A stretch of 64,000 nt of DNA from Deuterostichococcus epilithicus (Eukaryota; Chlorophyta; Trebouxiophyceae; Prasiolales; Stichococcaceae), in NCBI GenBank assembly GCA_033439295.1, contig JAVTLE010000013.1, positions 372,001 through 436,000 of the forward strand. The letters are read 5' to 3'. Positions 1-64,000 of this stretch are shown here, piece by piece (positions within the stretch are counted from its first letter, which is position 1; each line of letters starts with the position of its first letter). The notes beneath the pieces were generated by a model. The model saw only the letters and a list, made by a program, of their open reading frames with translations, searched no databases and had not been told where the DNA came from. Both the position numbers and the translations under genes were made by a program.

Positions 1-2592
1 GAAGCCGCTGTACTGGATGCCCTCCGGACTCTTGCGCTGCGCCATCATCCGCGTCTGCGCAGGGGCGGGAGACACGCCACTGGAGGCAGGGACACACAAA
101 ATGCATGCCGCTGGGTGGGTCGCATGCAGGGGTGCAGCAGTTGCGGATGCGCTGGCGTCCTCGCGCGCCACTGTGAGAGACTCTGCGTAATCCAACACGG
201 GAAAGGAGGACTTCTGCTGCAACTCGTCTGCTGTCCGGCCAGGCAGCAACGACCGCGCCACGCTCCGGCAGGGCGGCGCACACCTTTATGACGTCGAATG
301 GGTTGGTCATGGTGGGACCCAGAATCGCGGCACTGCCGCCCGACACCATGGACTGCCACGCTGCCAGCTGCTTGCCGTCGCCGTCGTGCTTGCCTGCAAG
401 TGTTGCACGGGGCAGTCAGTGTTGGAGGGATGTCGGTCGAGCCCGTGCTTTGGTCCTGAAAAGATTGCCCTGCAGAGGACGGCGTCGCGCTGAGGGTGTC
501 ATCAAGGGTATCATCACACAGCCACCGACACCATGCAGCGGCGGCTGGGGCGCCGTGAACTGAGCCGTCCGGCGCTGACGATGCGCTGCACACCCCCACG
601 AGCCTGCTCAGGCTCGCTCAGTCGCAACACGGCAACTGGCGGGTGCTGGGGGACGTCCTTCCGCGAATGGCATTTATGTATGCCAGCCTGTGTGAGAATC
701 ACGAAAACAGGAAGGAACTGACAAAGACAGGAGCACTTCAGAGCATGCTGCTCCGAGTGGCCTCGACCCAGCACAGGGCAGTCGGACCCAAGCCAGCGAC
801 TCGGCCCATTTGAGAATCTATAAGCAGGAGAGCGCACCCCACAGCAGGCCGTCCATGTGGTTCTTGGCCCAGAACAGGCACATCTGGTTGGTGCCGTTGC
901 GCAGCACCGTCGGCGAGGCGCCAGACCAGAGACCCCGGAAACCCTCCTCCCTGATGATCGTGCCCGCGCAGTGGATGGGCCCCTGCGCCGCAGCAGTTGA
1001 CGAGGTCCGCGCAGGTTCGGATGGACGACGCTGGCTGAACATGAACGCCCTGCAGTGCCGCACCGCAGCCATTGGGCAGGTGGTGGAGGAGGAGGCACCT
1101 GGATGCCGTGGGCGCTGCAGGCACCCTGGCAAGCGCCTGCTGGGGTTTCCCGGAAACTTCGGGTGGAGCTGTGGACCGTCCATGAGGAGACGTCACTGTG
1201 GGAGGTGCATGCTGGTTGCGCTGTGGGAAAGTTGTGGGACCTTGGGCGGCCAACGAGAGCCACCTTGAAGGGTTCTGTTGCCTGAAGCGACTCACCTTGT
1301 ACAGCAGTGCCGCCTTGTTCATGCCCTGCTGCTGCTGGAGCCGGATCTTGACAACCTCAAAGGGCGTTACGATCATGAGCGCCTCCGTCACGCCCGCAGC
1401 AAAACCCGCCGCCATGCGCCTCGAGTTGTTCAGCTGGCCCTCCTGTCGTTCGGAGGACGGCCGAGCACCGTCAGCGCCGGTCTTTTGTGCCCTTGCCTGA
1501 CTGCTGCCTGTTGCAGGGTGCCGTCACACCATCTCTGGAAGACATAGCGGCTCGCGCCTGGCTGCTGTTGCCAGCACTGCTCTCGGCTGGGTGCGCAAAA
1601 GACGACCTTGCCACGTACGGCTCGAATCGAAGCAGGGTCCCCGCATACAGCAAAGCTGCAGAGCGTGACGCATCCAGGCTTTCATGCTGCAGTCGTGCTC
1701 ACCTTGTCGCGCAGCAGGTTCTGGTACAGGCCGTTGGTCCCGAAGCGCAGGAAGTACTTGAGGGTCAGGTTCCCGGCAAACGGCGTCAGCCCCTTCCACA
1801 GCGACTTGGCGCCCTCCTCCCGGATGATCGTCGAACCGCAGTTGAAGATGCCTGCATATCGTGTAAGCGCGGCTTCGAAAAGGCATGGCAGTGCGCATCT
1901 CGCATGCATGCGCTGCATTGCGCCTAGAAAGAACATACATTTGCTAAGACTGCCGCAGGCGATGGTGAATGACTGGTGCCTAGGGGGCCGTGAGCGTTCA
2001 AGCGGGGCACCTGAGTATTTTCCCGCACGATCGAGCTGCAGGCGTGTCTTGACGACGTCCATGGGCTGCAGGAGGCATGCTTCTGTGACGCCGCCCAGGG
2101 AACCTGTGACCGAACACAAATTTGAAAGCGCCCAGCCAGCACAGGGTGTTCCGTAGGTCTGAAATGTCGTTGCGCTAGATTCATGTCTCGCTGGTAGGGC
2201 GTTTGAGCTAAGCCTTGACCGGCGGAGATGGTCAAAGATCGTTGAGCACTCGGCCTGATGTTGGGAACACCAATGCCACGAATGTTGACGACCCGGGTCT
2301 TCGCACGAGCCAGAATGTCACAAAAAACGTCAGCACTGAGCGTCCCGATGACTGCAGGGTGCTGCGGGCGCGCCCGCTGGCCGTTCCAGGCGGCTGGCTG
2401 TTCGCAGGTGCTGACTGTGCACCTCGCGGCACTGGAGCTCATCCACCGGCGGCTTCGACCGGGTGCACGCGCAGAAAGGGTGCGCAATAGGCGCGCATAT
2501 CTTCAAGGCTTACCTGCAAGACTTTTGATGACCGGGTTGATGGTCACAACCGTCGTCTTGCCCCCATCCTGCTTCCCCGAGGCCGCTGGCAT
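1..2592 (-). CDS. SFC1: Mitochondrial succinate/fumarate-type carrier (C-terminus cut by window edge)
   Basis: Exons in transcription order: 2592-2514, 2103-2011, 1851-1703, 1442-1296, 982-838, 393-284, 54 to beyond base 1; all junctions keep phase (259 residues visible, roughly 50 missing). A mitochondrial carrier with three homologous repeats in the inner membrane. The repeat-end signatures PMDVVK (about residue 40), PFEVVK (about 130) and PFDVIK (about 236) are all present, each in a carrier-like context. Repeat 1 continues TRLQLDRAGKYSG, and the loop before repeat 3 reads KHDGDGKQL; from memory these resemble yeast Sfc1/Acr1 and plant mSFC1 more than other carriers. Family role: exchange of succinate for fumarate linking the glyoxylate cycle to the TCA cycle. 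The start is the ATG of MPAASGKQDGG; exon 1 ends with a GTAAGC donor. The carrier fold is certain; the substrate is inferred from resemblance. Confidence 0.87.
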
Positions 2593-3971
2593 CGTGTTTG
2601 CCCAATCAATGCGGCGCGTCGAGCTGACAGCACCGCCCTGAGTGCTGGCAAAGTATCTTAAGCAAAATTAAACGCAAATATGGCTGCTTTACCGTAGCAC
2701 CCAGTATTGCTACCTGCCAGCCGACCCAGGGTTTTGGCGTGCACCCTCCCCAAAATTAAACAATGGGCGCTCGCCGGGGGCGAGATGCGAGTTTGATCGG
2801 CTGTCGAAAGGGGCCAGCCGAAAGGGAGCAGCCAGGTCGGTAATAAGGCCGGCCTGCCGAGGAATGACAGCACCGGGCAGCACCCTGTAGCGAAAAACGG
2901 CCACAGCAAAATGACGCATCGCAACATGCAGCAGCTGGCATGGCACTCATCCTGATATGATCGCAGGACTCAGACAGATAGCACATCAGCACGCTCCAGG
3001 ACTCTCACGGCTCGGGGTGAGGTAAAAATTCAGGAAATGCGCATGAGAATCAGGGCGACATGAAGTTTCCACCCCGAAAGCGCTCGCACATGATCTGCAG
3101 AAGCCTTTCTGACATCTGCTGGAACAAGCAGGCGCAAGTTCCCGCATGCAGCTCGGACGGCGAGCATCCCCAGCTTGGACATGAACAGTCCCCCTCGTCC
3201 TTGGCAGGTTGTCGAGTAAAGTTACCCACGAGCGGAAGCTGAGCAAAAGTTACACTTGGGCTTACATTTCCCCCGTGGTTGATCTCTCCGAAACGCCCCT
3301 TATGCAATTTGCTGCAGCGCGCAGCGGCTGCCAGCTGCAGCAGCCGTGCAACCTGCCAGCGGAGCGCTCTGCAGCCGGGAGGCTTCCGAATCACAGTCTG
3401 CGTCTGGCAATCACGAATACCACCCTCGTTAAAGGACCAGAGGGGTTAGTCCCATAATCATCCCCCGTTCTATGGAAAATCGTACTAAGGGCGCTGAAAC
3501 GGTTCTTACATCAACTCGCCAAACCTTACAACGCCGGCTGCCGGGGCGCCGTTCGCACGGCCAGCTTCAGCGCGAGGCGCCTGCCTCTCGCAAGGTCTGC
3601 AGACCGGCCCAAGGAGCAGCTGACGGACTAGGGAAGACCTGAAGACGCACATTGCAACCGGCAGCAGGCGTGAGAGGTTTCCCGTCGACGACTCTTAGGG
3701 TTTACTACGGCCAAGCGGAAAACTTGAGTAAGTTTGAATCACCGAAGGTGATCAAACTAACAGTGACACCTAAACACGGTTGTTTACACAAGCTCATCCT
3801 ACTATATACAAAGCAATACGGAGCTTGAATTGAGGGACAGCGTACTTGCATCGGAGCGCAGTGCGTGACGTTACTGCGCCGCTGGGCTGCCGCTATGAAC
3901 AGTGGTGGCCCGTGATACACGTCGCCGCTGTATCCTGGCAGCAGACCGTTACCTGCTGCTGCCCCCAGGGT
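2593..3971. other. Intergenic region, no gene seen
   Basis: Lies upstream of the carrier gene's ATG and downstream of the stop of the next minus-strand gene, so it should hold the carrier promoter and that gene's 3' UTR. Short open frames here show no family resemblance and no phase-consistent splicing. It is less GC-rich than the coding stretches (for example 3720-3840). Confidence 0.5.
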
Positions 3972-5345
3972 TCAGAGTTTCGATTTAATGGCGGCCTGCG
4001 CCTTTTCCGCATACTCCAGCTCGATCGAGCTGGTGCCCAGCAGCCTCGCCTGTTTCTCTTTGACTCGCCGGAATCCCATCTCCGCCCACTGCACGATGCC
4101 GTCTGGGAAGCTGATCTGGCTCCACTCCTCGATGTGGCCCTCCTCCCACCTTTTGACGAAAAGACTAGGACTCAGGCCGTGTGGCTGAGCGCGCATGTGC
4201 GACGAAGGGAGCATTGCTTCTCTCCCGCTGCTCGACACGTGGCTGATGACCAGCTGAAGGTCCGACCAGGGCAGCCGCATCATGCTGGAGCGTGCCCATA
4301 TGACCACCCCAGCGGTCTGGCAGGCGTCTGAGCCAGACAACGTGCAAGCATTCGCAGGTCAAAGAGCGGATGGCGGACCTCTTGATGATGACGCGGTAGG
4401 CGGAGACGTGCGCCAGCAGCTGCAGCAGCAGCGGCTCCATGGAGGCCGCCTCCAGCAGGTCCGCATTTTTGGTGACCACCTCCGCCACGCGCTCGTTCAG
4501 CGGCTGCAGCACCTCCGTCATCCACTTCCTGCGGCGGGGGACCAGACCAGGGGAGTGAAGCTTGCGCGGTCAGGGCGTGCATGCGTCTTGTCATCCGCTT
4601 GCAGCGGATGCCGCGCGCTCGTTCAGCAGCTGCGGCACGCCACCATGTATTGCCTGTGGGTGGCCGCAGTCCAAATGAAGTGTTATCTCAGGGGCTGCAG
4701 CACCCTCCCGACTCAACTCCCGATGGGTGCCGGGCGCAGGGGACGGGACATTGACGCACGGATGCAGGAGGTCTACGGCAAGTTGTGATGCAAAGTATGC
4801 TCGAAAGCTGTCTCAAGCAAGTGGGCGACTGGATGTCTGCGTCTGACAAAGATGCACCAGCCGGCGCAAGCAGCCAAAGGCGCCATTGTTGGATCGGAGT
4901 TTGCAGAACTGTGAGATCAGCCGCCACCTGTACGCCTCGCCCTCATGGCCACCCGGGTGCGCATGGATGGCTGCCACGAGCGCCTCCCGCGTTCCGTCCG
5001 GCGAGTGCTGCTTCAGCATGGCGTCAAACGCCGATCGCGAGGTCGTCAGGCACGCCAGCAGCGGCCCGTACAGTGACTTGACCTGCGCGTACAATGCACG
5101 CTGCTTGTTGGTCGTGTTTGCTGCCACTGCCTGGTGCCTGGTGCAATGCGAGATGTCTCCCCTGAAAACCCTACCTGATGCCTCTGCAGCGCCCGTTCTA
5201 ATGCAGCAAGCATTGCACCATTGCAAGCAGCCTGCCGTGCGGTGACATAAGGGTTTTAGGAGGAGTAGAACCTGTGCATTGACGCGATCGATCTGCGCCT
5301 CCCGCTCCTTCGACAGCTTGCTGTTGTAGTAGGTGAACAGGTAGC
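3972..5345 (-). CDS. Conserved protein of unknown function (5' exon not located)
   Basis: Exons in transcription order: 5345-5272, 5082-4928, 4528-4379, 4149-3972 (stop TGA 3974-3972); every junction keeps phase, giving about 185 residues. The protein is mostly helical and charged. Visible order: YLFTYYNSKLSKERE, then QHSPDG, then EVLQPLNERVAEVV, then LLLQLLAHVSAYRVIIKRWEEG, then FPD followed by a Lys/Glu-rich C-terminal helix. I have the impression that similar proteins occur in algae and plants, usually behind a short N-terminal hydrophobic segment, but I cannot name the family or give a function. The first exon (ATG plus one base of a split Gly codon) must lie upstream of 5345; no convincing candidate was found up to 6828. 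The phase consistency makes the gene likely real. Confidence 0.68.
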
Positions 5346-6828
5346 CTGCAAATCGAGGCCATCATTACAGCTTGCTTTGCTGTAGCGCATGTCGCGAACC
5401 GTGGCCATCGCCTGTGGATGTGATCATGGGGGTGACAAATGGGCTTGTCGTGCTGACACGCACCGCCGAGCGCAGCTGCGAGCGTGCCCACATTCACCAT
5501 TGGCCATCGCCTGTGGATGTGATCGTGGCGTGACAAATGGGCTCATCGTGCTGAGACGCACCGCCGAGCGCAGCTGCGACTGTGCCCACGTTCACCATTG
5601 ACTTCTTCTTCCCACCGCGGCCGGTCCCTGGAATGGCGCCGCAGCGCCAGTACAGGTGAACCCCGTCTCGGCACTTGTCGATGTGCCAATGCTGGGTCGC
5701 AGTACTGCTGTTTGGCTCGGCTTCAGTCTGATGTTCTGAGAGGAGATTGCGCGAGGACCGAAATACAGTATTGAAGGGTCCCACTGTTTGAGGCGTTTGT
5801 ACAGCAACGGCCAAATTATGATTGCGAGGGTGCGATTGCACAGTGATGACGATTGCTGCTCTCTCTGTCGAGCAGTGACCTTCAATTCGCTTACTACACA
5901 CAACAGTGCTTTCTAGGGGTGTGGAACCGTTCTCGACATTGCAGCTGCAGACCAGGCCCCGCTATGACTAAGGGCCAGCTGGCAATCAGGGTTTTTCGAA
6001 ACGGTTGTTCGGCAGCGGACCGCAATGCAATCAAATCGCCAGAGTCGCAGCAAGCCGCACCATGACCGCTAGCGTTTTGGAATCGGCTGGTAACTTAGAT
6101 GCTGGACGCGGCAGCTAGGGACAGCAAACTCGGGGACTGTTTTGACGGCACGATCTGGCATCTCCCCCAACAGGCTTGAAATCCAGACCGCCCTCCTACC
6201 GCTAGCGCAACGGTGTCGATGTGCCTTTAGGTGAGGCTGCACCTTATCGGTTGTCTGCGCAGCGCCGCAAAGACTGTCGAACTGCTTCTCACAACGGCAA
6301 ACTTCGGGCGGTAGCGCATGCTGATATGGCAGCCGCAGACCTATGCTGCTGTCCTTTGTAGCACGGATCTGCGTCTTTACAGGCAAACGCATGTGAAGCG
6401 CCCACGCGGCAGGCCCGTGGCCGTAAGGGTTACCTTCTGGATTCTGGCTTCGGAACATTGTTGAGTCGGTTGACTCATGAATTCAGCAGTGGCCGCATCT
6501 TTCTGGCGGCACCTTGCCTTGTTTGCCCCATACTTCGCGATTGCATCGAAAACGCTCGATTTGCGGACTTGGAGATCAGCGGATACCAACTCCTGGTGCG
6601 GCCGCAGCAATCCCCCGCCTGCGACCAAGCTGTGTTGTCTCAAGCAGTGTTAAAGACCGGTGTTCCAGTCGGCAGTCAACGGTCACAACAGGGAGACCTG
6701 GTTGATGCTGCCAACAGGGTGTGCCAGCACTCCATCCTGCCGACGTATCTGGCTGATCCGCCTGAGTCAGCTTGCGTGTTTGCAGGGCCGGGTGGGTCTT
6801 GGACATCTGCAACCTCGGGGGAGGGAGC
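5346..6828. other. Region between gene 2 and the inhibitor gene; hidden first exon and divergent promoters expected
   Basis: The minus-strand gene to the left still lacks its first exon and the plus-strand inhibitor gene starts at 6829, so this 1.5 kb should hold that exon, its intron (with the 99-bp duplication) and two divergent promoters. I translated all frames and found no short ATG exon ending in phase 1 that looked credible. Confidence 0.4.
5402..5599. repeat. 99-bp tandem duplication (two copies)
   Basis: The segment starting TGGCCATCGCCTGTGG at 5402 recurs at 5501, a period of 99 bp, with only a handful of differences across the unit. It lies just upstream of the second-visible boundary of the unknown minus-strand gene, probably in its first intron. 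Confidence 0.85.
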
Positions 6829-9800
6829 ATGAAAGGGCCGGCGCGCTGGGCAGCGGCTGCGCGGCGGACGATCCCGCTCATGCTGCTGGTGCTGACAGTG
6901 GCAGCCGCGCAGGCAGCGCCAGCCGTCGCCGATCAGCACAGGCGACTGCTGCAGACAGATACCGGTGCGCACTGTGCATCCACCATCACACTGTCCCTTG
7001 CAGTCTGTGCCGCTAGCTCAGGTTCTTGTGCAACCTTGCACATGTGAGACGGCTGGAGCTGCCGCAGCGGTGCTCGAGAATCGCACTCCACACGCGCTGA
7101 TAGGGTGACTCCGGCTCGTTCGTGCACAAACAGGTGCGCCGGCAGCGGGGCTCCCGACGCAGGTGCCGTGCGGCGCCGTGCAGCAGGTGCAGTGCTCGGG
7201 CCCCGACCCGTGCGGCGCGTCTGCGTCCTGCCCCGGCCATGCGGACGCGGTGTGCGTGCGGAGCCTGTGCAACGGCGCGGTGCCCTTTGCGGGGCACACC
7301 ACCAGTAGCGCCTGCGTGGCGGTGTGGGTGGACCCAGCAACGGGGGAGGGCATCCCCGAATGCGGCGGCCTTGAGACCTACGGCGGCAGCGGCAACCCCA
7401 CCGGTGCGGCGTCGCGCCTGTCGTGGGCCGTCTCGTGCTGTAATGAAGCCCTACCTTGACATCAGCAAAGGCAGGCTCAAACCGAACTGTGCAGGGCCTG
7501 CACGCTGGCTGCGCTGGGTCGGTAGGTGCAAAGCTTTGCAAACCGGCTGCAGCACCGCCGCTCCCGGCCTCTGGCCGCTCCCCCTGCTCGTCTGCAACTG
7601 GGCGTCAACGTCGCCCCTTGGCGGAGCAGGCTGAAGTTATCGAAGTGAAGTCACCGTTCAAACGAGTGGTTGCCTTCCCTGCAGACGTGTTTTCGTTCTT
7701 TGAGGCGGAGGAGGCGCAGACCAGCATCCTGCTGGCGCAGCCGCGGTGCGGGCGGTACCCAGACCCAGGCCCGTGCAACGGCGCCATCGCGAAGTGGTTC
7801 TTCAACCCGTCCGCGCTGCAGTGCCAGCTCTTTGCCTACGGTGCGCTCTGGCACCGCTGCCAGATTGCGGCCGCAGGCTGCAGGGGAGCGTGGGGCTTTG
7901 TCGCTCCACCTAGGCTGTGAGGATCAGCCTACTTTGGTTCAGGGGTTCCGGCCTGCAAGGGTGTGTCGGCCATTGCCAGGACCTGGCCCGCTGAGGATGC
8001 TGCCGCTCCCTGCGTGCGGCTGCCATGATGACGACGGACACCCTGCCGCCTCCTGCGCGTAGGCATGACAATGAAGTCATGGACAAAACCTTGCCATCTT
8101 CCGACGTCCTGTCGCTCCTTGCGCACAGGCGGTTGCCAGGGCAACGACAACATTTTTGACACTCTGGAGGACTGCACCGGCGCCTGCACCGGCACGCACC
8201 CCGGCAGCCCTGCCCAGTCGCCGCCGCCGGTGGCCTTGCCGCCTCCCCAGCTCACCGCGCCTGCGCCGCCGCCGGCGGACGCCTGCATCTGCCCGCTCAT
8301 CTTTGCGCCGGTGCGTGCGCCTGCACGCTCACGAGGCGAAAGAGGAGCCGACGCTTCCCAAGGCCACAGCTCCACGGCTCCGTCTGGCTATTTGACACGC
8401 CATCCCTGGCGTCACTTGCAGCCGGTCTCCGCTGCTCTGGCACCTGACCTTCTCGTTTTTTTTTGAGGAACCTACGGTGTCGTACCTGGGCTGCAACAGG
8501 TGTGCTCCACGGATCGCCGTGACTTTGCGAACCAGTGCCTGGCGGCCTGTGCGGGCGCGGAGGTCGCGCACAATGGTTCCTGCGACGGCGCGCCGCCCGC
8601 CGGCTCTGCGCCAGGCGGCGGCCCGGCGGCGACGCCGCTCTCCCTGGGTGCGTCTGAAACCCTCCCGCTCCGGGAGAATGCTTCCAACACCAGGGGGACA
8701 TCGTCGTAACTGAGCGCTTGGACACCACGTTCCGTGTGCAGAGATTGCATGTTGGTCCTTCGGCTTCATGGCGCTCTCCAATCCGGTCTTCCGCTGTGTG
8801 TTGGTGCCACATGCTTCCGTTTGCGCCGCCTGCTCAGCGGCCGGCTGCCTGTTGACGCCGACAACACACTTCCATGCTTGCCAGTCCCGCGGCTGACCCT
8901 CGTTCGATTTCATTCCTGCGGCGCAGACTCCTCCGGCAGGAGGCTGCAGGCTGGCGAGGCTGGCCCGGTGCCCGGCGGCGAATGCGCGTGCATCGAAAGC
9001 TTCGACCCCGTGTGCGACCCGAACACAGGCGTCACTTACACGAACCGGGTGCGGTCGCTGATCTTCCGCACCGCTTCGGTCTGTTTGCCACGAACGATTC
9101 AGCAGTTCGGAAGCCCGTCATCAAGCTGGGGAACCCTGCCATGCCCCTGCAACGAAGCAGTGCGCACCAATTTGAAAACAGCAGCAGCTCATCCTGGTTG
9201 CGTTTGCTCTGGAAGAGCAGACCAGTGCACCTCAAAGTGCGCCCAAAGCCGCACACTGCAGCGGTTGCCACGAGCCCAACCGTGGCGGTTGAACCAGCTC
9301 AACACGATATTGCTTTGTTCTCCCCGTGCAGTGTCGCTCCAGCTGCGCCGGCGTCAAGCGCGTCGAGCATGGCGCCTGCCCTGGGGAGGCGGCGCCGACG
9401 ATGCCGGCGCCAACACCAGCGCTGACACCAGCCGCCCTCTGCGTCTGCAATGCCATTCTTGCCCCAGTCTGCTCTGCCGAGGGCCGCACATATCCCAGCC
9501 GGTGCACTGCGGCCTGCGCCGGCGCCAAAGTGGTGGCGGAGGGCGAGTGCCGCACTCCGGCTTCCGCCACGCTGGGCGCTGAGGGTGCGCTCCAGTCACC
9601 CTGCATCACTGTACCTGGACACGCCCTCCGAATGATGCGCAGCTGTGTGGGCCTTTGGGCGACTGATCATCGCATCCAGGTGCCGCATTGCGGATGCGCT
9701 TCGTTGCATCTGCACCACACCCAACTGTGTGGCGGCTGTCTACGATCTGCACTCATGGCATTCTTTCCCCGCTGACTGAGCAGCTGCCAACAACGCCTCT

Positions 9801-12800
9801 CGGCTGACAGCATCCGAGCATGCACTGCTGCCAGCTGCTCAATCGGAGCAGAGAGGACGTGCCATGGCGCTAGTTTCGCACAAAGCGCAGGGCAATGCGG
9901 GGAGCTCTTATCAGGAGGACGGTGTCACTTGCGCAGGCCGCAGGCTGGCACAGGCCGCCGCCGATTGCATCTGCACCCGGGAGTTCAGCCCAGTGTGCGC
10001 CACAGACCCTTCTGTGCAGGCCAACATCACCTTCCAGAACAGGTACATACCATGCCGCTCGAGGGTGCCTCGGCAAAGAGTGTTTGTACCTGTGCCCTGT
10101 CCTCGCCTGTGTTGCTGATGTGCGTTCCATGGGAGGCAATCATGTTTCCACTTGAAAGACTGGCACAGCACGCCATGACATTCGTGGGGCATTTGCCGTG
10201 CCTGCAGCTGCGAGGCGGGCTGCGTCAACGCAAACATCGTGAGCAACGGCTCCTGTGTCGATGCGCCCGGCATGCTGCCCCGTGAGCTTCGTCTCCGCTG
10301 CTTCCCCTGCCCGTGCATTGCACCTGCATTGGCAACCGCGACCAGCCTGGTGTCTTGGCAGCACGTCAGCAGGTCCGTGTTGCCTGACCCAGTAACCAAC
10401 GACGAGAGTGTAGGTTTTCCATAGCTTTATCTGCCTCAGCATGGCCTGAACGCCTGAGCCATTTGAGCAGCATGAGCCTGGGGAGGTTTTAGAGTAAACC
10501 CCCAGTCCCGTGGTGGTGAAGCCTGTGCCTCTCTGCCGCAGCGTCGGCAGCGGCCTGCAGCTGCACGCAGGAGTACGCGCCGGTGTGCGACGCCGCAGCG
10601 GGGACAACATACCCCAACGCGTGCGAGGCAGGGTGCCGGGGCGTGAACGCGACGACAGAGGGCGCCTGCCCAGGCGGCGCTGCGTCCTCTGCGGGCGCCG
10701 CCGCTGGCGTCGGCGCTCCGCCGCCAGATGCGCAGCCAATGGCAGAGCCACCGGGCATGCCGCCGCCCTCGGCAGCGACGCCTGCGGCAGGACAGCCAGC
10801 CGTGCCGCCGCCCTCGGCGCCATCAGATCCCGGTGAGACCCCGCATGGCGGTGCTGCGGCGTGGCAGGAGACACGCTGCGTCCGCGTCTGCTGCTGCGTG
10901 GAGAATTGCTGCTTCTGCTGCCGCAACTCCCCTGCAGCCTCTGCCTGCATCACGATGTGGTGACGATGGCAATGTGGGCATTCCACCAGATGCCCAGTCG
11001 AACTCGCCACACCATGCAGCTAGGATTGCTGACCAGGCATTAAAGCACCAACACACTGGATCGCCACAACATGCCACTGCCTGCCTGATTGCCGGTGCTG
11101 ATGCCTGCTCGGCCCCTTCCGCCGCAGCAGTGTGCATCTGCACGGCGGACTTTGCGCCGGTGTGTGGGTCCAACGGGCAGACGTTCCCAAACGCTTGCCA
11201 AGCCGGCTGCGCCGGCATCGCCGTGGCGTCCGAGGGAGCCTGCCCAATCCCCGCATCCTCCATTGGGGCCGGAAACGAAGGTGCGGCCCAACCTGGTGCC
11301 TGCACCTCGTCCTACTCGAAAAATGGTACCTGAGGACTGTCACCTGTGTGTCGCCTTTGGGCACAGGGCCAGTGCCCTCGTGCCTCTGAAGGCATCAGCA
11401 GACAGGACACCATGGAATACTCCTGCAACTGCACCATGCGCTGCAGCTGTGACCCTCCAATCCCCTCCCCCTCCGAGGCCCCTTCCTGCTGACTGCCGGC
11501 GCAGGCAACAGCGTGCAGGGCGGCACCGGGCTGCCGCACGCGGCGCCCAACCCCTACTGCCTGCAGTCTGCGGACCCTGGGCCGTGCCGCGCGGCAACGC
11601 CTCGCTGGTGCGCACAACCTGTGCATCACCGTGCATCCTCTTGAAGCATGGCCCGCAGCTGGCTCAGTGCCCGTGCCGCCGGGCTGCTGCTTCTCAGGAA
11701 GTGCCAGCACGTGGTTGTTGTGGACCTCGCACAGATAACGGCATCAAATGAAGTCTTCACCTCCTGCCAATGCTGAAGCGCCTGCCCTTCGCCGCAGGGC
11801 CTGGAACGCCGGGACAATGCGGTGCGAGCAGTTTACTTACGGCGGCTGCCAGGGCAACGGCAACAACTTTGCCGACCAGGCGGCGTGCGAGGCCGCCTGC
11901 CGTGTCGCCAGCGAGGCCAATGCGGTGAGATGATGTGCGGGACTGGCTTGACTTGCAGTCCCTTTGCTAAGTGACTGTGTCTGAAGACATGCTGTGCTGA
12001 GTGCCATCCATGCGGAGCAGGCAAGTGCTGGACAGTGGCTCCTCTGGCTGGTTGTTGCGTCGCCTGCACAGCGTCTCTGAGGGATTGGGCCGCCTTGACA
12101 GCTGCTGCGCGGCCTGCTGCGCCAGCCAGGCGTGCTACAGGAGCACGCTGCTGTCTTGCCTGCCGCGCAGAGCAGGCGTCGCGCCATGTGCTACCGCATC
12201 CGCTCTGTGATGGAGAGTGATGGAAGAATGATGGGACCCCGAGTGGCCAGGCGGTCAGTCTCCTCCCAAATTTTGGCACCGGCTGACACGACCAGCCTGC
12301 ACCCTGCTCGTCCAGGCGGCGCAGCTGTCGACGCTGGCGCTGCGGGTGGCGGGCTGCAGCGAGGAGTGGGGCGTGGCGCTCAGCGTGACCGGCGCGCTGC
12401 CGGCGTCGCTGATAGCGGTCTTTAAGACCTACACCGGTCAGGCGGCCGCCGGACTGGCCACCGGCGGCCCTGGGGAGGCGGTGTTCCACTCCAAGCGGTG
12501 AGCTTCGGCATCGGAGCAGCGCTGCTGCGTGCTTGAGAAGCCTGCCGCTGCAAGCTGGGCAGGGGCTCGGGCGCCCGCCGCAGTGCTGTCTGTCTGCGCG
12601 CGACCAGGGGCACGCTCAGGAAGCCTGCCATCCGTGGCCCCTGGTCAGGAACCGAGCATGCAATCAAACCCTCTGAACCAGCTCACGGCTGCATCTCCAG
12701 GTGTGGCGACCTGCCTCTGGGCCTGGCAGCCGGCCGGACGTTCTTCCCCCGGACAGTGCGCGCAGATGGCACAGGCAGGGTTCTCTCCTCCACCCTTGCT

Positions 12801-13087
12801 GGCGCTCTGTGCTGTCAACATTATAGGGTCAGCCCTGAGGTGCCAACAGCACCGGCAGCAGTTTGGGATCGGACTTGCAACCGCAACGACCTGTCCGCTC
12901 CGCAGCGTCAGCCCCTGACACTGGTTGACATACTTCACCGAAGCGAATAATGTCAACCTGCCCCGCAGGCGTGGCGTACGTGTCACTGGCGGCAGCAGAC
13001 TCGGCAGCGGCCTGTCGTGACACCCTGTATGTCGCGGTGGACACGCGATCGTGCCGCGTCACCGCCCCGGCCATGATGACGGCGTGA
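6829..13087 (+). CDS. Secreted multi-headed protease inhibitor: two Kunitz and six Kazal domains
   Basis: Exons: 6829-6964, 7134-7403, 7685-7840, 8129-8310, 8500-8647, 8927-9048, 9332-9584, 9937-10042, 10208-10281, 10542-10832, 11128-11280, 11505-11607, 11798-11924, 12316-12497, 12701-12774, 12969-13087 (stop 13085-13087): 2,496 nt, 831 residues, all phases consistent. Order: signal peptide (about 1-30, Leu/Ala core), unassigned eight-Cys region (50-130), Kunitz 1 (about 150-208, all six Cys), Kazal 1 (237-283), Kazal 2 (315-355), Kazal 3 (370-412), Kazal 4 (432-473), Kazal 5 (486-525), Kazal 6 (581-620), Kunitz 2 (643-698, six Cys), unassigned C-terminal domain (708-831). Kazal domains show the C-x-C-x(7)-C start with a PVC motif; Kunitz domains show FAYGGC or FTYGGC. 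Ala/Pro linkers separate domains. Expected role: extracellular inhibition of serine proteases. One intron (12775-12968) uses a GC donor; that junction is the least certain. Confidence 0.88.
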
Positions 13088-13947
13088 CAGCCGACGGCAT
13101 GGCGGCTCTTGCGGAAGTCACGTGTGGCCCAGCACAGCGAATGCGGCAGCAGCCGAGGCGCATCACGCGTGCGGCGGCCCCAGCACCGGCGTGTGCACAG
13201 CCGGGCGCTGGAGCGTGGGCAGGGCAGCGCCGCCAGACGCATTCTCTGCTGCACGTTGGCTAGGCGGCTGCGGCATGACAGATGGCGGAAGCTGGTCCAG
13301 GAGAGGCCGCCTGTGGCAGCTATGCGGTGTGTCTATTGCAAGCCGCGCCAGTTGGTGCAGTGGCCTCCAGCAGCTCCCAGTTTTGGATCCAACTACAAGG
13401 GGATTGTTGCCTACCATAGATCGAGCTCTGTTGAGCCCAGGAGAGCACACTTTAAATCTTCTGATCTCTTGAGATCATGAACGAGTACAGGAGGTCTTTT
13501 CCGGTGGTTTGGCCCCACTCTGCTCCTGCACGAGGAGTGTGGTATGCTGGTACGGTAGCTGCGAGGCTCGTGTCATAGACTCAACTGCTTTATATCAAAT
13601 ACTCATGTACGTCAGAAGGTTGGTCTGTAGGTAGCTTTCAAGCACAGCCGTACAACTCGAGCAGATTTTTGAGTGGTGGCGTCGAAGGTATAAAGAACGT
13701 TGTGCTCGACAAAACTGCCCAATGTGCAAAATGGATGTCAAGTGCCACCATGCGGCTGCAAGGGGTTCTCCCCCTTCTTTCTCTCTACATTGCGGATTAC
13801 AACGACGGTAGACCAGATCTTCCATGTCGGGCCTCTGACAACCTCGGTAAATCACTAACAAAATCCCTCCATCATCAGCAGCGCCGGTCCAGAGGACCCA
13901 TAGCCGCAGGCTGCCATGCATCGTTCTGCACAAGCGAAGTGCTGCCG
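13088..13947. other. Intergenic region between convergent genes
   Basis: Separates the stop of the inhibitor gene (plus) from the stop of the F-box/kelch gene (minus), so it should hold two 3' UTRs. No coding stretch, RNA gene or repeat was recognised. Base composition falls towards AT in 13430-13700, as expected for 3' ends. Confidence 0.5.
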
Positions 13948-14372
13948 CTACACCGCCTGGCTGCTGGCGGTGGCAGCCGCTGCAGCGGCCGCCTGCTGCG
14001 CGGCGGCCGCCTTGCGCCGCCGCTGCCCCCCGCGGCTGCGCCGCGGCGGCCCTGACCGCGCTGGCANCCTTGGCGTCGCGCCGCTGTCTGCCGACGCCGC
14101 GTTTGCCTCGCCACCTGTGGGCTGCTGCTGCTGCAGCCGCGGCGGCGACGGCGATGGCCGCGGCGGCGGAGGCGGCGGCAGGCCCTTGCGGTGCGCTATG
14201 TGNTGCCATGGCGCGGGCTGGGCAGGCGGCGCAGACGGAATGGGCGGCCCCGTGACCGGCCACATCGCAGCGTGCTGCGGCGGCGGCGGCGGCGCCGGCG
14301 GCGTCGCCGGCTGCCAGTAATTGGCCCATGCTGCCGCATGAGCGGCGCCCCAGCTGGCGGAATGTGGCACCT

Positions 14373-14403
<31 letters not shown>

Positions 14404-17400
14404 GTGCCCCGCCACCATCGGCCACCCCGCGGGCGGCTGTGGGTGGGCGTGGGGCGGCGGGTAGCCCGGAGGCGCGCCCTGCGGCGCCGCCGGCTGCCCA
14501 GGCAGTGCCCTGTGCAGCGAGAATCGCACAACCGCTCAGTGCACAGTCTCGTGCCCAGCTGCCACGTCGCCGCCTGTCACACCGCCCTCTGCGCTGCTCG
14601 AGGCGAATCAGCGAGCGCCCTCTTCAAGCACAAGGAAGCTGCTGCACGTCGGCATCTCGCAAAGCGACCAAGAAAGGGTCGAAGGGGCTGTGCTGGACAG
14701 GAGGCGCACCCTGGGTACGCCGCGGGAGGCGCTGGGTAGCCTGTCTGTGCCCAGGCGGCGGCGGCTGCCGGGTCCGCACAGTGCCCGGCAGCGCCAGGAT
14801 GTTGCCATCGCGCCAAACTTGCCTGCAGGGTGTGCGTCTTCGCATCAGCTGTGCGCCTGAGAAATGCAGCGTGGGCGGCTGCGGCGGGGGGCAATGGCTG
14901 TCGCGCTGCAGACAGGAAGGGCCCAGCACCCTCCGAGGCCCCCGAGGCTGGGGATTGCGTTGCATCTCAGACACGAGCGAGGTCGCGATGCACCCCCGCC
15001 GGTGTCGTGCCTGGCACACGCTGCAGCCTGCTTCGAGCACATCGCGGCACAGAGATGCAACGGTGTCGTCTCTGATCATCCGCGAGCACACAGCCCAGCA
15101 CCCCCCCTCCCTCCCCCCCACCCCCCGGACTTGCCGAGCCTGCACCCCACCTGCAGCGCAAGCATGCGGTGGTACTCCTCGGCGCTGAGCGGCGGCGGCG
15201 GCGGCGGCGGCTGCGCCCGCTGCAGGGTGTGATACCCCGGCGCTTGCGGCGGCGGCGGCATTGACGGCAGCCGGTGCCCCTCAGCCGGCCGCGNGTATGG
15301 CGGCGGCGGCGGCGGCGGCCGCGCGTGTGCTGCCGGCAGGGCCGGCACCTGCGGCGACAGCGGGTGCGCCGGCGAGGAGCCGCCCAGGGAGGCCTGTCGG
15401 CTGTGCATGCGGTCTGGCTGCTGCGGTGCCGCGGCTGCGGCGGGCGCCGGCGGCAGCGGCTGCCCCGCGAAGGCCAGCTGCTGCAGCTGCTGCCCCAGCT
15501 GCTGCATCCCGGCCGGGGCGGCTGCCGGAGGCGGCGCCGGCTGCTTGATTGCGGCTCCGACATCTGGGCCAGCAGCCTCCACAACGGCCGCCGGCACTGC
15601 CGGCAAAGAGGCAGCAGCCGCTACCACAGGGCTTGCGGCACCCCACGCAGGTGCCTTCTCCAGCGGCGGCAGCCCCAACACGGGCCTGGCCGCAGGCGTC
15701 GCCGCTGCAGGACCCGCGGCCCGGGCGGCGGCCTCGGGGACGGCCATCGTGCCGGCAGCATCGGCTGCGGCCTCTGCATCAGGGACGGCAACATCAACAG
15801 GCAACGCAGCCGCCTGCGGCTTGCTGGGCGGCGGTGGGGCTCCGGGCTTAAGGCCGTCGGCGGCCGAGTCCGGAATCAGCGGCCCGCCAACGCGTCCCGC
15901 CGGCGCCGCAGGCTCTGCCAGCGNCNCGGCGGCGGCGTCGGCAGCTCTGCCGATGCGCACGCCCTGGAACCAGGCCAGGCTGAGGGCGGCGTCTGGCGCG
16001 GGGCCCCCCAGCTCGTCCACCTGCAGGGCGCCAGGCAGGGTTAGGATTTAGTCCGCAACCCGCCTGTTTGCTCGTCATGCATCCGCCTGCCGCCTCTGAG
16101 CAGGTAGGGCGTTCCACGCACACTCGATGGGAAGCGTGTCAGACAAGGGTGCCAAGCTTGCTCCCCGACGCCTTCTTCATGCACGGTTGCACAGGCCCAC
16201 AGCAGAGCCGCCGTTGGAGGCTTGCACTGGCATGCCACGACCACGGCGGGTCCGGCTCCCACCGTCTCCTGGGACACGACGCCTGGCCCGGTCCAGAGGT
16301 GGTCCGGGAACGCTGCAGGCCAGCTCGGCGCAAAGCCCTTGCCGGCACCGGCCGCGGAGGCGGCCGCCGTGCCGCCCTGCAGCAGCTCCCTGGCCAGGTT
16401 GGTGTGCGCGGCGTACGCTGCGAGGACGCCGGCCACGACCAGCGGCGCCGCCACGCGGCACCCACCCCTGCTGGCTGCGAATCGCCAGGCACAGCACGCC
16501 TCAGGACTGGGTGCGACGCGTCAGCAAATGCTGCCGCCGGCTGCCTGGCACCGACAGGCTGCACACCTTTCCTTGCGGCATGCCTGGCTGTCCATGCAGT
16601 CTGCGTCGGCGCGTGCCGCCGCAGCGGCGCCGCACCTGGCAACCAGCTCGCAGGTGCGTGGGCCGGCCCCGGACCAGCGAAGTGAGCCATATTGGCGGTT
16701 GCAACACGAAGGCGGGGATCGTGTGGGGCTGTGGCAGGCGCTCCGACAACAGGCAGGGCTGCCTCACCGCATTGCGGGCAGGCGTCGGCGCCCTGGAGCG
16801 GCAGGCTGCTGCACGCCCACAGCACCTGTCCCACCACCTCACGCAGCCCGGCTGCGGCGTCCGGCGACAGCTCCTGCTTCCTGCTTCCCGCTTCTTGCTC
16901 GCCGGGCTCATCTGTCGCCTCGACCTTCAGGGTAGCTTCTTCGACGCCCGGCGGCTCGGCTGCCGCTGGCGGCTTGGATGCCACTGCAGCGGTCGACGGG
17001 GGCGCCTCAGGGGGCAAGCCGCCGGCCGGGCCTGCGGCGCAGGGGAATGGCACATCAGCTGCATGTGCAAGCTGCGGAGGACGCTTCAGAGGCCCCACGT
17101 GCACCAGGGGCTGATGCCGGCATGTGAAATGCCTAAACAGCACCACAGGCTCAGAATCACGCAAGTCGCGACCCGAGCGCATGGCGGCAGACCACTCTGT
17201 TCACACTTCAACAGACCGTGCACCCTAGACCCGCAACTGTTCACTGTTCACAGGCCAAGTCGCGCACCCAGCAGCAGGATGTCGTGGCGGGCAACAGGGA
17301 CGATGCCCGCGGCAGTCGCCACGATGCCGCCAAACATGACCTGCAGGCGGGTGGGGGAGTCAGCCGCGCATGGAGGGCCTGCAAGGTTGAGGGGTTAGGG

Positions 17401-20400
17401 CGGACTGCACTCGCAGGTGGAGGCTGGCAGCGCCGCGGAGGGTCGCAGGTCGCTTGCCCGAAGAACAATGCAAGCAATGCAGCAATGGAACGATGTCTGG
17501 GGGGCTGCGTGTCAGGCTGTGTGTGTGGGTGGCTGCGGCGGCATCAGTCTGCACGGTGCGGGCTCGTGCGTGGGCAGTTGCCCCGCGCAGCCGCTGCAGG
17601 CGCTCGGCATGAACCCTCAACCAGACTCACCAGGCCGGCGGCGGAGTGGCCGGCGGTGCGGCGCACGGTCGCCGAGCCGGGCGCCAGCAGCAGCGGGCCG
17701 CGCCACGTCAGGCTGGGCAGGTGCAGTCGGTGCACGTCCTTCATCAGCGTGCCCACGCCAATCTGCGCAGGTTGTGGATCAGGAATGGATCAAGCGCTTT
17801 CGGGAACGTCAAGCCGGGCGCGTGCGGCGTGGCTCTGCATCTCGATCGACCGAGATGGAGGGACCGGCCGAGGGAGTTTCATCATGGGCGCGGTGCATCG
17901 GAAGCTGGCAGGCAGCGGCTGCCGCGAGCGCGGCAAGCTTCCTGCTCGGGCGCACTGCGTTTGGACTTGACAGTGGCGTGCGCCGGCCTTGTCTTGCCCT
18001 TTTGTAAATAAACTCACTGAATTTATTCCCCGGACGTGCCTCATGCACCACAGCAGGCTGCGAACACAGCATTGAGGCAGGGTTTACAACAAGGGTGGAG
18101 GAAGTTGCCCACCGGCAGCGGGCTGCCTTCCGACATGAGCAGCCACTTCCCGGCGACGCGCGTCGCGCCGGGCCGCTGGCGCTGAGCAGGCAGCGCCACG
18201 TGCGCCGCAGCCGCCCGCCAGGGCCCCGCCCGCCAGGTGAAGTCAACAAGGTCCAGCGCGTAGGGTAGCATGCCGCCGGCACCGGCGGCGCCGGCGGCCC
18301 CCCTGAGCACGACCAGCTCCTCGCGCCCGGTCTCCGGGCACAGCCGCACCTGCGCGGGGCATCGCAAGATCAGCAATCGGGAAGGTGGCCTGGAGGACTC
18401 GAGGAGTGGGGTCAGTGGCGGGCACTCCAGAGCCAGGCAGAGCCACGGACGCTGCCATGGGATTGGACCCTGCGCACGCTCGCGATCTGAAACCAGATCT
18501 GAAACCCTCGAGGCACTGCCCTAGACGGCGGCCCGCCGCCCCACATGTGTGCTCAGTGCAGTGCACTTCAGGTGCTACAGCAAGCGATCAGTGGGTTAGG
18601 GTGAAGTCTGAACCCTAGTGGCGCACCGTGGAGAGATGCAGGGCGCAAGTGCCTGGGCACGCGTCAGGTGTCTCCGCTGTGGTCTCCACACGCCGCCAGG
18701 TGAGGTCCGGCACATCCAGCACGTATGCCGACGGGCCGCCATTGTCGCCGTCGTCCTGGCAGTCGCGACCCTCGCCACCAAAAACCACCATGCTGGCGCC
18801 GCCTGTGCAGCGTTGTGCGCGAGATCGTTAAGAGGGTGGAACGCCGTTCACTCCCGGACGCACTGGTCAGGCTTGAGACGCCGACGCACACGTCTCCCTG
18901 CTGATGCACAAGCACAGCCTGCTAGCTGTCCCATAACCGCCGCATGGCATGCCATGGACACGAGCTGACTCCTTCATCTGCACATAGAGATTGCGCATGG
19001 CCACGATGCAAGCGTCCACCGTCAAAGGCGTCGGCGGTGTGGTGGAACCGCCGCGCCGGCGCCTCGCCGGCCGCAGTCAGATGCAACCATGCCACGGTCT
19101 CAGCGCCGTCCGCCACCCACAGCCCCTGCAATCAAGCCAGGAGGCACATCAATCATCGGTGCAAGCCGCCATGTGGCAGGGTGGCAGGCGGCTTCTGTGT
19201 TGGCTCCCCTGCGGCGGCCTGCATCCAGACAGCCATTGGCTGCAGCACCAGAGCAACAGTTCCTGGACTCTGGCGCCTGATGCATGAAGTCGAGCCGCTG
19301 AGCTGGTTGTTGCCTCAAGTCGCGTGCTGCAGGACTCTCGTAATTCTGCGCACAGATTGAATACTGTCTATATGTCAAGGGTGCAAGGCACCTTGATCTC
19401 TGGGCCGCCAAACTCGACGCCCATGGTGTTGTAGCCGCCAAACAGCAGGATGAGGGAGCCGCTCTCAGGCGGGTGGAGCACGCCCAGCTCGGCCAGCTCG
19501 GCTGCCGCGGCGGCGTGCAGCGCGCTGCCCGTCGGCATGCTTGCCACGGCTGCGGTGTGCCGGAAGCGTGTCTCCGGCGCGGCGCCCAGCTCCTTCGGCC
19601 TGCACATGGCGGCTCGGACCAGCGCTGGCGATGAGGCTTCCAGTGCCGGAGGCAAGCAGGAGGGCGAGGACGTAAGCCATGCTGCCGCTGTCAGCCAAAA
19701 TGCGGCTTCCTGCAGGCTTCATTTGCTGGATGCAAGCGCATTGAACCGCCCCTCGATCATACATGTACACCGCTGGTAGTTCCATCTCGTCATGCACTGC
19801 TGACTCAAAGACACCAGGAGCCACGAGCTGCAGCTCGGACGACCGCAGACCTGCTGATGGCGAGCCTGGCGGGGTCGATGATGAGCGCGTCCATGGTGAG
19901 GGACCCCTCCAGCAGGATACCGCCTGCGATGACAAGCTTGCGGCCGATGGGCGTCGCGGTGTGCCCCGCCCGCGGCAGCCTTGACACCAGCTCCTGCGGG
20001 CACGACAGTGGCTGCATGGCGGCGTCTGCGCAGGCTTGCGGGCTGGCCGCTGCAGTGCACTCGCCTGGCTCGAGTGGGTTGTGCACAAGCCCCGCCTGTG
20101 ACTCCCTGCACGCCCTGAGCGACATGTCGGCTGTGGAGGCGACTTCCTCGAGTTGTCGCCAGCACAGACCACTGGCCTGGGCTGTTTGGACTCACATCTG
20201 ACATCGACAAAAGTACCTCTGGGGTGCTGGCGGCGAGGCGCTCAGAGGCGCCGGCAAGATAGTATCCGCCGTCCATGGCGTCCGCATCTCGCCACAGGCG
20301 GGCCCAGTAGCGCGCCTCGTCGCTGATGGCCTCTTCGCTCGGCTTGCTGCTGCCGCCGCTGCTGACGGCGGCACCATCGTCGAGGTCCGCCTCTTTCCGC

Positions 20401-21010
20401 GCTGAGTTCTGGCTGGCTGCGCTCGAAGTCGAATGGCCGCATGTCGCCGACGGCGCGACAGTGGAATGCAGCGCCGCCGTCGCCGGACCCAGCAGCTTGT
20501 CGCACTGAACGCGCCTGCATGGCGCAACAAGCAGCGAAGTGGAAACGCATGCACGGCTTCCAGCGGCGCCGATGCGCTACAGCCGGCAGGTTCAAGTGCA
20601 GGTGCCGTGCTGATTGCACGCAAGGAAGCAAAGGCAAAGGCGTCGACTGCGGGCTCACCAGAGCTTGGCGTCGCCCATGCAGCGTGCGTGCAGGGCGATG
20701 CATGTCGCGCCCAATCGGCACAGATCCTCGGCCTCCAGCAACTCCAGGACCTGCAGAAAGCTCTGAGTTTGAGAATCTGCAAGGAGTGTCAAGACGTTTA
20801 CAAGCAGAACTCCAGACGGCATAGCCTGCCAGCGAGTGGCAATGACTCACGCACAGTGGGTGTCAACCTCAGCTTGACCTCCCCGGCCAAGGTCAAGCGG
20901 CCGCAAGTACACCCAGAGCAAAGCATCGGCAGCAGAGCATTCACCAGGTGCTGCACGGACGGACTCAAGTCCAGCAAATTGAGCGCCGTGTCTTGTGCGG
21001 CGGCGATCAT
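13948..21010 (-). CDS. F-box/kelch-repeat protein with long Pro/Ala/Gln-rich C-terminal tail
   Basis: Exons in order: 21010-20851, 20776-20659, 20514-20217, 19993-19851, 19599-19392, 19125-19020, 18802-18661, (unresolved small exon, phase 2 to 0, in 18400-18600), 18349-18113, 17762-17631, 17340-17268, 17031-16768, 16417-16263, 16020-15151, 14822-14710, 14509-13948 (stop 13950-13948); about 1,200 residues. Residues 58-95 form an F-box-like segment (FLQVLELLEAEDLCRLGATC, ending in KLW). Residues 190-545 hold kelch blades, e.g. RAGHTATPIGRKLVIAGG, RFRHTAAVA with LILLFGGYN, RRFHHTADAF with MVVFGGEG, and RTAGHSAAGL joined to VMFGGI. A CPQC motif follows at about 632. From about 685 the chain is low-complexity with poly-Pro, poly-Ala and Gln-rich runs. 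Family role: F-box/kelch proteins are SCF ubiquitin-ligase substrate adaptors; the substrate is unknown. Several N bases fall in the tail exons (14067, 14203, 15294, 15925, 15927). Confidence 0.78.
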
Positions 21011-22101
21011 GGCTGGTCAGTGGTCTCTGCCTCCCCTGGCTCTGTGCGCGCTTGTGTTGGGCCGCACAGCCGCCACCGCAGCTCAGACCTCCAAAAAGCG
21101 GTCAGCGAGTCGATTGCGACGGCAACAGCGCCGGTTGACTGGGCTAGCGCAGGGGCGCAGCGGACCGGAAGCAACGTCTGCCGAGGAGTGGCACAGATTA
21201 GAATGGGCGAATGGGGTCAGGACTCGACGGGCGACCGCGTCCGTCTGCAATTCAATGCGCTTGTCACCTCGCGCAGCACCGCCACACGCTCAGCGAGTCC
21301 ACGGCCTGCCGGACAGGATGCTGAGCTGACGCGCTGCGGTTTTACTAAGGATTTTCCTGGCTATGTACGGCCCCTTGTGCTGCACGCCAGAGCTCAGCCG
21401 GTAGGTGAGCGTTCCCAAAGGCTGTGAAACGGTCACTGTGCGCGGTGAATGCCCTGCAGTGGACTGATCGCGCATGGCCAAACTGTGAGTGTGAGGATGT
21501 GAGAACTCGCGCGGGGAACAAACGGGGGCGGCGACAGGACTACCATGCATGCATGCGCAGGAAGTCCCCTGTGCAGGTACCGCTCACCGGCTTTTGCAGG
21601 ATTGCTCAGAAGAGCAAGCTTGCCAGCGTCTGGAGCACTTGAGCCGGACGCGACTACACGACGTGCGTAGCGCAGCGGCCAGCTCCGTAGCTAAGCCGCG
21701 GTGTTTATGAAAAGGTTCAAGCCCCTCAACGCTGGCACTGGGCCTGTTGCAGTCGATCGCACATCGAGCTTTGCAGCTTTGTGGATGTATAGCCTTGGAG
21801 CCCTTGCTGTATTGGCTTGACTTGCGGTCACTCTCATATATTGAGGGTCTGGGCCTGAGCCTGTTCTTATTTTGGGCAGTTCTGCATCAGCTTGCCCGAT
21901 TCCAAAAGCACCGTCATAGCTTGAGTCCAATCCGGCCTGCTTGACTCCCGCTCCAGTGACGGGGCCTGCGACTGGAGAGCTTGGCGTGCCTCGCTCTCTC
22001 GGAAGTATTAGGCTGGCTGCCAGCGCACTCGGCTGCCAGCTGCCCAACAATTGTGAGAGCACGAAATACACTCTCAGGGGTCGCCATTTCAGCCAGAATT
22101 C
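21011..22101. other. Intergenic region between divergent genes
   Basis: Lies between the ATG of the F-box/kelch gene (minus) and the proposed ATG of the dioxygenase-like gene (plus). It should contain both promoters. The open frames crossing it show no splice-consistent continuation or family resemblance. No RNA gene or repeat was seen. Confidence 0.45.
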
Positions 22102-25100
22102 ATGGCTGTATCGGTAGGCAACCCCACCCCTGATATCTTTCTGTATGGTTCTTTCTGTCTTTCTGTCTGATTCTAGCTTGCGAGTGTGACAGCACCCTGC
22201 CCCCGAACCGTTGAGGTGGCGTACGCAAGCCGTTTTGATCCTTCTGCCACCGTTTCGACCACTGCTGGCTCAGGCGCCATTCAGTAAGCCGCTGCGCACG
22301 AAGCCGCGCCGCGGCCGCAAGGGCTGCCTGCCGGTGCCCGCAGTGGGCATTCTGCTGGGCATCGGTTTGTTTGCGATCCTGGGGTGAGTGCGTCCTGCAT
22401 TGCGCGCAGTGCATGCACACGATATACAGGGCTCAAGGTAGCGGCGGCAGGCGTTGTGGGAAGTGCAGCCTGAACTGAGCCTGGGTGCGGCTGCAGGTTC
22501 TCCTACACAGCCCTGAGGCGGCATGACACCGACATCGCCACCTTCAAGATGCACCGCAGGTCAGCAGTGGCTTGATTCGCTGCCGCATATGCATCCTGCA
22601 CCCGCATGGTCTCACGCCCTGAGCTGCGGAGCATGGCCAGCAGCACCCCCAGCAATGCCCCGGCGCCGCATCGACCGCGTGTTCAAGTGTTCCCCGCGCA
22701 GGAGCCTGCAGGTGCAGGACACGGCCGCCGCGGCGCTGGCCACCAAGTCCGCAGACGACCCCTACGTGCCCATTCCCGGCTACCGCCACCAGCTGCTGGT
22801 GCTGACCAGCAGCGGCGCCGGCGGCGCGCCGGACTGGGATGCGCCCGCGCTGCAGGCGGCAGTGGAAAAGGTGGTGTGGCCGCTGGGCATCACATGGTAC
22901 CGCGGCTCCGAGGCCGCCACCCTGGGTGAGCCTCAATCGCCGCCACAGCACAGCTGGGGAAGCTGAAGCAGGCCGGTGTGCGAGCTAGATCACGCCCGGA
23001 CATCCGAGTTGGGGCACAGCAGGGATGGAGGGTACCGTGGGTTGCTGTGAGGCGGCTGGGCATCACCTTCCTACTGGGCTCCACGGCCGCCATGGTCGGT
23101 AAGCTGCCGCGATGGCGAGAAACGGGCCCCAGGCCCGCATCGAGCGGCAAACCGCGGTGTTCCAAAGACGGTTCCGGATGCGACTTGGCTACTTCACTCC
23201 AACCCTGTGCAGCTGGTTTGACATTCAGCGCAGCGACAGCAGTACCAAGCGCCCATATGACCCCTCATCCGCAACTTGCCTGCAGCCTGCAGGATGCAAA
23301 GTGACGGCGTGCTGTGTGGACTCAACCGTAGGCAGCTGGTTCGGCACAGAGCAGCTGCCGGCGGTGGTGTTCATCCACCCACACTGCCTGCCGGCCACAT
23401 GCGGCCCGCCGCCGGTGCTGGAGGTGCATACCGCTGCCGCGGCAATGCCTGGCGCAGACGGCGTCGCGAGCAAGCCCACCAGCGCGGAGGATGTTGCGAT
23501 GTGGCTGACGCAGACCGGCAGGTGCAGACCTTTGAGGGTTGCCGGCACCTTGTTTTTGCCGACGACAGGCATGCCTACGGGTGCAGATGCATGTTATGCC
23601 TGTGCCGCGGCCGAGCCCCCAGGGGCTGCTCGTCCAGGCACACAGACGGGCTGGAAGCGGCGCAGGGCGCAATAAATGTATTCCGTTCCGCAGAGCTGGG
23701 TCACCACCACGTTTCATCCTGTCTCCAGGCCTTCTCTTTCAACGCCAGCGTGTCTCAGACCAGCCACCCCACCCCCCACCACGCCATGCACCCGCCTGAC
23801 TGGCGCCGCTGCCCTGCCGGCGACAGGCATCCCATCCTGCTGGCCAACGATCACACGACGGTGACGCACAAGTACCGCCATGTGCGCGACCCTGCCGACC
23901 CGGAGGCGGGTGCGCCGCTCGGCGAGTTCCTGCTGGAGCCCAAGGGCCGCCAGTGGATCGAGACGCCGCTGGGGGTGAGCGATTTTCATGGCAGCTGCCC
24001 TGTGCTTCGTGCCCCTGCGCCACCTGTGCCTCTGCAGCGTCAAACCCTATCTGTCATACTTATTCCCTAGAAGTCGGGGTCCTATGGAAAACCCTACGGA
24101 ATGGTGCTCGGCGGGTCCTGTGCCGCTCAAGGCCTGACGGCGAGCGCTTGCTCAGCACAGCATCCCCCAGAACTGCTGGCGGGCTGGCAGCGGCGCCGCC
24201 AGCAGCTGCACGCTCTCCGCACGCTGCAGCTGCTGCAGCCAGCTCCGCGAGTGCGGAAAAGTCGGCGCCTGTAGAGTTGAGGAATAGACCAGGAACCGAG
24301 AACAAGCCGTCGTGTCCACTGTGCGTTTGCTGTCCAGGCCAACTGGGTGATTACGCCTGTCGACCCGGCGCTCAAGGACGGACCGCCGCCCAAGCCCATT
24401 GCCAGTTTGAGGGTGCCCTCTTCACTCGTGTGCATCAGCTTGTCGGCCTTCTGTGTCCTGCTCTGTCGTAAGTATGCCTTGCTCACCTTGTGAAACCTTG
24501 TGAGCAAGATATCACACAACATCGTCATGTTGCCTTGCTCACTCTGTGCAACCGCCATGCTGCTCGGCATGAGCCCCAGTTCAGGGAGCATTGCGACAGC
24601 AGCTGCACATCAGCCCCGCATCGAGAACAGCTCGACAAGGGCTCGGGAGCTGTGCTGCGGTACCCAACAATGCAACGTCATTCCTGTCCGCCGCACAGGT
24701 GAAGGGCGACACCCACCTGGTGGTGCGCCGCCCCGGCGACTGCAACCTGTTCAAGGACCCAAACTGCCGGCTGCCGCCGCCACACCTGGAGTTCAACGCC
24801 CAGGTTTTTTATCCCCCTTGCCCCTTCCTCTTTTGACCATTCCTCTTTCGACCGATCATCTAGCTGCTCCCCAGACGTCGCAGGTCGCAGCTCCTGACCC
24901 TTCAAATGGAGGCCTGCACGTGCCGGGCCTTGCCTGCCGTCTGCTGCCGCGCGGCGCACGGGATTATGGCCCTTAACTTGGCTTAGGGGTTTGCAACTCT
25001 GCGCGGACGGCCTGATGTCCAGATCATATTTGCACCAGATTCGTCAAAGTTGTTCGAGATACGCAGAGGTTGACATCGAGCTGCAAACCTGAGATCACAC

Positions 25101-27590
25101 ACTAGGATTCCTGAAAATCCTTGGGCTTCGAAACCCTGAGAACTGCTGACAAGCAGTCGCTCCAGGATCGGGAGACCAAGCATACGCCTGAACTCAAATC
25201 GAACTCAGCGAATCTGCCACCGCAAAGCTGCTTCACGACGGGCAGACCAGCACACAACTTTGCCGACTCTGAGCAAGTCACTCGACATCTCAACCCTCAT
25301 ACAACTCAAATGTGCTGCTGCGCAGCTGCTGCACGACCGGGAGGCCAACTTCGGCAAGCTGCTCGGCGATATTCACGAGCAGGTGCGGCTCCTGTTGGCA
25401 GCTCCTCTCGGCAGCTCCTACCAGCAGCTTCCTGTTAGCGGCTCCTGTGGGCAGCTGCTCTGCGGCAGCTGCTGACGCTTGCACTCAGAACCCTGTATGC
25501 CCGCCGACGTGCGCCCCACTGGGGCACCGGCAACCGCCAGCCAGCCGGCGCTGCAGGCAGCGCCGCTGAATGACGTGCGAGGCGGGCTGCTTTGGGATCA
25601 CGTTGCTTCGCGGTCACTCGAGTCGGCAGAAGTGCCGTGTGCAGGCGCGCCCGTCTGGTTGGAGGCCAACAATGCTTGCAGATCAAACCCCTGCCACTGG
25701 GCACCTGCTGACGTCCCCTGGTGTTTGATGTTGTGGCGCGCAGAAGAAGTGGATCCCGCGCTTCACGAAGACAGGCTTCAAGAAGACGAGGGCGCCGCCG
25801 CTGCTGTATGCCCTGCTCAAGGTGCCACGACTATGCCGACCCCTCCACTGTGTTCTAGACGCCATTCATCACCTTATCATAGCTACATCCTTCCCTCCTG
25901 TAGCTCCCTATGGTTTCTGTGGCCAGCAGCTATGACCATGTGATGTGTTGAACCATCGGCGAGCTGACCTGCGGCAGTGTGGCTGTGCACCTGGCAGTTT
26001 GTGTTTTGACATCCGCCTCCTGATACAGGAGTACTTTGAGGCGCACAAGAACAACTCCGTCATTGAGAACTGGACCGATGACAACATCTACGTCAACCAC
26101 GAGTCCAGCAGGTGCCCCTCCACTAAAGCTCTTTCAGTGACAGGTGTCCTGCAGCAGGGCCAACCCAAAGTCTCAGCCGCGCCCACCGTTGCACAGGCTG
26201 CGACACAGCCCCGCAGCCGCATGCCCACGGCACTCGGCCACCTACGACCTCTACTGCCGGAGGTCGCAGCTTGCTCCGCACCACTCGTGCGCCTGGGCAT
26301 GCACACCAGCCTGTACACTGCACTATTGCACAGAAACTGTATCCCGCACAACCCAGACTGGCACCATGTCAGCACCATGTACGATAAGCCAAGGGAACCG
26401 ACTCAATTTCCTGGCATCATACACCCAAGCACTCCTGATCACTCTCAGGTTCCTGCTGGTGGACCTGCCGGAGATCGGCAGCATGAAGCCGACCATCTTC
26501 GAGCTCATCCGGCCCATCTTCGAGCAGTGGATTGGCGGCATTCCCCTCGTGCCCTCCGCCATCTACGGCGTCCGCGTCTACACCGAGGGTTCCATCCTGC
26601 AGGTGCTGTCGCGATGTGCCGTCAAGTCCCTTCCATACACACCTCCAGATGCTCCCTGCCTTTACCGGTGTCATTGTTGTCATCTCAAGGAAACGAAATC
26701 ACAAAATCTGCACAGCGTCACCGCGGCACAGCGGTTCGCACAGCCGCTCTGGGCGTTCCCGATCAGCTGCGAGCCGGCCCGTTCCGACGTCACGTCTCCT
26801 CGCAGGCGCTGCCGCAGGCGCTGGCACTCACCCGAGTGCGTGTCTTTGACGCAGGACCATGCGGACCGGCCGGACACGCACCAGGTGTCGGCCATCATCA
26901 ACATCGACCAGGATCTGGAGAGCCCCTGGCCCCTGGACATCATTGGCCACAACGGCCGCCTCGTCAAGGTTGGGCTGACTTGGAGCAACAATGCCGTTAC
27001 TGTTTGCGGACACTGGCACTCCGACTACTGCAAGCGGATTTCAAGTGCATCTTGGGTGAAAGCTCAGTTTCTCTCAAGTCCATCGCTGACGCTCTTGCGC
27101 AGGTCACTATGAAGCCGGGCGACATGGTTCTGGTGCGTCCCACCTGTCCCTCCGCCGGCGCTCTTTGCTTGGTGGCTGCTGACCGCTCTCGCACCCATCC
27201 CCAAGCAAACGTACACGCCGGTCTGGGCTGCGAACCCACATGTACGCACACTGAATTGACCTTCATCCTGTGGTTGCAGTACGAGGGCGCCTCTTGCGCG
27301 CATGGGCGGCCTGCGCCGCTGGTGGGCCGGTTCATGGCAAACACCTTCCTTCATGTGAGCGCTTTCTCATTCGTCGTGCCTTTGATGGTTGCGAACCTGC
27401 AGGTGACGTTGGTTGCGCAGGCCCGCAGAGTGCGGGCAATGGCTGTCGTCTGTCCTTCGAGGTTCTGGACGTTTCTGAGGGCATTATGAGCTCTCTGCAA
27501 GAATCTGAGCATTCCATGCGCCTTCTACAGATGCGGCCGCGCGAGAAGCAGCCAAACTACACTGGGCCGACCATCGTGCCTGACAAGTAG
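22102..27590 (+). CDS. Membrane-anchored 2-oxoglutarate/Fe(II) dioxygenase-like protein
   Basis: Exons: 22102-22113 (tentative), 22274-22383, 22497-22559, 22702-22925, 23332-23521, 23827-23974, 24338-24412, 24699-24803, 25326-25382, 25744-25821, 26029-26111, 26449-26602, 26855-26968, 27103-27132, 27280-27354, 27531-27590 (stop 27588-27590): 1,578 nt, 525 residues, all in phase. A basic stretch (RTKPRRGRKG) precedes a single hydrophobic segment (about 26-45), suggesting a type II membrane protein. Residues 62-330 are a module I cannot assign. The C-terminal third resembles the prolyl-4-hydroxylase-like double-stranded beta-helix: HAD at 435-437 fits the metal-binding HxD, SAIINI follows, GDMVL precedes SCAHGRP (His489 as distal ligand), and Arg498 could bind 2-oxoglutarate. 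Expected role: hydroxylation of an unknown substrate in the endomembrane lumen. The 12-nt first exon is the weakest point; the start may lie elsewhere. Confidence 0.75.
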
Positions 27591-28079
27591 GATTGGGATA
27601 CAGCCACTTTTGTGGGCCATCATCATGACACTCGGGGTGGAGGAGCCGCAAGCGATGCATCCAGGGGAGGATTGCCTTGGCGGCTCGTGCGTTGAGGTTG
27701 CTAAACTGCTGAGCACGTGCTGGCGCAGTCACTGGGTTGTCAGGCGGTTTGAAGATATGATTCGCATGCCACTTTTGTCGGTCAGACGTTGGATGCTGAG
27801 GGTCCCCTGGATTCCAGCCACATGCTGGAGATTGCCTGTTTCTATGACGCTCAACGTTTGTTACTACATCTTGTTTCTATTTGACACTCAACGTTGTCGA
27901 GCTGGACCAACAGACGGACCATTTCATAAATTTGGTTTCTAACGCTCGAGGTCATCGGCAGGCTGTGGTTGCTAACCTTGCGTCCGACTGGAACCCCACG
28001 CTCCAACATGTCACGGACACGACGCATATGAGACTCCAATCCCGCGCCGGCGCCACCCCGCTGCAACCGTTTGCCGAAA
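27591..28079. other. Intergenic region between convergent genes
   Basis: Separates the dioxygenase-like gene (plus) from the TMEM18 gene (minus). It should hold both 3' UTRs; AT-richer around 27740-27960. No gene or repeat recognised. Confidence 0.5.
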
Positions 28080-29338
28080 TCAGTCCGTCTTTGGACCGGC
28101 GGTATCGGCGCTGCCGTCGCCGTTGCCGCCGGCAGGACCACCGCTGTCGCCGCCTGCTGAGTCCTCGGCTGCCGCCGCTGCTCGCCGCTGTTTGGCCTTG
28201 ACCCGCAGCTCGGTGCGCTTCATGCGCACCAGCAGCATGGCCATCTGCTGCAGGTAAATGAGCTGCGCCGTGCACAGGCACGGCTTCAGTTGGAGACGCG
28301 CATTGCGCTTGCCTCTTGCTTCAACGTGCTGACATTGCACACGACAGCATCGCCATTTGCCCAGCAGCCAGCCCGTCCACTGATGGATCAGGGTTGCAAT
28401 TCTACCCCGGTTGCCCAGCAGGCCACCCGGCAGATCCTTGATGCAGAGCATAGCGCCTACACTTCTTAAAGCTGCTGCAGCAACTGCCGTGAGGATGTCG
28501 AAAATCCCCACACAGCATGGGAGATTATACATCTCCAGGCGCATGGTGCAGGCGCTCACCAGGATGACGAACATGATGAACAGCAGCGGCGCGCCAAGCA
28601 GCGCGCCCGCAAACACGCCGTGCTTGTCGAAATAGTTCTGCTTTGCAAAGCGCTGCCAATGGCGACCCGCCAGCGCGTTTAGCCGCTCCGCATTCATCAC
28701 CAGGGCCACTGTGAGGCATGCAGCCGACGTATCAGGAGTGCAGGTTTCAAAATGGGTGTTTGGAAGTCGCGTGTTGGTGCCTAGCTGGCAGGCATCGTGC
28801 TGTGACGCTGTCCAAGCAACTGGAGGCTATTGCCGGTCTGCAAGCGCCACAAGCAGCTGATGGGTGCTGGTGCGCGACTCTACGCCAGCCGCTGCACACC
28901 TGACAAGAAGAAGATGACGGCTGTGACCGTCTGGCTGCGGCGCTTCAGGATGACCGTCGTCAGCAGCAGCACGTGGAACGTCATCAGGTAGCCGATCCAG
29001 GGCTCCTGGTGACCGGAAGGCAGATGCTTCGTGCACAGCCATGACGCGCTGCAACAGGGTGCGCTGTGCAAGGGCGCTCAGGCGTACATGCTTGACCGTG
29101 CAACCATCAATGCTCCTCGGCTCTGCAGTCTGCAGGGGGTCTGCGATCCTGATTTTCAAGCAGCGTGAAGCTGAAAGCTACACACCGTCCAGTCCACCGC
29201 AGCAGCAAAGCCCCTCAGGCCGTCTATGACGCCGGGCTGGGAGTTGATATTCGACATCTTGGCTTTAATCTCCGCCTGCACCGCTTGCCAGGCCGCCTCG
29301 GCGGCGCCGCCCAGCTGCTCGAATGCCTGGGGCGGCAT
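28080..29338 (-). CDS. TMEM18: TMEM18 homologue (small multi-pass nuclear-membrane protein)
   Basis: Exons in order: 29338-29186, 29005-28900, 28708-28560, 28262-28080 (stop 28082-28080): 591 nt, 196 residues, all in phase. The core follows the animal TMEM18 pattern as I remember it: VDWTEPWIGYLMTFHVLLL (first membrane helix), a second helix TAVIFFLS, an N-A-x-x-x-x-x-LA stretch, then NYFDKHGVFAGALLGAPLL leading into the third helix LFIMFVIL, and a basic C-terminal tail (VRMKRTELRVKAKQRR) as in animal TMEM18, here followed by a Gly/Asp-rich extension. Known in animals as an inner-nuclear-membrane protein linked genetically to body mass; its function in algae is unknown. The start is the ATG of MPPQAFEQL; an in-frame ATG at 29416 would add 26 residues. 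Confidence 0.9.
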
Positions 29339-29950
29339 GCTGCTACCCAGTTTTCCGCTGTCAGGTTGCCCGCCGCGGTGCGCTGTAACCGACTCGGAGC
29401 CGCTCCAAATAATCAAGATACAGGTGTGGTCAGGCTCAGAGCATTTGGGTTTCTGTTTCGATGCTCATTCCACACGCACCAACGATATAGGAATGGGTGT
29501 CAGCAGCGGAATTGGCTCATGGGTGCGTATGTTCAAACCGCGATTTCGATCAGCCGGTGCAGATAGAGTACTACTAGTGGACTGAAGGCCTTCAGGATCG
29601 TGCTAGAACGCTGTGTTGACTTCCAATGCTGACGCCAGGTGGATGAAGTCGCTGAATACGCAATGCTGACTGCGCCGGACGCTCAGCCAATCAGCGCGCA
29701 GCAAACACTTTGAGCGCCGAGGGCAGCTTCTCGTGCAATATCGTCTCACAGTGCAACTGACAGTGTTGTGGAAGTAAGATCGAAGCATCCATTTGTGTCG
29801 GTTTGAGCGAACACGGAGAGCTGAAACGACCCAAATTGTTGCTGCACCTTGGTGGCAGATTGCATTTGCAACAAAGCAACGCGGTGCCAGCGTTTCAGCG
29901 CTTCGAGAGCATAGTCTTTGACATCCAGTCGTTTCGGTTATCTCTGGAGC
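29339..29950. promoter_or_regulatory. Divergent promoter region of TMEM18 and the J-PDI gene
   Basis: About 0.6 kb between two head-to-head start codons (29338 minus, 29951 plus), so promoters for both must lie here or overlap. It is AT-richer than its flanks. I saw no motif that I can name with confidence. Confidence 0.4.
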
Positions 29951-32900
29951 ATGCACATTCAACAGAGGCTGTGCCGAACGGGCGCCCTTGCTGTGCTGCT
30001 GCTGCTTGCGTGCGCAGCATGTGCACAAGCGGTGCGAGAGACGAAGTACTATGACACGCTGGGCATCAGCCCGGACGCGGACGAGTCGACCGTGAAAAAG
30101 GCCTACCGACGGCAGGCGCTGTGAGTTGTCATCCCTGCGAGTGCAGGGATCTGCACCCAGGGTGATTAAATGGGGACCTTGCGGATGATACTGACACCTG
30201 TAGACACATCGATGCACATGAAATGCATTTACCCTGCCAGCAGCCCGTTCGCTTGATCCTTGACGAGTGTTGCAGCATGTCTCCACAGGAAGTGGCACCC
30301 CGACCGGAACAAAGACAACAAGGAGAAGGCAGAACAGAGGTTCAGAGAGGTGAAGCTCTTGACGTTCCTGAGTTGCTTGACGTCCGCTCATAGCTGGTGT
30401 GACTCGAAACACCAATGGACGCTGCTCCCTCCCTGCAATTGTCGGAGTGATCGACAGCGCAACAACCATGCCGTGCAGGTGGCCGCGGCGTACGAGACGC
30501 TGTCGGATGAGAAGAAGCGACAGGTCTATGATCAGGTGATCAATGAGGGCTCGTCCCGAGTGCGCGTGCATCATTGGCACACTACCACCGGCCAGACGGG
30601 CGCAGAGCGCATGCGTTCGCTCCCTCGCAAACGCACTGGCTCGGCAGATGCACTCGTTTGCTCACTGCGGATGCGTTTGGCTTGCAGTTCGGCGAGGAGG
30701 GCCTCAAGGGGCAGGGCGGTCCGGGCGGTGGCCCTGGCGGCCCCGGCGGCGGCGGTGGCGGTTTCCACTTCCAGGTGCAAGCTGCAGCACAGTGGGGGAT
30801 GGCATGTCTGCATGAAATGAGGAACCGGTCTTGATGGGGCCAGCTCTGGGCCAATGGAGTCAATCGCGCTGCATCTGCTGCTTTGCATGCCATCACCACC
30901 AGGCCGGTGTATAGACCCAAGTGGTGATGTGCCACCTGCAGGGCAACCCCCAGGACATCTTCAATGCCTTCTTCGGCGGCGGCGACCCCTTTGGCGGCGC
31001 CGGAGGCGGCGACGGCGGCAAGCGGGTGCACGTGAACATGGGGGGTGGCGGTGGCGGTGGCATTGACCTGGGCGACCTCCTGGGTGGCATGATGGGCGGC
31101 GGCATGGGCGGCGCGGGCGGCAGGGGGGGGCATGGGAGGCGGCATGGGGGGTGGCTTCCCTGGCGGCGGCGGTATGGGAGGCGGCGGCCGGCAGCGGCGT
31201 GCCCGCGACGGCAGCCCAGGGTGAGTCCTGTCGCAATGCGCAGCCCCGCCGAAAGTGCAACCACAGCAGCCTGCAGGAAGCAGCCGGGCAGAATCTTGTG
31301 CAGGGAGTACTGCAGGATCGTTCCTCTGTCCTGTAGACATGGGGGTTTTGTGGAGTGCGGCGCTGGGCTGCGCTGCCTGCCGCTGGCGGACATGCACCTT
31401 GCCTGCACGCCTGCACCCCCGGCCGCACCACCTGCACACTGCGCATCTGTGCACAGTAGCATTGAGCCAAGTCAAGGATTCAGAGGTCCTCCAACTTGGT
31501 GCTGCTGCACACTGGCTTTTGTAGGACACTCGCTCTTTGCACATGCATTGCAGTGGCGGCGGCGGCAGCGGCGGCGGGCAGGGCGAGTCGCTGTATGCCG
31601 GGCACCCCCACGTGGAGGAGTTCACTGCTTCCAACTTCCCTGACGGTCCGCGCGAGGTTGCGATCGTGGAATTTTACGCCCCCTGGTGCGCCAGCCCTGC
31701 AGCTCCACCGGCTTTTCCAACCTCAGAACTTTCATGCCGTACTTTCCTGTGACCACTTCATACTTTCCCTTACGGCATGCGTTGCGCAGTGCCAACCGAG
31801 AAGACAAGACGGGATTCGAGGGCACGTCACAACGAGAGTATGCGCCGCCGGCGCAGGTGCGGGCACTGCCGGTCGCTGGCGCCGCACTGGGGGCGCGTCG
31901 CGGCCTCGCTGAAGGGCGTGGTCCGTGTGGGCGCCGTGAACTGCGACGCCGACAGCGCCCTGTGCGCCCAGCACGGGTNTNCGCNCGGGGGGGCCCCATC
32001 GTCCTGATGTCTAGCTGGACCTCCTGTTCCGCTTTCACCCTCACAGTTCCCCTCCATGTTCCCGGCATTTCGGTCCTGAGTCGCCTCGCGCCTCGTCCGG
32101 GCTTGGATACGCGTGCTCAAGCAGCAACGCCGCGCCTGGCAGCGAGCCCGCCGGCGCGTCACTGTTGGATCCATGCCGACGCGGTCCTGTCGCAGTGCCG
32201 TGTGATGCGCCCGCGCGGAGACGCGCAGCTGAGGCAGGCGGCAATGCGCCGCCTGACGCAACCTGAAGACCCCTGCTCACGCTGCGCTCCTGCTTGCTTG
32301 CACAGGGTGAAGGGGTACCCGACAGTGAAGGCCTTCATCAATGGCAAGTCCGCGGGCGAGCATGGCGGGGAACGCACGGCGGCCGCCATCAAAGATTGGG
32401 CGCTGGGCCTGGTGCCCAACCACGTCACCACCCTCAACCGGCAGGCGCAGGTCTGCAGACGTCTCGCGCGCCTTAGCGAGCTGTCATGGTCGTCGTGCAC
32501 TCCGGCAAGATGCTTTTGGCATGGGGATTGGGGCTGGACAGCCGTTGAACAGGCTCACTCGTGCGCTGCACCCCCAGCCGCTGTTCCCGCACGGGCAGCA
32601 GCAAAAGTGCCGAGGTTGCTCATGCCGTGGTGTGGGAAACGGGCCGGGACAGGGGCTGGCAAGTCCGTGGCACTCGCAACGGTGCAAAGACTGGCGCATG
32701 GGCCGCCTTTCGTGCTCGGCATGGTCGCCCTCGCGGCGACTTTGAAGAATCAGGGAGCGGACGACTAGGCGGCGGCTCTGGGTAGAGTGCTTTGCACAGG
32801 CACACCGCAGGCTCCAGGACGTTTTCCGAGAAACACGACATCCTGATGCTTGCAACTTGCGCACAACAGGTGGACGAATTCCTGAAGCGGTGCGGCGGCA

Positions 32901-33552
32901 GCGGCGGCGGCGGCAAGCCCAAGGCGCGAGCGGACTGGGGCGCCTGCGTGCTGCTGTTCACTGCCAAGCACGACACCTCGCCGCTCGCGCTGTCGCTGGC
33001 CAACAGCTACAGGTGCAGTTTCGGGACTGCGGCCTGCATGTCGTTCTCCGCAGCAGCGTCTGCGCTCGTGCATGAGCACAAGTTGGCGCAACAACGAAGT
33101 TGGTGGCAGCGGGGCGGACGGCGCCGTACGGTGTGCTGGGAGCTGATAATGTGCTTTCATGCCCGCGAAAAGTATATGACGCATCTGGGAGTGTGCTGCG
33201 CAGGGACCGACTGGCGTTCGGTGAGGTGCGCGGCAGCAACACGGCGCTGGCGGCGGCCTTTGGCGTCAACGCCTTCCCACGACTCGTCGCCGTCTGCAAC
33301 GGCGACGCGGCCAGCCGAGAGGTGTACGCCGGCGACATGAAGAGCGAGCCCATCAGGAAGTTCCTGGACCGGTTCACCGGCGGCAAGCGATGCCGGCAGG
33401 CGGTGAAGCTGAGCCCCGAGACGGACTTCGGCCGCCTGCGAGTGGGCCAGCTCAAGGAGCTGTTGCGGGACCGGGGCGTCGTGTGCCGCGAGTGTGTCGA
33501 GAAGGGCGACTTCGTGGCCAAGCTCAAGGAGCTGGCCGCCGCGCAGACTTGA
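29951..33552 (+). CDS. ER J-domain/protein disulfide isomerase with MANF-like C-terminal domain
   Basis: Exons: 29951-30120, 30289-30349, 30479-30535, 30688-30774, 30942-31220, 31554-31685, 31857-31976, 32306-32450, 32870-33012, 33204-33552 (stop 33550-33552). All phases agree except inside exon 5, where a run of eight G (31123-31130) must lose one base for the downstream frame; then 1,542 nt, 513 residues. Order: signal peptide (1-26), J-domain (31-95) with HPD in KWHPDRN, Gly-rich GF region (about 97-235), thioredoxin domain (about 240-345) with WCGHC formed across the 31685/31857 junction and YPTVKAF carrying the cis-Pro, second thioredoxin-like region without CxxC (350-450), and a C-terminal segment (467-513) LKELLRDRGVVCRECVEK that resembles the SAP-like C-domain of MANF/ARMET with its CxxC. 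Expected role: ER-luminal Hsp70 (BiP) co-chaperone plus thiol oxidoreductase, like ERdj5/DNAJC10. No KDEL-type ending: the chain stops at AAAQT. Confidence 0.85.
31979..31985. other. Ambiguous bases (N) at a splice donor
   Basis: N at 31979, 31981 and 31985, immediately after the proposed GT donor (31977-31978) of exon 7 of the J-PDI gene, beside a G-run. The donor sequence beyond GT cannot be judged; phase on both sides still agrees. Confidence 0.9.
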
Positions 33553-34147
33553 GAGCAGTTCTGCACATCGCGCCAGCCTAGCACCAGGGAAGCGACTCTC
33601 GGACATTGGCTCGGGCTGACTGCGCCCGTATAGTTCAGAAGAATCACCCACAGGGCGGGCTTTCGATTGTACTGCCCGCGAGTTGTCGATGATTAAACCG
33701 CTCACAGCGTGTTGAACGGCGCGCTGGCTCAGCCAGAAATCCTCGTAGCGTGTGCCCTGTCTTAACTCAGAGGCGGCGAACAACCGCCTCTGGACGGCGA
33801 ACCACCCAACACTGGTTGGACGAGACACAGCGACGGCAGCCCTCTCGCCCTTCTCGCCACCGGCACGTGCGAACTCTCAGTAGCAACAGCTCTGCACCTG
33901 TGAGCAGCTTGATCCAATACTCAGCTTGATGTCCCTGAGTGCAAGTGAGCTGATCGCAGCTAGGCGAGACACTACTTCGAAACCTAGGGACGCTTCGGAA
34001 CCTGAGCTCTCGCGAATACGCTCCATCTTGCGTGGGCAGCAGCGGCGCAAGCGGCCAATGACGAGAAGTCAGGTGGGTCGATCTGTATATCTCATAATAG
34101 CTGGAGGGTCCCTCGTGGGTGGCGGCACCTTGCGCGCACCCGCTGAC
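33553..34147. other. Intergenic region
   Basis: Between the stop of the J-PDI gene and the proposed start of the CAP gene, both on plus. Expected to hold the 3' UTR of the first and promoter or 5' UTR of the second. No further gene recognised; the true first exon of the CAP gene could lie here. Confidence 0.4.
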
Positions 34148-36915
34148 ATGATTCATGGTACTGTACCTGCTCCTCATGCGGCAGGACAGTGGTCAGCCTG
34201 CTCATCAATCCTGCGCATTGTTCGATGTCGTGCGCAATCACTCATATACTTCTTTTCATTGAAGGGACAGTTCCTCACGGCCGTCGCAGTCATCCTGGTC
34301 TTGCAAATTTGTGCGGCATTTGACCTGGACATCCCGGAGAGGCGGTCCAGCGACGAGCCGTTAATCGCCGGCAGGGTGCCCATATGGAATGTGAGCAGCG
34401 CAATTGCCAGCTAGTTCTGGACAGGGTGCACATCCGACACACGATGCCGATCTGGAGAAGATTGCCAGCAGTGCAGCAGCAGGGTTTTGCTGGCACTCGC
34501 TGCCAAGACTGCCGAAGCTGTCTCTGGATCCAGCTGCGACCCTTTAAGTGTACAATTGGGTGTCCAAGGAAGATGCGGGTTTGTCCTGCAGATCCCGCGT
34601 ATCGGAGTGGTGGAGCTGGCGCCGAGGCAGCGGCTGTCATGGCCGCGGCTCCTCGCGGCGCAGGCCGGGTCCGCCGCGAAAAGCAGTAAGAATGTCATTC
34701 GAGTCAAACCCTGCCACGGCACGGCGCACGCCTTCTATCCAAGCTTGAGCCTGTTGTACTGTCGGGTTTTTGAATGTATCGAGCCATGCAATGACGGTAG
34801 TTTCTGCCAAACAGATGTTTCTGATGCCGCGCCCTGGCTGCGTAACCTCACAGCATTCGCGTTCGTGCCGAACTACCTGCCCGGCAGCGATCAGAGGCTG
34901 CGGAAGAAGCCCACTCCCAAGCCGACCGCTGCCAAGAATGCCGCCAAGAAGGTGGCGACCGCCAAGGCACCAAAGCTCGATCAACCGAAAGTGGTGCAGC
35001 CCTCCGCCGTGGCGGCCACTGCAGCCACGGCAGTCCGTGCAACAGCATCAACCCCCGCCGCCAAGCCTAGCAGCGGCAAGTGGTCGGTGAGTGGCTGGCT
35101 TGGCTGGAGAGCACGTGTTCTTGTACAGAGCGAATGCGACTGCTCATTCTGCAGGCGGTGTGGTGCGTGCGCACATCCCACTGGATTTCACATTCAGGGT
35201 CCCCGCATGTGCAGGCCACCAATCCCCTGAATGTCACGGCCAAGCTGTCGCCAAACAATGCGACAAATGTGCTGTTGCCGTGGCTTCACAATCAATACCG
35301 GTCGCGCCACCAGAACACGCCGCCCATGATATGGAACGCCACGCTTGCGGCATCTTCTCAAGCTTGGGCACGCAAGTGAGCTTCCTGCTTGTGAGGGGAT
35401 GTCGCAATACGCACTCGTAGGATGCCATCGATCGCAGTGGTTTCAGTGTGTTGTCGTGATCCATGAAACCTGCATGATTAGTCGGCTGAGTGGGCGATAC
35501 TATGCTGCGCTGGCAGGTGCTACTTTGCTCACAGCGGCACGGCAGGCGTCGGTGAGCCTCACGTCGATGCCAGCGTATGAAACCCTTAGCTGCACCAATT
35601 GGCCGAAATGTACCCAAGCTTGTGGTGCTATTGGCTGACGTGCTGTGCCAATTTGCGTAGGGGAGAACCTGTACCTAGCGTAAGCATACCCAGTTGTCTC
35701 ACATATGCTTCCGCTCCACATCTTCCGCACTATACAGGCCTCTTGCTTTCTTTCTGCTGTCATGCCACCAGACCTGACATGAGTCAGGAAGTCCACAAAA
35801 GCCCTGCAAACCCTCTACTACTGACTGTTCCAAACTTTTGCCTCCCAGCTACTACTGGCAGGATGTACCGCGCACGCTCCCCGACAGTAAGTTGTTGTGT
35901 GCCATACTTGCTTCGAAATGGTAGGCCTGTAAACACGGCTGTAGCAGCCGGTCATTCCGGGCTTCAAAACAGCCTGTTTATCTTTGTGGCTTTGCACAGG
36001 CTGGGCCTCAGCAATTTTCGGGTTCTACAGCGAGGTGTGTACTGCTAAGTCATGTGCACGCCGCAGCGATTCGCATACTGACATCAAGGCGCAGTTGAAC
36101 CAAGAAAGGCTTGTCTGACGAGCTGTGCGTGCGGCCTGCAGATCAAGTCTTACTCCTGGTCTAGCCCTGGCTTCTCCGAGGCAACTGGGCACTTCACGTG
36201 CGTTTGCCTGCCTTCATTCCCAGGCCACACTATCGGAATATATGCTCCCCATATAATCTTTCACTGCATGCTACTGCATCACGGCATTGCTGGATGGCTG
36301 ACCGGTGCACACCTGGCTCACCGCAGGCAAATCGTCTGGGCTGGGACCACTACGGTCGGCTGCGCTGCGGAACAGTGCCCAAGCGGGTGGGCTTTGTGCC
36401 CACTTGCTTTTGACCCGCACACCACTGCCATCAGTGCATGCACTCCTCTTCGCATGCAGCCGTACACCATGCCACGTCATCAGTGACAACCTGCGGGGCA
36501 CTGAGGCGACTGCTGCAGCCTTGCACAGTATGTACTTTTGTAGACGAAGTTTGTGTAGACGAAGACTTCCAGTCAGAGAGCTGCAGACAGCAGGCAGCTC
36601 GCAGACTGAATGCGTGGACCACAATCTGGTGTGCGGCTTTCCGTGTGCAGGTACGCCGGAGTAGATATGGTGATCTTCGTATGTCAGGTGGGACCTCGCA
36701 CCTTTCTTCCGTCATGAGTATGGAGTATACGAACGGAGAACGTGCACTTCATCGTCCATGCCATGGCATTGGCACACGCACGCGCTCCTTTGTGGAGCAA
36801 TCATTAGATGGAGGCGACTTGACGAGATTTAATGTCATGCAATCTGCAGTACTCTCCCCAGGGTAACGTCGCGACGCCGCAACTATTCACTACAAACGTC
36901 ATCCCGTTGGTCTGA
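34148..36915 (+). CDS. Secreted CAP-domain (PR-1/SCP-like) protein
   Basis: Exons: 34148?-34390, 34469-34685, 34815-35086, 35215-35375, 35517-35551, 35661-35679, 35849-35886, 36000-36034, 36142-36197, 36327-36386, 36651-36687, 36850-36915 (stop 36913-36915): 1,239 nt, 412 residues if the ATG at 34148 is used, all in phase. The hydrophobic stretch FLTAVAVILVLQICAAF (34270-34321) looks like a signal peptide core, so the true start may be nearer to it. A Lys/Pro/Ala-rich linker (about 195-244) precedes the CAP domain (247-395): LLPWLHNQYRSRHQNTPPM, then CYFAHSGTAGVGENLYLA (the conserved His and GENL), then SWASAIFGFYSE, HFTQIVWAGTTTVGCA and a final VCQYSPQGN. The conserved His of FAH and HFTQ and the Glu of GENL are present. 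Several N-glycosylation sequons (NVT, NAT) precede the domain. Role: extracellular; CAP proteins bind sterols or lipids in other organisms, function here unknown. Confidence 0.83.
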
Positions 36916-37826
36916 GGACCAATGCACGGCTCCTCCAGCTGGCTCAGTGCGTGCTCGTGGCGCTGTTGCGAATCCTCAGGTATCCTCTGCATGCATGTGT
37001 CAAAGAAACGCCGGTTGATGCTTTCTGCAAACCACGAATAGATAAAGAGTGCTCAGCGATGCAACGTGTCGCTAGAGCCGAGGCGGCTCATCCTGCTCGT
37101 TGCCTACATGTCCCCTTCCCATCCCATGACCGCGCGAGGTCCCTGATATGAAGCAAGCCTCTCTGAAGTAAGCCTCAGTCTTAGTTTGATAAGAACAGGT
37201 GCTGAAGCTGAGATTATTTGTGAATAACTCTTAGACGCACTTCACTCTTAGTTGCACGACTCAGACAAACTTGCAGGCCGCCGCCTTTCACGTGTCTAGC
37301 ACCCGTTCTGGTCAGCTCAGCCCAGCCCCTCAGATCAGGGGCCTCCTGGCTGTGTGCGTGCCTGACCGACCCCGCTTGAGTTAATTCTAGCCGCCGGCGC
37401 GTTGGACATACATTCCATCGGTCCAGGAACAGGTGTTGCGCTCAAACGATGGAGCACCGCCTGGTGGATTCGCGGCGGCGGCTGACAGGGTTTTGGCGCT
37501 TGCTGGATGACGCTTCATGGCCTTCTTCGCCATCGCTGGACCAACTCGATTTTGCTAGATTGACACAGTGTCGCGGCGAGCAACCGTTCCTTCGTTCCCG
37601 ACGAATATTGATGGTTGCAAATTCAGCTGTTTGAGGCAATACATATCCTGCTTTGTTCGCGACCTGGTTGTCTTCACTGCGACTGCTGCTGCGTCACAGC
37701 TGACTCCTGCTTCTGCGGAACTGCCTCTCCCTTGTTCGATCCGGCTCATAGATAGTGGCAAGAAGTCCCGCAGTGCTGGCATCCGGATTGGCAACCGGCC
37801 CGTTTGCACATCGGGGCTCTGCAACC
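36916..37826. other. Intergenic region
   Basis: Between the CAP gene stop and the ATG of the plastid Gly-rich protein, both plus. AT-richer around 37140-37260. Open frames here lack splice-consistent continuation. No RNA gene or repeat recognised. Confidence 0.45.
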
Positions 37827-39116
37827 ATGCAAGTTCCGAGCGTCGCCTCAACCACCAGCTCGACAGCATCGAGGACATGCCTAGGATGCAGCACCACTTT
37901 GCGATGTCGTGAGTCGCAGCAGTCGCTTACAGCCAAACCACGGCAAAAAAGTCGTGTGTCGGTGAGTTGCTCGCCACATCCGTGTCCCATACCAGGCAGC
38001 TGCACGCTCCGCTGCGCCTGCAGCGTATGGTTGCCATGAGATGATGCGTCACCTGCGAGCTTGGAGGTCCTAGCTCCTGGTCCCGACGTCAGTCCATCAC
38101 AGCACCGACTGCGAAGTTCTGATGATGGCGCGGACGACTGCGCAGCGGTCAGCCGGCCTGGCGGTGCGCAGTGAATGGCAGCGGGGTACGCAGAAGACTA
38201 AGAAGCGCACAGAGGGGCCTCCGGGGCTGCCACCCATCGACCGCAAGGCGAGCACATGTTGCCTGCATGGCCCGTACGCATGCATGTGTTCCAGACAGCA
38301 CTCCTCTGAGCAGGCGTTTGAGTCCATCTGCATGACTTACAAACGCTTATCAAGGCAAGGTCTGCTTACGCTGAACTTCCTTGCGAAGCCCATTTCTGCC
38401 GTGCAAATTTTCTGTGTATGCGATGTGCTGCAGGGCGGTGGTGGCGGCGGTGGCGGCTGGAACTCGGAGAACATCATCCGGAATTTGGGCATCAACGCCT
38501 TCTTCCTGGGACTGTACTTCTTCATGAGCACCGAGGGTGACCGAGGGTTTGCTCGATCAGCCGATTGCCACCTGGCAACGCGACAGGCCGTTGATGGCAA
38601 TGCGACAGGTCCTTGATGGGGTGCCACGCCACGCAGCTGTGACTGGCGACAGGGACATTGTGCCGCGTCGCATGGCCTGACCCGTTGTGATTCGCCTTGC
38701 GCAGGAGGTGGCGGCGGTGGATTCTTCGGCGGCAGCGGCAACGGCGGAGGAGGAGGGGGCGGCGGTGGCGGCGGTGGCGGCGGCGGCGGCCCGGGGCAGC
38801 CAGGTAGCGACCCGCCAGGTGGCAGGCAGCCGCTTGTCACAGAGCGCGAGCTTACCTCGGTGCGTCGCGCATGCGAGATCGCTTGCTCTCCTCCTTGACC
38901 TCGTCCTAGACTCGACTCAATAAGGTGGGCATCGAATCCTGGCAGCACACCCGCCACTTGATGCGCTGCATACAGCTCAACCCAGTGGGACGATGAATGT
39001 CTGACACGTCCCCCCGCTGGCTGCAGGACGACGAGGAAGAGGCAGAGGTGCGGCCGGTGGTCAAGCGGAAGAAACGGGTGGTAAAAAAGCGGGTGCCAAA
39101 GCCCCAAACCTCTTGA
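37827..39116 (+). CDS. Plastid-targeted glycine-rich membrane protein of unknown function
   Basis: Exons: 37827-37961, 38434-38536, 38705-38859, 39027-39116 (stop 39114-39116): 483 nt, 160 residues, all in phase. Residues 1-45 are rich in Ser, Thr, Ala and Arg with few acidic residues (MQVPSVASTTSSTASRT...), a typical chloroplast transit peptide. Then a Gly run and one hydrophobic segment (WNSENIIRNLGINAFFLGLY), a second Gly-rich block with about 20 consecutive or near-consecutive Gly, and a charged tail: DDEEEAE followed by VKRKKRVVKKRVPKP. I do not recognise the family. The single hydrophobic helix suggests thylakoid or envelope association. The next gene converges from the right. Confidence 0.68.
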
Positions 39117-39726
39117 GCGGACTGCGGCGTCAGCGGACATGAGCGCAGCGCCAGCGGGGGCGCGCAGAGTCCTGCAGCAGCGGACTCCGCCACCTCTCTG
39201 GATGCAGCGTCGATTTCCACCTCCTTCTGGAATATACAGACCCTCTCGTTTCTGGTGTACTTGACTCTGCCACCAGCAGCAGCGCCAGCCGGTGTGTGTC
39301 TCTAGTGGGAGATCAGCAATGGCTTGCTTTTCATGGTCGACGGATGTCAGGAAGTTTGGCGAATATGAGTGGCTGTTTGCCCTTCCGCTTCGTGCATCGA
39401 GCCTTGGCGCATGCATGCCAAGCTGATGCGACCAATCTGTCAAACCACCAGTCAACGCGAGAGGTTCCTTGATAATGTGGCCACAAACAGGACACACACT
39501 GGCATGTGATGTCATAACGCATGCTCCAAATGTGCACACCATCACCAATAGACACCGGCTGGTCAGGTCATCCCTCCTTCGCACTCCCTCTCGCATCCGC
39601 AACTCAACATCTCAGGTCATGCCTTCTTGTGCAGTAGATCTTGCAGCAGATCGGATGCTACTGCCGGCACCGAAACGCCTTGGCCCACCCGGCCTGCGGC
39701 ACCTCATCGGCGAGCGCCAGGCGTCG
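39117..39726. other. Intergenic region between convergent genes
   Basis: About 0.6 kb between the stop codons of the plastid Gly-rich gene (plus) and the TPR gene (minus). Expected 3' UTRs only; nothing else recognised. Confidence 0.5.
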
Positions 39727-42700
39727 TCACTGCCGCAGCCGAGGGCCCAGAGGCGCGTCAGACACTTCGGCGAGCTGCGCCACGCAGCGCCGCAGCTCCG
39801 CCTCTGCGGGTGCGTCGTCGGGGTTCGCTGCCAAAGCCTCCCTCAAGTAGGCCACAGCGTCCTGTGTTCGTGCAGCAGCGGCAGCGGGTTGGCGCTACTT
39901 CAGGCTACTGTGGGCAGCATCGCGAGACGGATGCTGGTGGACGAACGGGGTGCGCCTGCCGGCACCTCAAAACTTCAGTGTAAAAGGGTGCAGACAGCCC
40001 TCTGGACTCGCCCCCCCGGGACTTGGCTTCTGTGGCCCACGCCGGCGCAATGAGCGCGGCCAGTCGCAGAGAGGGGACCCGGGCATTGGCTGGGGCGGCG
40101 GGGGTGGAGGCGCCGGCAGAATCTGTATGGAGAATTTAGGGTGCGCGATGTGCACCTCCAGGGTCGTCTGCAGCGCGGGGTCGCCCGGCGGCGCCGCCGC
40201 CGCCAGCCGCGCGAGCGCCAGGCCCGCAGCGCGGCAACCGGCGCGCTCGCCGCGACCAAGCGCCGCCTCGAACTTGGCAACCGCACTCACCAACAGGCTC
40301 GCGGCGCGCTGCAGGTAGGATTGAGGGTGCGCAGCTCAGCCGGTCGGTATCGATGGCCAGGGAAGCTCATGCACGCTGCGCAGGGATGCGGTCTCCGAGT
40401 GCTGCGCACTGCCCCATGATCAGCTTGACGGCAAGCTGAACACCTCCGGGCGGCACCACGTCAATGACTGCGAAGCCCGTTGTGGCTCTGGCACAAGGAG
40501 ACAGGCGCCGTGCATCGCCGGCACACGTCACCGTCAACGCCTACATTTCCAAAGAAGCGGGCACAGCAGCAAGTGTGCAAACCTTCAAACTGATTCATAA
40601 TTTTTGTAAAGTGGATAACAGGCACCTGCGGCTCGCGCTCGGCGAGCTCGGCGCGCAGCACGAGGACGCGTCCCCAGTTGAGCAGCGCGCGTCCCTGCCG
40701 CGGGTCCTCTGCGAAAACCGCCTTGAATTTGCGGCCTGTGGGGGCAGTGCATGAGTCACAAACCGGTCAGCGAAACCACTGCCACTGCCCTGAGGCAGAA
40801 GCCCTGAGCCAGGTGAGGTCAGGCGATCCCACCTGCAGCACACCACCTGCCAACCTGCTGCCGCCTTGTTCTTGAGAAGGCCCGAGGCGGCAGTTCAAGC
40901 CTGGCAACAACTATGCGACGAATTGTCTGTTTGCCTGCCGCCTCACGTGCGTCCAAAGGGATAACGCAAGGCCGCCACTCCGTGGCCTCCCTCCCAGGCA
41001 GCTCGAAAGTGCGCAAACTCGAGCAGTCGGGGACCGTGGTTGCACGCACCGGAGCCACACATGCAAGAGCCAATGCCACCAGAACAGTCTCCTTGTGCAA
41101 AGCTCCACCTCCAGGCCCTAAGAGGACCCCACCCACCTTCAAACGCAGCGCCTCTACCTCCTTCTCCAGCGTCGCTGTGCCGCAGGAAGCAGGAATCAGG
41201 CAACAGAGATGATATCCGCGAAGTCCGCAGGCCGGACAAAACCTCACCCGCCATCACCAGCAGCTCCTCCGCCTCCTCTGTCAGCACCGCGGCGGAGTCT
41301 GCGACCACGCGCTGTTCCGCAGGCAGCAGCTCGGGGCTGTCCCGCAGCTCGCCGATGAGCGCCTGCTTCACCTATGGGGGAGTGCAGGGTATATAGGTAA
41401 AGCAGGGAATGCAGTGTTTCGGTTGCCCGCACACGCGACCTCGAAATCAGCAGCAATGGCGCCCTGGGAGGCAGCAGGCATGTGCGTTGTCTGCAGCGCT
41501 GACACCAGCAGCTGCGGCCCCTAGAAAGGCAAAGCTCGTGTCCTGTGGCCTGCAGCGACATGCTGCGACGCGCGGCAGGTGCAGGCATCAACAGCGGCGA
41601 TCAGGCGAGGGCAGGACGACTAAGTGCAAGATGCAGCAGGGCGTGGAATATCACAATCACAACACACACAACAACAACAAAAGGCATTCAGAGCTTTGTC
41701 AGGTACCGCGCACCCGGCCATGCTCCAACAGCGCATTGCCCCAATTGCCCAGCGCCTTAAGGTTGCTGGGCTCTGTGATTGCAGCGTCCTCAAAGCATGC
41801 TGACGCCTGCGCAAATGGACAATCTCCTGTGAGCGAAGGTTGAGGGGGGAACGGAGGAGCCAAGAGGCGATGAGGTAGTCGTGAGTGGTAAGAAAGAATC
41901 TTCTTTGAATGGTCGAACATGAGTTGCAGGCGTACAATCCTCTGCACGATGGCATGCCTTCAAATGCGCAATCACGCACATTATACCCCACCTGGCGCAG
42001 AAGCCGGTCGGCATCACCGAGCGCCGCGCCGTCTGCCGCCGCCTGCCGCCCTGCCCTCAGGCATGCCAGACCCTCCTCGACCAACTCCGCCGCGTCTGCC
42101 GGCAGCGCTTCACCTGCAGCCCGCCCTTCGTCCGCCGGCGTCGGGAGCTGCTTCTCCCCATCGCCAGCACCTGCCGCCGCCGCCGCCGCCGGTTCTGCCA
42201 CACCCGGCACCGGCGCCGCTGCTGGGAACGTGTCCTCTTCACTGTTGCTGCCGCTGCTGCCGTCCGCGCCTGACGCATCCGTCGGCCCCGTCGGCGGGCT
42301 GCGCGGCAGCCGCTCGTCCTCGGGCAGCCCGCTGTAGAAGCCGGAGTTGTAGCTTTCCTCCCTGACGGCGCTGCTGCTGCTGGTGAAACCGCCGTCCTGG
42401 GCTGATGAGCCGTGCTGCGGATATCCGCCGCTGCTGCCGTAGCCACTGCCGGTGGGGCTCTGCTGGAAGCCACCCTCAGCATAGCGGCTGCCTGCGTAGG
42501 CGCCGCTGGAAGCGTACCCGGCATCATAGCTGGCGCCGTCGAGGCCACCCTCGGCGTAGCTGCTGGGGAAGCTATCCTGGTATTCGTTCAGGTAGTCCCG
42601 CTCGCCGCCGCCGCCGCCGCCGACGCTGCTGTAGACGCCGCTGTAACTGTCGCCGCCCTGCCAGCCAGAGGGGCTGGCCTCCAGCTCTGGACGCCCACTG

Positions 42701-45700
42701 TCCTCGCCACGGCTCCAGCCGCCGTTCCAGCGCGCCCGGGAGCTGCGCTCGCCTGCGTCTGTGTCCGGCTGCTCCCGAGCAAGGGAAGTGGTGCCTGTGT
42801 CGCCGCCGAGCGGGAGAGGAGCATAGTCGACGCTGGCAGTCAGGTCTGCCGCGCTGCCTCCTCTGCCGCCTGCGCCGAAGCCGTCCATGCCGGCATCGAT
42901 ACCATCGCCACTGTCGAAGCTGCCGCTGCCGTAGTAGCCATCATCGCTGCCGTCTGTACCGGGGCCTGCCGAAAGTGTCACCGCCGCTGCCTCAGCGCCA
43001 AGCTCTGGGGCGTCTATACTGGCGGCGGCAGGCGGCTCCGGACCGGCGGCAAGAAAGTCGGCAAACGGGCGCTCGCTGTCGGGTGCAACGCCCTCGGCTG
43101 TAGCGGGCCCGTTGTCGCGAGCCGCACTGTCTGCTGCAGGCTCCTCACCGAGGGCTACTGCATCATCGCTGTTGTCGCCGTTGACGCCCAGGCTGGAGCC
43201 TGCGCACCAACAGAATGCGGTCCTCAGCCAAAATGTATGGTACGAAGGTCCCGGGACCCCACCCAGGCTGACCACCTCCCTCGTGTGACACCCACTCAAG
43301 GTCAAAAGAAATTCCATGAAGGCCAGCCACCGACACTGACCCTGCATGGGCGGCTCTGCAGACAAGGCGCAGCCCAGGCGGGAAAGCGCCTGCGGAGACA
43401 AGCGCACCCGGCCGGGGCGCCAGGCAGCTTCTGGCGTCAGCTCCAGAACCCCGCGGGTCCCTCAGCGGCGTCGCCCCCGGGTTGGCCGCCGCCAGCACCG
43501 CCTGCATGCGGTCGAAGGCAGCCTCCTGCGACTCCGGCCCGCCTGGCCGCCCGCTGCCGCCGCTGCTGCTGCTGACGCCGCCGGCGGTGTCGCCGGGGGC
43601 AGTGGTGTTACCGCCGCCGTGGGTCGGAGCCTCAGGCAGGCGCGCCAGAGCGTCCCGCAGCCGTGACTCCAGGGCTAGCACCGCCGCGACGCCAGCCGCC
43701 TGCTCCGCCTGTGCTGCTCGCATTTCCTTGGCGGCCTGTCCAAGAGGTATCATTGCTTCAGCTCGTCCAAGGTCGGAGCCGCGGGTGTGCTCCTTCAAGA
43801 GTTTCGTGTGTTCTCTCATATCTGTGTGCATCCCATGCCCATGCCCAGCAGCATGCTCACATTGGGAGATGCCCAGCGCTGTCAGGAGGCCAGCTTCAAA
43901 AGAGCGCTGCCATGAGTCAATTGACCTCACGAGGTTCAACAGTGAGCTCAGGCATATTGCAATCATAATGATGACACACAACCTGGCTGGCACACTGCGT
44001 CAGGTGCAGACGGCGCCGCAAAGACAGGACGCACCTCCTGCAGTGGGCGCAGCTGGGAGACGGCTTCCTGGATAGCGGCGACACCGCTGCCATCGCCGCC
44101 GACGCCGCCAGTTGCTGCCAACGCGTCGAGCCGCGACTGCGCCATGACCATTGAAGACCGGGTGAGCCGAGATCCGCTGTCACAGCCAGCCACAGCGGCA
44201 TGCGCAGACACATTCCGGACCGGGTCTGAGATTCCATCACAGTCTCGCGATGTTCCCCTGTGAAGATGGTGCGGGCCGATCCTGCTCGACCGCAGGCACG
44301 ACGGTCTCGGAAGGCAATGCTGCAGGAAATGGTCTGACGTGCTCAGAAACCCTAGAAGCTGAAACCCACCTGCAGACTCTCCAGGAGGGCACGGGAGTCG
44401 GCCATCTGGCCGCTGAGCGCCGCCTGTGGGCCAGCACCGCCGTCAGCAGCAGCCGCGTCCGCGCCGCCGCCTGCCAGGGCTTGTCCTGCCTTGACCTCCT
44501 GTCTTGTGCATGGAGTCAGCGTCAGGATTGGAAGTGGCACCGGGTGTCGACCAGGTGACACAAGGGGTTGACAAGCACGGCGGAGGCCATCAACCTACGG
44601 CAGCAGCCCGCCCTTGTGCGAGGCGCTTCTAAGCCCTCGAAGGGAGAGCAGGAGCAGCAGCACTGACGCTGACACTGGGCGCGAGTGAGGACACCAGCGG
44701 CAGCACAACCTGAGGAAACAATCGTGGACACTCGTGGCCCGCATGCCGACGCCGCGCATCCGGCCCGGAGCAGCCAGGCAGCCATGCATGTCGCCGTGCA
44801 CGGTGCAGATGTCTATGCTCAAGTGTTCACAAAGCTCACCTGCAGCTCCGTTTGCAGCGCCAGCAGCCGGCGACCCAGCACACCCCATTGTGCCTCATCA
44901 AGAGTGACGGGCGCCATCGCCGCATCCCGAACCTCGGCCGCCGCCGTACGCACCTCCCGGGCCGCGGCCTGCTGCTGCTCCACCACTTCCTGCTTCCGGC
45001 GCCGCACAGCACGCCATCAGAGCGGCTGTTGCAATGCCAGAGGGGGGCTGGTCCCACCGGTGCAGAGAGGTGAGGCTGGTCCATGCCGGCGCCGCCGCCT
45101 GCGGCTTCCCTGTGCCGCATCTCTGAATGATGAACTGTCGCAATGCACCAACCACCGCTGCCGTCTTGCTGCCGCTGCTGCAACGCCTGGAATTGCCAGG
45201 ACCTGCAACATCTCCAACGTCAGGACGTTGCGCTAGTGACACTGCTGGTGCGCACATGCTCTGGGCGGTCCCACAGCCTAGCGTGCCATGGTGCTGTCCT
45301 GCTGCTGTACCGCAGCCCATCCACAGTGTCCCAGCAGCGACCCAGGTCAACAAGTTTTCGTAAGCTCTCTGATGCTAAACATTCGTGCAAAGTCAGCGGC
45401 ATCACATGAGGCCAGGGCCCGTAACTTCTTGTGCAACGTACCACCGAGTGTACTGCTATGTACTGCTCTGTACTGCAGGCCGACGATGCCAGGACAAGCG
45501 GCCACAGAGCCCGCAGGTACCAAAGGTGACTAAGACACGTCAATCAGGTCAACTCAGAAGCTGCAGGACGAAGTGAGGCTGGCCTCCCTGCCGACGCTTG
45601 CCCCAGTTGCACGCCGGATTGCGGCGCAGCCCTGGCGCTACACGCATTGCTGCGCGGCACTGGTGCAAGCCTGGGACGAGCGCCGGCAACGGCTCCTCTG

Positions 45701-48700
45701 CTGCGGGCACGAGCTCCGGAGCACGACCCCTTTGGGGCACGCGCATGCCCTGCCCCCCTGGCCTCCCCCTCTCGCCGGCACCATGCCATTCCCACCTGCT
45801 CCCGCGGACTGTTTTCGCCCCGCATCCCCCGTGACGCATGCCCTGTCGACCAGAGGAAGAGAAACCAACCTGCCAGCTGAGGCCGGCGCCAGAGCCGTCG
45901 GCCAGCATCAGCGCCGCCGGCGACGCAGACGCGGGGTCCGCGCCCCGGCGGCGCCCGCTGCAGCGCCGCGGCGCGCATCTCCTCGACCACCTCCGCCGCC
46001 ACCGCGCCCGGCAGCTGCCGCAGCGGGTCCAGGCCTCGCTCCAGCTGCCGCTCGACCAGGTCCTGCGCGGCAAGATATATTGTTTGAAGGATAAGGTTTC
46101 TGAAAAAGAGGTGGGAAAGACAGCCGCCTTGGGTGTCTCTGAACCACGCCGCCGCGTGCGGCAGACCGCTGGCGCTGACCGACCAGGTTGCGGCCTGCGA
46201 ACGGCGCTATCGCATGCACCCCCCGCTTGCGGGGACGCCCCTACGGGGATCGCCCTGGGACTGGAGGACTGGCAGTTGCTCTGGTCACATCTGCATCATG
46301 GTGGTCGCGGGGGCTGCCTGAGAGCGCCGCATTGGCCAGCACCTCCAGCACTGATGCCTGCTTCAGACCTGCTTTGCATACTGAGGGCATGGACATCATG
46401 GCCACAGCACAGCATGCCAAATGCCAGGCGTAGGGGCAGCTGCTGAGCTGCCCCGCATGAGCAACGCACTGAGCCTGCCAGGCTGCGTTTCCAGTCGGCC
46501 GCCGCTGCCGCCGCCACCATCCTGCTGCCACCTGCCTGCTGCCCTGAACCGTGCGCCATGCGACACCAAGGCCTCACCGACAGCGTCTGCTCCGTCTCAG
46601 CGACGGCGTCCGCAATGACGTCCGGCAGCCGGCGCGCCACGCCCGCCTGTGCCGCTTCCACACCCCGCAGCGCAGCTTCAACATCCTGCAGAAACAGGCG
46701 CAGAGCATGTCTCCGTGTCCAGACGGTGCGCCAAAAGGTTCGACGGAGCTCGCACAAGGTCGTGCGAGCGAATGCAGTTGGTGAGTTGCCCCATCAGGGT
46801 GAGCGCCAATGCCGCGGTGCTCTCTTTGCAAATGACTGGGAGAGGAGGGTTTCCCTCGCAGTATCAGGCAGCCGGGTGCAAGTTGTGCCACGATGAAGCC
46901 TGACGCAAATCCGTCATCTGCATGGTGCCCAGCGTTGACGGAAAATCAAAGCAGCGACGTCCGGCTTGCCCGCGCACCACGAGCCTGGCGTCCAGGCGGG
47001 CAGCGCCGGNCCCGGCGTCGCCTTNGCGCCGCCGTGCGNGGACCTGCACGTCGTCGCGCAGCGGCGCCAGCGCGGAGCGCNCGCTGCCGGCGGCCTCCGC
47101 ACCGACGCGGGCCGCCGCCGCCGCCGCCTCGCGCGCCGCCGCCTGGGCGTTGCGGCCTGCAGGGTTTGAGGAACCAGGTCGAGGCAGGAGTTTACGTCTG
47201 GTACGTCTACGTCTGTACGAAGTGAGTTGAGGCAGAAGCAGCAGCAGTGGACTCAGTCAGGGGGTTCGCTGCAAGTGCGCGATGCACCGCGCCTGCTCTG
47301 GCGATGGCGCTGCCTGCAGACGGCCTGCGGCGCTGAGGCTGATGCCCATTCGCGCTTTCTGGCGGCTGCGACAGGCAGCCTCCGGGCTGCCCGCATTTGC
47401 AAGATATGCGAGCAGGCGCCATGAGGGCGCAGCAGCGTCTGCCGCCTGCGCCGCCCGAGCTGCTGTGCGGGCAATGAGACGCGCCAGCCTGTCCAACCCC
47501 GACCCCAAACCCTGTGCCCGGAAACAAAATAAACCTGGAAGCCAGGCTCGGTCTGGAAACTGGAAAGCCCACCAGCGCTGAGGGTGGACCCCTCCAGGGC
47601 GGCCACCTTGGCATCCAGCCCCCGCAGCTGCCGTGCCAGCGCTGGGAAGGCGGCGGCGGCAATGTCCCCGCGCACGCCCGCCAGGCCCGCCTCCGTCGCG
47701 TCGCTGGACGCCGCCAGCTGCGCTGCGAGCGCCGTGTACGCCGCCGCCACCTCCGCCTGCGCCGCCTGCAGGGCAGGGGGTTTCCTCTCCCTTTAGTTTG
47801 TTTTGTGTTTGTTCACAGCATGTGTTCTCTGAGCAGGTCAGGACCTTTCCAGTACAGGCTGCGGATCCAAGCTTCTGGGGATGGCCCTTCGAGCTGAAGT
47901 CGTCCGCCCTGTGCCGATGTGCCCGGGTGACGCCTCTGCTGCCAGCACCCCCATGGGACCGCCTCTGCAATGTGAAACCAGCTCCAGGCAAGCCTCCGTC
48001 CTGCAGTCTGCTGTGCGCTGTGCCGGCGGATGCACCGGCGGATGCACCGCGCCGAGGAGTTCCCACCGAGCATCGCAACCACAGCTTGCTTCTCGGACTG
48101 AGGCCTCCTGGGCGACAGCCCTGCAGCAGCGGAGTGCAAGCAAACGAGCGAGAGGTGTTGTGCTGCACCTCCCGCCTGGCGCGCTCGCGCAGCGCTGCAA
48201 GTGCAAGGCTGCAAGTGCCCAGCGCCGCGGCGGCGGCGGCCACGCGGCCGTCCTTCCGCAGCTGCGCCCAGGTGGCCGCGGCAACGGCACTGAGGAGCAT
48301 TGTCGCCTCCGCCGTTACCCACCAGCCCTCCCGCCGCAGATGGGCAGTGCCTGCGCAGGGGCGCGTGGACGGACTCAGCAGACCCCCGGGCAGGAAGGTG
48401 AGTCGCTCCGGTGCAGCCGGCTCGCAGTATAGTGAGACATGAATGTGTTTGTACACGAGCAGGTGCAGCCAGCGTGAGGGCTCATGTGTGGACGGCAGTA
48501 GCGGCTGCGGCAGATGTTTTACTCGGGCACGCGGCCCATAGGCATTGGCACGGCTGCAGGCTGGGTCGTGATACTACAGGGAGTCGCACCGGGCGGCGGA
48601 AGCGGCCGCAGCGACTCTGGCGCCGCCGCTGCCCGCACCGACCATACCCCAGGCCGGCGATGCACGCGCCCCGGTCTGCCGCAGGGCTGCTGTAAGCCGC

Positions 48701-48848
48701 AGTTAAGCCTGAACCCTGCTGGCGATGGCAGTATGACGAGACCGCGGGTGCCGGCGGGCGCCGGTGGAGGGATCACCGCCAGCGGTGATGTTCGGCGGGG
48801 CGCAATGACTGCCGGACCCGACAGCAGTCCGAGTGCGGAGGGCGCCAT
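39727..48848 (-). CDS. Large plastid-type protein with membrane segment, coiled coils, Gly/Ser-rich region and TPRs
   Basis: Exons in order: 48848-48590, 48350-48169, 47765-47573, 47156-46978, 46685-46578, 46062-45870, 45700-45642 (tentative), 44989-44840, 44495-44370, 44136-44035, 43735-43408, 43199-41992, 41806-41714, 41371-41248, 40735-40626, 40308-40156, 39861-39727 (stop 39729-39727): 3,702 nt, 1,233 residues, phases all agree. The N-terminus (MAPSALGLLSGPAVIAPRR) looks like a transit peptide. A hydrophobic Ala-rich stretch (about 105-140) may span a membrane. Residues 148-610 are Ala/Glu/Gln/Arg heptad-like helices (AAQAEVAAAYTALAAQL, EVVEQQQAAAREVRTAAAEV). Residues 627-1000 are low-complexity, rich in Gly, Ser, Tyr and Asp. 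The last 200 residues hold TPR-like helices: SNLKALGNWGNALLEHGR, QGRALLNWGRVLVLRAELA and AVAYLREALAANPDDA. Probably a scaffold in the plastid; no specific function can be assigned. N bases occur in exon 4 (47010-47081). Confidence 0.75.
47010..47081. other. Cluster of ambiguous bases (N) in a coding exon
   Basis: Four isolated N (47010, about 47025, 47039, 47081) in the Ala-rich exon 4 of the TPR gene. Frame is kept if each N is exactly one base, as the phases of both neighbours require. Confidence 0.85.
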
Positions 48849-51824
48849 TGCGGGCTTGCACACTGTGTAGCGTTATCGTGATTCGACCGTGAATCGAAAC
48901 TGTTGTGCCAGCTGCCAGGAACATATGCCCGGCACGCGGCGATGCTACTCCTTGCGCAGGGTTGGCCGCTGGTGCGACAGCTCCAGATTCGAAAGATGTG
49001 CGCACCCCGTGCCTTCTGACGCTCGAACGGCGCTGTTTAGGGCCTGTCTAAGCTGTCCGGCCGCGTGTCAGGTCATCTGCTGAACCCGGACACAGCAGCG
49101 GTGGTGGACTGAAGCGGCTGATAAGAATTTTGCGAGCGTCGCTGCACGGTCACGCAAGCATCGGCGATTGTAAGTAGTGCGTCGTTGATCTCGTCAAAGT
49201 GGAGGCGTGAGATAGGTGTCGCTAGATTTCAGGCCTCGCAGGGGGCTTCCTGCGTTTGCCATTCACGGGTGAATCCGCTTCTGGGTTGGCGCTGAGGTTG
49301 CGTTGCGCCAACGCAGTGTCTTCATGCAGGTTCACGAAAGCCCCATCATGATCTCGTCAAAAAATCTGGCAAGCTTCATCTAGATGTTGTGTGAAGTATT
49401 GCCGGCATCAGTTCTGACATTGACGCCAACGGCATTGCCAGCGTGCCGCCGCCACCAACTATGCCTTCTGCCATGAGATGGACGCCACCAAAGCAGAGCA
49501 TGAGTTTAACAGTGCATGCGGGTGTCAGATCGTCGCAGAAATAGCAGATATGAGAAATTAAAAGCTGTCAGGTCAACTTCCGGCGCTGGCGCGACGCCGC
49601 ACTGCTTATGCAGTGCAGGGCATCACGCAGCCAGCCTGCTAGCAGTTGATAGTGGCAGCCTTTGCGCTGCGAATGCTGATTGGTATCTGACACCTTTTCA
49701 CATTCAGCTATTCCTGCACACAGATACATATGCACTCATGGCGTTGCGCCCACACAATGGTCTACCATGCCCGAAACCACTGACGACTTGATGCTATCAC
49801 AGTTCGAGTGTCACATGATTGTAACAGAGTTTCCATTGCCCCGAGCTGCGCACCCAATTCCATAGTGAGTCATCACGAAACATGCTGCAGAAGCTCGCAC
49901 TCGCTCGCATCCGTCATCCTGGAAGTAGTGCAGGCTCCGCAAGAGCCCCAGATGCAATTGCTGGCGGCCGCCACCCAAATCCAAACTCTCGTGAGCCTCT
50001 GTCAGAAGGAAACAACCTGCGGCGGCAACTTGCAGCAATAGCCGGGTAGTGACGCGAGGCCAGTCACTGCATGCACCACCGCAGCCACGGCTGCGGACCT
50101 GCCGACTACGATTTACCATCAAGATGCTGATGACCGCCAGCTGCAACTAGCGACAAGCAAGTATCAGGCCCGGAGGGCCTGAGATCTGAGGTTCGATTAT
50201 TGAAACCAGTTGAAGATGGGAAAAAAGATTTAGAAGCTAGGGACTCTAGATCCAGGGCAGATGTCGCCTCCAGACATCGTGTGCAGCAGCCAGAATCCTG
50301 TCCGCAGTCTCGTCTGCAAGCTTCAGTACCGGCGATGAACCCTAAGCCTGCGAGTTACCGCGGGTGAACGCCTGGAGCATTCGCTGAGAGGCGAGCACGA
50401 GCACACGACGACCTGTGAGCATCCACGTCGGTCAGGCGAGTGTTTCGGCTCTGCAGCGGCCAGCCGACACCATGAAATCGACTGCTGCATTAATTCTCAT
50501 GCTTGTGGGAGTCGCCGCAGTGGGCGCGGCAACTCGTGTACGCCGGCATCGTTCCCAATGGCGCTGCACCAGCCTGCACGCGAAGTTTTCGAGCTTGCAT
50601 GCCACAGCAGGTGCAGCGCCCAAACGAGTGTCATGGGGCCGCGACCAGCTATCGAGTTGCTCCACAGGCCGTTATAATGTATCTGACGGCCCCCTTTGGC
50701 ACATACCTCTCTGCTCAGGCCTGGCCGGGCTCGCTGCAAGTGCTGTCAGACGTTGTGCTGGGCGTCGCCCCTGGAGCTTAGGGGTGCCATGCACCCCACG
50801 AGGCCTATTTATAGCTGATGATATCATCAATGAGCGCAATGAAGCTCCCCGCCCCAGGCTGGACGGAGTTGAGGCAAAGGTCTGCATGTAGTGCCAAAAA
50901 TTCCAGCTTCGCCTAAGCTCGCCTCAGCGGGGCGCCTCGAGGTGCAGCCGGTTGCATTGCACTGATTCTGCTCTATTTCACTAGCTGATGGCCGCAAGAA
51001 GTGTCTCTGCGAGCGGAAACACTCCCTCAAGACACGTAACATCTGGCAGACAAAGCAGTACGGTAACCGGAGATCGAGTCCGTGTTGAACACTGGCCAGC
51101 TGGCTTGGCGGACGAACCGTATGTTGGGCTGATCGGATCCACACGTAGCATCGCATTCCTGCGACATGATTTTCAAGCTTGCGGCGCGCGCGACGGCTGC
51201 GCTCGACGGCGGTTTTGAGCATGTTGTGCTTTTTGGGGTGCAGCGCCTCGAAAACCATGTTGCTGCATCCGCAAGCAGTAGACAGTGTATTTGGATGCAA
51301 AAATATTTATTGAAAGTGCCTGCAGCTCGGCACGTAGCTCTGGGCAGCGCGTGTCGGACCTTCCGTTTGAGGAAACCACTGACGAAGGTGCTTGCCACGT
51401 GCCGATAATATTTGGCAACATGGTGTCGCTACAGCTCAGCTCCTCGCCGGCCGCGTGCCGCTGCCGCTGCGCCTACGGCCTCCGTTGAACGCTGTGCTAT
51501 TCGTTTTGCTGATCCTTGTTGGCTGCGCCGTGTCAGGGCTGCGACCCTGGCCTCGAGGCGGTTTGCAGTGTACCTTCGTGTGCATGTGGCTTCAGCTGTG
51601 GCTCTACATTACGGGCTGGACGCAGAGATCGGACCCAATTGACCCCGAAGACCCAGAGTCTCGGCAGTCTCGGCGACGGCTGTTTAAAATAGCCACACAA
51701 TATAGCAGTCTCTGGTTGGGCGAAAGCACCGCCAAGCCGTCGGCAGTGGCGATGCAGAAGCGACTCCTTCCGCGATGCAGGTGGCCGTTTCCATCATCAG
51801 CGCAACGTACGATCTGCAGTATTC
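48849..51824. other. Gene-poor 3-kb stretch between divergent genes
   Basis: Separates the TPR gene (minus) from the PT-repeat gene (plus). Base composition is closer to balanced than elsewhere, codon-like periodicity is weak, and the only candidate is the small open frame at 50472-50781 listed separately. A T-loop-like GGTTCGATTA at 50193 has no matching tRNA stem structure. Both promoters should lie at the ends of this interval. Confidence 0.5.
50472..50781 (+). CDS. Candidate small secreted protein (weak)
   Basis: A possible two-exon gene, 50472-50537 and 50608-50781 (stop 50779-50781), 79 residues. The first exon (MKSTAALILMLVGVAAVGAA) is a convincing signal peptide and ends at a GT; a CAG acceptor at 50605-50607 restores phase. 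The remainder has no recognised motif and one Cys. Splice motifs are poor and composition differs from confident genes nearby, so this may be a chance open frame. Confidence 0.25.
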
Positions 51825-54800
51825 ATGGCGGCCGGAGCCTGGACGAGGCTTCTGGCCTGCCTGCTACTTGCTGCGGCGGCACACACGGTGCTGGCAGCCT
51901 TCAGCGGCGGCGCCGGCGGCGGCCCCCCCAGCGGCACCTCCAGCGGCACTGAGCTCGGATTGCCAGCCGGCAGGGTCCTACTGCAGGAAGTCCGAACCTT
52001 CCAGGTGCGCTGCGTCCTGGCGCTGGTCCCATGGTCCATGGCATGTTCACACAAACGTTGGCGCCACCTGCGAAGCCACATTCTGGTGCTGGCTGCGCGC
52101 CGCTCGCTGGGTTGGCAGCGCAAACAGCGCAATATGATGTGAAACATCAAAGCTGACAACATCAACACACCGGCACATGGCGGATGTAAAGTGTCGGCAA
52201 GCTGCCCCTTTTGTCATGCAGGCCCGAGAAGGTGTGCTGGTGACGACAGACAACGCCCGCCTCGTACCGAAGCCTCAGGTCACGAAGACTCCGGGCACGG
52301 TGATCTACACCGCCAAGTGGCAGCAGTACAAGGTTCGCTGGCTCGCCGCAGCACCGCATTGAATCTCGGCCAGCTGCTCAGTGCAGGGGAAGCGCCGGCT
52401 TGGGTCCGCTGGACTGGCGTGCGTGTTGACTGCGCAAGCTGCACAGCACGTGCTGCAATGATGATCCGGTCTGCTACATGCGTGTGCATGACATCATGGC
52501 TGATTATGCTGGCGGTGAGAGGACACACCAGACCGACCGATCTCTCGTGCATGCCACAGCCGGGGAGCACCCTCATCAAATGTTACTACGGCGAGAAGCG
52601 GCTGCCAAGCAAAACCTTCCTGCAGGTGCGCTGCATAATCACATCTAGCAAATGCTGTTGTGCCGATGTCACCTGCCCTGCTGCAACCTCCTGTGGGGCG
52701 CCATACAACTTCGAGCCGTGCCGAGCATGCATGCTGCTAGCTCTCCACGAAGGACATGACCTGCATGAGGAAAGCGATTGACAACTCGCTGCTGGCCGGT
52801 GCCCTGATGCAGGCGCGAAGCACTGTTCCGCCATTCAAAAAGGCCTCGGGCTGGGTGACCGTGCCTGGTGACGTCAAGCGCATCAACTTTACAACACCCC
52901 TGGTGCACCCCCCCCTCCCCNCNCNCTTTTTCGCGCCACAGGATAGAGGCTTTCCCACCTCGATGACATTCCTACACATGGGCATGGCTGCAATCCAATA
53001 TCATATCAACACTCTAAGCACCAGCGCATTCAACATTGCACACACGCTCTGCTGCAAAGCTCATCAGTGACCGATAATCCCCGGCATTTAAATCTCGTGC
53101 CGGCTGCCCTGCAGCCATCGCGCGTGTGTGCCACACGTCCGCGCAGGAATGTGCGGCAGAACTACCCACAGCGGGGCGGCATCTGCTGCAAGGTCAGCGT
53201 CCGAACCCGCCTCCTCAGCAGACTTGACGCAAATTGCATGCACCACTTGCAAGAGCATAATGCAAGGCTGTGGAGTCTTTCATGCCACCTTGAGGGTTCT
53301 GGCACCTTGAGCCTGACTTGTGTGACGCCAGGCTGGACGGTATTGCGGCAAGGCTGCTGGGCATCTCAAATTCTTCCAGACAGGTGCGGGGCCTTTTGGC
53401 ACTCATGCCGGCGACAGCTCGTGCTGTCATTGCACAGGGATCCTCAGCCAGGCAGTGCACCACACAGGCGATTTCTGGCCTCGATCTGAAGGCAGTCAAA
53501 CTGTCTGTTCTGCTGCAGTAACAGAGATGTGTCCTGTTGCAGACCTGCGGGTCACCACACTTCCTGACACCTGCTTGCTGCGGATCAACTCGAAAAACGT
53601 TGGAGCCCAGGTGAGCGCCTTGCTCGCCGAGTCACTACCCCCCCCCATCCTTGCACAGGAAGTGGTGTCAAGCGCCGGGAACCAGCATCTAGCCTTCAAC
53701 GCTGCTGGGCCATGGACCAGGAGGTTTATGTCGAGACGCAGGTGTTCATCTCAAACAGCGCCGGCACTGGCCCAGTCCAGGGCGGCTACGCTGGACTCTT
53801 CACCTCCTTCGTGGGTGTCATTAACCTGCGCAACTTCGTCAAGCCCGGCTTCAACCGCCTCGCTGTCACCACCGTGAACAACAAGTGCCAGTCCAAGGAG
53901 GTGGGTTCATCTGGATCAGACTGTCCAGGGCTCAGGGGCTGCTCGCCAGCAGCCTGCAGTCTTGGTGACAATCTGGCGTGGCGCCACAGGCTGTGCGAGT
54001 CCTCCAGCGTCCGGCAATCCCACATTATGTATTGCTGGTTGCAGATCATATTCATTGCGCGGCTGGAGTGCCGCAAGGGGCCTGCTACGACCCCCAAGCC
54101 GACCAAACAGCCAACTCGGAGACCCACCAAGCAGCCAACCAAGCGGCCCACCAAACGGCCCACTGCCCAGGCCAACCCTAACGAGACGCCGACTATCCCT
54201 GGCTTGACAATGGCGCCCACGGCCGCTCCGACCGCTCCGACCTCTGCGCCGTCCAGTGCGCCGACAACTCGCCCCACTTTTGCGCCAATCGGCAGCATCT
54301 TCGCCATCCCAACTGCAGCACCCACGACAGCGCCGACCGACGCGCCGACCGCCACACCCTCGACAGGAACGCCAACAGCGACGCCGACGTTTGCCCCTTC
54401 GCCCCTTGGCACCACCGCTTCGACGAGCGCACCCACGGTTTCACCGACGAGTGCACCGGCTGGCACCCCGACAGGTTCACCAACGGATGCGCCCTCCGGC
54501 GCACCCACGGCTTCGCCAACGAATGCGCCGGCCGGCACCCCGACCGCGGCGCCTACCAATGCGCCCACCAGCGCACCCACGGCTTCACCGACGAGTGCAC
54601 CGGCCGGCACCCCGACAGGTTCACCAACGGATGCGCCCTCCGGCGCACCCACGGCTTCGCCAACGAATGCGCCAGCTGGCACCCCAACAGCGATGCCCAC
54701 CAGTGCGCCCACCAGCTCACCCTCGGCCGCGCCAACGAATGCACCGGCCGGCACCCCGACAGCGGCGCCTACCAATGCGCCCACCAGCGCACCCACGGCT

Positions 54801-57800
54801 TCACCGACGAGTGCACCGGCCGGCACCCCGACAGGTTCACCAACGGATGCGCCCTCCGGCGCACCCACAGCTTCGCCAACGAATGCGCCAGCTGGCACCC
54901 CAACAGCGACGCCTACCAGTGCGCCCACCAGCGCACCCTCGGCCGCGCCAACGAATGCACCGGCCGGCACCCCGACAGCGGCGCCTACCAATGCGCCCAC
55001 CAGCGCACCCACGGCTTCACCGACGAATGCGCCGGCCGGCACTCCGACTGCAACGCCTACCAATGCGCCCACCAGCGCACCCACGGCTTCACCGACAAAT
55101 GCACCGGCCGGCACCCCGACAGCGGCGCCTACCAATGCGCCCACCAGCGCACCCACGGCTTCACCGACGAGTGCACCGGCCGGCACCCCGACAGGTTCAC
55201 CAACGGATGCACCCTCCGGCGCACCCACGGCTTCGCCGACGAATGCGCCAGCTGGCACCCCAACAGCGACGCCTACCAGTGCGCCCACCAGCGCACCCAC
55301 AGCTTCACCGACGAGTGCACCGGCTGGAACCCCGACTGCAACGCCTACCAATGCGCCCACCAGCGCACCCACGGCTTCACCGACGAGTGCACCGGCCGGC
55401 ACCCCGACAGGTTCACCAACGGATGCACCCTCCGGCGCACCCACGGCTTCGCCAACGAATGCGCCAGCTGGCGCCCCAACAGCGACGCCTACCAGTGCGC
55501 CCACCAGCGCACCCACAGCTTCACCGACGAGTGCACCGGCTGGAACCCCGACTGCAACGCCTACCAATGCGCCCACCAGCGCACCCACGGCTTCACCGAC
55601 GAATGCGCCGGCCGGCACTCCGACCGCGGCGCCTACCAATGCGCCCACCAGCGCACCCACGGCTTCACCGACGAATGCACCGGCTGGAACCCCGACCGCG
55701 GCGCCTTTTAACGCGCCCACTAGCGCACCCACTGCTGCACCAACAAATGCACCGGCCAGTTCCCCAACAGCGGCGCCGACAAATGCGCCCACACCTACCC
55801 CCGCCACCTGCCCCTCCGGCGGCACCATAAACACCTTCGAGCAGGACACGGTACGAGTCCTTTGACTGTGGCTTCTGCTTCCACGATGCTGCTTACAGGC
55901 TGCCGTGCAGATGTGGTGGTCTGCAACACAGCACGGAGTGAAGTATGCAATGACAGCCATCGGACGCGTGCACCGGCATGACACTTGTTGCATGCGTGAC
56001 GTGCAGCTGGGCAACCTCCTCAAGCTGGCGCCCATCACTCTGGGCGGCGTCACCCCGGCACTGGGCGTGCCGCCGCTCAACCTCGTCAACTTGCTGGGCC
56101 CCCAGTTCGTCGGTGCGCGCACATTCTGCAGTGCTCTGCACTGTTCCACAAGACTACATAATGCAGTGGTCTATGCCGCTTTGAGTGTCTGGTCCAGCTG
56201 CCAGCCTGGTTGCCGGTGCGCTCTGATGGGGGCTGACCTCCAGCCTGCGCTGTGTACAGGCTTCAGCATCGGCGACTTCACCAACTCTGACAATGCCGCC
56301 TTCAAGGTGAGGGAGCTGGCAACCTGCTCATGGACATTCGTCCTGTAGTCAATCTGAGCGAGCCTGACCTCAGTATCGGATGGCTCCGCTTTCACCCAAC
56401 ACATGAAACAAGTGTAACGCCACCTGGACCCGATCTCATTGGTGTGCTACCGCAGAGCGCGGTGGTGTCTCCCAACAACGCCATCTTCAACCTGGCGGGC
56501 CTGTCAGGGCTGCCCACCATTGCGCCGCTGCTCAACAACGTGCTCTCGCTGAGCCCCTTCCAGCTGAACAGCCTGTACATTTCCCCCATCTTCGCTGACA
56601 GCCAGGTCATCACCTTCACTCCCTACACCGGAGGTGAGCGATGCAGCTCCAATGGTGTGTGCCGTCAGGTGGCTGAGTGGCGGCGGTTTCTCAATGCACA
56701 TTCCGGTTGAGGCTTCAAACCATGACTCACCACTACTCTCTCGTATGCGCCGCAGCGGTGCTGGGGCAGCTGACCGGCGCGGGCACGCCGCTGAGGGTGA
56801 CCGTCACCAAGGCTGCAGGGCCAACTCTGGTCGTCTTCCCATCAGCCGACTTTGGCAGCATCGCCGGCGTGACCATCAGCGCAGTCGGCACCGGCCAGGT
56901 GGAAAGAGTGGTTTCTTCATCGATGCTTGAACGATGCACCTGCTGGGCGCATTCCACTGGCCTGCTGCAATGCAACGGCACATCCATTCCAGCCAACTGC
57001 AGTGCCGGGCGCCGCTGCTAAGGACTCTGTTGTGTGTGCCCACTGCAGGCCAGCTCGCTGCTTGCAGGCCTGACACTTGCACAGGCAAGTCAACACTCCA
57101 GCCGCCATGCTTGCTGCTGAAGCACTGCCAAGAGCTTGAACATGATCCAGAGGCTCGTTGTGTGTCTCGCTGACCCTGTAATGCGATGAAGCTGACGCAT
57201 GTGGGTTTCTCGGTCCGACGTGGCTACCCTTTGCTGCCTCTTGCAGTTTGCCATCGATAACGTGTGCCTGTCGACGGGGCCTGTGACGCCCACTGGCCCA
57301 ACAGCCGCGCCAACGGCAGCGCCAACAACCCCCACTCTGGCGCCTACAAAGGCGCCCGCTGGAACTCCGACCACAGCGCCAACAGCCTCACCGACTGGTG
57401 CACCGACCACTGCGCCTACAGTCGCGCCCAGCACACCGACTGCCGCGCCGTCCGTCATTCCTGCCACCTGCCCCTCCGGCGGCACCATAAACACCTTCGA
57501 GCAGGACACGGTACGAGTCCCTTGACTGTGGCTTCTGCTTCCACGATGCTGCTTACAGGCTGCCGTGCAGATGTGGTGGTCTGCAACACAGCACGGAGTG
57601 AAGTATGCAATGACAGCCATCGGACGCGTGCACCGGCATGACACTTGTTGCATGCGTGACGTGCAGCTGGGCAACCTCCTCAAGCTGGCGCCCATCACTC
57701 TGGGCGGCGTCACCCCGGCACTGGGCGTGCCGCCGCTCAACCTCGTCAACTTGCTGGGCCCCCAGTTCGTCGGTGCGCGCACATTCTGCAGTGCTCTGCA

Positions 57801-60800
57801 CTGTTCCACAAGACTACATACTGCAGTGGTCTATGCCGCTTTGAGTGTCTGGTCCAGCTGCCAGCCTGGTTGCCGGTGCGCTCTGATGGGGGCTGACCTC
57901 CAGCCTGCGCTGTGTACAGGCTTCAGCATCGGCGACTTCACCAACTCTGACAATGCCGCCTTCAAGGTGAGGGAGCTGGCAACCTGCTCATGGACATTCG
58001 TCCTGTAGTCAATCTGAGCGAGCCTGACCTCAGTATCGGATGGCTCCGCTTTCACCCAACACATGAAACAAGTGTAACGCCACCTGGACCCGATCTCATT
58101 GGTGTGCTACCGCAGAGCGCGGTGGTGTCTCCCAACAACGCCATCTTCAACCTGGCGGGCCTGTCGGGGCTGCCCACCATTGCGCCGCTGCTCAACAACG
58201 TGCTCTCGCTGAGCCCCTTCCAGCTGAACAGCCTGTACATTTCCCCCATCTTCGCTGACAGCCAGGTCATCACCTTCACTCCCTACACCGGAGGTGAGCG
58301 ATGCAGCTCCAATGGTGTGTGCCGTCAGGTGGCTGAGTGGCGGCGGTTTCTCAATGCACATTCCGGTTGAGGCTTCAAACCATGACTCACCACTACTCTC
58401 TCGTATGCGCCGCAGCGGTGCTGGGGCAGCTGACCGGCGCGGGCACGCCGCTGAGGGTGACCGTCACCAAGGCTGCGGGGCCAACTCTGGTCGTCTTCCC
58501 ATCAGCCGACTTTGGCAGCATCGCCGGCGTGACCATCAGCGCCGTCGGCACCGGCCAGGTGGAAAGAGTGGTTTCTTCATCGATGCTTGAACGATGCACC
58601 TGCTGGGCGCATTCCACTGGCCTGCTGCAATGCAACGGCACATCCATTCCAGCCAACTGCAGTGCCGGGCGCCGCTGCTAAGGACTCTGTTGTGTGTGCC
58701 CACTGCAGGCCAGCTCGCTGCTTGCAGGCCTGACACTTGCACAGGCAAGTCAACACTCCAGCCGCCATGCTTGCTGCTGAAGCACTGCCAAGAGCTTGAA
58801 CATGATCCAGAGGCTCGTTGTGTGTCTCGCTGACCCTGTAATGCGATGAAGCTGACGCATGTGGGTTTCTCGGTCCGACGTGGCTACCCTTTGCTGCCTC
58901 TTGCAGTTTGCCATCGATAACGTGTGCCTGTCGACGGGGCCTGTGACGCCCACTGGCCCAACAGCCGCGCCAACGGCAGCGCCAACAACCCCCACTCTGG
59001 CGCCTACAAAGGCGCCCGCTGGAACTCCGACCACAGCGCCAACAGCCTCACCGACTGGTGCACCGACCACTGCGCCTACAGTCGCGCCCAGCACACCGAC
59101 TGCCGCGCCGTCCGTCATTCCTGCCACCTGCCCCTCCGGCGGCACCATAAACACCTTCGAGCAGGACACGGTACGAGTCCCTTGACTGTGGCTTCTGCTT
59201 CCACGATGCTGCTTACAGGCTGCCGTGCAGATGTGGTGGTCTGCAACACAGCACGGAGTGAAGTATGCAATGACAGCCATCGGACGCGTGCACCGGCATG
59301 ACACTTGTTGCATGCGTGACGTGCAGCTGGGCAACCTCCTCAAGCTGGCGCCCATCACTCTGGGCGGCGTCACCCCGGCACTGGGCGTGCCGCCGCTCAA
59401 CCTCGTCAACTTGCTGGGCCCCCAGTTCGTCGGTGCGCGCACATTCTGCAGTGCTCTGCACTGTTCCACAAGACTACATACTGCAGTGGTCTATGCCGCT
59501 TTGAGTGTCTGGTCCAGCTGCCAGCCTGGTTGCCGGTGTGCTCTGATGGAGGCTGACCTCCAGCCTGCGCTGTGCACAGGCTTCAGCATCGGCGACTTCA
59601 CCAACTCTGACAATGCCGCCTTCAAGGTGGGAGCTGGCAACCTGCTCATGGACATTCGTCCTGTAGTCAATCTGAGCGAGCCTGACCTCAGTATCGGATG
59701 GTTCCGCTTTCACCCAACACATGAAACAAGTGTAACGCCACCTGGACCCGATCTCATTGGTGTGCTACCGCAGAGCGCGGTGGTGTCTCCCAACAACGCC
59801 ATCTTCAACCTGGCAGGCCTGTCGGGGCTGCCCACCATTGCGCCGCTGCTCAACAACGTGCTCTCGCTGAGCCCCTTCCAGCTGAACAGCCTGTACATTT
59901 CCCCCATCTTCGCTGACAGCCAGGTCATCACCTTCACTCCCTACACCGGAGGTGAGCGATGCAGCTCCAATGGTGTGTGCCGTCAGGTGGCTGAGTGGCG
60001 GCGGTTTCTCAATGCACATTCCGGTTGAGGCTTCAAACCTCTTGACTCACCACTACTCTCGTATGCGCCGCAGCGGTGCTGGGGCAGCTGACCGGCGCGG
60101 GCACGCCGCTGCGGGTGACCGTCACCAAGGCTGCGGGGCCAACTCTGGTCGTCTTCCCATCAGCCGACTTTGGCAGCATCGCCGGCGTGACCATCAGCGC
60201 CGTCGGCACCGGCCAGGTGGAAAGAGTGGTTTCTTCATCGATGCTTGAACGATGCACCTGCTGGGCGCATTCCACTGGCCTGCTGCAATGCAACGGCACA
60301 TCCATTCCAGCCAACTGCAGTGCCGGGCGCCGCTGCTAAGGACTCTGTTGTGTGTGCCCACTGCAGGCCAGCTCGCTGCTTGCAGGCCTGACACTTGCAC
60401 AGGCAAGTCAACACTCCAGCCGCCATGCTTGCTGCTGAAGCACTGCCAAGAGCTTGAACATGATCCAGAGGCTCGTTGTGTGTCTCGCTGACCCTGTAAT
60501 GCGATGAAGCTGACGCATGTGGGTTTCTCGGTCCGACGTGGCTACCCTTTGCTGCCTCTTGCAGTTTGCCATCGATAACGTGTGCCTGTCGACGGGGCCT
60601 GTGACGCCCACTGGCCCAACAGCCGCGCCAACGGCAGCGCCAACAACCCCCACTCTGGCGCCTACAAAGGCGCCCGCTGGAACTCCGACCACAGCGCCAA
60701 CAGCCTCACCGACTGGTGCACCGACCACTGCGCCTACAGTCGCGCCCAGCACACCGACTGCCGCGCCGTCCGTCATTCCTGCCACCTGCCCCTCCGGCGG

Positions 60801-63800
60801 CACCATAAACACCTTCGAGCAGGACACGGTACGAGTCCCTTGACTGTGGCTTCTGCTTCCACGATGCTGCTTACAGGCTGCCGTGCAGATGTGGTGGTCT
60901 GCAACACAGCACGGAGTGAAGTATGCAATGACAGCCATCGGACGCGTGCACCGGCATGACACTTGTTGCATGCGTGACGTGCAGCTGGGCAACCTCCTCA
61001 AGCTGGCGCCCATCACTCTGGGCGGCGTCACCCCGGCACTGGGCGTGCCGCCGCTCAACCTCGTCAACTTGCTGGGCCCCCAGTTCGTCGGTGCGCGCAC
61101 ATTCTGCAGTGCTCTGCACTGTTCCACAAGACTACATACTGCAGTGGTCTATGCCGCTTTGAGTGTCTGGTCCAGCTACCAGCCTGGTTGCCGGTGTGCT
61201 CTGATGGAGGCTGACCTCCAGCCTGCGCTGTGCACAGGCTTCAGCATCGGCGACTTCACCAACTCTGACAATGCCGCCTTCAAGGTGGGAGCTGGCAACC
61301 TGCTCATGGACATTCGTCCTGTAGTCAATCTGAGCGAGCCTGACCTCAGTATCGGATGGCTCCGCTTTCACCCAACACATGAAACAAGTGTAACGCCACC
61401 TGGACCCGATCTCATTGGTGTGCTACCGCAGAGCGCGGTGGTGTCTCCCAACAACGCCATCTTCAACCTGGCGGGCCTGTCGGGGCTGCCCACCATTGCG
61501 CCGCTGCTCAACAACGTGCTCTCGCTGAGCCCCTTCCAGCTGAACAGCCTGTACATTTCCCCCATCTTCGCTGACAGCCAGGTCATCACCTTCACTCCCT
61601 ACACCGGAGGTGAGCGATGCAGCTCCAATGGTGTGTGCCGTCAGGTGGCTGAGTGGCGGCGGTTTCTCAATGCACATTCCGGTTGAGGCTTCAAACCATG
61701 ACTCACCACTACTCTCTCGTATGCGCCGCAGCGGTGCTGGGGCAGCTGACCGGCGCGGGCACGCCGCTGAGGGTGACCGTCACCAAGGCTGCGGGGCCAA
61801 CTCTGGTCGTCTTCCCATCAGCCGACTTTGGCAGCATCGCCGGCGTGACCATCAGCGCCGTCGGCACCGGCCAGGTGGAAAGAGTGGTTTCTTCATCGAT
61901 GCTTGAACGATGCACCTGCTGGGCGCATTCCACTGGCCTGCTGCAATGCAACGGCACATCCATTCCAGCCAACTGCAGTGCCGGGCGCCGCTGCTAAGGA
62001 CTCTGTTGTGTGTGCCCACTGCAGGCCAGCTCGCTGCTTGCAGGCCTGACACTTGCACAGGCAAGTCAACACTCCAGCCGCCATGCTTGCTGCTGAAGCA
62101 CTGCCAAGAGCTTGAACATGATCCAGAGGCTCGTTGTGTGTCTCGCTGACCCTGTAATGCGATGAAGCTGACGCATGTGGGTTTCTCGGTCCGACGTGGC
62201 TACCCTTTGCTGCCTCTTGCAGTTTGCCATCGATAACGTGTGCCTGTCGACGGGGCCTGTGACGCCCACTGGCCCAACAGCCGCGCCAACGGCAGCGCCA
62301 ACAACCCCCACTCTGGCGCCTACAAAGGCGCCCGCTGGAACTCCGACCACAGCGCCAACAGCCTCACCGACTGGTGCACCGACCACTGCGCCTACAGTCG
62401 CGCCCAGCACACCGACTGCCGCGCCGTCCGTCATTCCTGCCACCTGCCCCTCCGGCGGCACCATAAACACCTTCGAGCAGGACACGGTACGAGTCCCTTG
62501 ACTGTGGCTTCTGCTTCCACGATGCTGCTTACAGGCTGCCGTGCAGATGTGGTGGTCTGCAACACAGCACGGAGTGAAGTATGCAATGACAGCCATCGGA
62601 CGCGTGCACCGGCATGACACTTGTTGCATGCGTGACGTGCAGCTGGGCAACCTCCTCAAGCTGGCGCCCATCACTCTGGGCGGCGTCACCCCGGCACTGG
62701 GCGTGCCGCCGCTCAACCTCGTCAACTTGCTGGGCCCCCAGTTCGTCGGTGCGCGCACATTCTGCAGTGCTCTGCACTGTTCCACAAGACTACATACTGC
62801 AGTGGTCTATGCCGCTTTGAGTGTCTGGTCCAGCTGCCAGCCTGGTTGCCGGTGTGCTCTGATGGAGGCTGACCTCCAGCCTGCGCTGTGCACAGGCTTC
62901 AGCATCGGCGACTTCACCAACTCTGACAATGCCGCCTTCAAGGTGGGAGCTGGCAACCTGCTCATGGACATTCGTCCTGTAGTCAATCTGAGCGAGCCTG
63001 ACCTCAGTATCGGATGGCTCCGCTTTCACCCAACACATGAAACAAGTGTAACGCCACCTGGACCCGATCTCATTGGTGTGCTACCGCAGAGCGCGGTGGT
63101 GTCTCCCAACAACGCCATCTTCAACCTGGCAGGCCTGTCGGGGCTGCCCACCATTGCGCCGCTGCTCAACAACGTGCTCTCGCTGAGCCCCTTCCAGCTG
63201 AACAGCCTGTACATTTCCCCCATCTTCGCTGACAGCCAGGTCATCGCCTTCACTCCCTACACCGGAGGTGAGCGATGCAGCTCCAATGGTGTGTGCCGTC
63301 AGGTGGCTGAGTGGCGGCGGTTTCTCAATGCACATTCCGGTTGAGGCTTCAAACCATGACTCACCACTACTCTCTCGTATGCGCCGCAGCGGTGCTGGGG
63401 CAGCTGACCGGCGCGGGCACGCCGCTGAGGGTGACCGTCACCAAGGCTGCGGGGCCAGCTCTGGTCGTCTTCCCATCAGCCGACTTTGGCAGCATCGCCG
63501 GCGTGACCATCAGCGCCGTCGGCACCGGCCAGGTGGAAAGAGTGGTTTCTTCATCGATGCTTGAACGATGCACCTGCTGGGCGCATTCCACTGGCCTGCT
63601 GCAATGCAACGGCACCTCCATTCCAGCCAACTGCAGTGCCGGGCGCCGCTGCTAAGGACTCTGTTGTGTGTGCCCACTGCAGGCCAGCTCGCTGCTTGCA
63701 GGCCTGACACTTGCACAGGCAAGTCAACAATCCAGCCGCCATGCTTGCTGCTGAAGCACTGCCAAGAGCTTGAACATGATCCAGAGGCTCGATGTGTGTC

Positions 63801-64000
63801 TCGCTGACCTGCGATGCGATGAAGCTGGCGCATGTGGGTTTCTCGGTCCGACGTAGCTACCCTTTGCTGCCTCTTGCAGTTTGCCATCGACAACGTGTGC
63901 CTGTCGACGGGGCCTGTGACGCCCACTGGCCCAACAGCCGCGCCAACGGCAGCGCCAACAACACCCACTCTGGCGCTCACAAATGCGCCCGCTGGAACTC
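51825..64000 (+). CDS. Giant secreted Pro/Thr-rich protein with tandem 246-residue units (3' end beyond window)
   Basis: Exons before the array: 51825-52004, 52222-52332, 52560-52625, 52741-52902, 52942-53066 (tentative), 53147-53192, 53332-53383, 53438-53610, 53721-53900, 54045-55850 (967 residues, all in phase). Unit exons: 56007-56112, 56260-56306, 56456-56633, 56756-56898, 57247-57510; 57667-57772, 57920-57966, 58116-58293, 58416-58558, 58907-59170; 59327-59432, 59580-59626, 59774-59951, 60074-60216, 60565-60828; 60985-61090, 61238-61284, 61432-61609, 61732-61874, 62223-62486; 62643-62748, 62896-62942, 63090-63267, 63390-63532, 63880 to the edge. Signal peptide (1-25, LLACLLLAAAAHTVLAAF); Cys-containing module to 365 (e.g. 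GGICCKAGRYCGK) not recognised; Pro-Thr stalk to about 955; then repeats beginning CPSGGTINTFEQD and ending FAIDNVCLSTG. The unit pattern recalls beta-sandwich ectodomains of bacterial PEP-CTERM proteins (inference). Likely a cell-wall or surface glycoprotein. Confidence 0.75.
52921..52925. other. Ambiguous bases (N) after a C-run
   Basis: N at 52921, 52923 and 52925 follow a run of C in the intron between exons 4 and 5 of the PT-repeat gene. The exact intron length is unsure, but coding phase is not affected. Confidence 0.9.
54080..55800 (+). repeat. Degenerate 12-bp (4-residue) repeats coding a Pro-Thr stalk
   Basis: Begins with PTKQPTRRPTKQPT and continues as x-x-P-T tetrapeptides such as SAPT, NAPA, GTPT, ASPT for about 570 residues. 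Longer blocks recur: GTPTGSPTDAPSGAPT appears five times (near 54475, 54606, 54834, 55194 and 55408). The composition predicts dense O-glycosylation and an extended rod. The open frame on the other strand here is a by-product of the codon pattern. Confidence 0.92.
55803..57462 (+). repeat. Tandem unit 1 (1,660 bp)
   Basis: First full unit, counted from GCCACCTGCCCCTCCGG. It contains five exon segments and their introns and is nearly identical to unit 2 throughout, including introns. It has the GTGAGGGAG version of the second donor. The Pro-Thr linker at its end (57290-57460) is short, unlike the long stalk before it. Confidence 0.95.
57463..59122 (+). repeat. Tandem unit 2 (1,660 bp)
   Basis: Differs from unit 1 at only a few positions (for example A to C at 57821 in CATACTGCAG, G at 58167 in CTGTCGGGG). 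Same GTGAGGGAG donor as unit 1. Confidence 0.95.
59123..60780 (+). repeat. Tandem unit 3 (1,658 bp)
   Basis: Two bases shorter than units 1-2: the donor context is GTGGGAG instead of GTGAGGGAG near 59626. Private changes include CCTCTTGACTCACC near 60038 and CTGCGGGTG near 60109, and GGCAGGCCTG shared with unit 5. Confidence 0.95.
60781..62438 (+). repeat. Tandem unit 4 (1,658 bp)
   Basis: Has the short GTGGGAG donor context of unit 3. A private change is AGCTACCAGCC near 61174, inside an intron. It keeps GGCGGGCCTG like units 1 and 2. Confidence 0.95.
62439..64000 (+). repeat. Tandem unit 5 (cut by window edge)
   Basis: Same class as units 3 and 4. Private changes include GTCATCGCC near 63241 (Thr to Ala), GCCAGCTCTGG near 63457 (Thr to Ala), and several changes near 63790-63860 that shorten the last intron by one base; the start of its Pro-Thr linker also differs (CTCACAAATGCG). 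Confidence 0.93.

What the first reader, a model, noticed from the sequence alone, without database searches (positions are those of the whole stretch)
55803..64000. Intragenic array of at least five 1.66-kb units with identical introns
Units repeat at 1,660, 1,660, 1,658 and 1,658 bp with only a few differences each. Introns are as conserved as exons, which points to very recent unequal crossing-over or ongoing homogenisation rather than selection on protein. Each unit adds exactly 246 residues in phase, so copy number can vary without breaking the frame, giving a length-variable surface protein.
Basis: seen in the sequence. Interest (0 to 1): 0.76.

Follow-up and report, generated by a model that had tools for sequence, protein, structure and literature searches.

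The report
Five near-identical domain copies in one gene
One gene of what is probably a green alga contains five almost identical head-to-tail copies of a seven-exon block plus an older sixth copy, apparently a recently expanded array in a secreted protein, much like known repeat-containing genes of people and spiders.

Summary
The array is real as assembled: five units at 1660, 1660, 1658 and 1658 bp, exactly five genome-wide by four intron probes. It is one gene: spliced from 54045 to a stop at 65626 (beyond the window), the model reads 2,097 residues with one stop, at the end. Each unit adds 258 residues, not 246: a 36-nt exon before a GC-AG intron was overlooked; the terminal copy carries it fused to the next exon. 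And a sixth, old copy ends the gene: its exons are 70-93% alike, its introns near shuffle level (dN 0.114, dS 0.559). Among units 1-4 exons and introns vary equally (5 of 774, 8 of 882 sites; p 0.59) and the proteins are identical. Best reading: recent tandem duplication or unequal exchange of a unit whose protein was under older purifying selection. Metagenome relatives exist; the domain matches no Pfam, NCBIfam or PDB family convincingly. Parallels: LPA KIV-2, spider silk genes. Copy-number variation and surface location are untested.

The parts
51825..52004 (+). candidate first exon with signal-peptide-like start (provisional 5' model)
   Evidence: ATG and open frame of 60 codons ending at a GT donor, MAAGAWTRLLACLLLAAAAHTVLA...; secretion judged by eye, no predictor run
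52222..53900 (+). candidate N-terminal exons (52222-52332, 52560-52625, 52741-52902, 53147-53192, 53332-53383, 53543-53610, 53659-53900), chosen by eye; two junctions do not join in phase as modelled, both beside C-runs or N
   Evidence: no Pfam match at E 10 to two joined pieces
54045..55850 (+). one long exon: Pro/Thr-rich stretch with a 72-bp (24-residue) minisatellite of 19 copies at 54426-55792, then the start of domain copy 1
   Evidence: 1806 nt, no stop in it; TRF 72 bp x 19.0, 81% matches
55803..57462 (+). unit 1 (1660 bp), 7 coding blocks, 6 introns
   Evidence: exons 55804-55850, 56007-56112, 56260-56306, 56456-56633, 56756-56898, 57049-57084, 57247-57460 as located (first and last are joined across unit borders)
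57463..59122 (+). unit 2 (1660 bp); no private variant
59123..60780 (+). unit 3 (1658 bp); 2-bp deletion at the intron 3 donor, shared with units 4 and 5
60781..62438 (+). unit 4 (1658 bp)
62439..64000 (+). unit 5; homology to the other units runs on to 64085, past the window end; 3' part diverged
   Evidence: the corresponding residues run straight into FAIDNV without an intron in copy 6
63880..64000 (+). start of the last linker exon of unit 5; it leads to copy 6, the terminal domain, which lies outside the window at 64171-65626 (L004:2171-3626)

Best explanation
A single intron-rich nuclear gene, probably of a green alga, encodes a large, probably secreted modular protein: an N-terminal part, a Pro/Thr-rich stretch of somewhat under 590 residues, and six copies of a domain of about 195 residues separated by Pro/Thr-rich linkers. 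SHOWN on the assembly: the five upstream copies are whole-unit DNA duplicates (exons, introns and linker together), in phase, with under 1% substitutions among units 1-4; the sixth copy is older and has kept its protein far better than its introns. INFERRED: pairing between linkers or whole units gave unequal exchange or tandem duplication, which raised the copy number and keeps inner units alike, while array ends (unit 5's 3' part, copy 6) escape. INFERRED: because a unit is 774 coding nt, gain or loss of units keeps the frame, so protein length could vary. INFERRED AND WEAK: the domain is an extracellular binding or structural module, the repeats giving reach or multivalency.
For: Spacing and identity. 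Splice model with 5 of 5 units in phase and identical proteins in units 1-4. Equal exon and intron variation, 5 of 774 and 8 of 882. Four intron probes hit the genome 5 times each, all in this array, reversed controls 0. Continuous spliced frame of 2,097 residues with six domains. Copy 6: six exon blocks 69.9-92.7% identical; introns 61.4-72.6% against means of 60.6-65.2% over 30 shuffles, 4 of 5 introns below their shuffle maximum; dN 0.114, dS 0.559. A relative's ORF (P0003) matches the exon-7 start (off-frame) upstream of linker, exon 1, intron 1 and exon 2.
Against: No reads, RNA or second strain were available, so copy number, splicing and expression are unproven. Unit 2 has no private variant, so a mis-counted array cannot be excluded. 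Intron 5 of copy 6 lies above its shuffle maximum (72.6 against 70.3), so some intron similarity may remain. Two N-terminal junctions do not join in phase as modelled, so the link of the signal-like exon to the array is provisional. No convincing family or structure match supports any function for the domain. The P0003 match is short outside low-complexity linker and had no shuffled control.
Confidence: 0.78

Rival explanations
1. Assembly artefact: one or two real units were mis-joined into five.
For: Units 2 and 4 are identical in exons; unit 2 has no private variant; scattered single N near the gene show imperfect bases.
Against: Units 1, 3, 4 and 5 carry private variants (5, 7, 1 and 37 alignment columns), a block in introns 2-3 separates units 1-2 from 3-5, the array is bounded by two different flanks, and an ORF from elsewhere shows exon-7 to exon-1 order.
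Confidence: 0.15
2. Selection on sequence (protein plus intron function) keeps old units alike, not recent duplication.
For: Proteins of units 1-4 are identical.
Against: Copy 6 has introns near shuffle level (4 of 5 below the shuffle maximum) and no intron 6, yet is spliceable as modelled; only 0 to 5 of about 160 synonymous sites differ between any two of units 1-4.
Confidence: 0.03
3. The introns are a dispersed repeat family (introner-like) that inserted repeatedly.
For: Green algae such as Micromonas are known for repetitive introns (recalled; PMC4815162 seen only in the listing).
Against: The six introns of a unit show no similarity to each other at E 0.1, nor to the rest of the 112-kb region at E 0.01; introns 1, 3 and 6 probed with up to 3 mismatches and intron 4 probed exactly occur only in the array; each intron keeps its place in every unit.
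Confidence: 0.02
4. Five separate tandem genes rather than one.
For: Units are long enough to hold a small gene.
Against: No stop between units in the spliced frame; linkers read through into the next domain. Units were not searched for promoters or starts of their own.
Confidence: 0.02

Closest known systems
[quoted passage not shown]
   Same: Intragenic whole-unit repeat with introns and (nearly) identical copies: 5.6-kb unit with 2 exons spaced by a 4-kb intron, 1 to more than 40 copies per allele (passages of PMC6314250; start of abstract of PMC11462820 in the listing). That it is in phase and secreted is recalled.
   Different: No kringle match here; 7 coding blocks and 6 introns per 1.66-kb unit; copy-number variation is described for LPA and untested here.
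Spider flagelliform and MaSp2 silk genes with homogenised introns
   Same: Repeated coding units with homogenised introns inside one gene; the authors suggest that repetitive introns promote unequal crossing over (passages of PMC9779670).
   Different: Those units are small and dominated by few amino acids (passage); here a domain of about 195 residues plus linker, with six different introns in fixed order.
PT disordered repeat (Pfam PF04886)
   Same: The linkers and the 24-residue minisatellite are Pro/Thr/Ala-rich in the same style; weak match (E 0.43, 10.6 bits) in one unit.
   Different: Below Pfam's cut-off of 26.2 bits, so not a member by that test; describes composition, not function.

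Membership tests
Intragenic multi-exon tandem repeat with homogenised introns (LPA KIV-2-like, spider Flag-like architecture) | Repeat unit includes introns that are as similar as exons | tested here: met
   5 of 774 exon and 8 of 882 intron sites vary in units 1-4, p 0.59; with unit 5, 29 of 772 and 15 of 881, p 0.013, introns the more alike
Intragenic multi-exon tandem repeat with homogenised introns (LPA KIV-2-like, spider Flag-like architecture) | Units are in phase within one reading frame | tested here: met
   774 nt per unit, one stop at the end of 2,098 codons, on a splice model without RNA
Intragenic multi-exon tandem repeat with homogenised introns (LPA KIV-2-like, spider Flag-like architecture) | Copy number varies among individuals | not testable with these tools
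   one assembly only
Apolipoprotein(a) kringle family | Homology to the kringle domain | tested here: not met
   no Pfam match to the domain other than the weak PT row (unit, E up to 1; copy 6, E up to 10)
Introner elements | Similar introns dispersed in many genes | tested here: not met
   probes from introns 1, 3, 4 and 6: 5 matches each, all in the array; introns 2 and 5 not probed
PT disordered repeat PF04886 | Score above Pfam's cut-off (26.2 bits) | tested here: not met
   10.6 bits, one unit tested; the upstream minisatellite was not scanned
Carbohydrate-binding beta-sandwich (jelly roll) domains | Sequence or fold match to a described family | tested here: inconclusive
   no Pfam (other than PT), NCBIfam or PDB sequence match; one PDB row at E 1.1 by profile; no fold was predicted

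The most novel reading that the evidence does not exclude
A live, copy-number-variable array of an undescribed domain, with two nested levers on the length of one secreted protein (258-residue units and a 24-residue minisatellite), and a 36-nt exon with a GC-AG intron that could be skipped in phase to give 246-residue units.
Probability: 0.4. Interest if true: 0.55.

Novelty: new member of a known kind. Interest (0 to 1): 0.38.

Why it matters
It extends to a photosynthetic microbe, probably a green alga, a pattern described for human LPA and spider silk, with an internal clock: five near-identical copies, one old copy and a graded array edge in a single gene. That lets intron and exon divergence, homogenisation and its edge be measured in one place. 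The domain matched no described family in the libraries searched. It remains a known kind of event, and its biological effect is unshown.

Tried and rejected
Rejected: 246 residues per unit. Rejected: separate genes, on the spliced model. Rejected for the four introns probed: dispersed introns. Considered and not upheld: exon-only (cDNA-type) conversion between the array and copy 6. Exons 3-4 have fewer fourfold differences than the rest (8 of 39 against 27 of 67; counts), but p is 0.053 and overall dS of 0.56 with indels may be enough to explain introns near shuffle level; the missing intron 6 in copy 6 may be loss or the older state.

The unit-long DNA search of the own genome missed the array itself, since that tool skips words that are common there, so its silence elsewhere was not used as evidence; its 3 hits match the linker part of the unit on other contigs. 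The species was not identified.

Full report
WHAT WAS CHECKED. The repeat finder shows five copies at 1660, 1660, 1658 and 1658 bp (family D9). The window ends inside unit 5, so five 10-kb stretches of the same contig were fetched (the window is C11:372001-436000 of a 46.8-Mb genome in 21 contigs). Joined to the window, unit 2 as query matches 55803-57460 at 99.7%, 59121-60778 at 99.2%, 60779-62436 at 99.6% and 62437-64085 at 98.1%; beyond that only linker and stretches around exons match, at 81-96%, up to 65318. Four probes from introns 1, 3, 4 and 6 each occur exactly 5 times in the genome, all in this array, and their reversed controls 0 times (the intron 4 probe was 15 bases and exact, the other three allowed 3 mismatches).

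GENE MODEL. Each unit has seven coding blocks and six introns of 156, 147, 149 or 147, 122, 150 and 162 or 161 nt. Introns 1-5 are GT-AG and intron 6 is GC-AG. The coding sum is 774 nt, 258 codons, in 5 of 5 units without a stop. Proteins of units 1-4 are the same. That exon is supported by copy 6, where ASSLLPGLSLAQ runs directly into FAIDNVCLT with no intron. Unit lengths of 1660 and 1658 are not multiples of three, so only splicing keeps the frame. From the long exon at 54045 to the stop at 65626 the model gives 2,098 codons with one stop, at the end, and six domain starts at offsets 588, 846, 1104, 1362, 1620 and 1903: steps of 258 four times, then 283. No RNA was available; splice sites rest on consensus, phase, copy 6 and the relative P0003.

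EXONS AGAINST INTRONS. Units 1-4: 5 of 774 exon sites and 8 of 882 intron sites vary, gap columns left out, p 0.59. All five exon changes are synonymous. With unit 5 the figures are 29 of 772 and 15 of 881, p 0.013, because 33 of 37 unit-5-private columns fall in the last 315 of 1665 columns (intron 6 and linker); over the first 1250 columns they are 7 of 524 and 9 of 720, p 1.0. A block at intron 2-3 joins units 1-2 against 3-5, one column (695) joins units 3 and 5, and unit 2 has no private change. This is the mosaic expected of exchange among units, with an unhomogenised edge; it also means that the count of five is not proven by sequence alone.

THE OLD COPY. Copy 6 (64171-65626) has exon identities to unit 2 of 71.1, 84.9, 89.4, 92.7, 69.9 and 72.3% (exon 6+7), and introns of 65.2, 69.4, 61.4, 61.6 and 72.6% against means of 61.6, 63.3, 61.4, 60.6 and 65.2 over 30 single-base shuffles (only intron 5 exceeds its shuffle maximum, 70.3). 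Over 192 codons dN is 0.114 and dS 0.559, very uneven between exons (dS 0.22 in exon 4, saturated in exon 6). So the protein was under purifying selection over that older span, while the five units are too young to say much.

RELATIVES. Protein searches (3 of 3 used) gave 3 hits for the spliced domain (P0001-P0003; 85, 67 and 64% identity over 31, 31 and 26% of the query), 4 rows for P0003 including itself, the other three Pro/Thr-rich (only the best 7994 candidates scored; two of the three carry Pfam's PT label and the third is Pro/Thr-rich by its letters), and 4 hits for the exon-5 ORF (P0007-P0010, 75-79% identity over 46-53%). The seven domain hits are short ORFs; those compared with the unit run on into intron sequence. 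P0003 from residue 13 on matches the start of exon 7 read off-frame (36 of 76 identical, much of it low-complexity linker; no shuffled control), followed in frame by linker, exon 1, intron 1 and exon 2. This is the best sign that tandem order exists outside this assembly; a frame change inside P0003's linker is unexplained. P0008 stands for two member sequences on one contig, which could be two units; its DNA was not seen. In the own genome the domain was found only here: 18 of 18 matches at E up to 0.001 (29 candidates scored) lie on this gene.

FAMILY AND FUNCTION. No Pfam family at E 10 for copy 6 and two N-terminal pieces, only a weak PT row for one unit at E up to 1, no NCBIfam match, no PDB match by sequence, and one row at E 1.1 by profile. 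By eye the domain has the look of an extracellular beta-sandwich (hydrophobic strands, terminal FAIDNVCL); this is recall, not a test. The 5' model starts with a signal-like sequence at 51825, and the modelled C-terminus ends two residues after FAIDNVCL. Secreted, wall- or matrix-associated is the likeliest reading; membrane anchoring is not indicated. The organism is taken as photosynthetic from 39 matches to the chlorophyll a/b-binding family (one of 14 control genomes, a cyanobacterium, also rings); 'green alga' is inference from that, the introns, genome size and base composition.

KNOWN PARALLELS. KIV-2 of LPA: a 5.6-kb unit with two exons and a 4-kb intron, 1 to more than 40 copies (passages of PMC6314250). 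Spider silk: homogenised introns in flagelliform genes, and MaSp2 genes with two alternating intron types, of which the authors say they know no other example (passages of PMC9779670). Here six different introns recur in fixed order, which follows simply from duplication of a six-intron unit. No algal case was seen in the listings; that is a limited search, read as titles and abstract starts. The event is a new member of a known kind.

Noticed in passing
54426-55792: A 72-bp, 24-residue Pro/Thr-rich minisatellite of 19 copies (81% matches) in the exon just upstream of unit 1, in frame: a second possible source of length variation in the same protein.
   Followed up: partly
59627, 61285, 62943: Units 3-5 share a 2-bp deletion that changes the intron 3 donor from GTGAGG to GTGGGA; splicing efficiency may differ between units.
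   Followed up: no
52902-53147 and 53610-53659: Two 5' exon junctions do not join in phase as modelled; both lie beside C-runs, one with scattered N, so base errors are possible.
   Followed up: partly
L004:2171-3626: The terminal copy lacks intron 6 exactly at the exon 6/7 joint, while the sequence before the exon-7 start in P0003 looks like an intron end (read by eye from its letters).
   Followed up: partly
5402-5600: A 98-bp tandem duplication, 2.0 copies at 91%.
   Followed up: no
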